Shown one piece after another: positions 1 through 64,000 of a stretch of 64,000 nt of DNA (the first letter of the stretch is position 1; each line of letters begins with the position of its first letter). The stretch lies in contig CAMKQH010000017.1 of NCBI GenBank assembly GCA_946414885.1, forward strand, positions 1-64,000, read 5' to 3'. Source of the DNA: an uncultured Lachnospiraceae bacterium. Its GTDB lineage: Bacteria; Bacillota; Clostridia; Lachnospirales; Lachnospiraceae. The notes below the pieces were generated by a model. It had not been told where the DNA came from and made no database searches. It saw nothing but the letters and a program-made list of their open reading frames with translations. Made by a program: the position numbers and the translations under genes.

Positions 1-212
1 TCTTCACTACCGCCCAGCCAACGTTTTCGCCTTCCAGGCGGTACCTTTTCGCTTCTTCACTACCGCCCGGCCAACGTTTTCGCCTTCCAGGCGGTACCTT
101 TTCGCTTCTTCACTACCGCCCAGCCAACGTTTTCGCCTTCCAGGCGGTACCTTTTCGCTTCATCACCACCGCCCTGACGCCGTTTTCGCCTTCCGGGCGG
201 TACTATCTTGCC
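1..212. repeat. Four tandem copies of a 53-bp unit (1-53, 54-106, 107-159, diverged 160-212), each with a TACCGCC...GGCGGTA inverted repeat
   Basis: Read directly: tcttcactaccgccc(a/g)gccaacgttttcgccttccaggcggtaccttttcgct repeated; 53 is not a multiple of 3. Confidence 0.95.
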
Positions 213-227
213 CCGTCCTGCCGCCTC

Positions 228-433
228 GCGAAAGCACGCGCCGGCTGGCATCCCCATGGAACAATTAGCCGGCTGCACTTAGCGAACCAACGGCCGAATG
301 GAAAATTTCAAGGAATGTCTGAGGAGCTTTAGCTCCGAGTTTTCCTTGAAATTTTCTACTCCATGAGGACGGCAGGCGAGCTTAGTGCAGTCCGTGCCGT
401 TCCATGGAGATGCCAGCCGGTGGGCGCTCTCGC
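228..433. repeat. Long inverted-repeat structured element (copy 1 of a family also at 52961-53132 and 54775-54919)
   Basis: Outer arms gcgaaagcacgcgccggctggcatccccatggaac (228-262) and gttccatggagatgccagccggtgggcgctctcgc (399-433); conserved core AACAATTAGCCGGC ... GTCCGTGCCGTTC; extra copy of the right arm at 451-478. Confidence 0.85.
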
Positions 434-488
434 ATGGCGGCTGGGCGGGCGTTCATGCCAGCCGGTGGGCGCTTTCGCGTTAGGCTTG

Positions 489-522
489 AAAAAAATCGGC
501 CACCCGAATGGGCAGCCGATTC
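489..522 (-). terminator. Rho-independent terminator of rpoC
   Basis: Minus strand GAATCGGCTGCCCATTCGGGTGGCCGATTTTTTT just after the rpoC stop. Confidence 0.9.
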
Positions 523-542
523 AAAATTTACGTCATAATGGA

Positions 543-3500
543 TTAGTTCTCGGAGCCTTCCTCCGCAACGGTGATCATATTGATCTCCTGAGTGTCCTCG
601 CCATCCTCAGACAGCTGGATCATCATATTGTCGTCAGAAAGCGCGTCCGTGCTCAGCACCGTGTTGCGATACCGCTTCATGCCGGTACCAACGGGGATCA
701 GCTTACCAATGATTACGTTCTCCTTCAGACCGATCAACGGATCGATCTTGCCCTTGATGGCTGCCTCAGTAAGAACCTTCGTGGTCTCCTGGAAGGATGC
801 AGCTGACATGAAGGAGTTGGTAGCCAGTGCAGCCTTGGTAATACCAAGCATTACCTGCTTTCCTTCAGCGGGTGCCTTGCCTTCCTTCACAAGCTCCTCG
901 TTCATGTCCTCAAAGTCAAGGACGTCAACCAACGTGCCGGGAAGGAATTCCGTGTCACCGCTGTCCTCGATGCGAGTCTTCTTCAGCATCTGACGAACGA
1001 TCACTTCAATGTGCTTATCTGCAATGTCTACGCCCTGCAGACGGTAAACTCTCTGAACCTCGCGAAGCATGTAGTCCTGCACGGCGCGGATACCCTTGAT
1101 CTTTAACAGGTCATGAGGGTTAACGCTACCTTCGGTCAGCTCATCGCCGGCCTCCAGTATCTGGCCGTCCATCACCTTAATGCGGGAGCCGTAAGGGATC
1201 AGATATGCCTTAGACTCGCCGGTCTCCTCGTTGGTGATGATCACTTCACGCTTCTTCTTGGTGTCGCGGATCTCAGCCTTGCCGCCGAACTCTGCAATGA
1301 TTGCAAGTCCCTTGGGCTTACGGGCCTCGAAAAGCTCCTCGACTCTGGGAAGACCCTGGGTAATGTCGTCACCTGCCACGCCGCCGGTATGGAAGGTTCT
1401 CATGGTCAGCTGGGTACCGGGCTCACCAATGGACTGTGCAGCAATGATACCAACTGCCTCACCTACCTGAACGGCTTCGCCGGTCGCCATGTTCGCACCG
1501 TAGCACTTAGCGCAGATGCCGAACTTGGAACGACAGGTCAGGATCGTACGGATCTTCACTTCTTCGATGGGGTTGCCATCTTTATTTACGCCTACGGTCA
1601 GGATCTTCTGTGCACGGCTGGGCGTGATCATGTGATTGTGCTTCACGATCATGTTGCCATCCTTGTCGAAGATGTCTTCGCAGGTAAATCTGCCGGTAAT
1701 GCGGTCCTTCAGGCTCTCGATGGTTTCCTTACCGTCGGTGAAGGCCTTTACTACCATGCCGGGAATAGGATCATCCTTATCCTTGCGGCAGTCCGTCTCG
1801 CGAATGGACAGCTCCTGGGATACGTCAACCATTCTTCTGGTCAGGTAACCGGAGTCTGCGGTACGAAGTGCGGTATCGGACAGACCCTTGCGGGCACCGT
1901 GTGCGGACATGAAGTACTCCAGTACGTCCAAGCCCTCACGGAAGTTTGACTTGATGGGCAGCTCGATGGTTCTACCAGTGGTATCAGCCATCAATCCACG
2001 CATGCCGGCCAGCTGCTTGATCTGCTGGTTGGAACCACGCGCTCCGGAGTCAGCCATCATGAAGATGTTGTTGTACTTATCGAGGCCGGCAAGCAGCACC
2101 TTCGTCAGCTCGGCATCGGTCTCGTTCCAGGTCTCTACTACTGCACGATAGCGCTCTTCCTCGGTGATCAGACCACGACGGAAGTTTGCGGAAATCTTAT
2201 CTACGGTTGCCTGTGCGTCAGCCAGCATCTGAGGCTTCTGTGCAGGCACGGTCATGTCGGAAATGGATACGGTCATGGCTGCTCTCGTGGAATACTTGTA
2301 GCCGATGGCCTTTACGTCATCCAGAACCTCAGCGGTCTTGGACGCGCCGTGGGTATTGATGACCTTCTCCAGGATCTGCTTTAAGCCCTTCTTGCCTACG
2401 TGGAAGTCAACTTCCAGCTTCAGCAGGTTCTCAGGATTGGTTCTGTCAACAAAGCCAAGGTCCTGAGGAAGGATCTCGTTGAAAAGGAACCGACCAAGCG
2501 TGGACTCCACGTTGCCGGTCACTTCCTTGCCGTCAGCATCCTTCTTGGTAACGCGAACGGTGATGCGGGAATGCAGGGTGATTACCTGGTTTTCATATGC
2601 CAAAATGGCCTCGTTCACGCTCTTGAAGAACTTGCCCTCGCCGATGGCGCCGGGTCTCTCCTGGGTCAGGTAGTAAATACCAAGTACCATGTCCTGTGAA
2701 GGCACTGCCACGGGGCCGCCGTCGGAAGGCTTCAACAGGTTGTTGGGGGACAGGAGCAGGAAACGACACTCTGCCTGTGCCTCAACGGACAAAGGAAGAT
2801 GCACTGCCATCTGGTCACCGTCGAAGTCCGCGTTAAATGCGGTACATACGAGGGGATGAAGCTTAATGGCCTTACCTTCCACCAGAATGGGCTCAAATGC
2901 CTGGATACCAAGTCTGTGCAGGGTAGGTGCACGGTTCAGCATCACGGGATGCTCCTTGATCACCTCTTCCAGAACGTCCCAAACCTGGGTGTCCAGTCTC
3001 TCCACTAATTTCTTTGCATTCTTAATGTTCTGGCTGATGCCCTTAGCCACCAGCTCCTTCATAACGAAGGGCTTGAACAGCTCGATTGCCATCTCCTTAG
3101 GCAGACCGCACTGATAGATCTTCAGTTCGGGACCAACCACGATAACGGAACGGCCTGAGTAGTCAACACGCTTACCCAACAGGTTCTGACGGAAGCGTCC
3201 GGACTTACCCTTGAGCATGTCGGAGAGGGACTTCAGCGCTCTGTTTCCAGGGCCGGTAACGGGTCTGCCGCGACGACCGTTGTCGATCAGGGCATCCACT
3301 GCCTCCTGAAGCATTCTCTTCTCGTTGCGCACAATGATGTCAGGCGCACCGAGCTCAAGCAGTCTCTTCAGACGATTGTTTCTGTTGATGATTCTTCTGT
3401 ACAGGTCATTCAGGTCAGACGTTGCAAAACGGCCGCCGTCCAGCTGTACCATGGGACGAAGATCGGGGGGGATGACGGGGATCACGTCCATAACCATCCA

Positions 3501-4193
3501 CTCCGGCTTATTCTGGGAGCCGCGGAATGCCTCCACTACCTCCAGTCTCTTTACGATGCGGGCACGCTTCTGTCCAGTGGACTCTGCAAGGCCCTCGTTC
3601 AATTCAACGGATTCCTTCTCCAGGTCAATCGCCTGCAGGAGCTCCTTGATGGCCTCAGCGCCCATGCCAACGCGGAACTTGTTGCCATAGGTCTCTCTGG
3701 CCGTCTGATATTCCTTCTCGGAGAGGATCTGCTTGTACTCCAGATTGCTCTCGCCGGGATCCAATACGATGTAAGAAGCGAAATACAGCACCTTCTCCAG
3801 CACGCGGGGAGACAGATCGAGGATCAGTCCCATTCTGCTGGGGATGCCCTTGAAATACCAAATGTGGGAAACGGGCGCTGCGAGCTCAATGTGGCCCATG
3901 CGCTCTCTGCGGACGCTTGCCTTGGTCACTTCAACGCCGCAACGATCGCAGACCACGCCCTTATAGCGGATCTTCTTGTATTTACCACAATGACATTCCC
4001 AGTCCTTCTGGGGTCCAAAAATTCTCTCACAGAACAGACCGTCTCTCTCGGGCTTCAAGGTCCTGTAGTTAATGGTTTCAGGCTTCGTTACCTCACCGTG
4101 AGACCACTCGAGGATCTTCTCCGGTGATGCCAGGCCGATCTTGATCGCGTCAAACGTCATGGCCTGATAATTATCCTTGTTCATTTCTGGCAT
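543..4193 (-). CDS. rpoC: DNA-directed RNA polymerase subunit beta'
   Basis: ORF with [15 protein letters not shown] and the Zn-binding N-terminus CHCGKYK...CDRCGVEV. Confidence 0.99.
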
Positions 4194-4286
4194 TTATGGC
4201 ACTCCCTTTCTGCTAATCTGCTATTTAGCCCCGGCTGCCGGAAGCTATTCCGGACAGCCGTTTCGGGCTACGTGGTTTGGCGACGA

Positions 4287-7200
4287 TCACTCGTCTCCGT
4301 CGTCATAGGAATCATCGGCATAATCATCGTCAAACGCGAAATCGCCTTCCGGCTCAGCGTCTACAAACTCGCCGTCCTCACTGAATTCCTTGGTCTGATA
4401 TCCCATGGCACCAAGCGAATTAGCATCATAATCGTTATATTTGCGGTCATCATCAAGATCAAAGCGATAATCGGTGTCACCGTAATCGATGTTCTCCATG
4501 ATCTGGACTTCCTCGCCGTCCTCGCCCAGGACTCTGACGTCAAGTCCAAGAGCCTGCAGCTCTTTCAGGAGCACCTTAAAGGACTCAGGAATGCCTGCGG
4601 GAGGAATGTTGTCTCCCTTAATGATCGCTTCGTAGGTCTTTACGCGTCCGATCACGTCATCGGACTTCACGGTCAGGATTTCCTGCAGGGTATAGGATGC
4701 GCCATATGCCTCCAGGGCCCAAACTTCCATCTCTCCGAAACGCTGTCCGCCGAACTGTGCCTTACCACCCAAAGGCTGCTGGGTAACCAGGGAGTACGGG
4801 CCGGTAGAACGAGCATGGATCTTATCGTCTACCAGGTGATGGAGCTTCAGGTAATGCATGTGACCGATGGTTACGGGGCTGTCGAAGAACTCACCCGTAC
4901 GACCGTCGCGGAGACGAACCTTACCGTCTCTGGAGATCGGAACGCCCTTCCAAAGCTTTCTGTGATCCCTGTTCTCGGACAGATATTCCAGAACCTCGGG
5001 CAGAAGCTCTGCCTTGTGCTTGCTCTCGAAGGTCTCGCCCTTCCATTCCTTGCCGTCAGCGGTGGTGGTCAGGCCGTCTGCCTTCCACTGCTTTGCCTCA
5101 GCGGCATCGAAAGGAAGGTTAGCGTAATCGTTGGCCAGATCCAGCGTATCCATAATGTCGTGCTCGTTAGCGCCGTCGAATACGGGGGTAGCCACGTTAA
5201 ATCCAAGTGCTTTTGCAGCCAGGGAGAGATGGATCTCCAACACCTGACCGATGTTCATACGGGAAGGCACGCCCAGAGGATTCAGCACGATGTCCAGAGG
5301 ACGTCCGTTGGGCAGATAAGGCATATCCTCAACGGGAAGCACGCGGGAAACGACACCCTTGTTACCGTGACGACCTGCCATCTTGTCACCGACGGAGATC
5401 TTTCTCTTCTGTGCGATGTAAATGCGAACGGTCTGGTTTACGCCGGGGGACAGCTCGTCGCTGTTCTCGCGGGTAAATACCTTCGCGTCAACTACAATGC
5501 CATACTCACCGTGAGGTACCTTCAGGGAAGTGTCACGCACTTCTCTTGCCTTCTCGCCGAAGATGGCGCGAAGAAGTCTCTCCTCTGCGGTCAGCTCGGT
5601 CTCGCCCTTAGGCGTTACCTTACCAACAAGGATGTCGCCTGCGCGAACCTCTGCGCCGATGCGGATGATTCCGCGATCGTCCAGATCCTTCAGTGCGTCA
5701 TCGCCGACGCCGGGAACGTCTCTGGTGATCTCCTCGGGTCCGAGCTTCGTATCACGGGCCTCTGCCTCATATTCCTCAATATGTACGGAAGTGTATACGT
5801 CCTCCTGTACGAGTCTCTCGGAAAGCAGAACTGCGTCCTCGTAGTTGTAACCCTCCCAAGTCATGAAACCGATCAGAGGGTTCTTACCAAGTGCCAGCTC
5901 GCCCTGGGAAGTGGAAGGACCGTCAGCGATGACCTGTCCTGCCTCCACGTGCTCACCCTTGAAGACGATGGGCTTCTGGTTATAACAGTTAGACTGGTTG
6001 GAGCGGGCGAACTTCGTCAAATGATATTCTTCGCTCCCCTTGTCATCATAATTAATGCGGATCATGTTGGATGCCACGTAATCCACGGTGCCGGCCTTCT
6101 TAGCCACTACGCACACGCCGGAGTCTACGGCAGTCTTTACTTCCATGCCGGTGCCGACAACGGGTGCTTCGGTGAGAAGCAGGGGCACTGCCTGACGCTG
6201 CATGTTGGATCCCATCAGCGCACGGTTAGCATCGTCGTTCTCAAGGAACGGGATCAGAGCCGTTGCAACGGAGAATACCATCTTAGGAGACACGTCCATG
6301 TAGTCAAACATTGCCTTGGGATATGCCTGGGTCTCCTCGCGGAAACGACCGGATACCATGTTGTTCACGAAATGTCCGTTCTCGTCCAAGGGCTCGTTTG
6401 CCTGAGCTACGTGATAGTTGTCCTCTTCGTCAGCAGTCATGTAGATAACTTCATCCGTTACGCGGGGGTTCTTCGGATCGCTCTTGTCGATCTTACGGTA
6501 AGGAGCCTCCACGAAGCCATATTCATTAATTCTTGCATAGCTTGCAAGAGAGTTGATCAAACCGATGTTAGGACCTTCAGGCGTCTCAATGGGGCACATT
6601 CTTCCATAATGAGAGTAATGTACGTCACGCACCTCGAATCCGGCACGGTCTCTGGACAGACCGCCAGGTCCCAATGCGGAAAGACGTCTCTTGTGGGTCA
6701 GCTCACCCAGGGGGTTGTTCTGATCCATGAACTGGGACAGCTGGGAGCTTCCGAAGAACTCCTTAACTGCGGCAGTTACGGGCTTAATGTTGATCAGATT
6801 CTGGAGGGAAATCTCCTCCGTGTCATGGGTGGTCATGCGCTCGCGCACCACTCTTTCCATTCTGGAAAGGCCGATGCGGTACTGGTTCTGCAGGAGTTCA
6901 CCAACGGCACGGATACGTCTGTTGCCAAGGTGATCGATGTCGTCATCCTTGCCCAGACCATACTCCAAATGCATGTTATAGTTGATGGACGCGAAAATGT
7001 CCTCGACGGTGATGTGCTTGGGAACCAGCTCGTGCACGTTTTTCTGCAGGGCGTCACCAAGCTTCTCGGGATCGTCGCCAAACTCGTCCAAGATCTTTTG
7101 AAGCACGGGATAATAAACCAGCTCGTGAATGCCGAAATCTCTGGGATCACAATCCACGAAGTTGGTAAGATTTACCATCATGTTGGAAAGAACCTTAACG

Positions 7201-8216
7201 TTTCTCTCCTCCGTCTGGATCATAACGTAAGGCACTGCAGCGTTCTGGATCTCGTCTGCCAGTTCTGCGGTCACCTTCGTGCCGGCAGCAGCGATCACGT
7301 CACCGTTGATGGTGTCGATCACGTCCTCCGCAAGGATCTGATGACGGATCCTGTTGCGAAGAGCCAGCTTCTTATTGAACTTATATCTGCCGACCTTTGC
7401 AAGGTCATAACGGCGGGGATCAAAGAACATGGCCTTGATCAGGCTGTCAGCGCTCTCAACGCTAAGAGGCTCGCCGGGACGGATCTTCTTATAGAGCTCG
7501 AGCAGGCCTTCCTCATAGTTGGTGGCAGGGTCCTTCTCAAAGCTTGCCTGGATCTTCGGCTCATCGCCAAACAGCTCTACGATCTCCTCGTTCGTGCCAA
7601 TGCCAAGGGCACGGATCAGCACGGTGATGGGCACCTTTCTGGTACGGTCTACGCGAACGTAGAACACGTCGTTGGAATCCGTCTCATACTCCAGCCATGC
7701 GCCGCGGTTCGGGATCACGGTGCAGGAAAAGAGCTTCTTACCAAGCTTGTCATGGGTGATTCCGTAATATATTCCGGGGGAACGAACCAACTGGCTTACA
7801 ATGACACGTTCCGCGCCATTGATGATAAAGGTGCCGGTTGCAGTCATCAGGGGCAGGTCGCCCATGAAGATCTCATGTTCCACGATCTCAGGCTCTTCTT
7901 TGTTGATAAAGAGACGAACCTTAACCTTCAGGGGAGCGGCGTAGTTTGCATCTCTCTCCTTGCACTCTTCAATAGAATACTTGACGTCATCTTCACACAG
8001 CTTAAAGTCTACGAATTCAAGACTCATGGATCCGCCGTAATCCACAATGGGAGAGATGTCATCGAAGGCTTCCCTTAAGCCCTCGTTCAAAAACCACTGA
8101 TAAGAATCCTTCTGGACCTCGATCAGATTGGGCATCTCCAGCGTTTCTTCCCGTCTTGAGTAACTCATACGCGTGACCTTGGAGCCTGGAATTGGGCGTA
8201 TTCTGTTCTTTTCCAT
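4287..8216 (-). CDS. rpoB: DNA-directed RNA polymerase subunit beta
   Basis: Canonical RpoB motifs ([43 protein letters not shown]); start taken at [11 protein letters not shown] rather than the longer ORF start. Confidence 0.98.
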
Positions 8217-8389
8217 TTGACGTTTCACCCCGTTCTTTCTGATTTCATGTCTCTTATTTTGGGCATTTTTGCGCACAAAAAGCCCAATACACGACAATAG
8301 TGCGTTTATCATGATATCACAAGGGAGATTTTAAGTCAAGAACTTTTTTTGATTTGCAGAATAGAACTTTTGAATTTGTAGAATAGAAT

Positions 8390-8412
8390 GGCCCCGCCAC
8401 GTGAGCGGGGCC
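8390..8412 (-). terminator. GC-rich hairpin between rplL and rpoB
   Basis: GGCCCCGC cacgt GAGCGGGGCC; only a weak T tract, so attenuator or processing site is also possible. Confidence 0.5.
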
Positions 8413-8433
8413 GGATTGTAATTTAGTTTGAAA

Positions 8434-8805
8434 TTACTTAAGGGTAACCTTAGCGCCAACTTCCTCAAGCTTCTTCTTGATCTCTTCAGCCTCTTCCTTG
8501 GTTGCGCCTTCCTTAACCATCTTAGGAGCGCCGTCAACCAGATCCTTAGCTTCCTTCAGACCAAGGCCGGTGATCTCACGAACAACCTTAATAACCTTAA
8601 CCTTCTCAGCGCCAACCTCGGTCAGCTCTGCGTCGAACTCGGTCTTCTCCTCAACCTCTGCTGCAGGACCAGCTGCTGCTACTACAACGCCTGCTGCTGC
8701 GGATACGCCAAACTCCTCCTCGCAAGCCTTTACAAGATCATTCAGTTCCAGAACGGTCATCTCTTTGATCGCATCGATCATTTCCTGAGCTGTTAACTTA
8801 GCCAT
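8434..8805 (-). CDS. rplL: 50S ribosomal protein L7/L12
   Basis: [38 protein letters not shown]...; AGGAGG-type RBS upstream of this start. Confidence 0.98.
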
Positions 8806-8893
8806 TTTCATTTCCTCCATTTTCTTTTCATCATTCATCAGTGTTATGCCGGACGGTCCGGCTGTTTGGTTGTCTGCGACAATTCCAGCGGAA

Positions 8894-9400
8894 TTATTCT
8901 GCAGCAGCTGCGCCGGCGCCGCCTTTTTCGGCGATCTGATTCAAGACGCGAGCAAAATTGGTGATGGGGCTCTGCAAGCTGCCAAGCAACTTGGAGATAA
9001 GCACTTCCCTGGAAGGAATGCTTGCGATTGCCTGCATACCCTTTGCATCGTAGAAGTTCCCTTCCACTACGCCAGCCTTGATCTCCAGCTTGTCAGCCTT
9101 CTTAGCGAACTCAGCAAGTACTCTCGCGGGCGCGGTTGCGTCGGTGGTGGAGATTGCTGCTGCGCTGGGGCCTTCCAGGTAAGGAGTCAGGGACTCGAAG
9201 TCAGTTCCCTTGAATGCACGAACCATCATGGTGTTCTTGTAAACCTTGTAAACAATTCCTGCTTCACGCAGCTGCTTACGAAGCTCGGTATCCTGCTCAA
9301 CGGTAAGTCCGCGGTAGTCTACCAGAACAACAGACTGGGCATCCTTGATGTTTGCGGAAATCTCTTCCACAACGGGCTGCTTTAACTCAATCTTTGCCAT
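8894..9400 (-). CDS. rplJ: 50S ribosomal protein L10
   Basis: [36 protein letters not shown]...; synteny with rplL. Confidence 0.97.
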
Positions 9401-9419
9401 TTTGTTACCTCCTTTTAGA

Positions 9420-9592
9420 TTTTGTTGCCGAAAGGAGTATCAAAAAAACCTCCCTGCAAAGACAGGAAGGCATGAAATCAAACTGATCACTCACTCTCCT
9501 CGGCAGGCGTTTTTGTGCTTATGCCTCCTTTCGCTTACGCGATTTCGGCACCTGCTGTCTTCGGCATGGTTCTTCGAACCTTGATTAGAATA
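9420..9592 (-). ncRNA. Ribosomal protein L10 leader (autoregulatory mRNA leader)
   Basis: Located between rplA and rplJ; complementary CAGCAGGTGCC / CGCCTGC segments and a terminal hairpin CCTTCCTGTCTTTGCAGGGAGG-T7 upstream of the rplJ RBS; matches established L10 leader placement. Confidence 0.8.
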
Positions 9593-9629
9593 TCATGTCA
9601 CGCCCCGCACGTCAAGGGGTGAATTAAAA

Positions 9630-9666
9630 AAACATCGAAAGAGCCTTCCGAAACGGAAGGCTCTGA
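9630..9666 (-). terminator. Terminator downstream of rplA
   Basis: AGAGCCTTCCGTTTCGGAAGGCTCT followed by a T-rich tract on the minus strand. Confidence 0.85.
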
Positions 9667-9683
9667 TGATTTCTAATCATTCA

Positions 9684-10373
9684 CTAGAACTTTGCTACGC
9701 TAACCTTTACTCCAGGACCCATGGTGCTGGTCAGGGTGATGCTTCTGAGGTACTGGCCCTTCAGTGCGCTGGGCTTAGCCTTTACGATCGCATCCATCAG
9801 TGCGTTGAAGTTCTCCTGAAGTGCTTCCTCGGTGAAGGATGCCTTACCAACGGGAACGTGCACGATGTTGGTCTTGTCAAGTCTGTACTCAATCTTACCA
9901 GCCTTGATGTCAGCGATTGCCTTGGTTACGTCCATGGTTACGGTACCAGCCTTAGGGTTGGGCATGAGACCCTTAGGTCCCAGAACCTTACCAAGACGAC
10001 CAACCACGCCCATCATGTCAGGGGTAGCAACTACAACGTCGAAGTCAAGCCATCCATCGTTCTGAATCTTGGGAATCAGCTCATCGCCGCCCACGTAATC
10101 AGCACCTGCAGCCTCTGCCTCGTTCACTTTGTCTCCCTTCGCGAAAACCAGCACCTTAACGGTCTTACCAGTTCCGTTCGGAAGTACAACAGCGCCACGG
10201 ATCTGCTGCTCAGCGTGACGTCCGTCACAACCGGTTCTGATGTGTACTTCGATCGTCTCATCAAATTTTGCAACTGCGGTCTTCTTTACCAGTGCAATTG
10301 CTTCATTGGGCTCGTAGAGGGTTGCGCGGTCAACTAACTTTGCAGCCTCTGTATATTTTTTACCATGCTTCAT
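9684..10373 (-). CDS. rplA: 50S ribosomal protein L1
   Basis: [25 protein letters not shown]...; synteny. Confidence 0.98.
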
Positions 10374-10430
10374 TATTCTTCCTCCATATAGGTTCTAACG
10401 ACAACGTACGTTGTCTCCCAAAATTATCAG

Positions 10431-10856
10431 TTACTCTTCTACAACGATACCCATGCTGCGTGCAGTACCAGCGATCATGCTCATGGCTGCCTCGATGCTT
10501 GCTGCGTTCAGGTCAGGCATCTTCAGCTCAGCGATCTCTCTAACCTTTGCCTTGGAGATCGTAGCGACCTTGGTCTTGTTGGGAACGCCTGAACCGGACT
10601 TGATGTTGCAAGCCTTCTTCAGGAGAACTGCTGCAGGGGGAGTCTTCGTAATAAAGCTGAAGCTTCTGTCTGCGTAAACGGTGATTACAACAGGGATGAT
10701 CACGTCACCCTTATCTGCTGTTCTTGCGTTGAACTGCTTGGTGAATTCAACGATGTTGACACCATGCTGACCCAGTGCGGGACCAACCGGGGGAGCTGGC
10801 GTTGCCTTGCCGGCAGGAATCTGTAACTTAATGTATCCTGTAACTTTTTTTGCCAT
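10431..10856 (-). CDS. rplK: 50S ribosomal protein L11
   Basis: [35 protein letters not shown]... Confidence 0.99.
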
Positions 10857-10965
10857 GTTGGCACCTCCTATAATGTGGTAACTCGGCGCAGTGTGCGGGG
10901 ATCCGCTCCTGCTCCCACTCTATATTTCGCAGGGCATGCCCTGAAAAATATCATTGTTTTGTGAC

Positions 10966-11502
10966 TTAATCGATCTTCTTTACTTCTGCAAAGCTGATCT
11001 CTACGGGAGTCTCTCTTCCAAAGAGCTCCACGTTGATGGTTGCGGTCTGCTTGCCCATGTCGAGCCTCTGCACCACGCCAACCGTATCTTTCCATACGCC
11101 CGCAATGATCGCGATGGTATCGCCCTCTGCGAAATCGATGGAAATGCCTGCTGCCTTGCCGCCTTCGGTCTGGATTCCAAGAGAACGGATCTCCAGGTCA
11201 GTCAGGGGAACGGGCTTGCTTCCCGGTCCTACGAAGCCAGTCACGCCGCGGGTATTGCGGACTACGTACCAGGTGTCGTCATTCATGTCCATGTTGAGAA
11301 GTACGTATCCGGGGAACATCTTCTTCTGAACGACGCTCTGCTTTCCGTTCTTAACCTCCACAACGTCCTGCAGGGGAACGCGAACCTCGAGGATCTGTTC
11401 AGCCAAGTGAGGATTGTTCTCGATCGTTTTCTCAATATTGGCCTTGACCTTATTCTCATAGCCGGAATAGGTATGAACTACGTACCACTTTGCCTCTGCC
11501 AT
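10966..11502 (-). CDS. nusG: Transcription termination/antitermination factor NusG
   Basis: MAEAKWYVVHTYSGYENKVKANIEK...GDTIAIIAGVWKDTVGVVQ (KOW). Confidence 0.98.
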   Translation of the reverse strand: MAEAKWYVVHTYSGYENKVKANIEKTIENNPHLAEQILEVRVPLQDVVEVKNGKQSVVQKKMFPGYVLLNMDMNDDTWYVVRNTRGVTGFVGPGSKPVPLTDLEIRSLGIQTEGGKAAGISIDFAEGDTIAIIAGVWKDTVGVVQRLDMGKQTATINVELFGRETPVEISFAEVKKID

Positions 11503-11536
11503 ATAATCAACCTCTCCTTATCGAATCTTTGTGACG

Positions 11537-11743
11537 TCAGGAAATGGACGTCAGGAAATTAACGCCAAACTTGAAACCATAATCAAGAATGGCAATGATA
11601 ACTCCCAAAACAATCGAGATGACGGTGACTACGACCGACTGCTTAATCGCGGACTTTCTGTCAGGCCAAGTAATCTTCTTATATTCAGACTTTAAACCCT
11701 TCCAAAAACTGGGCTTAGCCTGCTTCTCTGAAGAATCTCCCAT
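11537..11743 (-). CDS. secE: Preprotein translocase subunit SecE
   Basis: Short single-TM protein FWKGLKSEYKKITWPDRKSAIKQ; synteny with nusG. Confidence 0.95.
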   Translation of the reverse strand: MGDSSEKQAKPSFWKGLKSEYKKITWPDRKSAIKQSVVVTVISIVLGVIIAILDYGFKFGVNFLTSIS

Positions 11744-11782
11744 AATAACCTCCTAACAAAGTGCTTCTTCGTCGTGCTATGA

Positions 11783-11932
11783 TTATTTGGTTTCCTTGTG
11801 AAGAGTGTGAGTCTTGCAGAATCTGCAGTACTTCTTGGTCTCCATTCTGTCAGGATGAGTCTTCTTATCCTTGGTAGTATTGTAGTTACGCTGTTTGCAT
11901 TCGGTACATGCCAGAGTGATTTTTGTACGCAT
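11783..11932 (-). CDS. rpmG: 50S ribosomal protein L33
   Basis: Hand translation: [49 protein letters not shown] (49 aa); not in the supplied ORF list. Confidence 0.98.
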
Positions 11933-12073
11933 TTTTCTACCTCCACGTATCTTTGATCATACACATTTTTAGTCAAAAAAAAAGAGCTAAAATTCTTCTC
12001 GCTTGACTACTATATCACGTACCGTGACAATTCGTCAATCATTTTTTTAGCCCTTTTATAAATTCTTTTTGCT

Positions 12074-13249
12074 TTACTTCATATTTTCCACGAGTTCCAA
12101 GGCAGAGGCGATGACTTTGTCCATGTCGTAATAGCGATACTGTCCAAGCCTTCCGCCGAACAGGACGCCCCGTTCACGTTCCGCAAGCTTTTGGTAGCCG
12201 GCAAAGAGTTCATTGTTTCTGTCATCGTTGATCGGATAATAGGGTTCGTCGCCGCGCTTCCACTCTGCAGGGTACTCACGCGTGATCACGGTGCCCTCCC
12301 CCTTGCCGAACTCAAAATGCTTGTGCTCGATGATCCTGGTATAAGGCACCTCGCGCTCCGTATAATTCACCACGGCGTTACCCTGGAAGTTGTCACAGTC
12401 CGGGAGCTTCTCCTCCTCAAAGCGCAGGGAACGGTACTGAAGCTCTCCAAGTTCATATCCAAAGTACTCGTCGATCATGCCCGTGTACAGTACGTTGTCA
12501 AATGTATCCCCGCGGTCAGAGCTCTCAAGCTCTCCGCTGCAGTTCACGCCGCCCCTTCCCGGCACCTTTGCTCCGGTCGAGGCAACAAATTCCTTGTAGC
12601 TCACGCCAAGCTTCACGGGCGTTCCCTCAAGCAGCTTTTCGACGATCGCCGTATAACCGCCCACGGGGATTCCCTGCCATCTGTCCGTAAAATAATTGTT
12701 GTCATACGTAAAACGCACGGGAAGTCTTCTAATAATGAAGGAAGGAAGCTCCTTACAGTCCCTCCCCCACTGTTTCTCCGTATAGCCCTTTACGAGCTTT
12801 TCGTAGACGTCGCGCCCGACCAGCGACAGCGCCTGCTCCTCGAGATTGCGCGGCTCCGTTATGCCACACTGCGCCTTCTGCTTCTCAATGATCTCCTTCG
12901 CCTCACTTGGAGTGCGGATTCCCCACATCTTACTGAAGGTATTCATGTTAAAGGGAAGATTGTAGAGTTCGTCCCCATATACGGCGATGGGGGAATTCAC
13001 GTAATGATTAAACTCCGCGAACTGATTCACGTAATCCCATATTTCCTTATTAGAAGTATGAAATATGTGAGCGCCGTACTTATGTACCTGGATCCCCTGC
13101 CACTCCTCCGTATAAACGTTGCCGCCAAGATTCTTTCTTTTATCTATGCAAAGGCATTTCTTCCCCGCCTTTTTCATCTCATGGGCAAAAACCGCCCCAA
13201 ACAGACCCGTCCCCACAATCAAGTAATCGTATCTCAAGTTGCACCTCAC
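12074..13249 (-). CDS. glf: UDP-galactopyranose mutase
   Basis: YDYLIVGTGLFGAVFAHEMKKAGKKCLCIDKRKNLGGNVYTEEWQGIQVHKYGAHIFHTSNKEIWDYV; RYYDMDKVI C-terminus. Confidence 0.96.
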   Translation of the reverse strand: MRCNLRYDYLIVGTGLFGAVFAHEMKKAGKKCLCIDKRKNLGGNVYTEEWQGIQVHKYGAHIFHTSNKEIWDYVNQFAEFNHYVNSPIAVYGDELYNLPFNMNTFSKMWGIRTPSEAKEIIEKQKAQCGITEPRNLEEQALSLVGRDVYEKLVKGYTEKQWGRDCKELPSFIIRRLPVRFTYDNNYFTDRWQGIPVGGYTAIVEKLLEGTPVKLGVSYKEFVASTGAKVPGRGGVNCSGELESSDRGDTFDNVLYTGMIDEYFGYELGELQYRSLRFEEEKLPDCDNFQGNAVVNYTEREVPYTRIIEHKHFEFGKGEGTVITREYPAEWKRGDEPYYPINDDRNNELFAGYQKLAERERGVLFGGRLGQYRYYDMDKVIASALELVENMK

Positions 13250-13632
13250 TTATCCGTCGTCTTTGGTTTTTTCTTTACAGCCTTGTACTTTTCAATCTGC
13301 GCGAAGTCATCCATGAGGGCCAGGATTTTTTCCTTCCCCTCCTCATTTAGCTTCATATAGTTCTGCATCACCCTGTTCTCCAACACCAGCGCGCTTAAGG
13401 ATGCATCCTTTTCCAAATAGGAAAAGTCTACGGGATTCAAGCTCAGCTCCTCGCACATTTTCATTACCGTGCCGTATGCCATGCCTTCCACGCCGCGATC
13501 AAGCGCCGTCACGACCGTGCTGTAAGGAATCCCAAGTTCCAAAGCAAACGATCTGACGCTCTTGTGTTGCCGCAAGATTTCTTTTCTAAGAATTTCTGCT
13601 TTTGTCACGTAACCACCGCCTTCAAAAAACAA
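13246..13632 (-). CDS. XRE-family HTH protein overlapping glf start
   Basis: HTH-like RSFALELGIPYSTVVTALDRGVEGMAYGTVMKMCEELSL; 4-bp overlap with glf suggests translational coupling. Confidence 0.75.
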   Translation of the reverse strand: MFFEGGGYVTKAEILRKEILRQHKSVRSFALELGIPYSTVVTALDRGVEGMAYGTVMKMCEELSLNPVDFSYLEKDASLSALVLENRVMQNYMKLNEEGKEKILALMDDFAQIEKYKAVKKKPKTTDK

Positions 13633-13706
13633 TACGCGAATAGCATATCACGTTCCCCGGCGTCACCACAACCTTTTTTACGAAATTTCATCAAAAAATA
13701 TACTGT

Positions 13707-14177
13707 TTATTGAATCCCGCATTCGCGGAATGCAAGGAGTGCAATAACGATCCCATATGCAAACGCAACGTAAGGCACGAATGCCACGGGCTCGCGCAGG
13801 TTTCCGCGCTCATTTACGTTTCGCCGGATCACCTGCACGGCCGCCAACGCCCCAAATGCCGTCAAGGCAAGCATGAGATACTCCTCCATTCTCCCCCCAA
13901 AGGCAGCAAGCGCGACGACGGCACAAAAGAACGCATGACAATCTGCCAATCCATATGCTTTGGAAAACAAACCGTATTGGAGCAATCCAAAGAAGAACAA
14001 TTCCCCGAGATACTCCCAAGGCCGGTCCTGGCGAAGGCACAAGGCGGCCAATCCCGCACCCAGCGCGATCCACCAGAAAAACCGGTGAACCTGCTTCCAT
14101 TTACGGTCCTCCGCCGCAGCACCCAAAAAGGCCACTCCGTGTATTACAAGAAAAATCCAAGCTAATGCTTCCCTCAT
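13707..14177 (-). CDS. Prepilin peptidase-like (A24-type) multi-TM protein
   Basis: Multi-TM, AAAEDRKWKQV and GLADCHAFF motifs in the positions of the A24 aspartates; last gene of the Tad cluster. Confidence 0.6.
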   Translation of the reverse strand: MREALAWIFLVIHGVAFLGAAAEDRKWKQVHRFFWWIALGAGLAALCLRQDRPWEYLGELFFFGLLQYGLFSKAYGLADCHAFFCAVVALAAFGGRMEEYLMLALTAFGALAAVQVIRRNVNERGNLREPVAFVPYVAFAYGIVIALLAFRECGIQ

Positions 14178-14196
14178 GTCTTTTCTTTCCGTATCG

Positions 14197-16341
14197 TCAT
14201 CGTAATCTTGTCCTGAGCTCTTCTAACACGCTGCCTGCCACGGACAAATGCGGCCTGCATTCCAATGTCATTTCTCCTTTATAAGCCCGGACCGTGATCT
14301 GCCGTTCCCCGTCTCCTTCCAAATACAAAGGAATCATGAATTCCATTTCTTCCCGCACAAGTTCCAAGGGAATCTCATAGGAAAACAGCCTTGGCAGGTC
14401 CGGATTGTCTTCTGCAAAGCTTTCCGGCCATTCAATTTCCAGCTTCCTGGCAAATCCCTTCACGGTGACAATCAATATTCCTGACTCTCCCCTTTGAAAG
14501 ATGGGATCGTGCGGTGAAAGCATGCGGACGATCTTTGCCTCCAGCGCAAACTCCTGGACCTTCTTCTCCCAGACCGTCTCATTTCCAACGCGGTCCCTCG
14601 CCTTTACAAGGATCCGTACGTCACCGCCATACAGATCCTCCTCCGGCGAAGGCAGGATCCTGACGTGGCCGTCCGCCTCCGGATAAAACGTCTCCGTCCT
14701 TCCATGATCCATATTCACGATTTCCACTTGAAAGGAAGCCGTCCCGCTCAGGGCATCCTCAGCCCAGAGTTCCATCAGCGCAACGTCTCCCCCTTCCTCG
14801 CTCCCGGCAAACTGATCCGGGATGCTTTCCGTTCCGAATATCAGGGGGCCCTCTCCGTCCCCCGTAAGGAGAATGGAGTTCCTTTCGTCCGCCGCCCGCT
14901 CCGAGCGTACTTCCTCATCTTCCATCCTTACGCCGGCACCGGGCGTTACCCGCATCTGCTTTCCATTTCCCGCAAAATCCATGGTAAATCCTTGCGTGAT
15001 CAAAACCTGTTTCATGCCATCCTTCCGAAGCGCCTGCGCGTAGTTACCGGGCCGAAGGGTACCCGTACCCGTCCTTTCCCGTGCAAGCGCCTCCGAAGGG
15101 ATCGTCAGCTCGCCTGCAGATTCCTCACCGCGCGGTACGAAAATGGTGATCTCACTCCCTGCGACCGCGGATGTCATGCCTGAATCTTCTATGTCTGAAT
15201 CTCTGGCCAGGAATCGAAGTATGTCGATCTGCTGCTTTTTCCCCTTTTTAACTTCCGCCATAAAAGCCAGCGTAAATGGCGTCACGCCGTCGGCCTTGAC
15301 AAAAAAACCTCCCTCGCCGTCCCCTGCAACGCTCCCGTATTCCGTGCCGTCAACCAGAGAGCAGATCTCTATGGGCGCAGTAAGAATCTCCCGCTCCGTC
15401 AGCGGTCTTCCGGCATCCGGTTCCCATATGGCATACAGCCGGATGATTCCCATTCCCGTTGCCGGATCATAATTCTCCTCTGACAGGTTCAAGACCGCCT
15501 GCCCGTCTCTGAAGCTTTCCCCGCTCCCGTCAGGCTCTGTATTCCATTCGGCGAATTGCCATCCTTTTCTTTCATAAGCATTTGGCGAAAGTGCTTTTTG
15601 TGCTCCGACGTCCTCCCCTTCATAGAGCTCTTCATTATTATATAAATGAAAACTCGGCTGCATTGCTCCTTCCGCGTCGTCCGCATTAGGCAGGTACAAG
15701 ATTTGATAACGGTTTACGGATATCCCCTTGCAGACATGCCTCACTTCCGCGCCTTGCTCCATGTGATTACAGGTCGGACACAAGTAATAATAATCCAGAT
15801 CCAGGTTGATCGTCGTCAGTCTCCCCACCACGTCACGGCTGAAATAAAACAATATGGATCCCACGATCCCGCCGCAATCCTCACAGTATGGGTTCCAACC
15901 GGAATAATAGCTGGAACGACACCTGTTCCCTCCTCCGGGTACCCCGTGAAAACCAGGTACCTCCACGTGAATGCACTGAGCATGGGCGTGCCGCACCTTC
16001 CAATGGCTGATGGGCACGATGCCATGTCTCTCATAGGAATACGCATGCTCGCCGCGCCCGGGCTTCTTGGGCTCCCGCTTTTCTCCCGTGATCACTTCCT
16101 CCCCCATGGCATACCAACAGGCAGGATTCACGGCGTTCCGCGCATCCCCTGGCCTGGGAAGCGCCTCTTGGATCGTCCACGCCATGCCATCCGGCGAAAA
16201 CTTGATGAGGGGCTCCGGGGTACCTGCGCCATGTAAGATCCGCGCCGGCAGCAGTGCTACCAATGCCGCGAGCAAAAGAAATTTTCCCCACCGAAAAAAA
16301 CACATCCGTTTATTCAAGCATATCCCTCCCGTCATTCCCAA
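14197..16341 (-). CDS. Secreted InlB-repeat-like surface protein with paired CxxC motifs
   Basis: N-terminal hydrophobic segment; Listeria-Bacteroides-repeat-like segment (YERKGWQFAEWNTEPDGSGESFRDGQAV...LYAIWEPD); CEDC...CPTC; Tad operon context. Confidence 0.6.
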   Translation of the reverse strand: MGMTGGICLNKRMCFFRWGKFLLLAALVALLPARILHGAGTPEPLIKFSPDGMAWTIQEALPRPGDARNAVNPACWYAMGEEVITGEKREPKKPGRGEHAYSYERHGIVPISHWKVRHAHAQCIHVEVPGFHGVPGGGNRCRSSYYSGWNPYCEDCGGIVGSILFYFSRDVVGRLTTINLDLDYYYLCPTCNHMEQGAEVRHVCKGISVNRYQILYLPNADDAEGAMQPSFHLYNNEELYEGEDVGAQKALSPNAYERKGWQFAEWNTEPDGSGESFRDGQAVLNLSEENYDPATGMGIIRLYAIWEPDAGRPLTEREILTAPIEICSLVDGTEYGSVAGDGEGGFFVKADGVTPFTLAFMAEVKKGKKQQIDILRFLARDSDIEDSGMTSAVAGSEITIFVPRGEESAGELTIPSEALARERTGTGTLRPGNYAQALRKDGMKQVLITQGFTMDFAGNGKQMRVTPGAGVRMEDEEVRSERAADERNSILLTGDGEGPLIFGTESIPDQFAGSEEGGDVALMELWAEDALSGTASFQVEIVNMDHGRTETFYPEADGHVRILPSPEEDLYGGDVRILVKARDRVGNETVWEKKVQEFALEAKIVRMLSPHDPIFQRGESGILIVTVKGFARKLEIEWPESFAEDNPDLPRLFSYEIPLELVREEMEFMIPLYLEGDGERQITVRAYKGEMTLECRPHLSVAGSVLEELRTRLR

Positions 16342-17000
16342 GCCTTCACGACTCTAAGCGTTCCCTTTTCGAGACGTGAATAAAACTCTTCCACGTTCTC
16401 CTTGTCCAAAAAGACGTTGATCCTCTGCGCCGAGCCCGCAAGGTCCGCGTTCTCAATATATCCTCCGCTGGCGTTAAACACTTGTTGGACATAGACGTTT
16501 TCCCAGATCAAAACCGTTTCCCCGTCCTCTTCCGACGCATAGACGTGGATCCTGTCTCCCGCCCGCAGGACGCCTCCCACAAGCTGGCTGAGATCCTCCG
16601 CGCGAAACCCGGCGATCACTGGTTCCTTCATGCCTGCCGTGACCTCGTTGATCGTTTGGAACATTCCCGTCGTCAGCATGGCCCCCTGATCCACGTGACC
16701 GGCGGCAATCCATCCCGCGATCTCTTCCGTCTTACGTATCGCCGTCTCGGGAATCAGCTTTGCGTCCATCTCGGTCACCACCAAGTATTCTCCCGCATTT
16801 TCCTCCGTGATCAGTTGTCCCTTCGGAACGTCCTTCGCGGCAAAGCAGACTTCCCCCTTCTCATATTCCGCGAGCATGCTCTTTTCTGCCTGCAGAAGCG
16901 CCGCGTAAATCGCCGCCGTCGCCAGAAACGCTGCAAATATGGCTCCCGTCCAAAGCTTGACTGCCTTGACTGTCCCTGTTTCCGTCTTTTTCCGTCCCAT
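16332..17000 (-). CDS. SAF-domain / CpaB-RcpC-like Flp pilus assembly protein
   Basis: Single TM followed by VCFAAKDVPKGQLITEENAGEYLVV and GAMLTTGMF; Tad neighbourhood. Confidence 0.8.
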   Translation of the reverse strand: MGRKKTETGTVKAVKLWTGAIFAAFLATAAIYAALLQAEKSMLAEYEKGEVCFAAKDVPKGQLITEENAGEYLVVTEMDAKLIPETAIRKTEEIAGWIAAGHVDQGAMLTTGMFQTINEVTAGMKEPVIAGFRAEDLSQLVGGVLRAGDRIHVYASEEDGETVLIWENVYVQQVFNASGGYIENADLAGSAQRINVFLDKENVEEFYSRLEKGTLRVVKAWE

Positions 17001-17015
17001 GTCTTCCTCCTTCCT

Positions 17016-17603
17016 TTATTCTTCTCCCGCGACGTCGACCAGCTTTCCCTTTCTCGCGGGAATCTCCATTCCAAACAATCCCCTAAGAACGTAGCTGACC
17101 TCTCCGTAAACGCCGGTCTTTTCCACGGGTATTCCGTTTGGAGCCAACACTTCCCCTTTCCTTCCCGTGACCGTCTCTTCCCTTCCTCCGTCCAGCCTGC
17201 GGCTTACGACCACTTCCCCCGTGACGTTATAGACGGTGTAGTTTTCAACCGTGACCATTCCGGAAATCAGCCTTTGATTTTCGCATTCCCATGCCTCATT
17301 CAATCCGAGATTTGCCTTGAGCGCCTCGCGGTATCTTTCATATGCCTCCCTGTCATCCGCGATCCTTACCGCGTGCGTCCTTCCATATTCCCGGACGTCG
17401 ATCAGTGCCGACGCAAGGCCGGATGCTGCCAGCGCATCCTCCAGATAGCGGCTTGAGGACCGGATCATCTCCATCTGCAAGAATCCGAAGAGCAACACGC
17501 CCAAAAACAGAATAAAAAATAAGCTTGCGCAAAGCGTAACCTGTCCTCCGTCCCCGCTTACGTTAATGCTTTGCCGTTGAGACCCTCGTCTCCTCCACTT
17601 CAT
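17016..17603 (-). CDS. TadE/TadG-like pseudopilin
   Basis: Short N-terminus, GDGGQVTLCASLFFILFLGVLLFGFLQMEM TM; operon context. Confidence 0.55.
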   Translation of the reverse strand: MKWRRRGSQRQSINVSGDGGQVTLCASLFFILFLGVLLFGFLQMEMIRSSSRYLEDALAASGLASALIDVREYGRTHAVRIADDREAYERYREALKANLGLNEAWECENQRLISGMVTVENYTVYNVTGEVVVSRRLDGGREETVTGRKGEVLAPNGIPVEKTGVYGEVSYVLRGLFGMEIPARKGKLVDVAGEE

Positions 17604-17967
17604 ACTTTCCGTCCACCTTCCCCGTGATCATCAGCCGGATCCGCGCACCGTAACCGACCGGCGCCTTCGTCGTTCCCTCCAGGCTGACGTTCTGAATCCC
17701 CTGCACCTCCAATTCCTTTCGGAGAAGCTCTTCGTCCGCATCCGTGAGATACCCGACCGTCTCCATGCGAAGCACGTAATTTCTTGCCAGTTGCCCCATT
17801 TCCGTCTTCTTGTTGACTAGCCGGACGCAGTCCATAAAGTAAGTCATGACCGTCACCATGGCCAAAATGCAGATTCCGACGGACAGGAGGTCGCCTATGC
17901 TCCCCTCCTGCCCCGGAATCCTTTTTTGTGCCGCCAATTTCCTTCGAAGAAGGCCCATGCGGCTCAC
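17563..17967 (-). CDS. TadE-like / DUF4320-type pseudopilin
   Basis: QEGSIGDLLSVGICILAMVTVMTYFMDC TM; overlaps the next gene by 41 bp in the operon. Confidence 0.5.
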   Translation of the reverse strand: MSRMGLLRRKLAAQKRIPGQEGSIGDLLSVGICILAMVTVMTYFMDCVRLVNKKTEMGQLARNYVLRMETVGYLTDADEELLRKELEVQGIQNVSLEGTTKAPVGYGARIRLMITGKVDGKYEVEETRVSTAKH

Positions 17968-17970
17968 CTC

Positions 17971-18276
17971 CTAGGTCCTGGTTCCGGACAAGATGTTAGT
18001 TGCTTCCCTTGTCATGGACGCCACAATGGATTTGATAAATTCCGAAAGGCTGTTCTTCATAACAACGCACAGAAGAAGCGCGATAATACAAAGTCCCACG
18101 GTCACCAATATGCCGTCGATGCCGGGATCCGTCGCCATTCCCCTTTCCTTTACTGCCACCGCCCTTCTTGCCAGGGCCTCCCTTGTCCGTCGCCATCCCG
18201 CATACGTGGCAGCTCCCAGCCTGCTGCCCAAAAGCCAAAGCTTCAAAGTCTCCAAAATCTCCATGATTTCCTTCAT
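17971..18276 (-). CDS. Flp1-like pilin domain protein
   Basis: GMATDPGIDGILVTVGLCIIALLLCVVMKNSLSEFIKSI; location in Tad operon. Confidence 0.5.
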   Translation of the reverse strand: MKEIMEILETLKLWLLGSRLGAATYAGWRRTREALARRAVAVKERGMATDPGIDGILVTVGLCIIALLLCVVMKNSLSEFIKSIVASMTREATNILSGTRT

Positions 18277-18339
18277 ATCGTAATCCTCCTTATATATGAT
18301 TGTCTTGTTGTTTTCCAGCTTAAGTCCTTCCCCTCACGC

Positions 18340-19176
18340 CTAGAAGTGCAAGGCCGCCGCAAACATTTGCGTCACGCAGGCATACAGGATCACTCCCATG
18401 ATCGCCACGAGGATCCCTAATTGATAAAACGTCACGCTGCGGTCCAGTGCTTCCTTTTTCTGACTCAACACGGATGCCTCCATGTCCTTGATCTGCTCGG
18501 ATAAGTCATTTAGCAGTTCCACGGATAGCCCGGATTCCATCGCCTGCACAATGATCATGCAAAGGGAATCCACATATCTGTTGTCAAACTTTTTCTGAAA
18601 GCTCTCCAGCGCCGCCCCAAGGTCGGAGTGCATCACCAGGTCACCCGAGAGTTCCAAAAGCGCCTGCTTTAGGCGCCGTTCCCGGACGCTACCGTAAAGC
18701 TCGGCCAGGGCATCCGTCACGAACACGCCCGCCCTTGTCTGGATCTCAAGGGAATGGTAAGTATGCTTTAGGTCAGGCAGCATTTTCAGATTATCCTTCG
18801 CATTCACGTAATGGATCAGTCCCCCCGGCAGACAGAAAAAAGCAACCCCCGCCACGATCCCGTACGTTGGCGCCATCACGGAAAACGCCATAAACCCCGC
18901 CGTTCCAAGAAAAATACGGCTAACCTGATATGCCAGCGGTCCAAACTTCTCTCCCACGTGATACCGGGCTCCGTTTCTCGTGAGCCACTGTTGCGTCTTC
19001 TCATACCAAGCCAGGTTTCTTCCCTTCGTCGCCATCCGCTGTATCATTCCGTCAAAGCCCTGGCGCCCGGCGCCCTTCGATAACCCCGTAAGTCCCAGCG
19101 TCATCACCCACGTAAAGGTTATGCCGCAAAGCACCAGCCCGCATATTTCCACTGCATTCATTTCCCTGCCGATCAT
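18340..19176 (-). CDS. tadC: TadC-like type II secretion F-domain protein
   Basis: Multi-TM, T2SSF-like LKQALLELSGDLVMHSDLGAALESFQKKFDNRYVDSLCMIIVQAMESG. Confidence 0.8.
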   Translation of the reverse strand: MIGREMNAVEICGLVLCGITFTWVMTLGLTGLSKGAGRQGFDGMIQRMATKGRNLAWYEKTQQWLTRNGARYHVGEKFGPLAYQVSRIFLGTAGFMAFSVMAPTYGIVAGVAFFCLPGGLIHYVNAKDNLKMLPDLKHTYHSLEIQTRAGVFVTDALAELYGSVRERRLKQALLELSGDLVMHSDLGAALESFQKKFDNRYVDSLCMIIVQAMESGLSVELLNDLSEQIKDMEASVLSQKKEALDRSVTFYQLGILVAIMGVILYACVTQMFAAALHF

Positions 19177-19188
19177 GCTCCTTCTCCC

Positions 19189-20139
19189 TCAACTCCCCAG
19201 GCGATATGCCTGCATCAAAAACAAAAATGCGATTCCGCCGACGATCCCAAGTGCCACGCGCCCCGGGATGGAGGTAAACAGAATGCTCCAGACTGACGTC
19301 TCCAGAAGACCGTTTACCGTGATCAGCGCAAACACGGACATTCCCAAAAGCAACGTCATGTTGATCCCCGCTTCCCGCAAAAGGCTCTTCCTCTCCCGCA
19401 CGCTCTTTAGATAATCCCTCATGCTCCTCCGGCTAAACTGCACCAGCACGGAGAAATCCGCACTGTACCTGCTGCTGACCTCAATGTTGCGCACAAGCTC
19501 CTTGAATTGTGGATGCTCGATCCTCTCCGCCATGGACAGCAAAGCCATTCCCACGTCACCCGTGGTCTGCGCCTCGACGCAGCAACGCTCCAGCGCGCTC
19601 CTCAGCGGCTCGTCCATGAACTTGCTGATCTGGCTGAACACGGCGACCACGTCTCCCGCCGTCACGCTGTAATTCCCCAGGAAATCCAACAGCTTCATCA
19701 AATTCTCATTGACGGCGCGCATCTCCAAGGCCTTTCCCAGCGTGATCACGCCCCACTCAGCCAAAAGAAGTAATACCACGCCCAAAAGTCCCGTCATCAA
19801 GCCGCCCATGGCGGTGCCTGCAAGAAAACAGCCCGCGCCTGCCAATATCGTAAGTAACACAAAGCTCTCCGCCCCCAGAAAAGGGAACCTCCGGAGCAGC
19901 CCGCCATAGCATAGCTGTCTTTCCAGGAAAAACCAAAAGCCTTCTTCCTTCTCCAGTCTCGTCAGCTTGCTCCGGCTCAGAAGCAGGCGTTTTCTTGCCG
20001 CCTCGTCCACGCTGCTCTTTGTTCTTTGCAGGAGCTTTTGCAGCAGCCTAATCCTCCCCATGCGGTAAAACGCCAGGAAGCATCCGGTCCACAGCGTGAC
20101 CAAGATCGCATGGCGATAAATTTCATAAAAGTCTCTCAT
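19189..20139 (-). CDS. tadB: TadB-like type II secretion F-domain protein
   Basis: FLGNYSVTAGDVVAVFSQISKFMDEPLRSALERCCVEAQTTGDVGMALLSMAERI; pairs with TadC. Confidence 0.8.
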   Translation of the reverse strand: MRDFYEIYRHAILVTLWTGCFLAFYRMGRIRLLQKLLQRTKSSVDEAARKRLLLSRSKLTRLEKEEGFWFFLERQLCYGGLLRRFPFLGAESFVLLTILAGAGCFLAGTAMGGLMTGLLGVVLLLLAEWGVITLGKALEMRAVNENLMKLLDFLGNYSVTAGDVVAVFSQISKFMDEPLRSALERCCVEAQTTGDVGMALLSMAERIEHPQFKELVRNIEVSSRYSADFSVLVQFSRRSMRDYLKSVRERKSLLREAGINMTLLLGMSVFALITVNGLLETSVWSILFTSIPGRVALGIVGGIAFLFLMQAYRLGS

Positions 20140-21277
20140 ACTTTAGATCCCTCGTCTCCCGATTCCAGCCCGTACAGGCAAAGATCTCCTTCACCTTATA
20201 GTGCTCCATGAACACCACCGTCTGAAAACAATCCATCATCTTCATCAGTTCGTCGCGGTTGTACTTGCTCTCATACAGGCAATAGTCCACAAGCTTTTCC
20301 AGCGCCTTTTCCGCGGAAGGGGCGTGGATCGTTGCGGCGCACAGCTGCCCCGTATATGCCGCGTTCAACAAATACAATGCTTCCTCGCCCTTCACCTCGC
20401 CGATGATGAAAAAATCCACGTCCATGGTAAGCCCCGCAATGCTAATGTCCTTCAGATCGTAGTTTACCTGGCTCTCCCCGGCTCCCGGCAGGGAATGCAA
20501 AAACATCATGTCTGGATGATACATGGTGGTCAGCTCATCCGCCTGCTGCGTCACAAGCACCGCCATATTATCCGGCAGCGTCTCCTTCAGCGCATTGAGA
20601 AGCGTCGTTTTCCCGGAAGAATTCCCGCCGCAGATCAGCGTGGAACCGCTTCGGAAGCGGAGCGCAAGTAGCTCGGCCGTCTCCCTGCTCAGCATCTCCC
20701 TCTCCATCAGCTTTTTCAGCATGGGAAAGTCCTTCGGCACCTTCCGGATGCACAGATAAGGCTGATCATAGGTGTTGACCAGCGGCATGGAGACCGTGAA
20801 CCGCAGGATAAAATCCGGATGACTGTCATTGTCCGTAAACCTCTGAATGGCATTCACGTTCGATACGTTCACCTGATTCTTGGTCGCCACGTAGTCGACA
20901 AACTGCCGGTATTCCTTCTCAGACGCAAAGCTCACTCCCGCGTCCATCCGCCTTCCAAGGCGCTTGATCCGCACGTTGTCATACGCAACCACCCGTATGT
21001 CCGACACGTCCGCGTCATCAATGAGCGGTGACAGAATCGAATACCCAAACACGTATTGTTCAAAGCTCTGAAGGAGCCTTTCCTGTTGCTTCGACGACAT
21101 GGGATAATAATGGGCCACGTGCCCGCGCACCTCGCCCAGAAAGTCCTGCCGGCTCATGCTTCCCCTTCTCACCTGCATCAAAACGTTTTGCTTCTGCGTC
21201 AGATAATCCTGCACCAGGTCCATCAGCTGGTCCTGCCCTTCAGGTTTTGCCTGATACTCCGCCTTTTCTTCTTTCAT
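20123..21277 (-). CDS. tadA: TadA/CpaF-type secretion ATPase
   Basis: Walker A ICGGNSSGKTTLLNAL, DFFIIGEVKGEEALYLLNAAYTGQLCAATIHAPSAEKAL. Confidence 0.92.
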   Translation of the reverse strand: MKEEKAEYQAKPEGQDQLMDLVQDYLTQKQNVLMQVRRGSMSRQDFLGEVRGHVAHYYPMSSKQQERLLQSFEQYVFGYSILSPLIDDADVSDIRVVAYDNVRIKRLGRRMDAGVSFASEKEYRQFVDYVATKNQVNVSNVNAIQRFTDNDSHPDFILRFTVSMPLVNTYDQPYLCIRKVPKDFPMLKKLMEREMLSRETAELLALRFRSGSTLICGGNSSGKTTLLNALKETLPDNMAVLVTQQADELTTMYHPDMMFLHSLPGAGESQVNYDLKDISIAGLTMDVDFFIIGEVKGEEALYLLNAAYTGQLCAATIHAPSAEKALEKLVDYCLYESKYNRDELMKMMDCFQTVVFMEHYKVKEIFACTGWNRETRDLKYERLL

Positions 21278-21497
21278 CCTTCCTTTCTCCTTCCAAGTAC
21301 GTTCCGCCGCTTTGGCTTTCGTCGTCAGGCGCTTTTAGCGTCCTCATGCGGAAAACGGCGCCATTTTCCTGATTTTTGGGCGCAAAAAATACACCTGTCA
21401 AACTAAAAAATTAATTGGGAAAAAACGGCTGAACAGCCATGATTTAGAACCCGGGGATCATCGTCCCGTCGAGGTAATTGCAACTTTACACCTAAAA

Positions 21498-21537
21498 AGA
21501 ACCGCTGTCAATACGTTGACGGCGATTCTTTGTTTTT
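21498..21537 (-). terminator. Terminator between HAD gene and Tad operon
   Basis: Minus strand AAGAATCGCCGTCAACGTATTGACAGCGGTTCTTTTT. Confidence 0.75.
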
Positions 21538-21635
21538 CGTCCTTTTGACGAATTTGGGGCTCTCATCTCATTATGAAAACGGGGGAGGATTCAGAAATCA
21601 TATGGAGTCGACACACGTCAAAAGGACGTTAAGCC

Positions 21636-22238
21636 CTAACTGATTTTTTCTTCTTTACATAAGATCTCACTGATGTCATTCCAGTTCTTGACCCTCGTGA
21701 TCCTGTCCCCCTCCAAATTCTGGTTATAGGGAGCATCATACAAAAGCACTTGGATCCCATTGCTTGCCAGCACGCCGGCAGTCACGGGATTGTCGTCGAT
21801 CACTACGTCCACCTGGTTTTCCAGGCAATGCATTAATTCATACCAGACGACGCTCTCCTCGTCACAATAAAACAAGTCATGAGGGTAAAATCCATTTTTC
21901 TGCAGCCAGTTATTCAAGAATCTCCGGCTCAAGTATCCCATCAGGGTTCGCGAAGTGATCTCCCTTCTGGAAGTGATCTGGTAGATCTTGTGCCCATTCT
22001 TCAACAGACTGTCATACACCTTGTCCGCCTGCGGATAAGGCGGATATTTCCTGCAATAATACGGGAAAAACCAACGCATCCTGAAGAAGAAGGCTTGTCT
22101 CTTGGAAGCGTGAAACATGTCCTCTACGTCATATGCGTCCGGGTTGGCGGGAGCCCTCCTGAAAAAGCGCTCCCCGTACTTACGCATAAACTCGGGCGTA
22201 TTTAAAAGGACGCCGTCCACGTCTACTCCTATGTTCAT
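21636..22238 (-). CDS. HAD-superfamily 5' nucleotidase-like protein
   Basis: NIGVDVDGVLLNT, ITSRRE, VVIDDNPVTAGVL motifs. Confidence 0.75.
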   Translation of the reverse strand: MNIGVDVDGVLLNTPEFMRKYGERFFRRAPANPDAYDVEDMFHASKRQAFFFRMRWFFPYYCRKYPPYPQADKVYDSLLKNGHKIYQITSRREITSRTLMGYLSRRFLNNWLQKNGFYPHDLFYCDEESVVWYELMHCLENQVDVVIDDNPVTAGVLASNGIQVLLYDAPYNQNLEGDRITRVKNWNDISEILCKEEKIS

Positions 22239-22279
22239 TTACAACACCTCTTCCATCCTACAATTTAATTTTCAATTTC

Positions 22280-23410
22280 TTAGATCCCAAATTCCGCGCC
22301 CTGATCGGGATACCATTCCCTGGTTGAGATCCCGCAATGGACTGGGAAGGATTCCTCTTCGGAACCATATGCGTTCGGGAAAGAAATGCCCATGTCCTGG
22401 AAGAACTGAACCGTTTCCATTGAGCACGGCGCCGTTCCGCAGCCTAGCACGTGGATGTTTCGTCCAAATTCCGAGGCATAGAAGGGTCTCATCAAAAGCT
22501 TCATCTGATATCCCGTATGCCTGCGCAGATAGGACGTAACGCCCCTGCAGCTTGCATACAGCATCCTGACACCCTTGGAACGCTTGGAAATCTCTTCCTC
22601 CATTTTCTTCCGGATGGCGTCATATGACTTCGGGATCATCACCAGGTGCGTCGGTTCATAGGTCCGAAGTCCCATCATAAGATCCTCTGAACTGAATTCC
22701 GGAACAAAGGCCATCTCCGAGCCGAGCTGATAATTAATAAAAAGCATGGTATAACCTGCATCCTGCGTCTGGGGCAAAACGTGTAAAAAGCGGCTGTGAT
22801 CATCATATGCCGCATGGGCTGCCGCGGTGTCGGCAGAATGCATCATGGCCTGATACGTGATCTCCGATCCCTTTTTACATGCCACGTCGCCGGAGGAAAA
22901 AATAATGGCCATCACGTTTTCATCTCCGTACTCAGCGGTTTTCTCCCTCTCCTTCCGCTCAGGATTCAGCAACCCAAAATCCATCTGATCGGAAATCAGA
23001 CGGAATACGGGAACGGATGCGCGAAGCTCCCTGTCCAAAAGGGCGTATCTCTCTTCTGCGATCACAACCGCCGACGGGTCCACGTAACGAAGGAGCTTAT
23101 TCTGCTCCTCCACCGGCAGGGAAATGTCCGGCAAAACTGCCACGTAACCCAGATAAGATAACGCGAGCAGCATCATCGCACTCTGTGCTGACGGTCTGGC
23201 AAGCACTGCCACGCGCTCCGTCTTTCCGATTCCCTGCGCCTCAAGCGCTTCCCCCACCTGCATTGTCATCTCGCGAAGCTGCCCGTAGGTGTACCTCTCC
23301 GCATACTTTTCCGATAAATAATCAACGATCGCCGTCTTCTCCTCATATTTCTGAAACACGGCATCCATCCGCTTTACAAAATCTTCCCGCAAATATGTTT
23401 TCATTTTCAT
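22280..23410 (-). CDS. ANL-superfamily (AMP-binding) N-domain protein, no C-terminal lid domain
   Basis: TYGQLREMTMQVGEALEAQGIGKTERVAVLARPSAQSAMMLLALSYLGYVAVLPD; degenerate P-loop region IIFSSGDVACKKGSEITY; ends shortly after NAYGSEEE. Confidence 0.7.
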   Translation of the reverse strand: MKMKTYLREDFVKRMDAVFQKYEEKTAIVDYLSEKYAERYTYGQLREMTMQVGEALEAQGIGKTERVAVLARPSAQSAMMLLALSYLGYVAVLPDISLPVEEQNKLLRYVDPSAVVIAEERYALLDRELRASVPVFRLISDQMDFGLLNPERKEREKTAEYGDENVMAIIFSSGDVACKKGSEITYQAMMHSADTAAAHAAYDDHSRFLHVLPQTQDAGYTMLFINYQLGSEMAFVPEFSSEDLMMGLRTYEPTHLVMIPKSYDAIRKKMEEEISKRSKGVRMLYASCRGVTSYLRRHTGYQMKLLMRPFYASEFGRNIHVLGCGTAPCSMETVQFFQDMGISFPNAYGSEEESFPVHCGISTREWYPDQGAEFGI

Positions 23411-23428
23411 TCTCCGTCTTAAGTTTCT

Positions 23429-23674
23429 TTAGTCCATCATCATGGCATCCAGGAGTTCGTCGCAGGTCGCATTGATGACGTGCGTTCCGTCTGACCATAC
23501 GATCCTGTCGCCGCAGGCTTTGGCCGTTGCGAAAAAGCCCACGTCCGTCAGCCGCGAAAACCGCAGAGTTTTCACCCGCTTTATCATGTTCACGACCGCA
23601 ACGCTGCCGTTCTTAAACTGCAGGACCAAAAGAAATCCGGGAAGCGGCGTTACTTCACTTAAAATCTCCTCCAT
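23429..23674 (-). CDS. DUF2442-family small protein
   Basis: VTPLPGFLLVLQFKNGSVAVVNM...LRFSRLTDVGFFATAKACGDRIVWSDG. Confidence 0.7.
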   Translation of the reverse strand: MEEILSEVTPLPGFLLVLQFKNGSVAVVNMIKRVKTLRFSRLTDVGFFATAKACGDRIVWSDGTHVINATCDELLDAMMMD

Positions 23675-23810
23675 TACGCGCTCCTCCTTTCTATTCCATC
23701 ATACAAGCATGACGTTCATCGCACATCACCCGAATGGGTAGTTTTTGGGTAATTTTTTTCATCACCCATCCCCCTTTCCCCAAAAGGTTCCCCCCAACAA
23801 CACGAAAAAA

Positions 23811-23838
23811 AGGCAAGGGTTTGATTCTCCCTTGCCGT
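23811..23838 (-). terminator. Terminator of the LuxR-family gene
   Basis: GGCAAGGG..CCCTTGCC hairpin with T-rich 3' side on the minus strand. Confidence 0.75.
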
Positions 23839-23883
23839 TTGGATCCGTGCCCGTGCACGATCTTATTCTCGTCACGCCTCTGG

Positions 23884-26361
23884 TTATCTTAACATGTCCA
23901 CCAGCTTGCTTCTTCTGTCAATGTTCATTTTTTGGAAGGCGATCTTCAGATGATGCTTCACCGTGTTCTCCGAAATGTTGAGGCGCCTTGCGATCTCTTT
24001 ATTATGCAGGCCCTTGGCGGCAAGCTCCGCAACCTCCCTCTCGCGATCCGTCAGTTCTTCCTCCTCCGAGCCCTGCTCCTCCAGCATGGCAAAGATATGG
24101 CTCTCGTCCGCCCGGTTATACCGCACGTCCAGCGCCTTGATCTCGCGGATGGTCTGTGCATGCTTTGAGGCAATGCCAGGCATCAAAAACAGCACTTGGA
24201 AATACTTCCTGAAGCAAGCCAGGAAGGTATAATTCTTATCCTGCCCCGCCAGCGAAAGGGACTTATCCAAATACTCCGATGCCTTTACGATCCTTCCGAT
24301 CGCCAGATAGCAAAGCGCTAGTCCGCAGTACATAAAATTCCGCGTGGACGTGGAGATCAGTCTCTCATCCAGGCTCAGGGATGCTTCCACGGAGGCGATC
24401 GCCTTGCTGTACTCCTTTTTCAGAAGGAGGTCCGTGATCCTGCAGGTCTTGATCATAAAGGTGGTGAAGGTCAGGTCAGACAACTGGTCCGCCTCCCCCT
24501 GGGTCCACAGAGCAGAGCGTCCCGTCTCCATCATCAGGCCCAACAGATATCCGCGCACCGTTTCCACCATGTAAACGTTCAGCATCTTCCCTTGCAGGAA
24601 GGGGAAGCCCTGTGCCTTGTTCTCCAGGTAATCTATGGCCTTCTGCAGCCCCAGCATGTTGGATCGGTAAATGGAATTGATGCCGAGGAGCAACGCCGCG
24701 CCATAGGCTGCCGGCGCATTACCGGCCTGCTCCGCCAGGAACGCCGCCTTGTATGCCTGGATGTCCGATTCCTCAAACCTTCCCTGCACGGAATATGCCT
24801 CGCCGCGATAGATCTCAGCCGCGCCGGCCGCGTGATCATTCGTGAGCCGGTTGTAAAGCTTCATCACGCGATCCATCACGTCCGCCGTCTCGAGCATGGT
24901 CCCCGGCTTTGAATACAACAGATACCACATGGAGGTGCAGCCAAACAAGAAGGGCTCCTCCTTTACAAACAGCTCCGACGAACGATCCAGCAATTCCTCC
25001 GCCCGCTGATATTTCTTTTCCATATTTTCCAGATCCGGGAAATCGCTAAAGGCATCCAGCAGATACCATTCCCCCAGCAGCTGTTCGTCGCCAATCCCCT
25101 CTAATAACCCACGGATCCGCTTCATCTGCGTCTCAAATTCCTGAAACTGGCAGCCTGCGTACAATCCATAGCAAAGTCTCAAAAGGGACAGGGGATATTT
25201 CTTCTGAATCTCCTCCGGACAGCGCCGAAGCACGGTCTTCGCCAGCGTAGCATAAGAGACGCCGTCAAAATCCTCCGTGATCAGGCATACCAACCGGCAC
25301 TTTAGAATGCTCTCATCGTCATCCGCGTGAAAGAAACAGTTGACGGCCGCCCGGTCCATGCCATTCTTTTGATATACGATGCCGGATTTCCGGTAAACCT
25401 CCCTGCGGAAGCTCTCATCCGTCTCCAACAACTGATTCTGAAGAAACCGGAGCAAAATTTCATGCGGATACAGTTCCCTCTTCGCCTGCTGATGGCGTAC
25501 CAGCGGGATCCTCAAAAACAGTTGCCTTAGTTCCTCTCCACGGATTTCCTCCGGCTGAAGCTCCTTCACGATCCCTTCGGAAAGTCTGTCAAACAGGCAA
25601 AACCTTAAAAGCGCTTCCTGTTGTTGAGGTTGCAGGCGCTTCCAGAAAAATTCGTGCAACAGGTCTTCCATGTCCTTGATCTCAACGGCTCCCTCGCCCT
25701 CTGACTCATTCTCAAGGCAGAGCGCAACGGCCGCCGCCCAGCCGTCAGTCCGCTGGCGGATCTCCCGGATCTTCTCAGTCGTCACCTTCGTCCCAAGCTG
25801 CTTTGCAAACGCCTCCACGTCCCTCTCGTTCAAAAGCAGGTCCCTGCTGTGGAAATAACAAATGGACCCTTCCAGGGAAGACAAAACGTTTCTGTGCCGC
25901 CCAAAGTTTTGGGAAATAAAGATCGTCCGCAGCCCGTCCCTGTCGCGTTTGGCCAGGCTGTCCAAGACCTGCGGCTGCCAATTGGCTAGGGCAAACTGAA
26001 AATTGTCAAACACAAGGGTCAGCGGCTCCTTTACCTTTAATTCCATCAGGATCTTGGCCGCCTGCTCCGCATTGCTTCGGTTCAGATATCCCAGATCCTG
26101 CAGCTTGCCAGCGGCAATCTCGTCCACCTGATGGATCTGACGGATGAACCAACGGAAACTGCTGTCAGGGAGACTCTCCACCGCCGTATACCAATAAACC
26201 GGCTCCTCGCTTCCGTCCAGGATCCTGTGCACGGCCGTGGTCTTTCCGTAACCCGCCGGCGCCTCCAATATGGAGAGCGGACAATCCAGTATTCTATCCA
26301 GTTTTTGCAACAGTTCTTCTGAAAAATATAACTGTTCCATCAGTTTCGACCCCTTTAGCAA
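23884..26361 (-). CDS. MalT-like LuxR-family transcriptional regulator
   Basis: Walker A EAPAGYGKTTAV; C-terminal LuxR HTH ELTDREREVAELAAKGLHNKEIARRLNISENTVKHHLKIAFQKM. Confidence 0.9.
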   Translation of the reverse strand: MLKGSKLMEQLYFSEELLQKLDRILDCPLSILEAPAGYGKTTAVHRILDGSEEPVYWYTAVESLPDSSFRWFIRQIHQVDEIAAGKLQDLGYLNRSNAEQAAKILMELKVKEPLTLVFDNFQFALANWQPQVLDSLAKRDRDGLRTIFISQNFGRHRNVLSSLEGSICYFHSRDLLLNERDVEAFAKQLGTKVTTEKIREIRQRTDGWAAAVALCLENESEGEGAVEIKDMEDLLHEFFWKRLQPQQQEALLRFCLFDRLSEGIVKELQPEEIRGEELRQLFLRIPLVRHQQAKRELYPHEILLRFLQNQLLETDESFRREVYRKSGIVYQKNGMDRAAVNCFFHADDDESILKCRLVCLITEDFDGVSYATLAKTVLRRCPEEIQKKYPLSLLRLCYGLYAGCQFQEFETQMKRIRGLLEGIGDEQLLGEWYLLDAFSDFPDLENMEKKYQRAEELLDRSSELFVKEEPFLFGCTSMWYLLYSKPGTMLETADVMDRVMKLYNRLTNDHAAGAAEIYRGEAYSVQGRFEESDIQAYKAAFLAEQAGNAPAAYGAALLLGINSIYRSNMLGLQKAIDYLENKAQGFPFLQGKMLNVYMVETVRGYLLGLMMETGRSALWTQGEADQLSDLTFTTFMIKTCRITDLLLKKEYSKAIASVEASLSLDERLISTSTRNFMYCGLALCYLAIGRIVKASEYLDKSLSLAGQDKNYTFLACFRKYFQVLFLMPGIASKHAQTIREIKALDVRYNRADESHIFAMLEEQGSEEEELTDREREVAELAAKGLHNKEIARRLNISENTVKHHLKIAFQKMNIDRRSKLVDMLR

Positions 26362-26467
26362 ATTCTAATTCTTGATTTTTGCGACAAATATGATATGATG
26401 TAATAAGAGTTTTTAGAAGTTCAGGCATTCTGCATTCCGATTTGGACGTAACAGAGAGGAGAACCTC

Positions 26468-26587
26468 ATGGAATTATTATTTCTTTTGGGCGGCGGACTG
26501 CTGATCATCATCATCGCAGTGGTGATCGCCGTGGTCAGTTCCGTAGTTAGCGCCGTGGCGGCAGATCAAGATGACGGAGAAGATTGA
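26468..26587 (+). CDS. 39-aa single-TM peptide
   Basis: Hand translation MELLFLLGGGLLIIIIAVVIAVVSSVVSAVAADQDDGED; strong RBS AGAGAGGAG; terminator overlaps the 3' end. Confidence 0.7.
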   Translation: MELLFLLGGGLLIIIIAVVIAVVSSVVSAVAADQDDGED

Positions 26588-26610
26588 TAACGATCTCCGT
26601 CATCTTTTTT
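26570..26610 (+). terminator. Terminator overlapping the stop of the 39-aa ORF
   Basis: GATGACGGAGA ... TCTCCGTCATC TTTTTT. Confidence 0.9.
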
Positions 26611-26650
26611 GTTACAATCTCTCGGCACGCGCCCCTAAGCACATTTGTCT

Positions 26651-27829
26651 TTATTCCAACTCATCAAGCGCGCCGTACGTCACGGCCCGAAGCTTTCTTA
26701 CGATCTGCACGTTTCCGAAATCTCCCCGCTGCACGAAATACAGGAATACCAGCTGGTCCTTGGGATCCATCACAACGAAATTGCCGGTCCAGCCGTCCCA
26801 TCCGAAGACGCCTTCATTCCCGAACAACCCTTCCGTCACGGGATCTAGCAGCGTTCTCATAAGACATCCGTATCCAAAGCCATCCACCGCATTCCAGTAC
26901 AGATTATCCTTTTGCGCCTGCGTCAAAGCATCCTTTTGCATAAATGCCACGGTCCTGCTCCCCAGGATCCGCCTGCCGTTATAAACGCCGCCCTGGATCA
27001 TCATCTGCGCGAAGTGCGCATAATCATCCAAGGTCGAAACAAGCCCCGCGCCGCCGGATTCAAAGGCCACGTCCTCCCCGTAATAAACAGCGAGGTGACA
27101 ATCCAGGGAAGGCGCGATCTTCCCCTGCTTCTGATCATAAAGATATATCTGCGCAAAGCGGTCCTTCTTCTCCTTGGGCACAAAGAATCCCGTATCCTTC
27201 ATGTCCAGGGGCTCAAAGATCTCTTTTTTCAAGAACTCACCGTACCGCATTCCGGACACGGCTTCCACCATGGCGCCCAGAACGTCAGCGGACAAGCCAT
27301 ACATCCATTTTTCTCCAGGCTGGAAGCAGGTTGGGATCTTTGCGATCTCCCGCATATAGTCCCGCGTCGTGACCGTCTCTCCGTGAAGCCGCCTGTCCAC
27401 CAGCTCCCCGAACAGCTTCGCCATGCGCCTGCCGGGCTCATGCCCCTCGTCAGGATAGGGAATGCCCGAGTTCATGTTCAAGAGATCCCAAATGGTGATC
27501 GGACGCTTTAACGTCACCTCCTGCCCGTCTTCCCAAACCTTCGTCTCCCAAAACTCCGGAAGATAATACGCAACCGGGTCATGCAGGTCAATCAGTCCGC
27601 GCTCCGCAAGGATCATCACCGCCACTGCCGTCACCGGCTTTGTCATCGAGAACAGCCGGATCATCGTATCCCGCGCCATGGGACGTCCCTCTTCCTTATC
27701 CGCCATGCCATAGGCCCCGTAATAGATTTCCTTTCCATTATGCAAAACCAATGCGCTAGCCCCCGGCAGATTTCCCGCCTCCACCTCACGCAGCAGCACC
27801 TGATCCATCAACTCTTTATAATTCTTCAT
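26651..27829 (-). CDS. Serine hydrolase (beta-lactamase/esterase family)
   Basis: SxxK motif MIRLFSMTKPVTAVAVMIL; YGLSADVLGAMVE (YxN-like). Confidence 0.9.
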   Translation of the reverse strand: MKNYKELMDQVLLREVEAGNLPGASALVLHNGKEIYYGAYGMADKEEGRPMARDTMIRLFSMTKPVTAVAVMILAERGLIDLHDPVAYYLPEFWETKVWEDGQEVTLKRPITIWDLLNMNSGIPYPDEGHEPGRRMAKLFGELVDRRLHGETVTTRDYMREIAKIPTCFQPGEKWMYGLSADVLGAMVEAVSGMRYGEFLKKEIFEPLDMKDTGFFVPKEKKDRFAQIYLYDQKQGKIAPSLDCHLAVYYGEDVAFESGGAGLVSTLDDYAHFAQMMIQGGVYNGRRILGSRTVAFMQKDALTQAQKDNLYWNAVDGFGYGCLMRTLLDPVTEGLFGNEGVFGWDGWTGNFVVMDPKDQLVFLYFVQRGDFGNVQIVRKLRAVTYGALDELE

Positions 27830-27875
27830 CTCACGTCTCCTTTATCACACAGTTTCCCAAAATCCCACTTCATCA

Positions 27876-28062
27876 CAGCGAGATATGTATCTTTTTGATT
27901 TTCCGCTGTTAAAAATCTTGTGCCTGCTTGGTTTTCTACGGCGAGATTTACATTTTTTGATTTCCCGCTGTCAAAGATCTTCCGTCTACTCGGTTTTCTA
28001 CAGCGAGATTTACAATTTCTGATTTCCCGCTGTTTCAAGCATTCTTCTTGCCCGATTTTGCG
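27876..28062. repeat. Three imperfect ~62-bp tandem repeats
   Basis: c(a/g)gcgagat(a/t)t...gattt(c/t)ccgctgt units starting at 27876, 27939 and 28001. Confidence 0.85.
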
Positions 28063-28174
28063 AAGGGAGCCACCTCTATAAACCCCAATTTGCAAATCAG
28101 CAACCATCCCTACAAACCCCGATATACGAAACCACCCCGTCAAAACCGAACTTTGGATTCCAGCCACACAAAAA

Positions 28175-28214
28175 CACCTGTCAGCCATTACTATCACTAT
28201 AATGGATGACAGGT
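28175..28214. terminator. Hairpin CACCTGTCA-CCATTA / TAATGG-TGACAGGTG, candidate terminator
   Basis: Read directly; near-perfect inverted repeat without a long T tract. Confidence 0.4.
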
Positions 28215-28273
28215 GCTTCGGTCAACGGATTTTTCCGTAACGAAACATTCCGCCTCACATATTCAATTTATCA

Positions 28274-28459
28274 CGGAAGTCCACTATTTCTTTTGCGCAA
28301 CCTTAGGCAACCAATTATTGTTTCAAGGTAACCTCAATCCGCCAATTACTTCTTCTGCGCAACCTCAAGCCGCCAATTATTTCTTCAGCGTAACCTCTAG
28401 CCACCAATTACTTCTTCAGCGTAACCTCTGGCAACCAATTACTTCTTTAAGGTAACCTC
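28274..28459. repeat. About six tandem 31-bp units spanning the 3' end of the GH51 gene
   Basis: Minus-strand units GAGGTTAC(C/G)(T/C)T(A/G)AAGAAGTAATTGGNNGCNN starting at 28459, 28428, 28397, 28366, 28335 and about 28304. Confidence 0.92.
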
Positions 28460-29941
28460 AAGCAGCACAACGCTTCTTGCGGGAAGCTCGAAGGAAAGGC
28501 CGTCCTTGGTGATGGTAACGGCGTCGAAGTCGGCGCCCTGTACCTTGTTCGGAGCCTTGAAGGTATTGTGTGCGTCCATCTTGCCAGTCACGATCTGACC
28601 CTTAACGGACTTCACCTTACCGCTTGCGAAAGCGATCTCCATGGCCTCGGAAGCATCCAGGGACATGTTCGTCATGGTAACGTAGAGCTTACCATTCTTG
28701 TCAACGGTCACGGACTCCGTCAGCTTCTTTGCCTTCAGGTCGCCGATGCCCGCCTCGCTGTTTCCGGTGAGGGTGGACTCTACCAGGTCATTATCCTGAT
28801 GTACCTTGTACAGGTTGAATACGTGCCAGGTCGGGGTCTTGATCATCTTCTTGCCTTCTGTAAGGATCACGGATTGCAGTACGTTCACCATCTGTGCGAT
28901 GTTAGCCATCTTTACGCGGTCACAGTTCTTGTTGAAGAGGTTCAGGTTGATGCCAGCCACAAGCGCATCCCTAATGGTATTCTGCTGATACAGGAATCCG
29001 GGATTGGTTCCGGGCTCCACGTCATACCAGGTGCCCCACTCGTCAATGATCATGCCGATCTTCTTGTCGGGATCGAACTGATCCATGATGGCACCGTGAC
29101 GCGCGATCAGCGTCTCCATAAACATGGTCTTATCCATGGTGGCATACCATTCTTCCTTGGAGAACTCCGTTGCGGATCCCTTGTGCTCCCATTTACCGCT
29201 GGGTACCGTGTAATAATGCAGAGAAAGACCGTTCATGAAGCCAAAGCCATGATCAAAGCAGGTCTCCAGCACCTTTTCGGTCCAGTGATAGTCATTACTG
29301 TTTGCACCGCAGGCGATCTTTGCGATGGGATGCTCATGATCATAATTGCGGATATAGGTCTGATATCTGCGGAACAGGTCTCCGTAATACTCGGGGCGCA
29401 TGTTGCCGCCGCAGCCCCAGTTCTCGTTGCCGACGCCAAAATAATCAACCGTCCAAGGCTCCTCATGACCATTTTCCTTACGCTGGTCAGCCATGGGGGA
29501 CACGCCCTTAAAGGTCATGTACTCCACCCACTCGCTCATCTCCTGAACGGTGCCGCTTCCCACGTTGCCGTTCACGTAGGTCTTACAGCCAAGCTGGCGG
29601 CAGAGCTCCATGAATTCATGGGTGCCAAAGCTGTTGTCCTCAACAACGCCGCCCCAGTGGGTATTGATCATCTTCTTGCGCTTTTCCTTAGGACCGATGC
29701 CGTCCTTCCAGTGATACTCGTCTGCAAAACAGCCGCCGGGCCAGCGAAGCACGGGAACCTTGATCTCCTTCAATGCTTCCACCACGTCCTTACGCATGCC
29801 GTTCACGTTCGGGATGTCAGAATTCTCCCCAACAAAAATTCCCTCATAAATGCATCTTCCCAGATGCTCAGAAAAATGTCCCTGCAGTTCGGGATTTACG
29901 TGTCCCTGCTTTACCTCAGGATTAACAAATAATTTTGCCAC
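28439..29941 (-). CDS. abfA: Alpha-N-arabinofuranosidase (GH51)
   Basis: [75 protein letters not shown]. Confidence 0.96.
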
Positions 29942-29967
29942 GCTGTTTCCTCCTTTATTTCATCGTA

Positions 29968-30055
29968 AAAACGATTTATTTTCAATTCTTAACTATACTA
30001 TATCTGTAATTTCGGAGAAATGCAATGCTTTTTGGCAAATTTTATAAATCGTTTT
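29968..30055. promoter_or_regulatory. Pair of inverted AAAACGATTTA sites, candidate operators upstream of the GH51 gene
   Basis: AAAACGATTTA at 29968-29978 and its exact reverse complement TAAATCGTTTT at 30045-30055. Confidence 0.5.
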
Positions 30056-30127
30056 ACCCTTTCTTATCACATTCCTGAAACAATCAAAAAAGGAGCCCTG
30101 AATCCTCAGCACTCCTTCCATCAAAAC

Positions 30128-31207
30128 TCAATTGATGCTCTCCAAAACGTATTGTAACACGCTCTTCCTGTCCGTGACAATCTTTACTTGACAGAAAAGT
30201 CCGCTCATCAGGGAAATCGTCTCGCCTTTCTTGTTGGTCAGCGTTGTCGCGTCACAGTCGATCCAGACCGGGAAATAAGACATGCCGCTGTTTTGGTCAA
30301 ATTCCGCCTCCTTGGCAATCTTGCAGATGCGTCCGGTGAGGGTTCCGTATTCCGTGGAGGGGAAGGCTCCAATCTCAAACTTTACTTCCTGCCCCTCGCG
30401 GATCTTTCCAATATCAGTGTTCAGCACAATAGCCTGCGCCTGAAAGGTCTTTTGTTGTTCCGGATAAATTTGGCCAACCTGGCTGTCGGCATACAGGATC
30501 CCGCCAGTTTCTAATTTGTCTGATGCGTAAAAGTACCCATCGTCTTTCGCGCGAATGACAAATTTACCATTGACAAAATCTTCCGCAGCAATGCCCTGGG
30601 TAAGTTCCCGATACTCCTCTTCCAGCGTTTGGAGTTCCTTTTGCACGCTTGACTTTTCATTCAAAACGCTACGCGCAAACGTGATCTTGTCAGTCTTGAC
30701 CTCTTCCAACTGAAGGAGAAAAAGTTTTTTCCGGATCTGGAATTCTTCAAAAAAGAGGTTGTCCTTCATGGCGTCAAGCTGCGCCGCGTCAAGCTCCTCC
30801 ATCGTCACCGCGTCGCCATTCAAAAACCCGTTATATACCTTCAGAATGGCCAGATGCTCCTGCGCTTTCCGCAGCTTTTCATAATCATCATTCATGCCAT
30901 TGTCATTTGACAGGCTTTCCAATTCCAGCAGCGCGTCACCGCTTTGCACTCTTTGTCCGTCCGAGACGCAAACCTTTGTGATCCTGGCGTTATAGTCACA
31001 ATTCACCGCCACGCGATCCCCCGTATCCAGAATAACGCCGTCGCATTCCGTGACTTCGTCGATCTTGGAAACGGTCATCCACAGAAGGGAGATGATAGTG
31101 ATTCCAAACAAAACGTATACAAATCCCACGATCGCAGGATTTGGTTTTTTCTCATAAATCTCCGTACTTTCCGAGAGATTTTTCATGTCTATTATGATCG
31201 GTTTCAA
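30128..31207 (-). CDS. HlyD-family membrane fusion/accessory protein of a peptide exporter
   Basis: Single N-terminal TM, VNCDYNARITKVCVSDGQRVQSGDALLELES lipoyl-like hairpin; adjacent to C39-ABC exporter. Confidence 0.9.
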   Translation of the reverse strand: MKPIIIDMKNLSESTEIYEKKPNPAIVGFVYVLFGITIISLLWMTVSKIDEVTECDGVILDTGDRVAVNCDYNARITKVCVSDGQRVQSGDALLELESLSNDNGMNDDYEKLRKAQEHLAILKVYNGFLNGDAVTMEELDAAQLDAMKDNLFFEEFQIRKKLFLLQLEEVKTDKITFARSVLNEKSSVQKELQTLEEEYRELTQGIAAEDFVNGKFVIRAKDDGYFYASDKLETGGILYADSQVGQIYPEQQKTFQAQAIVLNTDIGKIREGQEVKFEIGAFPSTEYGTLTGRICKIAKEAEFDQNSGMSYFPVWIDCDATTLTNKKGETISLMSGLFCQVKIVTDRKSVLQYVLESIN

Positions 31208-31211
31208 CTCG

Positions 31212-33413
31212 CTACCCCTCCATGCCGTCGCCCAGAGACTGCTGCCTTACAAGCTCCGCGTATTTTCCATTCATGGCGATCAGTTCCTTGTGCGTTCCCT
31301 CTTCGATGATCCTACCCTTTTGCATGACAAAAATTTTGTCACAATTCTTGATCGTGCTAAGCCGGTGCGCGATAAAGATTGTCGTCACGTCCTTTGCGTA
31401 TTCGTGAATCGTCACGTCCAGCGCCCTTTCCGTAATGGAATCGAGATTGCTGGTCGCCTCGTCAAGGATCAGAACGTCCGGCTTTTTCAACATTGCCCTT
31501 GCAATTGCCAGTCGCTGTCTCTGACCACCGGATAAGTTGGCTCCGTTCTCTTCCAGAAAAGTTTCATATCGAAGCGGGAGCTCGTTGATGAAATCATGGG
31601 CCTGCGCCATCTTGGTCGCTTCCACGACTTCATCCATCGTCACGTCATCCATGCCCAGGGTCAGATTTTCATAGATGGTCCCGCTGAACAAGAAGGTTTC
31701 CTGCGGGATGTAAGCAATTCTTTCACGCAGCGCCTCGATCTGGATGTCTTCAATGCTCCGGTCGCCAATCAGGATCTCGCCTTTTTCCGGCGCATACATG
31801 TGCAAAAGCAGCTTGGAAAGCGTCGTCTTGCCGGAACCGCTTTCTCCCACAAACGCAACGTTGCTTCCCCTTGGAATGTCCAGGGTAATGCTTTCCAACA
31901 CAAGCCGCCTGGTACCATATCGGAAATCCAGATCACGGATCTTTATGTCTCCCTTGAGGGTTTCCGGCACGGCCTTATGCAATTCTCTCTCCGTCTTTTC
32001 TGCCTCCAGGTCAAGGATCTCGCCCAATCTGTCCGCTGCCACCACGGCAGTCTGCATTTGCGGCTGTAAATCGATCAGGTTCTTGATGGGATCCAAAAAG
32101 TATACCAGCAACGCATTGAACGTGATCAGGCCGCCGGCCGTCATTTCGCCGTTGATGACGCTGACCGCGCCAATCCAAAGAATGACCACGCCGCCGATCA
32201 GCTCCACGGTCGTTTTTAATCCTTCCTGGACGTTGCCTACCCAAGAAAGCTTGAAAATGCTTTTCAATAGCCTTACAAATTTGATTTCCGTGTTAAGCTT
32301 TGTCCTGCGCTCCGCATTATAAGCCTTCACCGTCTGAATGCCGTTTAAAGATTCCACCATGTAAGACGTCAGCTGCGCGTTATCCTCCATCACGTGTTCA
32401 TTCAGTTTACGGTACCAGTCCTTAAAGACCAAAACGATAACGGCGTAGAGCACCACCATGACCACCGAAACAAAGAAAAGCTTTACGTTTTGCGTGCATA
32501 AAATGACGGCGCCGGCCACCACCATCAGGGTGTCGATCATGATCGTCAGGGTCGCTCCCGAAATGGCATCCCGGACCTTTCCTGCATCCGTAAAACGGGA
32601 AATGATCTCGCCCACTTTTCTTGTTCCAAAGAAATTCATGGGCAGATCCATGACGTGACGGTAATAACCAAGGAGCAGGGAAATATCGAGCTTTTGGCTC
32701 AGGTACAACATCATGTGCGCCCTGATCATGCCGAGTGCAACCTTAAAAAGACTCAGCAGGATCATGCCGATGGAAAGCGCCGTCAGCGTTTTCATCAAAC
32801 CGCAGGGCAGAACTTTATCGATCAGCGCTTTGAAATAAAAAGCGCCCAACATCCCAAAAAGCGTATAGATCAAAGACGCCAGGAATATATAAAGAAAAAG
32901 ATTCCTTTGAGGCAGCAGAAGATGGAAAAACCGGCTGAATAGCCCCTTGGTCTCCACTCCCTTTTTGAACGTCTCATTTTTTGTTAAAAGAATCAGCACG
33001 CCGCTCCACGCATACTCCGGCGGCCTGTCTTCCGTACCAGTCTCTCCAAAGAATTCCTCTGGTTTTAGTTTTACGATTCCCTTGCCGGGGTCGGCGATCA
33101 CGATCTCTTTTTTAGTGATCTTATGCACCACGACGTAGTGCATAAGATTCCCGTTCACGATCATATGTGCAATGCAGGGGAGTGGAAAATCCGAATAAAA
33201 ATCCTCTTTTTCGCCCTGTACGCCTTTTGCGGTAAAGCCAAGGCTTTCCGCTGCCTTAACCATGCCATACGCATTGGTTCCCTGCGTATCCGTTCCGGCA
33301 ACCTCGCGGATTTTCGTGATTCCAATCTTATATCCATTCTGTTTACAGATCGTTGCCAGACATGCCGCACCGCAGTCCGTTACGTCATGCTGCTTTACGC
33401 AATAATACCTCAT
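31212..33413 (-). CDS. Peptidase-containing ABC transporter (C39 N-terminal domain; bacteriocin/GG-peptide exporter)
   Basis: MRYYCVKQHDVTDCGAACLATICKQNGY (C39 Cys box), HYVVVHKI, Walker A GESGSGKTTLSKLLL, LSGGQRQRLAIARAMLKKPDVLILDEATSNLD. Confidence 0.96.
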   Translation of the reverse strand: MRYYCVKQHDVTDCGAACLATICKQNGYKIGITKIREVAGTDTQGTNAYGMVKAAESLGFTAKGVQGEKEDFYSDFPLPCIAHMIVNGNLMHYVVVHKITKKEIVIADPGKGIVKLKPEEFFGETGTEDRPPEYAWSGVLILLTKNETFKKGVETKGLFSRFFHLLLPQRNLFLYIFLASLIYTLFGMLGAFYFKALIDKVLPCGLMKTLTALSIGMILLSLFKVALGMIRAHMMLYLSQKLDISLLLGYYRHVMDLPMNFFGTRKVGEIISRFTDAGKVRDAISGATLTIMIDTLMVVAGAVILCTQNVKLFFVSVVMVVLYAVIVLVFKDWYRKLNEHVMEDNAQLTSYMVESLNGIQTVKAYNAERRTKLNTEIKFVRLLKSIFKLSWVGNVQEGLKTTVELIGGVVILWIGAVSVINGEMTAGGLITFNALLVYFLDPIKNLIDLQPQMQTAVVAADRLGEILDLEAEKTERELHKAVPETLKGDIKIRDLDFRYGTRRLVLESITLDIPRGSNVAFVGESGSGKTTLSKLLLHMYAPEKGEILIGDRSIEDIQIEALRERIAYIPQETFLFSGTIYENLTLGMDDVTMDEVVEATKMAQAHDFINELPLRYETFLEENGANLSGGQRQRLAIARAMLKKPDVLILDEATSNLDSITERALDVTIHEYAKDVTTIFIAHRLSTIKNCDKIFVMQKGRIIEEGTHKELIAMNGKYAELVRQQSLGDGMEG

Positions 33414-33482
33414 GAATCCCACCCCATACCATTATTCTCTCCGGCGTTAAGCCAGGGAGCTTCGTTTGTTTCCAACCCTTTT

Positions 33483-33512
33483 ATTCTATGACAAACGATG
33501 ATTGTACGTCAA
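33483..33512 (-). promoter_or_regulatory. SigmaA-like promoter for the exporter operon
   Basis: Minus strand TTGACG-N18-TAGAAT. Confidence 0.55.
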
Positions 33513-33519
33513 TGATGTC

Positions 33520-33556
33520 AAAACGGGCTAAGTCATGCCGAAGCATGCTCAGCCCG
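33520..33556 (-). terminator. Hairpin/terminator between the GG peptide and exporter genes
   Basis: CGGGCTGAGCATGCTTCGGCATGACTTAGCCCGTTTT on the minus strand. Confidence 0.65.
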
Positions 33557-33632
33557 CCTAAGTCTTCTCATATTCAGTTTTTGCTTTTAGCACCCAAAAA
33601 GGCGTCTCATTACTTACGAAACAAGTGCCTAA

Positions 33633-33785
33633 TTAATATGCCTTACCCTTGTAGTAATATCTGATGCCGCTGTTGCTGGATACCTGAACCAGTCTGATGA
33701 GGTTCCAGTTTGCATCATAGCTGGGAACATAGTAGAAACCGCCATTAACGTTCATCATTTCGTTCTCATTCATTACGTTAAACAT
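33633..33785 (-). CDS. 50-aa double-glycine leader peptide (bacteriocin-like or secreted signal)
   Basis: Hand translation MFNVMNENEMMNVNGG|FYYVPSYDANWNLIRLVQVSSNSGIRYYYKGKAY; RBS AAGAGGAGGAAG; leader has G-1 G-2, V-4, M-7, E-8, M-12 as in GG leaders. Confidence 0.88.
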   Translation of the reverse strand: MFNVMNENEMMNVNGGFYYVPSYDANWNLIRLVQVSSNSGIRYYYKGKAY

Positions 33786-33913
33786 ATTACTCTTCCTCCT
33801 CTTAAATAAACTTGAATTGTTTTCAATTGCCTGCGCATGACAAATTGAATATTATAAAATGGTTACGTGTCGACTAAAACCAAATTATACCAATAGGCCA
33901 ATCCCTAATCTAG

Positions 33914-33990
33914 ATTTTATTATGGGTATCCACCGTTAAAAAATCAACCAGATATGGATGAACGACGTATTTTTTTGATGAACGACGTAT
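33914..33990 (-). promoter_or_regulatory. LytTR-type promoter of the GG peptide: two ATACGTCGTTCATC direct repeats (20-bp period) upstream of CCCATAATAAAAT
   Basis: Plus strand GATGAACGACGTAT at 33957-33970 and 33977-33990; -10-like attttattatggg at 33914-33926. Confidence 0.8.
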
Positions 33991-33995
33991 CGGCT

Positions 33996-34715
33996 CTATT
34001 TATTTCTGTCGATCGTAATTTTTTTGATAAAGGAAAAATATGCTTCTTTTACGCTTTGATAATACTTCCTTCCAATCGGCACGGAGCTGCCATTCGTCAT
34101 CTGCAGCGCCACCCCGATCATTTTCTCAACGTATTGAAGGTTTACCAAATAAGATTTGTGCGTCCGCAACATGGTTGTTCCCTTCATCTGCGCTTCCATG
34201 GCTTTTATGCTGTCATATCCCGTGATCTCATCTTTCTTTGAATAAACGCTGACGTAATTCCCCTGGGCCTGGATAAAAAGAATCTGATCCAGCTTCAAAT
34301 AACAATCTCCGTCTACGGTTTTAAATGAGACGTCAATGTTCTCCCTGTTTTCCCGGACCACGGTCTTAAGGCAGGTTTCCACGCCGATCCTGTCAACAGG
34401 CTTCTCTAAAAAGGCCAGCGTTTTCAGGTCAATGGTTTCCCATCTCAGCTCCTTATGACTTGTCACAAAAACAATCCGCCAGATCCGTTCATTCCCGCGA
34501 ACTTTTTCCATGACCTGAAGGCCATCCATCCCAGGCATTTCAATGTCGAGAAAGAGCAAATGAATCTTATCGCCCTGATAGGCAAGCACTTCTTCCCCGG
34601 ACGCAAACTCTATGAATTGACATTCTTGATTTTGCGCATCCAAAAAAGAACCACATAGTTTTTTTACGTGGTCACGATACGCTTCTTCGTCATCGCATAT
34701 GCCAATGGTGATCAT
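33996..34715 (-). CDS. LytTR-family response regulator
   Basis: MITIGICDDEEAYRDHV receiver; LLFLDIEMPGMDGLQVM; LytTR domain ILFIQAQGNYVSVYSKKDEITGYDSIKAMEAQMKGTTMLRTHKSYLVNLQYVEKM. Start trimmed to the ATG behind GGAGGGGGAA. Confidence 0.95.
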   Translation of the reverse strand: MITIGICDDEEAYRDHVKKLCGSFLDAQNQECQFIEFASGEEVLAYQGDKIHLLFLDIEMPGMDGLQVMEKVRGNERIWRIVFVTSHKELRWETIDLKTLAFLEKPVDRIGVETCLKTVVRENRENIDVSFKTVDGDCYLKLDQILFIQAQGNYVSVYSKKDEITGYDSIKAMEAQMKGTTMLRTHKSYLVNLQYVEKMIGVALQMTNGSSVPIGRKYYQSVKEAYFSFIKKITIDRNK

Positions 34716-34802
34716 TTCCCCCTCCGCGCCAATAGAATTCCTTTCTTTTATTCTACATGATAAGAGGGAAAAACAAAAGACTTTTTCAAAATTGCGCAAT
34801 TT

Positions 34803-34833
34803 AAAAACACCACTTATTATAAGTGATGTTTTT
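34803..34833. terminator. Bidirectional terminator-like hairpin between 25-aa peptide and response regulator
   Basis: AAAAACACCACTTATTATAAGTGATGTTTTT. Confidence 0.8.
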
Positions 34834-34871
34834 AGTAACCCTCATGATTTCTCCGGCTCATGACTTGGTGT

Positions 34872-34949
34872 TTATTTTCCTCCCCCCAGAAGAATCCACA
34901 AAAGCTCCCACCAATCGAGCTGAGCCGAAATAATGCTTTCACCAAACAT
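34872..34949 (-). CDS. 25-aa Trp-rich peptide, candidate signal or leader peptide
   Basis: Hand translation MFGESIISAQLDWWELLWILLGGGK; purine-rich RBS GGGGGATGAGG; own LytTR-type promoter upstream and terminator downstream. Confidence 0.65.
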   Translation of the reverse strand: MFGESIISAQLDWWELLWILLGGGK

Positions 34950-34972
34950 CGTTCCTCATCCCCCTTTTTACA

Positions 34973-35049
34973 ATTTTATTATGGGAATGCCCCAAGAAAA
35001 AATCAATAAAATTTGGATGAACGACGTTTTTTTTTGATGAACGACGTTT
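34973..35049 (-). promoter_or_regulatory. LytTR-type promoter of the 25-aa peptide: two AAACGTCGTTCATC direct repeats upstream of CCCATAATAAAAT
   Basis: Plus strand GATGAACGACGTTT at 35016-35029 and 35036-35049; attttattatggg at 34973-34985; same spacing as the site at 33914-33990. Confidence 0.82.
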
Positions 35050-35057
35050 TTTCCTGA

Positions 35058-36347
35058 TCAAAGGATGATTTCCACGGTGAAAACGCCCTGTTCCACGCTC
35101 TTATGAAATTCACCATGAACTTTATCAACGGTATTCTGGATATTCAGCAGTCCAAACCCATGATTCTGAAAATCACTCTTTGTGGTTCCATAATGACTCT
35201 TCGGCTCTAAATTCTGCCGACAAGAATTTGAAATGCGAATGCATATCCGATCACGGAAAGTGCCGCAAGAAATCTGGATTTTTTTCTCCCTGCCCTCCTC
35301 CACTTGTCTCGTTGCTTCAACCGCATTACTCAAGAGATTGGAAAAGATGACGCAGAGATCAAAAACTTCCAGTTCCGTATGTCCAAGAAATCCACCGTCC
35401 CATTCCCATTGAACGCCTTCTTCCATCGCTTTCTGATGCCATTCGCTGATGATCGCATCCACGGCTCCCACGCCGGTAAACTTTTGAACCTCAAGCTTTC
35501 GCGTTTCCGCACGCATTCGCTCGACGTAGGACTTTAATTGCGGCAAGTCATTTGTTTGAATGCACTGCTCCAATGCCGTCAGATGAGCATTTATGTCATG
35601 GCGAAACCTTCGGATTTTCTGGTCACTTTCCATGATTTCCTTGATATGCGCCTCTTGCCTTTTCAGCGCCAGCTGATAGTACTCATTTTCCATCTTATAT
35701 TGCATGGCATGATTTTCAATGCTGGTTTGCCAGAAGATCAGAATGACAAAAATAAGCCCAACAATTACCCAACAAATGGACAATTGCAACGTCCAGTCGG
35801 AAAACTCCGTTTTTCCTTCCATCACTCCCTGCGATACCGCAATGATGACAAACAGACATCCCGCGCCCACAAGGGCAATCGCGTACTGTGGAATGCCGAA
35901 CCTCACCATCTCTCCCTCTACGCGTAGTCCTTTGAAAAGGAGAAAGAATATAAAGAATAAGAACGGGAAAAAAAACTGCATCAACAGACTCCATAAATTG
36001 GAATCGATAAAAGCCTGGTATGGGATCTTAAACACGAATGTCATAAGATAACTGCCCAAAATGTTGACCGCGCCCGGGACAAAAAAAACCATGGGAGACA
36101 GTAAAAGCGCCGTGATGCGCTTTTCTTTTACGAGAATGATGAGCGCCAAAATGGTAACGATGGTTATGCCTGGTCCCTTAAATGCGAACTCACCGGTCAA
36201 GTACATTGCCAAAACCAACAGGCAGGAACCGCCGATCACGGCAACCGATAATTTTGCGTTCCTATGAAATGGCACGCGCAAAATCCATCTGTAAACGACG
36301 TAATAGTTTAGAAATGCCATCAGAAAACTCGCAACCCACACAATCAT
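35058..36347 (-). CDS. GHKL-domain sensor histidine kinase (AgrC-like)
   Basis: Multi-TM N-terminus; RRFRHDINAHLTALEQCI, FSNLLSNAVEATRQ, HGFGLLNIQNTVDKVHG. Confidence 0.93.
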   Translation of the reverse strand: MIVWVASFLMAFLNYYVVYRWILRVPFHRNAKLSVAVIGGSCLLVLAMYLTGEFAFKGPGITIVTILALIILVKEKRITALLLSPMVFFVPGAVNILGSYLMTFVFKIPYQAFIDSNLWSLLMQFFFPFLFFIFFLLFKGLRVEGEMVRFGIPQYAIALVGAGCLFVIIAVSQGVMEGKTEFSDWTLQLSICWVIVGLIFVILIFWQTSIENHAMQYKMENEYYQLALKRQEAHIKEIMESDQKIRRFRHDINAHLTALEQCIQTNDLPQLKSYVERMRAETRKLEVQKFTGVGAVDAIISEWHQKAMEEGVQWEWDGGFLGHTELEVFDLCVIFSNLLSNAVEATRQVEEGREKKIQISCGTFRDRICIRISNSCRQNLEPKSHYGTTKSDFQNHGFGLLNIQNTVDKVHGEFHKSVEQGVFTVEIIL

Positions 36348-36454
36348 TTTTTGCCTCTTTCAAAAGTCCGCAACCCGATTACCCCAGATCATCTTCTTAC
36401 CCAACCGCACCATTTTAAAAATACACTAGTTTCGCAAGTCTGGCAAGCAAAAAA

Positions 36455-36478
36455 GGAGCCCTGCCAGGCAGGGCTCCC
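36455..36478. terminator. Bidirectional terminator between isomerase gene and kinase gene
   Basis: AAAAAAGGAGCCCTGCCAGGCAGGGCTCCCAAAAAA. Confidence 0.85.
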
Positions 36479-36503
36479 AAAAAAGTTTCCGTTTTCGTTT
36501 ATC

Positions 36504-37988
36504 TTACGCCCAAGGATTCTCGGTGATGTAAGGAACGGACTTCGGCTGGTTATAGTTCAGATCCTCTACGGGAACGCCGATGAACTTGAATACTTCATAC
36601 AGAGCCTTTCCGAAGTGACCGAATGCCACTGCGCCGTGATGAGGGAAGTTCTTTTCGATCAGCACGTGACGATAGAATCTGCCCATCTCAGGAATAGCGA
36701 ATACGCCGATGGAACCGAAGGACTGGGTGCGAACGTCCAGAACCTCGCCCTGTGCGATGTAGCTGCGGAGCTTGCAATCAGCGGTGGACTGCAGACGGAA
36801 GAAGGTGATCTTTCCGGGAGCGATGTCTCCCTCGAGGGTTCCGTTGGTAACCTCGATGGGAAGTGCTCTTGCCATGATCTTCTGATACTTCATCTCGCAG
36901 AATGCCAGCTTCTTGGAGCAGGTATTGCCACAGTGGAAGCCCATGAAGGTATCCTTGTGGGTGTAAGGGAACTTGCCCTCGATGGACTGCTTGTACATGT
37001 CAGCAGGTACGGAGTTGTTGATGTCAAGGAGGGTAACTGCATCAGCACTTACGCAGGTACCGATGAACTCGGACAGACATCCGTAAATGTCAACCTCACA
37101 GGATACGGGGATGCCCATACCGGTAAGACGGCTGTTTACGTAGCAGGGAACGAAACCAAACTGGGTCTGGAATGCAGGCCAGCACTTGCCGGCGATGGCA
37201 ACGTACTTTCTGTAGCCTCTGTGTGCCTCTACCCAGTCAAGAAGAGTCAGTTCATACTGAGCAAGCTTCTCAAGAACCTCAGGCTTCTTGTTGCCTGCGC
37301 CAAGCTCAGCTGCCATCTCAGCAACCTTTGCAGGGATTCTTGCGTCGCCGGCATGCTTGTTGAAGGACTCGAACAGATCCAGCTCGGAGTTCTCTTCGAT
37401 TTCAACGCCCAGATTGTAAAGCTGCTTAATGGGAGCGTTACAAGCAAGGAAGTTAAGGGGTCTGGGACCGAAGGAAATGATCTTCAGATCGGAAAGTCCG
37501 ATGATCGCGCGAGCGATGGGAACGAACTCATTGATCATGTCAGCGCACTCCTCAGCGGTGCCAACGGGATACTCAGGGATGTATGCCTTAACGTTGCGAA
37601 GCTTTAAGTTGTAGCTTGCATTCAGCATGCCACAGTATGCGTCGCCACGGCCGTCCTGCAGGTCTGCCTGGCTCTCCTCTGCAGCTGCAACGAAGATGGA
37701 AGGACCATCAAAGTGCTTAGCAAGAAGAGTCTCAGAGATTTCAGGGCCAAAGTTTCCAAGATATACGCAAAGTGCGTTACATCCGGCTTTCTTAATGTCT
37801 TCAAGAGCCTGAACCATATGGATCTCACTCTCTACGATACAGATGGGGCACTCATAAATGTCAGCTGCGCCGTACTTCTTGGTATACGCATCGATCAGGG
37901 CCTTTCTTCTGTTAACGGACAGGCTCTCAGGGAAGCAGTCACGGCTAACAGCAACAATACCAATTTTTACCTGGGGTAAATTGTTCAT
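36504..37988 (-). CDS. L-fucose/L-arabinose isomerase family protein
   Basis: Family-like fold VKIGIVAVSRDCFPESLSVNRRKALIDAY...CGMLNASYNLKLRNVKAY...CEVDIYGCLSEFIG; beside xylB. Confidence 0.8.
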   Translation of the reverse strand: MNNLPQVKIGIVAVSRDCFPESLSVNRRKALIDAYTKKYGAADIYECPICIVESEIHMVQALEDIKKAGCNALCVYLGNFGPEISETLLAKHFDGPSIFVAAAEESQADLQDGRGDAYCGMLNASYNLKLRNVKAYIPEYPVGTAEECADMINEFVPIARAIIGLSDLKIISFGPRPLNFLACNAPIKQLYNLGVEIEENSELDLFESFNKHAGDARIPAKVAEMAAELGAGNKKPEVLEKLAQYELTLLDWVEAHRGYRKYVAIAGKCWPAFQTQFGFVPCYVNSRLTGMGIPVSCEVDIYGCLSEFIGTCVSADAVTLLDINNSVPADMYKQSIEGKFPYTHKDTFMGFHCGNTCSKKLAFCEMKYQKIMARALPIEVTNGTLEGDIAPGKITFFRLQSTADCKLRSYIAQGEVLDVRTQSFGSIGVFAIPEMGRFYRHVLIEKNFPHHGAVAFGHFGKALYEVFKFIGVPVEDLNYNQPKSVPYITENPWA

Positions 37989-38153
37989 GTGGTAGTTCCT
38001 CCTTCAATTCACGTGTTTTGTTTTCGTGTGTTTTTGTTTATTTGTAACCCCGCGTCAAGTATTCTCGCAGCTTGCGCAGGGATACGATCATTTTATCTGC
38101 AGCGTCCGCTCACTCGGACCGTCCGCCTCCGAAATGCCCTTGGGCATCCGGCA

Positions 38154-38792
38154 TTACAGGGTGCAGTTCTCGCCCTTAAGGCCGATGAAGCTGCCAGCGT
38201 CAAGACCGCCCTCGGCATGGCCGATGAGCCACTTGTTCACTGCGGTGATCAGAGCATCCTCGCTGGGTGCAGTTCCGTCAGCATTTACCTTTGCGTGTGC
38301 GGTCTTCAAAGGATAGTTGGTTCCCTTCGGAAGAACGATCGCCACCTGGAAGCCGGCGCCGTCCACGCCGCAAGGCGCATAGTGAAGCGTCGTAGCGAAC
38401 ACTTCCACTGCAGTGCCTGCAGGTACAAAGAATGCCTTTACGTTGGAAGTGTCATAGGTGAAATCCGGAGCAACGTCAGCGAGCAGGCCGAGCATCAGGA
38501 TCGCATCGGTGGCAGCTACGTTGATCTCGGAATCACGGTGATACTCCAGAGCGTTCAGCTTGTTGTTATGGCCGTTGCAGTAACCGATCTGGATGGGCAT
38601 TTCGCCATAGGTGGTCTCGGTCAGCGCCTTCATCACGGGAGTTGCCTCCAGGGAAGCCACGCTGGGCTCATAAACCACGCCATCGGGAAGCTCGGTCTTC
38701 TTCAAAGCCTCTACCAGGGGAGCAAAGTCCACGTTGGTAACGACTCTGCCATACTTACGGAATTCAGCGTCATTTACGGACAAAATTTTCAT
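38154..38792 (-). CDS. DUF4867-family protein
   Basis: MKILSVNDAEFRKYGRVVTN...QIGYCNGHNNKLNALEYHRDSEINVAATDAILMLG; between isomerase and xylB. Confidence 0.75.
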   Translation of the reverse strand: MKILSVNDAEFRKYGRVVTNVDFAPLVEALKKTELPDGVVYEPSVASLEATPVMKALTETTYGEMPIQIGYCNGHNNKLNALEYHRDSEINVAATDAILMLGLLADVAPDFTYDTSNVKAFFVPAGTAVEVFATTLHYAPCGVDGAGFQVAIVLPKGTNYPLKTAHAKVNADGTAPSEDALITAVNKWLIGHAEGGLDAGSFIGLKGENCTL

Positions 38793-39006
38793 GACTTGAG
38801 TAACCCTCCTTTTAGGTTAGTTTTATATTTGCATCCACGGATTGCTCCGTTGCGATGCAACTCTCGCAATCCTGCAAACATTCGGCATCCGCTGAAATGC
38901 TTGTTTGCAAGCATTTCGCTACTGCCTCATGTTTGGACGGGTCCCAAGGTCAAAATCTCGTTCGTGCAAGCACGTCTCGATTTTGGACCTTTGTCCCCTA
39001 GATGCA

Positions 39007-40479
39007 TCACTTCGTAATGATGTCAAAAACGGGCTTGCAGGCAGGATAGATCTCCTTGAACTGCTGATATCTCTCCTCATACTTTGCAACCAAAGCGGGA
39101 TCGGGCTCAACGGTGTCAACGATCTTCACAACCTTTGCAGCGATCTCTTCCACGGAAGCGTACTCGCCGTTAGCCACTGCAGCCAGCATTGCGCCGCCCA
39201 TTGCAGGACCTTCCTCGGACTCGATCACGTCAACCTTCAGGTTCAGGATGTTGGCGATCATCTTCTTCCACAGGGGGCTCTTAGCGCCGCCGCCGCAGAT
39301 CTTGGTTCTCTCAAGGTTGATGCCAAGGGACTTTGCAACTTCCAGGGAATCACGGAGTGCAAATCCTACGCCTTCAAGCACTGCCTGCGTCATGTCTGCG
39401 CGGGTGGTGTCCATCGTCATGCCGATGAAGGTTGCCCTTGCGTTCGGGTTATTGTGAGGAGAACGCTCGCCCATAAGGTAAGGCAGGAAGTAAACGTGGT
39501 TCTCGCCAAGCTTCTCGATTGCCTTCTGCTCTGCTGCGTAATCCTTGGTCCCAATGATCTCATCCATCCACCACTTGTTGCAGGAAGCGGCGCTGAGCAT
39601 GCAACCCATCAGGTGATACTTGCCGTCCGCGTGAGCGAAGGAATGGAGCGCGTTGAACTTGTCCACGCCAAAATTCTTGGAAGAGATAAAGATGGTGCCG
39701 CTGGTTCCGAGGGAAATGTTGCACATGTTGTCTCCAACGGTGCCGGTTCCCACAGCAGCTGCCGCATTGTCGCCTGCGCCTGCAGCAACGATGCAGGTAG
39801 CAGGAATGCCCAGCTCTGCAGCGATCTCAGGAAGCACGGTGCCAACCTTCTCATAACTCTCATAACACTTTGCAAGCTGGCTCTCCTTGATGCCACAGAT
39901 ATCGCACATCTCCTTGGACCACTTGCGGTTCTTTACGTCGAATACCAGCATTCCGGATGCGTCGGAAACGTCCGTGCAGTGCACGCCGGTCAGCTTGTAA
40001 GCGATGTAATCCTTGGGAAGCATGATCTTTTCGATCTTTGCGAAATTCTCAGGCTCCTTATTCTTTACCCAAAGGATCTTGGGTGCGGTAAAACCGGTAA
40101 AGGAAATGTTCGCGGTGTACTCGCTGAGCTTGTCCTTACCGATCACATTGTTCAGATAATCACACTCTTCGAAAGTTCTTCCGTCATTCCAAAGAATCGC
40201 GGGACGGATCACGTTGTCATCCTTGTCCAGAATTACAAGTCCGTGCATCTGGCCGCCAAAGCTGATGCCGGCTACCTGGGACTTGTCCGCGTCCTTAATC
40301 AGCTCCTTGATGCCGATCTTTGTTTGCTCCCACCAATCCTCGGGTTTCTGCTCAGACCAACCTGGATGAGGGAAGTACAGGGGATACTCCTTTGATACGA
40401 TGTTTTGGATCTTGCCGTCGCTGTCCATCAGCAGAAGTTTTACGGCAGAGGTACCCAAATCCACTCCAATATATAGCAT
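39007..40479 (-). CDS. xylB: Xylulokinase (FGGY family)
   Basis: MLYIGVDLGTSAVKLLLMD, ISFGGQMHGLV, GAGDNAAAAVGTGTV, GGGAKSPLWKKMIANIL; start at RBS-linked ATG 40479. Confidence 0.95.
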   Translation of the reverse strand: MLYIGVDLGTSAVKLLLMDSDGKIQNIVSKEYPLYFPHPGWSEQKPEDWWEQTKIGIKELIKDADKSQVAGISFGGQMHGLVILDKDDNVIRPAILWNDGRTFEECDYLNNVIGKDKLSEYTANISFTGFTAPKILWVKNKEPENFAKIEKIMLPKDYIAYKLTGVHCTDVSDASGMLVFDVKNRKWSKEMCDICGIKESQLAKCYESYEKVGTVLPEIAAELGIPATCIVAAGAGDNAAAAVGTGTVGDNMCNISLGTSGTIFISSKNFGVDKFNALHSFAHADGKYHLMGCMLSAASCNKWWMDEIIGTKDYAAEQKAIEKLGENHVYFLPYLMGERSPHNNPNARATFIGMTMDTTRADMTQAVLEGVGFALRDSLEVAKSLGINLERTKICGGGAKSPLWKKMIANILNLKVDVIESEEGPAMGGAMLAAVANGEYASVEEIAAKVVKIVDTVEPDPALVAKYEERYQQFKEIYPACKPVFDIITK

Positions 40480-40646
40480 GCCTTCCTCCTTCTTTCCGTC
40501 TTCTCGGCACTCCCGGCTCATCAAACGATTTACGACTGATCTCCTATCCGTTCTTTTTTTCGGGAAACTGCGCAAAGACAGAATTGTAATCATTAAATAT
40601 TATAGATTTTCTTAGCGGAAAACACAAGCGTTTTTTTCGAAAAGAC

Positions 40647-40729
40647 TTATCCACTTTTTTTGTGGATAACGCGTCATTTTCTGTGGATTATTCCACGTGC
40701 TCCTTTTGGAAGAAACAGAGTTATCCACA
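40647..40729. promoter_or_regulatory. Cluster of four DnaA-box-like 9-mers
   Basis: TTATCCACT (40647-40655), TGTGGATAA (40661-40669), TGTGGATTA (40682-40690), TTATCCACA (40721-40729). Confidence 0.65.
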
Positions 40730-40754
40730 ATTCAAAAAAGTTTTCCCGACACAC

Positions 40755-40783
40755 TTGTCATACGCAAGATGTTGTATTATAAT
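40755..40783 (+). promoter_or_regulatory. SigmaA-like promoter
   Basis: TTGTCA-N17-TATAAT. Confidence 0.75.
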
Positions 40784-40917
40784 AGTGTGGGTTACAACTA
40801 AATCTAGTTTTTCTTCGGTCTATTCTCACAAGGAACGCCCTCTAAAACAACACTCGAGTTGAATTACCCGTCATTTTTTACGTAATAAGCTGTCATAAAT
40901 TAACCGGGAGAAAGCAA

Positions 40918-42039
40918 ATGAATCGTTCCGATCAAAGCAGAAATGCATACATGCTCTGCGGTTCCCTTGCAAAGAAGGGGTACCTGCGCTGGTGGCACTC
41001 CTTCTCTGGAATCAGTGCCGTCACGGGGATCCGTCGCTTTTTCTTCGTTGAATATCTGATCTTGAATCCCGTTCCGGGCAAACAAAAAAAAGACAGATCT
41101 GCCATTCCCTCCTACGTAAAGGTTTCTGCGGGAATCTTTCCGGACGCGGACTCGCCCGGACTTCAGCTTGCCTCTTATCACCCGATCACGGCGGCTAAAT
41201 ATGCAAAGAAACCCTTATATTTTCAGGTTGGTGACAATGTTTTGCGCGAGAACCGCATCGTCGGCCGGATCGAGGAGGCTCCCGCCCCCAAAAATCTCAG
41301 CGAACCGGATCCTGAGGAACAGATCATGGAATGGGATCTGGAGATCCATAAGACCATCGCCTGCCATACCGGGTTCCTCGCCTCGCCTTTCTTAAGCGCG
41401 CTCAATGCCTTGGACAGCTTCTGGCACGGGGAGGGCATCAAAACCCACTATCGCGGCAACGTTGTCGTAAACGGTGAAACCTTTGAGATCTCCCCCGATG
41501 ATTGCAGCGGCTATGCCGACAAGCACTGGGGACGAAGCTATAACAAACCTTGGCTTCAGCTTGCCTCCTGCAATCTCATAAGCGAACGCACCGGGAAGCC
41601 CTTAAAGCACTCCGCTCTTGCCATAGACGGCTGTTGCCCGAGATTCCTCTTCTTCCGTTTTAAGCCCAAAATGCTTTTGCAGCTGACCTACACCGGAGAG
41701 GATTTCTGTTATTCCTTTGCCAGGATCCTGCAGCGCCCCCGCCTGAAATGGGGAACAAAGGAGACAAAGGATGCCGTCACCTGGCACGTAAAGGCCGGGA
41801 ACCGCAGCTCGCTGGTTACGCTGACCCTCCAGTCTCCCAAGCAAAAAATGATGGCGCTGTCATACGACGAACCCGATCCGGCCCTATCCTCGCCGCGCCT
41901 GAAAGCGGGCTGTGAAGGATACGGCACGCTGGATCTTTACCGCATCACGCCAAGCGGAAAGGTATGGCTCGACACGCTGACCATCCAAAATGCCCTGTGT
42001 GAATTTGAAAAACCAGTCAAAAAGGCCTCCGCTCATTGA
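40918..42039 (+). CDS. Tocopherol cyclase-like family protein
   Basis: YLRWWHSFSGI...GNVVVNGETFEISPDDCSGYADKHWGRSYNKPWLQLAS (tocopherol cyclase-like/hydroxyneurosporene synthase-like fold). Confidence 0.7.
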   Translation: MNRSDQSRNAYMLCGSLAKKGYLRWWHSFSGISAVTGIRRFFFVEYLILNPVPGKQKKDRSAIPSYVKVSAGIFPDADSPGLQLASYHPITAAKYAKKPLYFQVGDNVLRENRIVGRIEEAPAPKNLSEPDPEEQIMEWDLEIHKTIACHTGFLASPFLSALNALDSFWHGEGIKTHYRGNVVVNGETFEISPDDCSGYADKHWGRSYNKPWLQLASCNLISERTGKPLKHSALAIDGCCPRFLFFRFKPKMLLQLTYTGEDFCYSFARILQRPRLKWGTKETKDAVTWHVKAGNRSSLVTLTLQSPKQKMMALSYDEPDPALSSPRLKAGCEGYGTLDLYRITPSGKVWLDTLTIQNALCEFEKPVKKASAH

Positions 42040-42055
42040 CGAGCGAAGGCTTTTT
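42022..42055 (+). terminator. Terminator of the cyclase-like gene
   Basis: AAGGCCTCCGCTCATTGACGAGCGAAGGCTTTTT. Confidence 0.85.
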
Positions 42056-42056
42056 C

Positions 42057-42085
42057 TTGTCACGAAAAGGAAATAACGTTATAAT
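42057..42085 (+). promoter_or_regulatory. SigmaA-like promoter for aroA
   Basis: TTGTCA-N17-TATAAT. Confidence 0.75.
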
Positions 42086-42132
42086 AAGGGCTCAGACGAA
42101 ACGTAAGACTCAGGATTTAGGAGGAAGGAATC

Positions 42133-43488
42133 ATGGAAGGAACGTATCGCGTCCCTTGTTTGTATAATACGGCGACCCTGCCAGGCTTTTTGAAGGCCCA
42201 GGTCCCCGGTTCAAAAAGCATCACCAACAGGGCTCTTTTGCTAGCCATGCTGGCTGACGGAACCTCTACCCTGCGCGGCGCCTTGTTTTCCGACGATTCC
42301 AGACATTTTGCCGAGTGTGCCAAGTCGCTTGGATTCGAAGTGGAAACAGATGAAGCTAACGCGATGATCAAGGTGACGGGCTGCGGCGGCATCGTTCCCA
42401 AAAAAGAAGCCTCCCTCTACGTCGGAAGCGCCGGAACGGCTGCAAGATTCCTGACGGCATGGCTTGGCGTCACCCACGGAACCTATCACTTGGATGCGTC
42501 AGCCCAGATGAGACGGCGCCCCATGGCTCCGCTCCTTCGCGGAATCGAGACCCTTGGATGCGAGATCACCTGCGCTGAAACGCCGGATTGCTTTCCCTTT
42601 ACCTTGCATTCCCGCGGCTTCCAAAAGGATTTCGTCAGCGTGGACATTGAGCGCAGCAGCCAGTTTTTAAGCGCCCTGCTCATCTCCTCCTGCCTGTCAC
42701 CCTCAGATTTCACCGTGGAGGCCGTCGGCAGTCACGGCATGGCTTACGTGGACATGACAAGAAAAATGATGGCTCAGTTTGGCGTACGCTGCGATGCCGT
42801 TTCACAGGATACCCCTCAGCCATCAGATTCCGCTGACGTGACTCCGGCCAAGCGCTTTGTCACGCCTGCCGGCCAGAAATACCGCGCCCTTGACTATCAG
42901 ATCGAGCCCGACGTCTCTGGCGCAAGCTATTTTTACGCGCTTTGTCCTTTGCTAAACCTTCCCGTCCAGGTATCTCACGTGCACTTTGATTCCCTGCAGG
43001 GAGACGTACAATTTCTGCGTTTCCTGGAGCAATTGGGCTGTCACGCCGAGGACCGGCCAGAGGGCATACTGCTTACGCCCCCCAAGGACGGTTCTTACCC
43101 CGGCATCGTCGCGGACATGAGCGCCTGCTCCGACCAAGCCATCACGCTTGCCGCCCTGGCGCCCTTTGCGACCAGTCCCACCACCATTACGGGGATCGGC
43201 CACGTGCGCTTTCAGGAAAGCGATCGCCTGAGTGCCATCGAGACGGAGCTGAAGAAAATGGGGATCCGTTGCGAGACCACGGAAGCCTCCATCACGATCT
43301 GGCCGGGCTCTCCCCAGCCAAGCCTTGTAAAAACCTATGAGGATCACCGCATGGCCATGGGATTTACCCTAATCGGCCTTCGAAGCCCCGGCATCGTGAT
43401 CGATGATCCGGCTTGTTGCAACAAAACGTTTGAAAATTATTTTGAAGTCTTGGAAAAGGTACTTTGCATTTCCCCTTCCTCATGCTAA
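42133..43488 (+). CDS. aroA: 3-phosphoshikimate 1-carboxyvinyltransferase
   Basis: VPGSKSITNRALLLAMLADGTSTLRGAL, GSAGTAARFLTAW, RFQESDRLSAIETELKKMG, YEDHRMAMGF. Confidence 0.97.
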   Translation: MEGTYRVPCLYNTATLPGFLKAQVPGSKSITNRALLLAMLADGTSTLRGALFSDDSRHFAECAKSLGFEVETDEANAMIKVTGCGGIVPKKEASLYVGSAGTAARFLTAWLGVTHGTYHLDASAQMRRRPMAPLLRGIETLGCEITCAETPDCFPFTLHSRGFQKDFVSVDIERSSQFLSALLISSCLSPSDFTVEAVGSHGMAYVDMTRKMMAQFGVRCDAVSQDTPQPSDSADVTPAKRFVTPAGQKYRALDYQIEPDVSGASYFYALCPLLNLPVQVSHVHFDSLQGDVQFLRFLEQLGCHAEDRPEGILLTPPKDGSYPGIVADMSACSDQAITLAALAPFATSPTTITGIGHVRFQESDRLSAIETELKKMGIRCETTEASITIWPGSPQPSLVKTYEDHRMAMGFTLIGLRSPGIVIDDPACCNKTFENYFEVLEKVLCISPSSC

Positions 43489-43569
43489 AATGTACTTATA
43501 GTATTTGGAATCGTGATTTGAGCAATGAAAATATTTAGAATCTCCATGGGATCGATACGGAAATAAAAC

Positions 43570-44523
43570 GTGCAGGAGGCAATTACAGTGAGCAAGAAAA
43601 AAGTTGTTGTTTCCCTTGGGCATGAAGCCCTTGGACATACCACCTTAGAGCAACAGGGCGCCGTAAGACAGACCGCCAAGGCGCTGGCAGACCTGGTGGA
43701 GGCTGATTACCAGCTTACCATCACGCATTCAAACGGACCGCAGGTAAGCATGATCCACAAGGCCATGACGGAGCTGCGCCGCGTTTATACCGATTACACC
43801 CCCGCACCCATGTGCGTTTGTTCCGCCATGAGTCAGGGCTACGTGGGTTATGACATTCAGAACAGCCTGCGTTCCGAGCTTCTTTCCCGCGGCATTTCCA
43901 AACCCGTGAGCACCATTCTGACCCAGGTGACCGTGGATCCTTATGATGATGCATTCTACGCGCCGACGAAGGTGATCGGCCGCTTCATGTCCCAGGAGGA
44001 TGCCGAGACGGAGCTGAAAAAGGGAAATTACGTGAAAGAATATCCGGGCAAAGGTTTCCGCCGCGTAGTGGCCGCACCTAAGCCCATTGACATTGTGGAA
44101 TTAGAGACCATCCGCACCTTGACGGATGCTGATCAGATCGTCATCGCCTGCGGAGGCGGCGGCATTCCCGTCATCGAGCAGAAGCACATTCTCAAGGGCG
44201 CTTCCGCCGTGATCGAGAAGGATGCCATTGCGGGAAAGCTTGCAGCAGACCTTCGCTCCGACGAGCTCATCATCATGACCGACGTTGATTGCGTTTACAA
44301 GAATTATGGCAAGGAAAACCAGTCGCCCATCTCTTCCATGACCGTGGCTGAGGCGAAGGCGTACGCAGAAGAAGGACAATTTGAGGCAGGCACCATGCTT
44401 CCCAAGATTGAAGCCGCCATTACGTATCTTGAAAAGGTTCCCGGAGGCAAAGTCCTGATCACCAACCAGGCAAGCATTGATGATGCCATCAAGGGAAAGG
44501 CCGGCACCGTGATCACGGCGTAA
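43570..44523 (+). CDS. arcC: Carbamate kinase
   Basis: VVSLGHEALG, THSNGPQVSMI, KGFRRVVAAPKPIDIVE, VIACGGGGIPV. Confidence 0.95.
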   Translation: MQEAITVSKKKVVVSLGHEALGHTTLEQQGAVRQTAKALADLVEADYQLTITHSNGPQVSMIHKAMTELRRVYTDYTPAPMCVCSAMSQGYVGYDIQNSLRSELLSRGISKPVSTILTQVTVDPYDDAFYAPTKVIGRFMSQEDAETELKKGNYVKEYPGKGFRRVVAAPKPIDIVELETIRTLTDADQIVIACGGGGIPVIEQKHILKGASAVIEKDAIAGKLAADLRSDELIIMTDVDCVYKNYGKENQSPISSMTVAEAKAYAEEGQFEAGTMLPKIEAAITYLEKVPGGKVLITNQASIDDAIKGKAGTVITA

Positions 44524-44538
44524 CGTAAAGCATAACAA

Positions 44539-44567
44539 AAAAGGAGTGCAACGCACTCCTTTTTTTA
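44539..44567. terminator. Terminator after arcC
   Basis: AAAAAAGGAGTGCAACGCACTCCTTTTTTT. Confidence 0.85.
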
Positions 44568-44606
44568 TTGCTAAACACGTCCTCATGATCGATTTAACGT
44601 CATAAT

Positions 44607-45866
44607 TTACTGGATAATGCGGCGCACGCCCACCATATCCTTTCGGTAGGTTGCATTGCTCACCTTGATGCCGTCCTTTTTGTTGCTGGCGTGAACGATC
44701 TTTCCTGAACCGATGTACATTCCAACGTGACCGTTATAACAAACAATGTCGCCAGGCTGGGCGTTCTCATAGGCAACCGTCGTTCCGTCATTTCTCTGCT
44801 GCCCGGAAGTACGGGAGAGGGAATATCCAAATTTCGCGTACACGGAATACATAAAGCCTGAGCAGTCCGTGCCGTTCGTGAGGCTCGTTCCGCCTAGCAC
44901 GTAAGGATTACCCACAAATTGCAACGCGTACTTCGCAATTTTCTTTCCCAGGTCACTTCCCGCCGCGTTGTCTACGATGGAGGAATAACTTGTCTCCGTG
45001 ATCGTTCCCACGTCTGCGGCCTGCCCCTGCTTTTGCTGTTGCTGAAGCTTCTTGATCTCTTTTTGCTCCTGCTGGATCAAAGTCTTTGCGACGTTGGCTT
45101 CCTGCTTCGCCTTTTTGATCTCAGCCTCAAAGTCGGCGCTCTCCTTTTTCCTTTGCGCAAGCGCCTTGTCAAGATCCGCCTTTTGCTTTTCCAGTTCCGC
45201 TTTTGCAAGCTCCACTTCTTCCTTCGCCCGCGTAAATGCGTCCTTTTGCGTCTGTAATTCCTGTTTTTCGACCTCTAACTTCTTCCACAGATCCAGCGTG
45301 ATCTGTTTCACGTTCTCAAAATCAGAAAGCTTGCTCCTGTCATACGTATAGAGCTGTTCCACATAGTCCATCTTGTTTAGGAGTGCAGAAAGTCCAATTC
45401 CCTGCATGAGCAGGTGGAAGAAGGATACGTTCCCCGTCTCGTAAATCCTCTTGGCACGGACCTGCATGTCATCCTTCTGTTTTTCCTCCCGTGCCTTCGC
45501 CGCAAGGTATTCCTGCTCCGTCTGATCGATCTCATCCTGCTTTTGCGTGATCTCGCCTCTCTTTATCTCGATCTCCTTTTCCATTTCCGCGATCTCATCC
45601 TCCCGAAGGGCGATGCACGTCATGGTATTTAGGATCTCCGCGTTCAGATCGTCGATCATTTCCTCGATCAGGCTTTGCTTATCCTTTAGGTTCTCCGCCT
45701 TTTTGTTGGCTTCCTCCAATTCCTTCTGATGCGCCTTGATCTGCTCCTGTAACTCCGATATGGTGCTGGCGTGAACGGAATTGGACGCGAACGGACACAG
45801 CACTGCGATTGCCAGTGCCGCAAGCAGGCCCATGATCCATTTTCTTCCGTTTCTCTCCATTCGCAT
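44607..45866 (-). CDS. Coiled-coil NlpC/P60 peptidoglycan hydrolase
   Basis: Signal peptide, long coiled coil, C-terminal NGTDCSGFMYSVYAKFGYSLSRTSGQQ...PGDIVCYNGHVGMYIGSGKIVHAS. Confidence 0.95.
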   Translation of the reverse strand: MRMERNGRKWIMGLLAALAIAVLCPFASNSVHASTISELQEQIKAHQKELEEANKKAENLKDKQSLIEEMIDDLNAEILNTMTCIALREDEIAEMEKEIEIKRGEITQKQDEIDQTEQEYLAAKAREEKQKDDMQVRAKRIYETGNVSFFHLLMQGIGLSALLNKMDYVEQLYTYDRSKLSDFENVKQITLDLWKKLEVEKQELQTQKDAFTRAKEEVELAKAELEKQKADLDKALAQRKKESADFEAEIKKAKQEANVAKTLIQQEQKEIKKLQQQQKQGQAADVGTITETSYSSIVDNAAGSDLGKKIAKYALQFVGNPYVLGGTSLTNGTDCSGFMYSVYAKFGYSLSRTSGQQRNDGTTVAYENAQPGDIVCYNGHVGMYIGSGKIVHASNKKDGIKVSNATYRKDMVGVRRIIQ

Positions 45867-45892
45867 CCTTGGTTCCCCGTTAACTAGTGATT

Positions 45893-47053
45893 TTATTTCT
45901 GCGATGCCAGATCATAAAGATACTCAAATGCCAATTGATAATGATAGCTCTGTCTGAAATCTTCCATGGAGGATTCACCGAGATAATCCGCAATGGAAGA
46001 AAGGCCGGCATTTGTGGCATACTCCTGCAAAATCTTGTTCAATTCTTCATCGTCGATGCAAAGTCCCTGCTTCTTCGCCAACGCCTGCATAATCAGATCC
46101 TCACGTGCCGCAATGACGGAATGCTCGTCAAGAAAGCTCGTCAAATCCTGTCCAAAATACGTCTGCACGAGCGTTTCAGGATCCGTTGCCATCTGGAAGG
46201 CCTGGGTAATGAAATAATCATTGATCTGATTACGGTAATAATCAATCCATTCTTGCGGAACTTCCTTTACCTCACACATTTCCTCAATGAAGGTTTCCAA
46301 TATCTTTTCCTGATAATCGCCATCGCTTTCCGATTGATATAATTCCGTCAGATAGTCACGGATGTACTGGCGAAGTCCCTCAACGGTATCTACGTTCGGA
46401 ACGATCCCTGCAACGTGCTCGTCCTTCATTTCCTCAGGAATGATGCAGTTTACGGTCACGGTGAAAACAACTGCCTGTCCTGCAAGCTCTTCGCTGTGAT
46501 ATTCCTCAGGAAACGTGAGGTTTAAGTCAACCGTCTCTCCCGGCATAACGCCGATCAGACCAGATTCAAAACCGTCTATGAAGCTGTGCGAACCAATGGT
46601 GAGCGGCGCACCCTGTGCCGTTCCTCCGTCAAAGGCAACGCCGTCCTTCTTTCCAACGTAATCAATGTTAACGGTATCCCCGTTTACCACGGCGCGATCC
46701 TTAATTCCCTGATCTGCGGGGAAATGATTGTAATAAGCATCCTTGAGGATCAGCTCAACCTCTTCCTCATCAATCTCCACGGGATCTCTCTCAACGCGGA
46801 AATTCTGATAATCCTTGATCGTTACGTACTTGTCAAGATCCATGTCCTTCGCATAGGTACGACCTTCGGTAACCTTTATTGGTTCCGCAGTCGACGCCGG
46901 ATCCTGGACTCCCGTCTCCGTAACTTCGGTTCCGGACGTCGTCGGATTCTCGCCACCCGTTTTCGTCTCACAGCCTGCCAACGTTCCACAAGCGAGAACT
47001 GCAGCGCAGATCAAGGCAATCCCGCCAAAATTCTTCTTTTTCATCTCTTTCAT
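45893..47053 (-). CDS. Exported trigger factor-like FKBP-type PPIase lipoprotein
   Basis: Lipobox LACGTLAGC; FKBP segment VNIDYVGKKDGVAFDGGTAQGAPLTIGSHSFIDGFESGLIGVMPGETVDL; trigger factor C-like helical domain. Confidence 0.88.
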   Translation of the reverse strand: MKEMKKKNFGGIALICAAVLACGTLAGCETKTGGENPTTSGTEVTETGVQDPASTAEPIKVTEGRTYAKDMDLDKYVTIKDYQNFRVERDPVEIDEEEVELILKDAYYNHFPADQGIKDRAVVNGDTVNIDYVGKKDGVAFDGGTAQGAPLTIGSHSFIDGFESGLIGVMPGETVDLNLTFPEEYHSEELAGQAVVFTVTVNCIIPEEMKDEHVAGIVPNVDTVEGLRQYIRDYLTELYQSESDGDYQEKILETFIEEMCEVKEVPQEWIDYYRNQINDYFITQAFQMATDPETLVQTYFGQDLTSFLDEHSVIAAREDLIMQALAKKQGLCIDDEELNKILQEYATNAGLSSIADYLGESSMEDFRQSYHYQLAFEYLYDLASQK

Positions 47054-47255
47054 AATCCTCTCATTTTTCTTCTGAAGCCTTGCGGCTAACTTCCATTTTG
47101 TATTATAACACCAATACTTGCATAATTAAAATGAAAATTACGTGAACTTTAAAATTATCAAAACCAATTCTTGTGAATTTGCCAAAGCTGTGATATGATG
47201 TAATGTAGTTTCTGTATAAAATTGAATAGGGAAAAGGATAGAAAGGATACGTAGT

Positions 47256-47765
47256 ATGATGAACACTAACACGTTTGCTTTCCTGGGCATTAACCCTGGT
47301 CTGATCGTCCTGATCGTGGTGCTCGTACTGGTCGTGGCTGCCATTATCGCAATGTACTTCTTGGGAAAGAAGGCCCAAAAGAAGCAGGCCGAACAGCAAG
47401 AGCTCATGGAAGCCAACAAAATGACGGTCTCCATGCTGATCATTGACAAAAAACGACTTAAGATTAAGGAATCAGGATTACCGCAATCCGTCATCGACCA
47501 GACGCCGAAGATCATGAGAAACCAGAAGCTCCCCATCGTAAAAGTTAAGATCGGACCCCAGATCATGAATCTGATCAGCGATGAGAAGATCTTCGACAAC
47601 ATTCCCCTCAAGAAGGAAGTTAAGGCGACGATCAGCGGCATGTACATTCTCGGAGTGAAAGGCCTTCACGGCAAGATTGAACTCGCTCCACCCAAGAAAA
47701 AAGGCTTCTTCAAGCGTGCCATGGAAGCGGCACAGGAAAAAGCCGGTGCAAAACCCGTTAAATAA
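47256..47765 (+). CDS. Hypothetical single-TM cytoplasmic-tail protein
   Basis: N-terminal TM followed by KKAQKKQAEQQ and a conserved-looking basic domain; own terminator. Confidence 0.6.
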   Translation: MMNTNTFAFLGINPGLIVLIVVLVLVVAAIIAMYFLGKKAQKKQAEQQELMEANKMTVSMLIIDKKRLKIKESGLPQSVIDQTPKIMRNQKLPIVKVKIGPQIMNLISDEKIFDNIPLKKEVKATISGMYILGVKGLHGKIELAPPKKKGFFKRAMEAAQEKAGAKPVK

Positions 47766-47767
47766 TT

Positions 47768-47798
47768 CAAAAACCTCGCGGTTTCGCGAGGTTTTTTT
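47768..47798 (+). terminator. Terminator
   Basis: AAAAACCTCGCGGTTTCGCGAGGTTTTTTT. Confidence 0.9.
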
Positions 47799-47864
47799 GT
47801 GTCAATGGGGACGATTCTTTTTGGCACGTTCTCCCGAGCAAATGGGCTCGTCAAGGGAACGCGT

Positions 47865-48317
47865 CTACTGACGTGCTTTCCTAATCATGATCCTCAGGTC
47901 ATCCTGACTGATCTCCTGGCAGTCCTGCATCATTTGATAGCGGATCTGCACCAAAATCTCTTCTTCTCCCTGCGCCACGTCAAGCTCTCTCGTGTGGATC
48001 TCAAGCCGCATCGTTCCATAGGGCGTGGGATAATCCACCATGCATCCGCACTCCTCTTCTCCCTGCTTCCGGTACGTGAACTCCATCACGTGCTTGGCAC
48101 CGCCCTTGTCATCCGGAAGGCTTCGTCTCAAGACCACCTCTCCCTCACTGATCTTCAGTCTGCTCGAGAAAGTTACGCCTCCCTTTTTTCCATCCTCAGA
48201 AAGCTCCTCTGAAAACAACACGTAATGATGGCCATTTTTATAATAACATTGTCCCTCCGCGCGGTTTACGATCTCTCCCCTTCCGCCCGTGATCTCTATG
48301 CTGACCAACCCTTCCAT
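47865..48317 (-). CDS. DUF1934-family protein
   Basis: Lipocalin-like small protein GQCYYKNGHHYVLFSEE...YPTPYGTMRLEIHTREL. Confidence 0.75.
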   Translation of the reverse strand: MEGLVSIEITGGRGEIVNRAEGQCYYKNGHHYVLFSEELSEDGKKGGVTFSSRLKISEGEVVLRRSLPDDKGGAKHVMEFTYRKQGEEECGCMVDYPTPYGTMRLEIHTRELDVAQGEEEILVQIRYQMMQDCQEISQDDLRIMIRKARQ

Positions 48318-48371
48318 TGCATTTCCTTCCCACGTTCCTAACGCAAGGACACCCGTTCCTTCGGGGCCTTC

Positions 48372-49505
48372 TTAAAATTCTTCGATGTTGATCGTCTTTG
48401 CACTGAGAATCCCATATTTAATAATGGAATTGGCAAAAGTTTTAAACTTCTCCGCGCCGTCACTTACGTAAAACTGATATTTATTCTCTCCGAGGGCGAC
48501 GGGATTCTCCTTTAGGAGCCCCTTCCTTTCCAGCATTTCCTTCAGTTCCCTCGCTGTTTCGTATGCCGGATTCACTAGCGTTACCTTGTCTCCCATGATT
48601 CTGGCCACGGTGGAACGGATCAAGGGATAATGCGTGCATCCCAGGATCAGCGTGTCGATGTCAATGTCGATCAGCTCATTCAAATAACGCTTTGCGATCT
48701 CATCCGTCACCGGATCCTCCCAGAGCCCTTCTTCCACAAGGGGAACGAAGAGCGGACAGGCCTTTCCGTATATGGTGACCTCCGGATGGATCTTTTTTAT
48801 GTACTGGCTGTAAATATGGCTTCCAATGGTTGCCTCCGTCGCGATGACGCCAATCTTCCCGTTTCTCGTCGCCTCGGCCGCCGCCTTTGCTCCCGGCTTT
48901 ACCACGCCGATGATGGGAACGTCCGTCTCCTTCTCGAGATCCTCGAGGGCATAGGCACTGGCCGTGTTGCAGGCCACCACAATGGTTTTCACCTCATGGG
49001 TCTGCAGGAACCGCACGATCTGGCGGGAAAACCTTGTCACGGTCTCTTTCGACTTGCTGCCATAAGGCACTCTCGCCGTGTCCCCAAAATATATGATCTT
49101 CTCATTCGGAATCTGCCGCATGATTTCCCGCGCCACGGTAAGTCCGCCTACGCCGGAATCAAACACCCCTATGGGCGCGTCTGCCGTCAATTTTTGTTCC
49201 ATTCCTTTGTCACTAACCTTTCTATCCTTTTTCCAAAAGGCTTGCCATAATTCCATCAGCCTGCTGTGCCCCTTGATCTCTCCAGGTTTCGCCGAGAGTA
49301 CGGCGTCCAGCAGTTCTTCCCCCGAAAGGCACTCCTGCTCACAACTCTTGCATACGTCCGCGTTCCAAAACATTTCCGGAAACAAGATCCCAAATGCCAG
49401 CCATGCGGCCATCGCAAAGCCTCCAAAACGTGCCAGTGTCTTCCAAACCAGGTACTTACGGCCTCTATCCTCACGCTTCATTTTTCTTTTCCTCCCATAC
49501 TCCAT
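48372..49505 (-). CDS. murI: Glutamate racemase with N-terminal membrane extension in the same ORF
   Basis: PIGVFDSGVGGLTVAREIMRQ, VVACNTASAYALEDLE, LILGCTHYPLI; upstream in-frame TM segment. Confidence 0.9.
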   Translation of the reverse strand: MEYGRKRKMKREDRGRKYLVWKTLARFGGFAMAAWLAFGILFPEMFWNADVCKSCEQECLSGEELLDAVLSAKPGEIKGHSRLMELWQAFWKKDRKVSDKGMEQKLTADAPIGVFDSGVGGLTVAREIMRQIPNEKIIYFGDTARVPYGSKSKETVTRFSRQIVRFLQTHEVKTIVVACNTASAYALEDLEKETDVPIIGVVKPGAKAAAEATRNGKIGVIATEATIGSHIYSQYIKKIHPEVTIYGKACPLFVPLVEEGLWEDPVTDEIAKRYLNELIDIDIDTLILGCTHYPLIRSTVARIMGDKVTLVNPAYETARELKEMLERKGLLKENPVALGENKYQFYVSDGAEKFKTFANSIIKYGILSAKTINIEEF

Positions 49506-49559
49506 AGGTTCTTGACTTGAGTATGGGCACGGTTTGGAAAAATGATACGCGTCATTCCG

Positions 49560-50300
49560 TTATTTCTTTTCTTTTTCCAACCGGATCTGGCGGATGATCG
49601 CCTTCTTTTGATTGTCAATGTGAAGTCTCGCAGCCTCACAGGCCGTCTCGCGGTTTTTCTTCACAATGTTCTCATAGATAATGCGATGCTCCTCCACCAG
49701 CTTTTCATGCTGGCTAAAGTCTTTCAGATATTCAAAGCGATATCGGTACATCTGCTCCGACAGGTTATTTACCAGCTGGATCAGGCGCTGGTTGCCCGTA
49801 GCCTGCACGATGATGTCATGGAGTGCCACGTCCTTCTGCGCCAGGAGCTTTACGTCCTTCTCCTTTTCGCTCTTTCTCGCTTCTTCCGCAAAGGCATCAC
49901 ACGCCTCGGACAAACGTTGCAATTCCTCCTCCGTGATCCTCTCGCAAGCGAGCTCCACGCAAAGCGCGTCCACCGCACGGCGCACCTCCAGCACGTCATT
50001 CATGCTCTTTTCCGTGATCTGGGCAACCTCCGCCCCGCGTCTCGGGATCATCGTTACCAGACCTTCCAGTTCCAGCTTCCGGATGGCCTCACGGATCGGC
50101 GTTCTGCTCACGCCAAGCTGATCCGCGAGATGGATCTCCATCAGCCTCTCTCCCGGCTTTAATTCCCCCGTCAGGATGGCCTGACGGAGCGTGTTGAACA
50201 CCACGTCCCTAAGCGGTAAAAACTGATCCATTTTCAGCTGAAATCTCTCTTGCATTTTTCTCGCCTTTCCTATCGCAGTCATGCGGCGTCTTTCCGTCAC
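49560..50300 (-). CDS. GntR-family (FCD) transcriptional regulator
   Basis: LRQAILTGELKPGERLMEIHLADQLGVSRTPIREAIRKLELEGLV. Confidence 0.93.
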   Translation of the reverse strand: MTERRRMTAIGKARKMQERFQLKMDQFLPLRDVVFNTLRQAILTGELKPGERLMEIHLADQLGVSRTPIREAIRKLELEGLVTMIPRRGAEVAQITEKSMNDVLEVRRAVDALCVELACERITEEELQRLSEACDAFAEEARKSEKEKDVKLLAQKDVALHDIIVQATGNQRLIQLVNNLSEQMYRYRFEYLKDFSQHEKLVEEHRIIYENIVKKNRETACEAARLHIDNQKKAIIRQIRLEKEKK

Positions 50301-50348
50301 AATCCCGCATGCGCGGCTCTTTCCGCTTTTGTTTCTGAACTCCTCGGC

Positions 50349-51212
50349 TTATTCCCTGCCACTTACCGGCTTTGTCACGTAAATCTGCCTTGCAAGCCCA
50401 AGCTCCCGGATCTGCTCCCCGGCTGCCCTGGCCATTTCTTCCTTCTCAAAAATCCCAAACGTAGACGGTCCGCTGCCACTCATAAGACTGCCAAGCGCGC
50501 CCTGGGAGAGCATGACCTCTCTGATCTTTTGAACCACGGGATGCATTTCCTCCGTGACCGTTGCAAGCACGTTGGCGAGGCGCCTTACAACCCCATCCAA
50601 GTCATTTTCCGCGATGGCCCTTTGCATGCCGTCCACGTCCGGATGATCCGTGATCTCATGGCGGTCGATCCGCTCGTAGACCTCCTTTGTCGATACGCCA
50701 ATCTCAGGCTTTGCAACCAAAAGCACGCACTCCGGCATGGGAGGAAGCTTTGTCAAAACCTCGCCGATTCCTTCGGAAAGCGCGGTCCCGCCCAGGATGC
50801 AATAAGGTACGTCCGCTCCGATCTTGACGCCCAGGGTACAGAGCTCCTCCTCCGAAAGTCCAAGATCATACAAAAGATTCATCGCCTTCATCGTACAGGC
50901 TGCATCCGTGCTTCCGCCGGCCATTCCGGCCGCCACGGGAATTCTTTTTTCCAGATGCACGGAAACGCCGCCGGCGATCTGAAATCTCTCCCGCATCAGC
51001 GACGCTGCCTTATAGATTAGATTATCTTCTCCCAATGGGATCTCTCCGGCATCCGACGTGATCTTGATTTCTCCCGTCGTCCGTTCAAACGAAAGCGTGT
51101 CGTAAATCCCCACCGTCTGCATGATCATGCGAACCTGATGATACCCGTTTTCCAGGCGTCCCACCACGTCCAGGCATAAATTGATCTTTGCGTATGCATT
51201 TAAACTCAGCAT
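50349..51212 (-). CDS. ispE: 4-diphosphocytidyl-2-C-methyl-D-erythritol kinase
   Basis: NAYAKINLCLDVVGRLENGYHQVRMIMQ, PVAAGMAGGSTDAA, LMSGSGPSTFGIF. Confidence 0.96.
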   Translation of the reverse strand: MLSLNAYAKINLCLDVVGRLENGYHQVRMIMQTVGIYDTLSFERTTGEIKITSDAGEIPLGEDNLIYKAASLMRERFQIAGGVSVHLEKRIPVAAGMAGGSTDAACTMKAMNLLYDLGLSEEELCTLGVKIGADVPYCILGGTALSEGIGEVLTKLPPMPECVLLVAKPEIGVSTKEVYERIDRHEITDHPDVDGMQRAIAENDLDGVVRRLANVLATVTEEMHPVVQKIREVMLSQGALGSLMSGSGPSTFGIFEKEEMARAAGEQIRELGLARQIYVTKPVSGRE

Positions 51213-51309
51213 GACTTTTTCCTCTGAATGTATTCTGTATACAAGGATTGTATTTATTATAGTACAATCCTTATGCGTCCGTCAAGCCTTGTACGCAAAA
51301 GGCTTCGCG

Positions 51310-52866
51310 TCAATTTCTTTTTACAACCAAAAGCTTTTGTCCCGGTACTAATTCCTCGCTGGTAAGATTGTTGAGATCCTTTAGGCTTTGAATCGGCACG
51401 TAATATTTTTTCCCCACGTTCCAAAGATGTTCCCCGGGACGCACCACGTAGATCGCCATGCCTGGCAAGGATGCCATTTTCTCCTGGTCCAGGGGTGCCT
51501 CCGCGATCTCCCCCAGCACCTGCGTTTCTTCTTCATGAAACGCTGAGGCCACAAAGCAAAGAATCGCCTTCACTTCCATCTCCTCACTGCCCTGCATGGT
51601 GACGCTAAAGCGTTCCAGCGTAGCCTGGACCCGCTCCGGCACGTCCTCTCCAGCCAATCCCGGGATTTCCAGCACATACTCGTATGGCAGTGTTTTCCTA
51701 ACGCACCCATAAGGTTTTTCGTCATCCCCCGTGACATAAAGGATCTTGACGCCAAGGCTTCCGCGAAGGCGCAGTCCGTTCTCCGCCGCCAGTACGTCCG
51801 TCAGCGACAGGCTTCCCTCTCCGCGGATCAGCTGCAGAGGTTTCGCCACGCCTTCCAGCGTCACGTGGTCCAGAACCTTTGTCTTTCCCGTAACGCTCCT
51901 GAGAAGCCGCCTTAAGGAGGCCGTCTTTTTCTCTTCCAGGATTTCTTCCTTCACGCCATAGACGTCCGTAACCACGTCCAATTTCTTCTCTTCATAAACG
52001 CAAATCCTGAGCGTGACCGTCATCTCCAGCCCGAAATCCCGCATCTCTCCGTCCAAGTCAGGCTTTGGCGTCAGTTCCCACTGGGAAATGCCATATCTAA
52101 CGTCAAGCGCCATTCCCTCATGACAGCCGGAGCAGGCGATCTGAGTGCTCTCCTCCACCGTCGTCTCGTAAATCTCGGGATTTCCGTCTTCACTTTCATA
52201 CAGCACGAACACGCGGACTTCGCCCTGCGCGTAAAGCTGCTCCTCGCCCAGCCGGAAATTCATCTCTCCCAGCTCTGCGCTCTTCCAAAGAATCCTTGCC
52301 ACGTTTGGTTGACCTGAGGGCAGGGAAAGCTCCTCCTTGATCCGCATCACGTCCCTGCTGCACAACGCCAATTCCGTGTACTCCATGGGCACAAGCCGGA
52401 TCTGTGCATCCTCCTGCCCAGGGCCGGTAACTCCTATGGGAAGCTCTTCATCCTGAATGGACTGAGCGGACGCCTCCAGTGAAAGGACGGATTGCACGCC
52501 AAGCTTTCGCGAGTTGATCATGGATATGGTCAGATCCTCCACCATGCCCGTAACGACAACATCATCTGAAGGAAGCAGTCCTTCCACGCGGATCTTCTCC
52601 TCAAACGGAAGTTTTCCCTCCATGCATTCCAGGCGTCCGCCATATTCCTGCGTGTGATACAGGACGGAGAACGTTAATTTCCCGCGCACCGTCACCGCAT
52701 CTGCCATGGGCTGCACTTCCTCGATCAAAACACTCCCCTTCTCCAGACAGATGGTGTTTACGTCTGGCTTCATCTCGGGAAGATTGACGTCTTCCTCCAT
52801 GGTGATCTGTAACTGGCCCTCCTTTTCGGTGCCATTCCTTCGTACGTATTGTTTTAGCAACTCCAT
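51310..52866 (-). CDS. SPOCS (DUF3794) and LysM domain protein
   Basis: Repeated DUF3794-like segments; C-terminal LysM YVVRPGEHLWNVGKKYYVPIQSLKDLNNLTSEELVPGQKLLVVKR. Confidence 0.88.
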   Translation of the reverse strand: MELLKQYVRRNGTEKEGQLQITMEEDVNLPEMKPDVNTICLEKGSVLIEEVQPMADAVTVRGKLTFSVLYHTQEYGGRLECMEGKLPFEEKIRVEGLLPSDDVVVTGMVEDLTISMINSRKLGVQSVLSLEASAQSIQDEELPIGVTGPGQEDAQIRLVPMEYTELALCSRDVMRIKEELSLPSGQPNVARILWKSAELGEMNFRLGEEQLYAQGEVRVFVLYESEDGNPEIYETTVEESTQIACSGCHEGMALDVRYGISQWELTPKPDLDGEMRDFGLEMTVTLRICVYEEKKLDVVTDVYGVKEEILEEKKTASLRRLLRSVTGKTKVLDHVTLEGVAKPLQLIRGEGSLSLTDVLAAENGLRLRGSLGVKILYVTGDDEKPYGCVRKTLPYEYVLEIPGLAGEDVPERVQATLERFSVTMQGSEEMEVKAILCFVASAFHEEETQVLGEIAEAPLDQEKMASLPGMAIYVVRPGEHLWNVGKKYYVPIQSLKDLNNLTSEELVPGQKLLVVKRN

Positions 52867-52960
52867 GCCGCATACCTCCAGCTCTTCCCAGATACCTTAT
52901 GTATACGCCGGAAGGATTAAAAATATGAGTGGGGCGCGTATGGATTGAGTGCGAAGGGAT

Positions 52961-53132
52961 GGGGCAGGGTAGGTCCGCATGCATCACCCGTGAACAATTA
53001 GCCGGCGGTTCTTACTGAATTGGAGACCTATGGCGACGCCATCATTTATAAGCGACGCCGACATAGGGCGAACAATGAAGTTAGAACCGTCCGAGCCGTT
53101 CACGGGTGATGCATGCGGACCTACCCTGCCCC
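52961..53132. repeat. Structured inverted-repeat element (copy 2), perfect 35-bp arms
   Basis: GGGGCAGGGTAGGTCCGCATGCATCACCCGTGAAC (52961-52995) and its exact reverse complement (53098-53132). Confidence 0.95.
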
Positions 53133-53179
53133 TGGCATCCGAAAAATTCAACTTAATACGTGCCCTCCCAGAAAATCAT

Positions 53180-54703
53180 TTATTGAAAGTGAATCGTACA
53201 ATTACCTGGGAAGTAAGGATAGAATGCTTCAATTGCGTCCCACTGGTCTTTGGTTCCCTCAAAATAAATTTCTTTCAAGGTGCTGCAACCCATAAACGCA
53301 CCGGCCCGGATCTCGGTAAGGCTGGCGGGAAGCCGGAGGGTTTCCAGCGTGGCGCAATTGATAAAAGCAAACTTGGCAATAATCTTTGTTCCCTCCGGCA
53401 CGTCGTATTCGCTTGCGCCGGCATTTGGATAACGCATCAAAGTATTTTTGTCAGCGTCAAAGAGCACTCCGTCCTCGGCGTACAAAAACTCACTGCCCTC
53501 TTCCACGGAAAAGGAACTGATCTCTCTCTCGCCGGAAAAAAGATAGACGTCCACTTCCATGACTTTCGCCGGAATCACGACCTCACTGCCTTCCCCACGG
53601 TATTCTGTCAGCATTCCATGCTTTATTACGTAAAGTCCGCCCTCGTCCCGATCAGAATAAAGCTGTGGTCCGTCCTTCACCACGTCCCGGATGCACGTGG
53701 GCATCTGAACGCCATACTGCACGTATTTGCCATTTATCATTTGCCTACCGTCGGAGTCGTGATTTCTGAAGCTATTATAGCTTTTGTTAAAGTATTGGTT
53801 TGCCGGAGAATCCATTTTGTATACGTCAAGCCATGATACGTCTATGCAATACCATTCATCATACAGCTTTACCATGTTCCATGCGTGAAAATTGATGAAG
53901 CTTGACCATACGTACAGGCTGTCGAGACCCGCTGCATTGCACAGATACTGGAATGTTTTCGCATAACCGTGATCCGTGGCGATTCCGTCACCCAAGGCTC
54001 CTCCAAGCCCGCAGGTAATCCCATACCGATACAGGTTATTGCGTGAAGACATGTCACATTCCACGTTGTCACAAATCAGCTGAAGGATCGCCTCTTCCTT
54101 TTCCAAGTCATTTCCGCATTTATCGATGACCTTCATCCACTCCTGCGTCTTCGCTTCGATCTTGTCCCGATAGGAATCGATCACTTCGCGGCTTGTAAAT
54201 CCGTCCACCAAATCCATGTAACACTTATTGTCTTCGTCCACCACAAGCATACCACTGAAGAAAAAGTATTTCGGATAGGAATGATAGAATAATTGCGCCA
54301 CTGCTTCAGCTTCATATACGCTTAAAGGTCCTAGCTCCAGATTACCAAAATAGCCTTGGGTGATTTCCTTGCCCAATCCATAGGAACCCTCAGGATATCT
54401 GATCGTTGAACTCATTCGTGTTTTCGGTTCCTCCGTCCCCCAATAAAAAGCCTCCGCCTGCTTTTTTAGGATATTAAAAAATACCTTTTGTTCAATGCTC
54501 AGCTGGTCATAAAAATAGTTGGTATTCCCTTCATATAACGAGTGTCTGTCCGGCACGGAAGTCTCACTTTGCACGCTCGTCGTCTCCACCGTTTCCGTTC
54601 CCGTCTCTGGCTGCTTCTCTTTCTTTTCGCACCCTGCCAGCAATGTCATGCCCATGCACAGAGCCATAAACTGAATCAAAAGCTTTGTCTTCCAAACTCT
54701 CAT
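53180..54703 (-). CDS. Lipoprotein with transglutaminase-like fold and LRR_5/BspA-like C-terminus (paralog A)
   Basis: Lipobox LLAGC; ATDHGYAKTFQYLCNAAGL...HAWNMV...WYCIDVSWLD; FAFINCATLETLRLPASLTEIRAGAFMGCSTLKEI. Confidence 0.85.
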   Translation of the reverse strand: MRVWKTKLLIQFMALCMGMTLLAGCEKKEKQPETGTETVETTSVQSETSVPDRHSLYEGNTNYFYDQLSIEQKVFFNILKKQAEAFYWGTEEPKTRMSSTIRYPEGSYGLGKEITQGYFGNLELGPLSVYEAEAVAQLFYHSYPKYFFFSGMLVVDEDNKCYMDLVDGFTSREVIDSYRDKIEAKTQEWMKVIDKCGNDLEKEEAILQLICDNVECDMSSRNNLYRYGITCGLGGALGDGIATDHGYAKTFQYLCNAAGLDSLYVWSSFINFHAWNMVKLYDEWYCIDVSWLDVYKMDSPANQYFNKSYNSFRNHDSDGRQMINGKYVQYGVQMPTCIRDVVKDGPQLYSDRDEGGLYVIKHGMLTEYRGEGSEVVIPAKVMEVDVYLFSGEREISSFSVEEGSEFLYAEDGVLFDADKNTLMRYPNAGASEYDVPEGTKIIAKFAFINCATLETLRLPASLTEIRAGAFMGCSTLKEIYFEGTKDQWDAIEAFYPYFPGNCTIHFQ

Positions 54704-54774
54704 CCCAATCCCTCTCTTGTCACCACAAAGTGACAATGGCCGGAATCTGGCTCAGGTTGGCCCGCGGCCCGTAT

Positions 54775-54919
54775 CCGTGAACGGCTCGGACGGTTCTAAC
54801 TTCATTGTTCGCCCTATGTCGGCGTCGCTTATAAATGATGGCGTCGCCATAGGACTCCAATTCATTAAGAACCGCCGGCTAATTGTTCACGGGTGATGCA
54901 TGCGGACCTACCCTGCCCC
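54775..54919. repeat. Structured inverted-repeat element (copy 3), core inverted relative to copy 2, left outer arm lost
   Basis: GTGAACGGCTCGGACGGTTCTAAC...GAACCGCCGGCTAATTGTTCAC (54777-54890) is nearly the reverse complement of 52990-53103; right arm 54885-54919 matches copy 2. Confidence 0.92.
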
Positions 54920-54967
54920 TGGCATCCGAAAAAATCAACTCAATACGTGCCCCTCCTCGGGAATCGT

Positions 54968-56500
54968 TTATTGAAAGTGAATCGTACAATTGTACTGGAG
55001 GTAGGAATCGTAATTTTCAATTGCTTCCCATTGGTCCTGGGTTCCCTCAAAATAGACGTCTTTTAGGGACTCGCAACCCGCAAAGGCACCGATATGGATC
55101 TCCGTAAGGCTGGCGGGAAGGTGGAGGCTTTCCAGCTTTGCACAGTTCATAAACGCAACCTTGGCGATCATCTTCGTTCCCTCCGGCACGGTATATTCAC
55201 TTGCACCTGCATTGGGATACCGCATCAGGATTTTTTTGTCTGCGTCAAAGAGCACGCCATCCTCAGCACACAAATACTCACTGCCCTCTTCCACGGAAAA
55301 GGAACTGATCTCCCTCTCTCCGGTAAAAAGAAGGAGATCCACTTCCATGGCTTTTGCCGGGATCACGACGTCACTGCTTTCCCCCTTGTATTCCATCAGC
55401 ACTCCATGCTTTATCGCATAAAGTCCATCCTCTCCGTCAACCGAATAAAGCTTCGGTCCGTCCTTCACCTCGTCCTGAAGGCACTTCGGCGTCTGAACGC
55501 CATACTGCATGTATTTGCCATTTAACATTTGCAGACCGACGGAGTCTTGATCCTTAAAGGTATCATAGCTTTTGTTATAGCACCTGTCCGCCGGCGATTC
55601 CATTTTGTATACGTCCAGCCATGACACGTCAATGCAGTACCATTCATCATATAGATTTACCATGTTCCAGGCATGATAACTCTGGGAGGTTGCCCACACA
55701 AAAAGGCTGTCGAGTCCCGCTGCGTTACACAAATACTGAAATGTTTTCGCGTAACCGTGATCCGTCGCAACTCCGTCAACCAAGGCACCGCCAATCCCGC
55801 CAGTAATTCCATGCCGCAGAAAGTTAATCCTTCTTGACGCGTCATATTCCACGTTATCATAAATCAACTGAAGGATCGCTTCTTCCTTTTCCAGGTCATT
55901 TCCGCAATTCTCAATGACCTTCATCCACTCTTCCGTCTTCGCTTCGATCTTGTCCCGGTATGAGTCAATCATTTCGCGGCTTGTAAATCCGTCCAGCAGT
56001 TCCATGCAGTATTTGCCGTCCTCTTCCACAAGCATTCCGCTAAAGAAAAAGTATTTCGGACAGGAATGGTAAAATATTTGCGCCACGTTTTCCGCTTCCA
56101 ATACACTTAACGTGCCAAGCTCCAGATTACCAAAATAACCCTGGGTAGTTTCCTCCCATGACACGCAGGTCCCATAAGGGTAATGAAGCGTGGAACCCAC
56201 CGGCAATACTCTTATTGTCGGTTCCTCCGTCCCCCAGTAAAACGCCTCTGCCTGCTTTTTTAAGACATTGAAAAATACCTTTTGTTCCTTGCTCAGCTGG
56301 TCATAAAAATAATTGGTATTCCCTTCATACGGCGAGTGTCTCTCCGGCTCCAGGGGTTCCTTTTGTTCCCTCGTCGTCTCCACCGTCTCGCTCCCCGTCT
56401 CCGGCAATTTCTCCTTTTTCTCGCACCCTGCCATCAACGCCATGCTCATGCACAGGATCAAAATCTTTGCTAAAACTACGTTCCTCCAAGCCCTCATCAT
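54968..56500 (-). CDS. Lipoprotein with transglutaminase-like fold and LRR_5/BspA-like C-terminus (paralog B)
   Basis: High-identity paralog of 53180-54703 (LMAGC lipobox; ATDHGYAKTF; YHAWNMV; CIDVSWLD). Confidence 0.85.
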   Translation of the reverse strand: MMRAWRNVVLAKILILCMSMALMAGCEKKEKLPETGSETVETTREQKEPLEPERHSPYEGNTNYFYDQLSKEQKVFFNVLKKQAEAFYWGTEEPTIRVLPVGSTLHYPYGTCVSWEETTQGYFGNLELGTLSVLEAENVAQIFYHSCPKYFFFSGMLVEEDGKYCMELLDGFTSREMIDSYRDKIEAKTEEWMKVIENCGNDLEKEEAILQLIYDNVEYDASRRINFLRHGITGGIGGALVDGVATDHGYAKTFQYLCNAAGLDSLFVWATSQSYHAWNMVNLYDEWYCIDVSWLDVYKMESPADRCYNKSYDTFKDQDSVGLQMLNGKYMQYGVQTPKCLQDEVKDGPKLYSVDGEDGLYAIKHGVLMEYKGESSDVVIPAKAMEVDLLLFTGEREISSFSVEEGSEYLCAEDGVLFDADKKILMRYPNAGASEYTVPEGTKMIAKVAFMNCAKLESLHLPASLTEIHIGAFAGCESLKDVYFEGTQDQWEAIENYDSYLQYNCTIHFQ

Positions 56501-56532
56501 GATTCCTCTCTCTATTTCCAAAAAGAGACAAG

Positions 56533-56571
56533 GGCCGGAATCTGAATCAAGAGAATCCAGATTCCGACCCA
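56533..56571 (-). terminator. Hairpin downstream of pyrD
   Basis: GGTCGGAATCTGG ... CCAGATTCCGGCC type inverted repeat. Confidence 0.6.
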
Positions 56572-56576
56572 GATAC

Positions 56577-57545
56577 TTAATTCACGGCACCGATCAAGTC
56601 GGAGAGTTTCTCCACGTGATACTGGCGCATGTAAGCTTCAATGCCTTCCAGGATTTCAACGGTCGCGTAAGGATTAACGAAATTCATGGCACCTACGCTG
56701 ATGGCGCTGGCTCCCGCCAGGATAAACTCGATGGCGTCCTCCGCCGTGGCAATGCCGCCCATGCCAAGGATCGGAAGCTTTACGGCCTGCGCCACCTGGT
56801 AAACCATGCGCACCGCGATGGGCTTGATGGCGGGACCGCTCATGCCGCCGGTTTTGTTTGCTATGGCAAATTTACGCCTGTGAATATCAATCTTCATGCC
56901 CGTGATGGTGTTGATGAGAGAAAGGGCGTCCGCGCCTGCCGCCTCCGCCGCCCTTGCCATCTCAGTAATGTCCGTCACGTTGGGAGAAAGCTTCATCATG
57001 ATGGGCTGTTTTGCATGCTTTTTGAGTTCCGATGTGATGTTGTAGAGCGCGTCAGCCTTTTGTCCAAAGGCGATGGCGCCTTCCTTTACGTTGGGACAGG
57101 AAACATTGATCTCCAAAAGCGCCACCGCAGGCTCCTCGCCAAGGCGCTCCACCACGTCCACGTAATCCTGCACGGACTTTCCGCAAACGTTCACGATGAT
57201 CTTCGTCTTTTCATACTGCTTCAGGAAAGGAATATCCCTCTCCATAAACACGTCAATGCCGGGATTCTGAAGGCCGATGGCATTGAGCATGCCGCCGTAA
57301 ACCTCCGCTACGCGGGGCGTAGGGTTTCCCGGCCAAGGCACGTTTGCAACGCCTTTGGTCACAACGGCTCCCAAACGATTTAAATCCACAAACTCCCCGT
57401 ATTCCATGCCGGAGCCAAAGGTTCCCGACGCCGTCATCACGGGATTCTGAAATTCCACGCCTGCAATGCTGGTGCGAAGATCCGGTGCCCAGCTTTCCGC
57501 ATTCGCGCCTGTCGTCAAATTCAAGTTCTGGTTGTTCCCGCTCAT
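56577..57545 (-). CDS. pyrD: Dihydroorotate dehydrogenase (catalytic subunit)
   Basis: FQNPVMTASGTFGSGMEY, NVSCPNVKEGAIAFGQ, LSPNVTDITEMARAAEAAGADALSLINT, GMGGIATAEDAIEFILAGASAISVG. Confidence 0.96.
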   Translation of the reverse strand: MSGNNQNLNLTTGANAESWAPDLRTSIAGVEFQNPVMTASGTFGSGMEYGEFVDLNRLGAVVTKGVANVPWPGNPTPRVAEVYGGMLNAIGLQNPGIDVFMERDIPFLKQYEKTKIIVNVCGKSVQDYVDVVERLGEEPAVALLEINVSCPNVKEGAIAFGQKADALYNITSELKKHAKQPIMMKLSPNVTDITEMARAAEAAGADALSLINTITGMKIDIHRRKFAIANKTGGMSGPAIKPIAVRMVYQVAQAVKLPILGMGGIATAEDAIEFILAGASAISVGAMNFVNPYATVEILEGIEAYMRQYHVEKLSDLIGAVN

Positions 57546-58330
57546 CAGATCTCCACCTCCCCTGCTTCAAATACCGGTCCGTCCGTGCAAATTCTTGCAT
57601 TGTGCACGTGGGAGTGGTGATCCACTTCCTTCGTCTTTACAACGCAGCCAAGGCACGCGCCAACGCCGCAGGCCATGTGCTCCTCAAGTGAGATATACGC
57701 CGGGATTCCCTGCTCCTGCGCATATGCCTTGATGGCGCGAAGCATGGGCATGGGGCCGCAGGCAAAGATCACGTCCGCCGTGATCCCATTCTCGCGAATG
57801 GCATCCATCACGTTCCCCTTCGTTCCAACGCTGCCGTCCTCCGTTGCAACGTAAACCTTGCCGTACTGCTCCAGATCCTTCTTCAAAAAGGTCTTCGCGT
57901 CGCGATATCCCATGACGCACTGGATCTCAGCCCCGCTTGCGTCCGCGGAAAGCTCCTTCGCCAGCTCCAGCATCGGCGGGATTCCAATGCCGCCGCCCAT
58001 GAGAAAGACCTTCTTTCCCTTTCCTTTTTCCAACGGGAATCCATTCCCGAGAATTCCCAGGATCTGCACTTCCTCCCCGGCCTGCCAGCCGGAGAATTCC
58101 TTTGTGCCTTGCCCCGCAATGCGATATACGATGCGAAGCTCCGTTCTGTCGGCGTTCACCTCGCAAATGCTAATGGGCCTTGGCAGAAGCGCGCTTTTAT
58201 CCTTCGTAAACACCCCGGCAAACTGCCCAGGCTTAACGTCCTTCGCCAGATCCGTTTTGATCCACAGGTCAAAGATGGACGGTGCGATTTCCTTTTGCGC
58301 CGTCACGATTCCCGTCACTTTTTGTTTCAT
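57545..58330 (-). CDS. pyrK: Dihydroorotate dehydrogenase electron transfer subunit
   Basis: FAD/NAD domain MGGGIGIPPMLELAKEL; C-terminal 2Fe-2S MACGVGACLGCVVKTKE...CTDGPVF. Confidence 0.96.
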   Translation of the reverse strand: MKQKVTGIVTAQKEIAPSIFDLWIKTDLAKDVKPGQFAGVFTKDKSALLPRPISICEVNADRTELRIVYRIAGQGTKEFSGWQAGEEVQILGILGNGFPLEKGKGKKVFLMGGGIGIPPMLELAKELSADASGAEIQCVMGYRDAKTFLKKDLEQYGKVYVATEDGSVGTKGNVMDAIRENGITADVIFACGPMPMLRAIKAYAQEQGIPAYISLEEHMACGVGACLGCVVKTKEVDHHSHVHNARICTDGPVFEAGEVEI

Positions 58331-58363
58331 ATGCGTCTTGATTCCTTTCCGCGGCCTGAGGGT

Positions 58364-58555
58364 TTACTCTGCCGCATTCCCCTTCTTTATTTCCTTTACG
58401 CTTCTTTCCATAATCTTTCTGGCTATCATGATCTGATGGCCGCATCCCACGCATTTCAGCCGGAAGTCCGCGCCTTCCCTGAGGACGTCCCACTCAAAGC
58501 TTCCGCATGGATGCTGCTTTTTCATCTTGATCCTGTCACCCACGTGTATCTCCAT
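58364..58555 (-). CDS. DUF951-family small protein
   Basis: MEIHVGDRIKMKKQHPCGSFEWDVLREGADFRLKCVGCGHQIMIAR. Confidence 0.9.
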   Translation of the reverse strand: MEIHVGDRIKMKKQHPCGSFEWDVLREGADFRLKCVGCGHQIMIARKIMERSVKEIKKGNAAE

Positions 58556-58573
58556 GTCATGCCTCCCCCAGAT

Positions 58574-59455
58574 TTACTCTCTCTCCCAATATACCATGTT
58601 TCCCATGAGGAAGTCCTTCGTGACTCCAAAAAACTCCCGCAGGAGATTGTGCACCTGCATCGGCGGCCAGGAGTCTGCCGCGAGTCCCTGCACGTGCTGA
58701 TACCCTTGCGCCCTCGCCAGCTTCTCCGCACGGAACACGTGGAAATCATTGGTGACGATCACCACTTCGCTTTCCGCCTTGTCGAATAACTCCCCGCTGA
58801 ATTTCAAATTCTCATGCGTGCTGGTGGACTTGTCCTCCTTGATGATCCGCGATGCGTCAACGCCCCGCTCCACCAGATAGTCATACATTCCCTGCGCCTC
58901 GGAGATCGGCTCGTTCGCGCCCTGTCCTCCGGAGACGATGACGATGGTCTCCCGGTTCACCTTCAGATACTTGATTGCCTCATCCAGGCGGTATCTAAGC
59001 ACCACGCTGGGTCCTTCCGGCTTCCACTGCGCCCCAAGTATGATGAGGTAATCCGCGCCATCCTTCGCCGGGGCATAACACCTCGAGAGGATGAGTCCTT
59101 CCACCAACAGAAAAATTCCCAATCCAATGCCAAACAAAACCCAAAACGTGCGGATCATCCACAGCGGGATCTTACGACGTATCGCAGGCTTTGCACAAAG
59201 AAGTGAGATCAGTCCGCATCCAACACCCATCACGCCCCAGATCAGGAAAAAATAAGATCCGTACCCAAGGCATAGCCCGATGGCGGCGCAATATAAGACG
59301 CAAAGCACGCCGAGGACGCCAAAAAAGATGGCTTCGCGCTTCAGAACGCGCTCCCGTCCCCGATCCTTTAACCGGATGATCTTCTCACTCTTCTTCATCG
59401 GCACAAATTTTTCTTTCTTACGCTTAGCCATACGCCCGGCTCCCTTCATTCTCAC
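58574..59455 (-). CDS. YdcF/SanA (DUF218) family membrane protein
   Basis: ADYLIILGAQWKPEGPSVVLRYRLDEAIKYLKVN, IVSGGQGANEPISEAQGMYDYLVERGV. Confidence 0.9.
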   Translation of the reverse strand: MRMKGAGRMAKRKKEKFVPMKKSEKIIRLKDRGRERVLKREAIFFGVLGVLCVLYCAAIGLCLGYGSYFFLIWGVMGVGCGLISLLCAKPAIRRKIPLWMIRTFWVLFGIGLGIFLLVEGLILSRCYAPAKDGADYLIILGAQWKPEGPSVVLRYRLDEAIKYLKVNRETIVIVSGGQGANEPISEAQGMYDYLVERGVDASRIIKEDKSTSTHENLKFSGELFDKAESEVVIVTNDFHVFRAEKLARAQGYQHVQGLAADSWPPMQVHNLLREFFGVTKDFLMGNMVYWERE

Positions 59456-59606
59456 CCACGATACGTAACATTATAGCATAAAAGCAATGCCCCCTCAACT
59501 GCCCCGTGCATTAAGATTTTCTAAAGTTTTCCCAAAGGAATCCCTTTTCTTTTACCGTGATTTTTGTTAAAATAAAAGTAGCTAATCTAGCAAATTTTAT
59601 GCAGAC

Positions 59607-60377
59607 TTGCAAGCGAGGAGGTGCCCTATGAAAACATTAACGGAAATGGATCAGAAAAACATTGAAGAACTTCAGAAAATCATAGACGGCCACAAAAACA
59701 TCGTGTTTTTTGGCGGCGCAGGCGTATCCACGGAGAGCGGCATCCCCGATTTCCGCAGCGTGGACGGACTCTATCATCAGCAATATGACTATCCCCCTGA
59801 GACGATCCTCAGCCACACCTTCTACGTGAAAAAGCCAGATGAATTCTTCCGTTTCTACCGCAACAAGATGCTCTTTACGGACGCAAAGCCCAACGCAGCG
59901 CACCTAAAGCTTGCGGAGCTGGAAAAAGCAGGGAAATTAAAGGCCATCGTGACGCAGAACATCGACGGCCTGCATCAGGCGGCCGGGAGCAAAAAGGTTT
60001 TGGAGCTGCATGGAAGCGTGCTTCGGAATTACTGTGAGAAATGCGGAAAATTCTATGGTCTGGATTATATCATTGATTCCACCGGCATTCCAGTATGTGA
60101 GGACTGCGGCGGACGCGTAAAGCCTGACGTGGTGCTCTACGAGGAAGGTCTTAGCCAGAATACCATCGAAGAATCCGTGCGCGCCATCAGCAATGCGGAG
60201 GTTCTCATCATTGGCGGCACGTCCCTCGCCGTTTATCCAGCGGCAGGCCTCATCGACTATTTCTCCGGCGACAAGCTCGTGGTGATCAACATGGCGCCCA
60301 CGCCCCGGGACAAATTCGCCGATCTCCTGATCCAGGCTCCCATCGGCCAGGTATTCGACGCCATCAAAGTAAATTAA
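59607..60377 (+). CDS. cobB: NAD-dependent protein deacylase (sirtuin)
   Basis: FFGGAGVSTESGIPDFRS, TQNIDGLHQAAG, LELHGSVLRNYCEKCGK, IIGGTSLAVYPAAGL. Confidence 0.96.
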   Translation: MQARRCPMKTLTEMDQKNIEELQKIIDGHKNIVFFGGAGVSTESGIPDFRSVDGLYHQQYDYPPETILSHTFYVKKPDEFFRFYRNKMLFTDAKPNAAHLKLAELEKAGKLKAIVTQNIDGLHQAAGSKKVLELHGSVLRNYCEKCGKFYGLDYIIDSTGIPVCEDCGGRVKPDVVLYEEGLSQNTIEESVRAISNAEVLIIGGTSLAVYPAAGLIDYFSGDKLVVINMAPTPRDKFADLLIQAPIGQVFDAIKVN

Positions 60378-60383
60378 AGAAAA

Positions 60384-60411
60384 GGGTCGGGATCAAATCC
60401 CGACCCTTATT
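60384..60411. terminator. Bidirectional terminator between sirtuin and azlD
   Basis: AAGGGTCGGGATCAAATCCCGACCCTT. Confidence 0.85.
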
Positions 60412-60715
60412 ATATTCCACAAACTAAGGAAACCAAGAACACGGTGGCGCTGGCCGCCACGGCCACGGTCACCAGTCCCTTTCCCTTTAAGGCAAGCAGG
60501 ACGGCTACGGCAACGCCGGCGATCGCCGCGATCACGTAATCCGTCGCGTGAAACACGGCGGGAAACGTCATGGCCATCAGACAGGCGTAAGGCACGTAGT
60601 ACAGAAAAGACTTTACAAAACGATTCTTGATCTTACCGCGGATCAAAGTCAGCGGAATCATGCGGATCAGGTAAGTCACCACCGCCATCACCAGGATACA
60701 AATCCATACGTTCAT
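60410..60715 (-). CDS. azlD: AzlD-family branched-chain amino acid transport protein
   Basis: VVTYLIRMIPLTLIRGKIKNRFVKSFLYYVPYACLMAMTFPAVF; follows azlC. Confidence 0.92.
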   Translation of the reverse strand: MNVWICILVMAVVTYLIRMIPLTLIRGKIKNRFVKSFLYYVPYACLMAMTFPAVFHATDYVIAAIAGVAVAVLLALKGKGLVTVAVAASATVFLVSLVCGI

Positions 60716-61470
60716 CTTTCCGGCCTCTCTTTCCCAGCCACGGCTGCATCGTCCGCTTCTCCTTTTTCTCCCTGCTCCTCATCACTCACGGGAAACAACG
60801 CCGCGCCAAATACGGCTGCCGCCACCGTGCAAAGAATAATGGAGATTCCGGCGGAAACGCCCTGCAAACAAGGCAAATAATAAAACAGGCAGCTTAAAAA
60901 AACTGCAACGCAGGCCACCATCAGCACGGACCTTGACTTCTTTGCCACCGGAATGACGATGGCAATAAACATCCCGTACAACATAACGTTCATGGCAACG
61001 CTGACGCTTCTTGGCATGATACCTCCGGCCACTGCGCCGAGGAAGGTCCCCGCCGTCCAACCAACGATTGGCAGACTCTGCAATCCCAACATATACGGAA
61101 GCGTCAGGCTCTTTTGATGATTCATCGCCACCGCGAAAATCTCATCCGTATTGCCAAACGCGATCAAAAGCTTTTGCCACAGCGTTACCTTTTCATCCAG
61201 CTTTTGCGTGAGCGACAGACTCATCAAGGAATAACGCAAATTGATGATCAGCTGGGTGAGGATCAGCTCCACCAGCGCTCCGCCCGCCGCGATCACGCGA
61301 ACGCCCGCAAATTCCCCGGCGCTCGTCAAGTTTGACACGCTCATCACGGCGCCCTGCACGGCCGTCATGCCTGCCGTGAGCATCGCGATCCCCAAGCTAA
61401 AGCTTACCGCAAAATATCCCAAAGCGATGGGGATCCCATCCCTTACTCCTACCTGAAACTCTTTATTCAA
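60712..61470 (-). CDS. azlC: AzlC-family branched-chain amino acid permease
   Basis: GVRDGIPIALGYFAVSFSLGIAMLTAGMTAVQGAVMSVSNLTSAGEFAG. Confidence 0.94.
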   Translation of the reverse strand: MNKEFQVGVRDGIPIALGYFAVSFSLGIAMLTAGMTAVQGAVMSVSNLTSAGEFAGVRVIAAGGALVELILTQLIINLRYSLMSLSLTQKLDEKVTLWQKLLIAFGNTDEIFAVAMNHQKSLTLPYMLGLQSLPIVGWTAGTFLGAVAGGIMPRSVSVAMNVMLYGMFIAIVIPVAKKSRSVLMVACVAVFLSCLFYYLPCLQGVSAGISIILCTVAAAVFGAALFPVSDEEQGEKGEADDAAVAGKERPER

Positions 61471-61567
61471 AACCGTATCCTTCCATTTCTTGCGTACAAA
61501 AATCCTTAATCAACAAGCATTATTATAGCGAAATCCCCTTTAAGTTTCAATCGAAAGTTTGCGCAAA

Positions 61568-61594
61568 AAAAGTGGCCGGCGAACCGACCACTTT
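61568..61594 (-). terminator. Terminator downstream of nitroreductase
   Basis: AAGTGGTCGGTTCGCCGGCCACTTTTTTT on the minus strand. Confidence 0.8.
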
Positions 61595-61603
61595 CTTATT
61601 CGT

Positions 61604-62131
61604 CTATACGTAATAAACGTAATTTTCCTTTCTGGGTGCCGCTTCCCTTGCAGGCGCTGCCGCGTAGCCAAGGGCGCAATGTCCAATTCCTTCGTACTCT
61701 CCCTCGATGCCAAGCTTCTTTAAAAGGTTCTTTCCAAAGTCGGATTCAAACTCTTCTTTTGCCCTGTGGATCCAGATGGAAGCAACCCCAAGACTCTCCG
61801 CCGCATTCATGAGATTCCCCAAAACTAGGGAACCGTCATAAAGATACGTGGGAACGTCCTTCCTCGCAAGAACGATCAAAACCACGGGCGCTCCGTAGAA
61901 CGGATCATAATCCTCTCCCCAGCCGGGAGCTGCCTTGCGGTTCTCCACCATCAGTTCATCGCGAAGCTTTTTGTCCGTAACTGCAATGATGATCGGGCTC
62001 TGCTTTCCCATGCCGGTTGCCGCATAGGTTCCAGCCCTGACAATGGCCTTCAGTTCTTCGTCCTTGATCATGTCAGGCTTGAAATTCCTGCAGCTCCGCC
62101 TCGTCTCCAACACCTTCAAAGTCTCGTTCAT
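61604..62131 (-). CDS. Nitroreductase family protein
   Basis: LETRRSCRNFKPDMIKDEELKAIVRAGTYAATGMGKQSPIIIAV; GIGHCALGYAA. Confidence 0.94.
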   Translation of the reverse strand: MNETLKVLETRRSCRNFKPDMIKDEELKAIVRAGTYAATGMGKQSPIIIAVTDKKLRDELMVENRKAAPGWGEDYDPFYGAPVVLIVLARKDVPTYLYDGSLVLGNLMNAAESLGVASIWIHRAKEEFESDFGKNLLKKLGIEGEYEGIGHCALGYAAAPAREAAPRKENYVYYV

Positions 62132-62207
62132 TTTGTACCCTCCTTTTTACTATACAGATCCGCCGTTTCCCATACGGCAGGATCAGTTTTCCAGCCTCGA
62201 TCCTCCT

Positions 62208-63446
62208 TTATGCGCCATACCCCGAAAGTCCGCGTCTAAGGCGCTCCAATCCATCCATCAGTCGCTCTCTGGGGCAAGCCACGTTCAACCGCAAAAACGG
62301 TTCTCCCGCCTTGCCGTACTCAGCGCCGTCCGATACGAAAAGTCCCGTCTTCTTCCGGATAAATTCTGCCAGCTCCACGCTGTTTTTCGTATAGTTTCTG
62401 CAATCCAGCCAGAGCAGATACGTGGCCTCGGAGGGCACAAGATGTACCATGGGAAGCTTTTCTTCCAGGAATTCCCGCACGATGCGTTTATTATCTGATA
62501 AATATTCCCGCAGGGCATCCAGCCAGGGGCCTCCCTTCGTAAATGCCGCCACGGCAACGCCGCACGCAAACGTATTGGGCTCTGCCACCTCATCCGTATT
62601 TAAGCCTCTCCAGACCTTATGCCGGATCACGGGATCCGACGCGAAGACTGCTGCCGTCTGCATTCCCGCAAGATTAAACGTTTTCGTCGGCGCGATGCAG
62701 GTAATGCTGTTCTCCCGGCAGGCTTCCGATACGGACGCAAAAGGCACGTATTCCTTCCCCGGATCCGTGAGGTCACAGTGGATCTCATCCGAAACCACCA
62801 GCACGTGGTGCTTCTTGCAGAGCTCGCCAATCTTCGCAAGCTCCTCCCTCGACCAGATCCTACCCACGGGATTGTGGGGATTGCAAAGGATCATCATGGT
62901 CGTCTGCGGATTCGAAAGCGCCGCCTCAAGCGCCGTAAAATCAATGACGTACTCCTGCTCCGTCAGGGTTATTTCACTGGCACTGCCCCTTGCTTCTTTC
63001 ACGTTATGGTCTGACATGCCTGCATCCGGCCGGTAACGAAGCGGGCATTGCACCACGTTCCTACCGTTATTTACAATGGAATTGAAGAAAATATTATATA
63101 CCGGCGTAAGGATCAGTATGTTCTCGCCCACCGTCGTCATCTTACGCACAATGCTCGAGAGTGCCGGAACAACGCCCGTACAGAAGATCATCCAGTCCTT
63201 TTCAATCTTGAAGTGATGCCGCGTCTCCCACCAGTTCTGATAGGCGTCATACCACTCCTTGGGCACCACGTTATATCCAAACACGCCGTGTGCCGCCCTC
63301 TTTTCAATGGCCTCTCTCACGCAGGGCGCCGTCTCGAAGTCCATGTCCGCCACCCACATAGGCAGCTCGCCTTCCTTTACGTCCCACTTGTATGAATCCG
63401 TTCTCCGCCGGTCCACCAATTTGTCAAAATCAAACGTTTCCCCCAT
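62208..63446 (-). CDS. MalY/PatB-type PLP aminotransferase (cystathionine beta-lyase)
   Basis: RRRTDSYKWDVKEGELPMWVADMDFETAPCVREAI, LCNPHNPVGRIWSREEL, VVSDEIHCDL, SITCIAPTKTFNLAGMQTAAV. Confidence 0.95.
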   Translation of the reverse strand: MGETFDFDKLVDRRRTDSYKWDVKEGELPMWVADMDFETAPCVREAIEKRAAHGVFGYNVVPKEWYDAYQNWWETRHHFKIEKDWMIFCTGVVPALSSIVRKMTTVGENILILTPVYNIFFNSIVNNGRNVVQCPLRYRPDAGMSDHNVKEARGSASEITLTEQEYVIDFTALEAALSNPQTTMMILCNPHNPVGRIWSREELAKIGELCKKHHVLVVSDEIHCDLTDPGKEYVPFASVSEACRENSITCIAPTKTFNLAGMQTAAVFASDPVIRHKVWRGLNTDEVAEPNTFACGVAVAAFTKGGPWLDALREYLSDNKRIVREFLEEKLPMVHLVPSEATYLLWLDCRNYTKNSVELAEFIRKKTGLFVSDGAEYGKAGEPFLRLNVACPRERLMDGLERLRRGLSGYGA

Positions 63447-63455
63447 ACCTTCGCC

Positions 63456-64000
63456 CTATACCCCTCTGCAGACAATCCTCGTCTTTTCGGGATCGATCTT
63501 GTCCTTCTCCAGGATCAGTTCCCCGATCTCATCCGCCGTAATGGTGCCGGAGGAAGGATTCAGGACGCTGTCGATCTTTCCCGTGATCTCTGCCTCCACG
63601 CTCGAATACTCAAAGGCCAGCGTGGTGTTCAGAAGCTTGCAGTTTTTCATGACCAGATTCTCGATATAGCACATGCCCTGCAGACTCTCGATGGTACAGT
63701 TCACAAAGGTCAGATTCTTCGAGTTCCATCCCAGGTATTCCCCGGAAATAAAGGAATCATACACCGTCACGTTCTCCGCATTCCAGAAGGAATCCTTCGA
63801 AAGCAGGCGGCTGTTACGGATTTCCACGTTCTTCGCCCCGTCAAAGGAATAATTTCCGTAAAGCGTAAAATCATCCACCTTGATATTACTGGAATTCATG
63901 GCAAAATAATTGCCCTTTGCCGTCACGTGCGAAAGCTCCACGTTCTCGCAGCTCCAAAGCGTCTCCTCCGCATTGGAGAAGGAAACGTTGCGGAGGGTCA
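63456..64000 (-). CDS. DUF3737-family protein, truncated by window edge
   Basis: Pentapeptide/beta-helix-like NYSFDGAKNVEIRNSRLLSKDSFWNAENVTVYDSFISGEYLGWNSKNLTFVNC; reading frame open to the edge. Confidence 0.85.
   Translation of the reverse strand, partial: TLRNVSFSNAEETLWSCENVELSHVTAKGNYFAMNSSNIKVDDFTLYGNYSFDGAKNVEIRNSRLLSKDSFWNAENVTVYDSFISGEYLGWNSKNLTFVNCTIESLQGMCYIENLVMKNCKLLNTTLAFEYSSVEAEITGKIDSVLNPSSGTITADEIGELILEKDKIDPEKTRIVCRGV

Follow-up and report, generated by a model that had tools for sequence, protein, structure and literature searches.

Gut and rumen Lachnospiraceae encode many AgrC-like kinases whose ligands are not known. The window, i.e., the whole stretch of 64,000 nucleotides analysed here, comes from a rumen Lachnospiraceae bacterium, and in it a Trp-rich open reading frame (ORF) of 25 codons starts 108 bases 3′ of the gene of such an AgrC-like GHKL kinase. 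The locus raises the question of whether this frame is a gene and, if so, whether its product could be the signal sensed by the neighbouring kinase. The reading that we prefer, with a probability of about 0.75, is that the ORF encodes a leaderless linear autoinducer, which would be sensed by the adjacent kinase and would switch on itself and genes of secreted peptides via a LytTR regulator.

Organisation of the locus

The elements of the locus follow one another on the minus strand in the order kinase, repeat pair, −10 hexamer, ribosome-binding site, 25-aa ORF, hairpin, LytTR regulator, second repeat pair, double-glycine peptide, C39 exporter and HlyD-like protein. The AgrC/HPK10-like sensor histidine kinase (429 aa, positions 35,058–36,347), which is the likely receptor, was recognised by a match to Pfam HATPase_c_5 (2.4e-21) and a weak match to the AgrC model (2.1e-13). 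It comprises a multi-pass membrane sensor half, as follows from the hydropathy peaks in residues 1–205, the phospho-acceptor motif FRHD and a GHKL ATPase domain.

A direct repeat of two 12-bp copies of ACGTCGTTCATC with a 20-bp period (35,016–35,047) is the predicted site of the LytTR regulator in the peptide promoter, and counterpart repeats are located 3′ of the kinase gene in relatives. The −10-like hexamer CATAAT (34,978–34,983) and the ribosome-binding site AAAAAGGGGGATGAGG (GGGGGATGAGG; 34,953–34,968) were recognised in the sequence; an equivalent Shine–Dalgarno (SD) sequence is present in all 31 kinase–peptide pairs described below. The ORF itself (34,872–34,949) runs from ATG to TAA and encodes the leaderless peptide MFGESIISAQLDWWELLWILLGGGK, the N-terminus of which is variable and the DWWELLxxLLG core of which is conserved. 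Just downstream lies a hairpin resembling an intrinsic terminator, ACATCACTTATAATAAGTGGTGT followed by TTTTT (34,802–34,829), which is also found in the related locus L032 with a compensated stem. The promoter and the terminator that the original prediction ascribed to the ORF can both be recognised in these elements.

The LytTR response regulator (239 aa, 33,996–34,715) matches Pfam Response_reg (8.4e-14) and LytTR (9.7e-19). The repeat-pair scan revealed a second copy of the ACGTCGTTCATC pair (33,957–33,988), which is the predicted promoter of a 50-aa peptide with a double-glycine leader (MFNVMNENEMMNVNGG/FYYVPSYD..., 33,633–33,785). This peptide is a putative bacteriocin and the proposed target of the circuit; its leader matches TIGR03949 just under the cut-off (3.3e-4), and its relatives stand 3′ of matching repeats in other genomes. 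Further along are the genes of a C39-peptidase ABC exporter (736 aa, 31,212–33,422; TIGR01193, 3e-209; Peptidase_C39, 3.4e-36) and of an HlyD-type membrane fusion protein (359 aa, 30,128–31,207), the latter assigned by profile matches.

Conservation of the tiny peptide genes

The ORF is conserved in relatives whose kinases range from 99% to about 24% identity; MFGGGIIQAQLDWWQLLWILLGGGN, for example, occupies the equivalent position in a relative whose kinase is 80% identical. A scan of the genome collection with five kinases as queries yielded 32 loci. In the close-kinase set of 24 loci (L031–L055 minus the truncated L050), a tiny ORF was found directly 3′ of the kinase in 20, and three others (L047, L051 and L053) possess the repeats and no recognisable tiny ORF. 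In the remaining locus, L039 (genome G564), the peptide gene, encoding MQKLNDKGFILYDYDFWEWLRHILGIPTN, has moved to a position 3′ of the regulator, where it has a repeat pair of its own and keeps the core YDFWEWLRHILGIPTN.

The collection scan, together with genus and family searches, provided 31 Lachnospiraceae kinase–tiny-peptide pairs, all of which share a common build: the kinase stop codon, 105–193 bases with repeats, an SD sequence and an ORF of 10–36 aa. The encoded peptides, including MNGKNVRLTDGDWWEWLWNLLNGGKS, MNDRNVILREYDFWDWFCHLFGING, MMGYIVATFNWWELLKKFLG, MIASIDWSWLWKLFG and MFDIWKWLFG, have variable N-termini, no leader and a C-terminal core like [DN][WFIL]W[ED][WL]Lxx[IL]LG, in which LLG or LFG comes after [DN][WFIL]W[ED][WL]L. 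The motif W.?W or FW.W is present in 24/31 peptides and is followed by a tail longer than that of XIP; in relatives, Trp is swapped for Phe, Leu or Ile, or is absent (L007 and L080). Cys is not conserved across the 31 peptides; the earlier remark on the lack of Cys is correct for the 25-mer and does not extend to the relatives, some of which contain it. The claimed absence of a GG leader was checked for the 25-mer and holds. A hidden leader was considered, as E, L and I stand at leader-like spacing before LG, yet no core follows and the shorter members stop there, and the likeness was put down to coincidence.

The conservation and dN/dS analysis proposed in the original prediction turned out in favour of the ORF: the amino acid core is conserved, and a dN/dS of about 0.20, pooled over four pairs, indicates that the peptide is under purifying selection. 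L031 is the nearest neighbour of the window locus, its kinase being identical in 421 of 424 residues, and residues 4, 7 and 8, all three replaced, are the only ones at which the two peptides differ. When L032 is included, the peptide changes are likewise all replacements, mostly in residues 4–8. Since the changes relative to L031 all fall at residues 4, 7 and 8, the N-terminal third appears to be free to vary and the core fixed, i.e., the two parts are evidently not under the same constraint.

The specificity of the association was assessed with 349 other genes within the same loci, which were checked for tiny SD-preceded ORFs behind them. Such ORFs were found behind 22 of these genes, and the W.?W/FW.W motif behind one. 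This sole motif-bearing ORF, MLDDLWKWLFG in L027, itself lies 3′ of a GHKL kinase. A profile made from 20 peptides was also run blind across 138 genomes. It gave eight matches at E < 1e-4, each of them directly 3′ of such a kinase, and a ninth (E 0.0014) behind a kinase remnant, repeat pair and SD sequence. Four weak matches (E 0.009–0.05), inside or beside unrelated genes, were taken as chance. The scan of viral contigs with the kinase alignment found no relatives. In favour of a frame that is open by chance are its length of only 25 codons and its absence behind three close kinases, but the blind profile matches, the conserved core, the dN/dS value and the constant SD sequence and spacing make this very improbable. 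The predicted Trp-rich ORF between the kinase and the regulator is real in the sense of an ATG...TAA reading frame conserved in relatives. The 25-mer is one of a large and apparently undescribed family of unusually small, signal-like peptides that gut Lachnospiraceae encode in ORFs shorter than most gene callers accept.

Several loci deserve a separate mention. In L027 (genome G028, reverse strand, 17,096–18,600), the second GHKL kinase stands about 13 kb from the first and is followed by the 11-aa MLDDLWKWLFG; the RiPP-like cluster between the two kinases may be under two tiny-peptide circuits. L223 (G118:C127:24512) contains an intact WWEWLWNLLNGGG peptide with repeats and a terminator behind an apparent C-terminal kinase remnant, and this peptide is a possible orphan signal. 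In L072 (genome G114), an in-frame stop codon follows the first three codons of the tiny ORF 3′ of the kinase, MFL*INIVGVFEWFFEKIDKKA; either the peptide gene has decayed or the sequence contains an error. L043 and L044 share an identical kinase–peptide stretch in metagenome-assembled genomes labelled Paludibacteraceae and Lachnospiraceae, respectively; the former label probably reflects a mistake in binning or labelling.

Regulon, export genes and the sensor half of the kinase

When up to three mismatches are allowed, the 3.8-Mb genome contains exactly three sites with the pattern ACGTCGTTCATC-N8-ACGTCGTTCATC, and the reversed pattern used as a control gave no matches. The three sites belong to the 25-mer and to two double-glycine (bacteriocin-like) peptides, the 25-mer being the only leaderless and the only kinase-adjacent member of this regulon. 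The third site (contig C14, locus L025, about 4900–5350) precedes the gene of a double-glycine peptide with Cys (MRKISNETMGKIQGGFTYTTPECGINGC...; MRKISNETMGKIQGG...), behind which lies a separate C39 exporter gene; judging from the repeats, it is a second bacteriocin-like locus under the regulator of the window. In 20 further genomes, the same pattern was found at more than 80 sites versus one control match. The genes downstream of the 77 sites examined include those of the tiny peptide, of NGGFYYVP-type double-glycine peptides, which are dispersed and number several per genome, and of Sec-type secreted proteins or lipoproteins. Of 74 regulon promoters, 55 carry an ATAATG-like hexamer at a constant distance of 62–64 bases to the first repeat. 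The predicted LytTR direct repeats precede both the candidate inducer and the bacteriocin-like genes. Small Gly/Ala/Cys-rich ORFs of the MAGTICAGTCGILGLSGCVVGCLAIFGTTSAPAGIGCVASATAGATSSAIISS type were observed behind repeat sites in two genomes (L138 and L160) and possibly constitute a further family of bacteriocin or RiPP precursors under such circuits.

The genome of the window encodes a second kinase (G000 contig C5, locus L199, 3941–6930; kinase at 5469–6737), accompanied by repeats GTTGGCGAC, the peptide MYFSKGDEYKGAGELIAFIMFVFKFLTW, a terminator and, behind another, related repeat copy, the gene of a secreted protein. The combination of different repeats with a different peptide fits the expectation for insulated circuits.

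The C39 peptidase is missing from 6/27 genomes carrying the kinase–peptide pair, and C39 export was rejected as a general requirement for this reason. AgrB processing was rejected likewise: AgrB is missing from 13/24 genomes (the nine YDFW-type genomes are all among them) and was not found at the locus of the window. In genome G011 (L032/L002), the double-glycine gene, the C39 exporter gene and most of the HlyD gene 3′ of the regulator have been deleted, leaving an HlyD scar. No C39 peptidase is encoded genome-wide there, and the kinase, the peptide and the regulator are intact and other repeat sites are present. Neither a signal peptide nor a dedicated exporter or processing enzyme was identified for the tiny peptides.

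With the catalytic half and the regulator controlled for, the distance between peptides correlates with that between the sensor halves of the kinases (residues 1–205) at a partial r of 0.73 (0/2000 permutations), although such permutation tests remove common descent only in part and evolution is faster in the sensor half. The partial r is 0.75 for the peptide core alone, and the corresponding values for the catalytic half and the regulator are negative. In a ten-locus control, the double-glycine core gave 0.10 (638/2000) versus 0.65 (4/2000) for the tiny peptide. That two peptides encoded at the same loci differ in this way argues in favour of the tiny peptide and the kinase as ligand and receptor, and the double-glycine peptide, which does not covary with the sensor half, was rejected as the inducer.

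Proposed role of the peptide and comparison with known systems

Family-wide adjacency, the shared autoinducible promoter and sensor-half covariation favour the original prediction, in which the neighbouring kinase senses a linear signal. From conservation, promoter anatomy, regulon membership and this covariation, which are established from sequence, we infer translation, export, any trimming, binding, and activation rather than inhibition. The ORF would be translated as a leaderless, linear autoinducing peptide leaving the cell through an exporter other than C39 or AgrB. Trimming would possibly leave only the conserved C-terminal part, DWWELL...LLG. Outside the cell, the peptide would bind the neighbouring GHKL kinase at its multi-pass sensor half, and the kinase would phosphorylate the LytTR regulator. 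The regulator would then bind the direct repeats with the 20-bp period and raise transcription of the peptide gene itself, forming a positive feedback. The double-glycine bacteriocin-like peptides of the window locus and of the second locus on contig C14 would be co-induced and, in relatives, other secreted proteins would be induced as well.

The main rival is a peptide that stays in the cell as a membrane-embedded kinase partner or feedback regulator, akin to the small membrane proteins tuning sensor kinases. Neither a leader nor a known exporter accompanies the peptide, it is hydrophobic and neutral to acidic, the gaps in the distribution of C39 (6/27 genomes) and AgrB (13/24) are in line with retention, and covariation with the membrane half is equally compatible with intramembrane contact. 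However, members of 10–15 residues (MFDIWKWLFG, MYAIDWIDIINKLFG) are too short for a membrane span, and there is no need for a constitutive partner to be expressed from the autoinduced promoter that drives exported bacteriocin-like peptides; we consider such a partner unlikely. Another rival makes the peptide a leaderless antimicrobial or surfactant effector, similar to class IId bacteriocins or phenol-soluble modulins, which the LytTR regulator simply controls; the true inducer would then be something else, e.g., the double-glycine peptide. The peptide is indeed leaderless, aromatic and co-regulated with bacteriocin-like genes, and in staphylococci the LytTR regulator AgrA drives leaderless peptides directly. 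But a cationic or amphipathic helix, as in such membrane-active peptides, is not a consistent feature: the net charge is mostly negative or zero, and the amphipathic moment exceeds that of shuffles (p < 0.1) in only 10/31 peptides. Besides, the tiny peptide is nearly always kinase-adjacent, covaries with the sensor and is retained after loss of the double-glycine locus and C39, whereas the double-glycine peptides are dispersed and do not covary, so an effector role seems quite unlikely.

It was also proposed that the ORF is a Trp-codon leader peptide, on which ribosome stalling would govern terminator readthrough into the regulator gene. Its three Trp codons, two of them adjacent, and the terminator preceding the regulator gene would suit this mechanism. 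Nevertheless, the regulator is located 5′ of the kinase in many relatives, where attenuation from the position of the peptide is impossible; the Trp residues are replaced or, in L007 and L080, absent; the G564 peptide gene, which has a separate repeat promoter, lies 3′ of the regulator; and a terminator was not detected behind many family members. The attenuator was, therefore, rejected as scarcely probable.

Under the autoinducer reading, the family probably serves to time the production of antibacterial peptides and other secreted products. We are inclined, with somewhat less assurance, to extend it to a widespread quorum-signal class of Lachnospiraceae: AgrC-like kinases would have as cognate ligands leaderless unmodified peptides of 10–36 residues with an aromatic [DN][WFIL]W core and AgrB- and C39-independent export, and a genome would contain several insulated pairs, by which bacteriocins, RiPP clusters and secreted proteins are controlled. 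Such a peptide would be ready on translation alone, perhaps with trimming. If the ORFs encode the ligands, the signals of many AgrC-like kinases can be read from the genome, synthesised and tested, which would give a handle on the timing of bacteriocin production in abundant gut and rumen Lachnospiraceae. Gram-positive peptide signalling would gain a kinase-sensed class needing no leader, AgrB or C39 exporter, and the route of the peptides out of the cell would become a question in itself.

The three-component systems PlnABCD (plantaricin), Blp and Sil share with the locus the GHKL multi-pass kinase, the LytTR regulator, the predicted autoinduction and the direct repeats of fixed spacing before the inducer and double-glycine bacteriocin genes. 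Their inducer has a double-glycine leader and is exported by C39, whereas the presumed inducer described here is leaderless, 10–36 aa long, encoded 3′ of the kinase and persists without C39. The Agr system (AgrB/AgrD/AgrC/AgrA) is similar in its AgrC-like kinase, LytTR regulator and small kinase-adjacent peptide gene. Membership in it was rejected because AgrB is absent at the locus and in the 13/24 genomes, and there is no conserved Cys or Ser ring and no AgrD leader or tail.

The LDWW string had been compared with ComS/XIP, and XIP of S. mutans is GLDWWSL (PMC5131902). RtgS, an Rgg pheromone with Trp-Gly-Trp, belongs to a circuit that has double-glycine peptides and the C39 exporter serving them among its targets (PMC7018657). 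The likeness, a short leaderless peptide with a WW or WxW core, stands as a resemblance and not as a system: the receptor there is a cytosolic Rgg and here a membrane kinase, and Rgg/ComR (TIGR01716) was found in 0/11 genomes, as the original prediction had it for the locus, so that ComRS membership was rejected. Moreover, LLG follows the core here, in place of an end two or three residues after WW. Phenol-soluble modulins under AgrA are likewise leaderless peptides of 20–25 aa directly behind a LytTR-type promoter, but they are not kinase ligands, whereas the present family covaries with the sensor and is inconsistent in amphipathicity. The LytTR Regulatory Systems HdrRM and BrsRM have a membrane inhibitor protein instead of a kinase (PMC6193735); they resemble the locus in the LytTR protein, direct repeats and positive feedback and differ from it in that a kinase is present here.

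The literature searched, in which subscription journals and preprints are thinly covered, contained no description of this peptide class. The circuit type of peptide, HPK10 kinase, LytTR regulator and bacteriocin is already known, and the new part is, apparently, the leaderless, AgrB- and C39-independent family of aromatic peptides.
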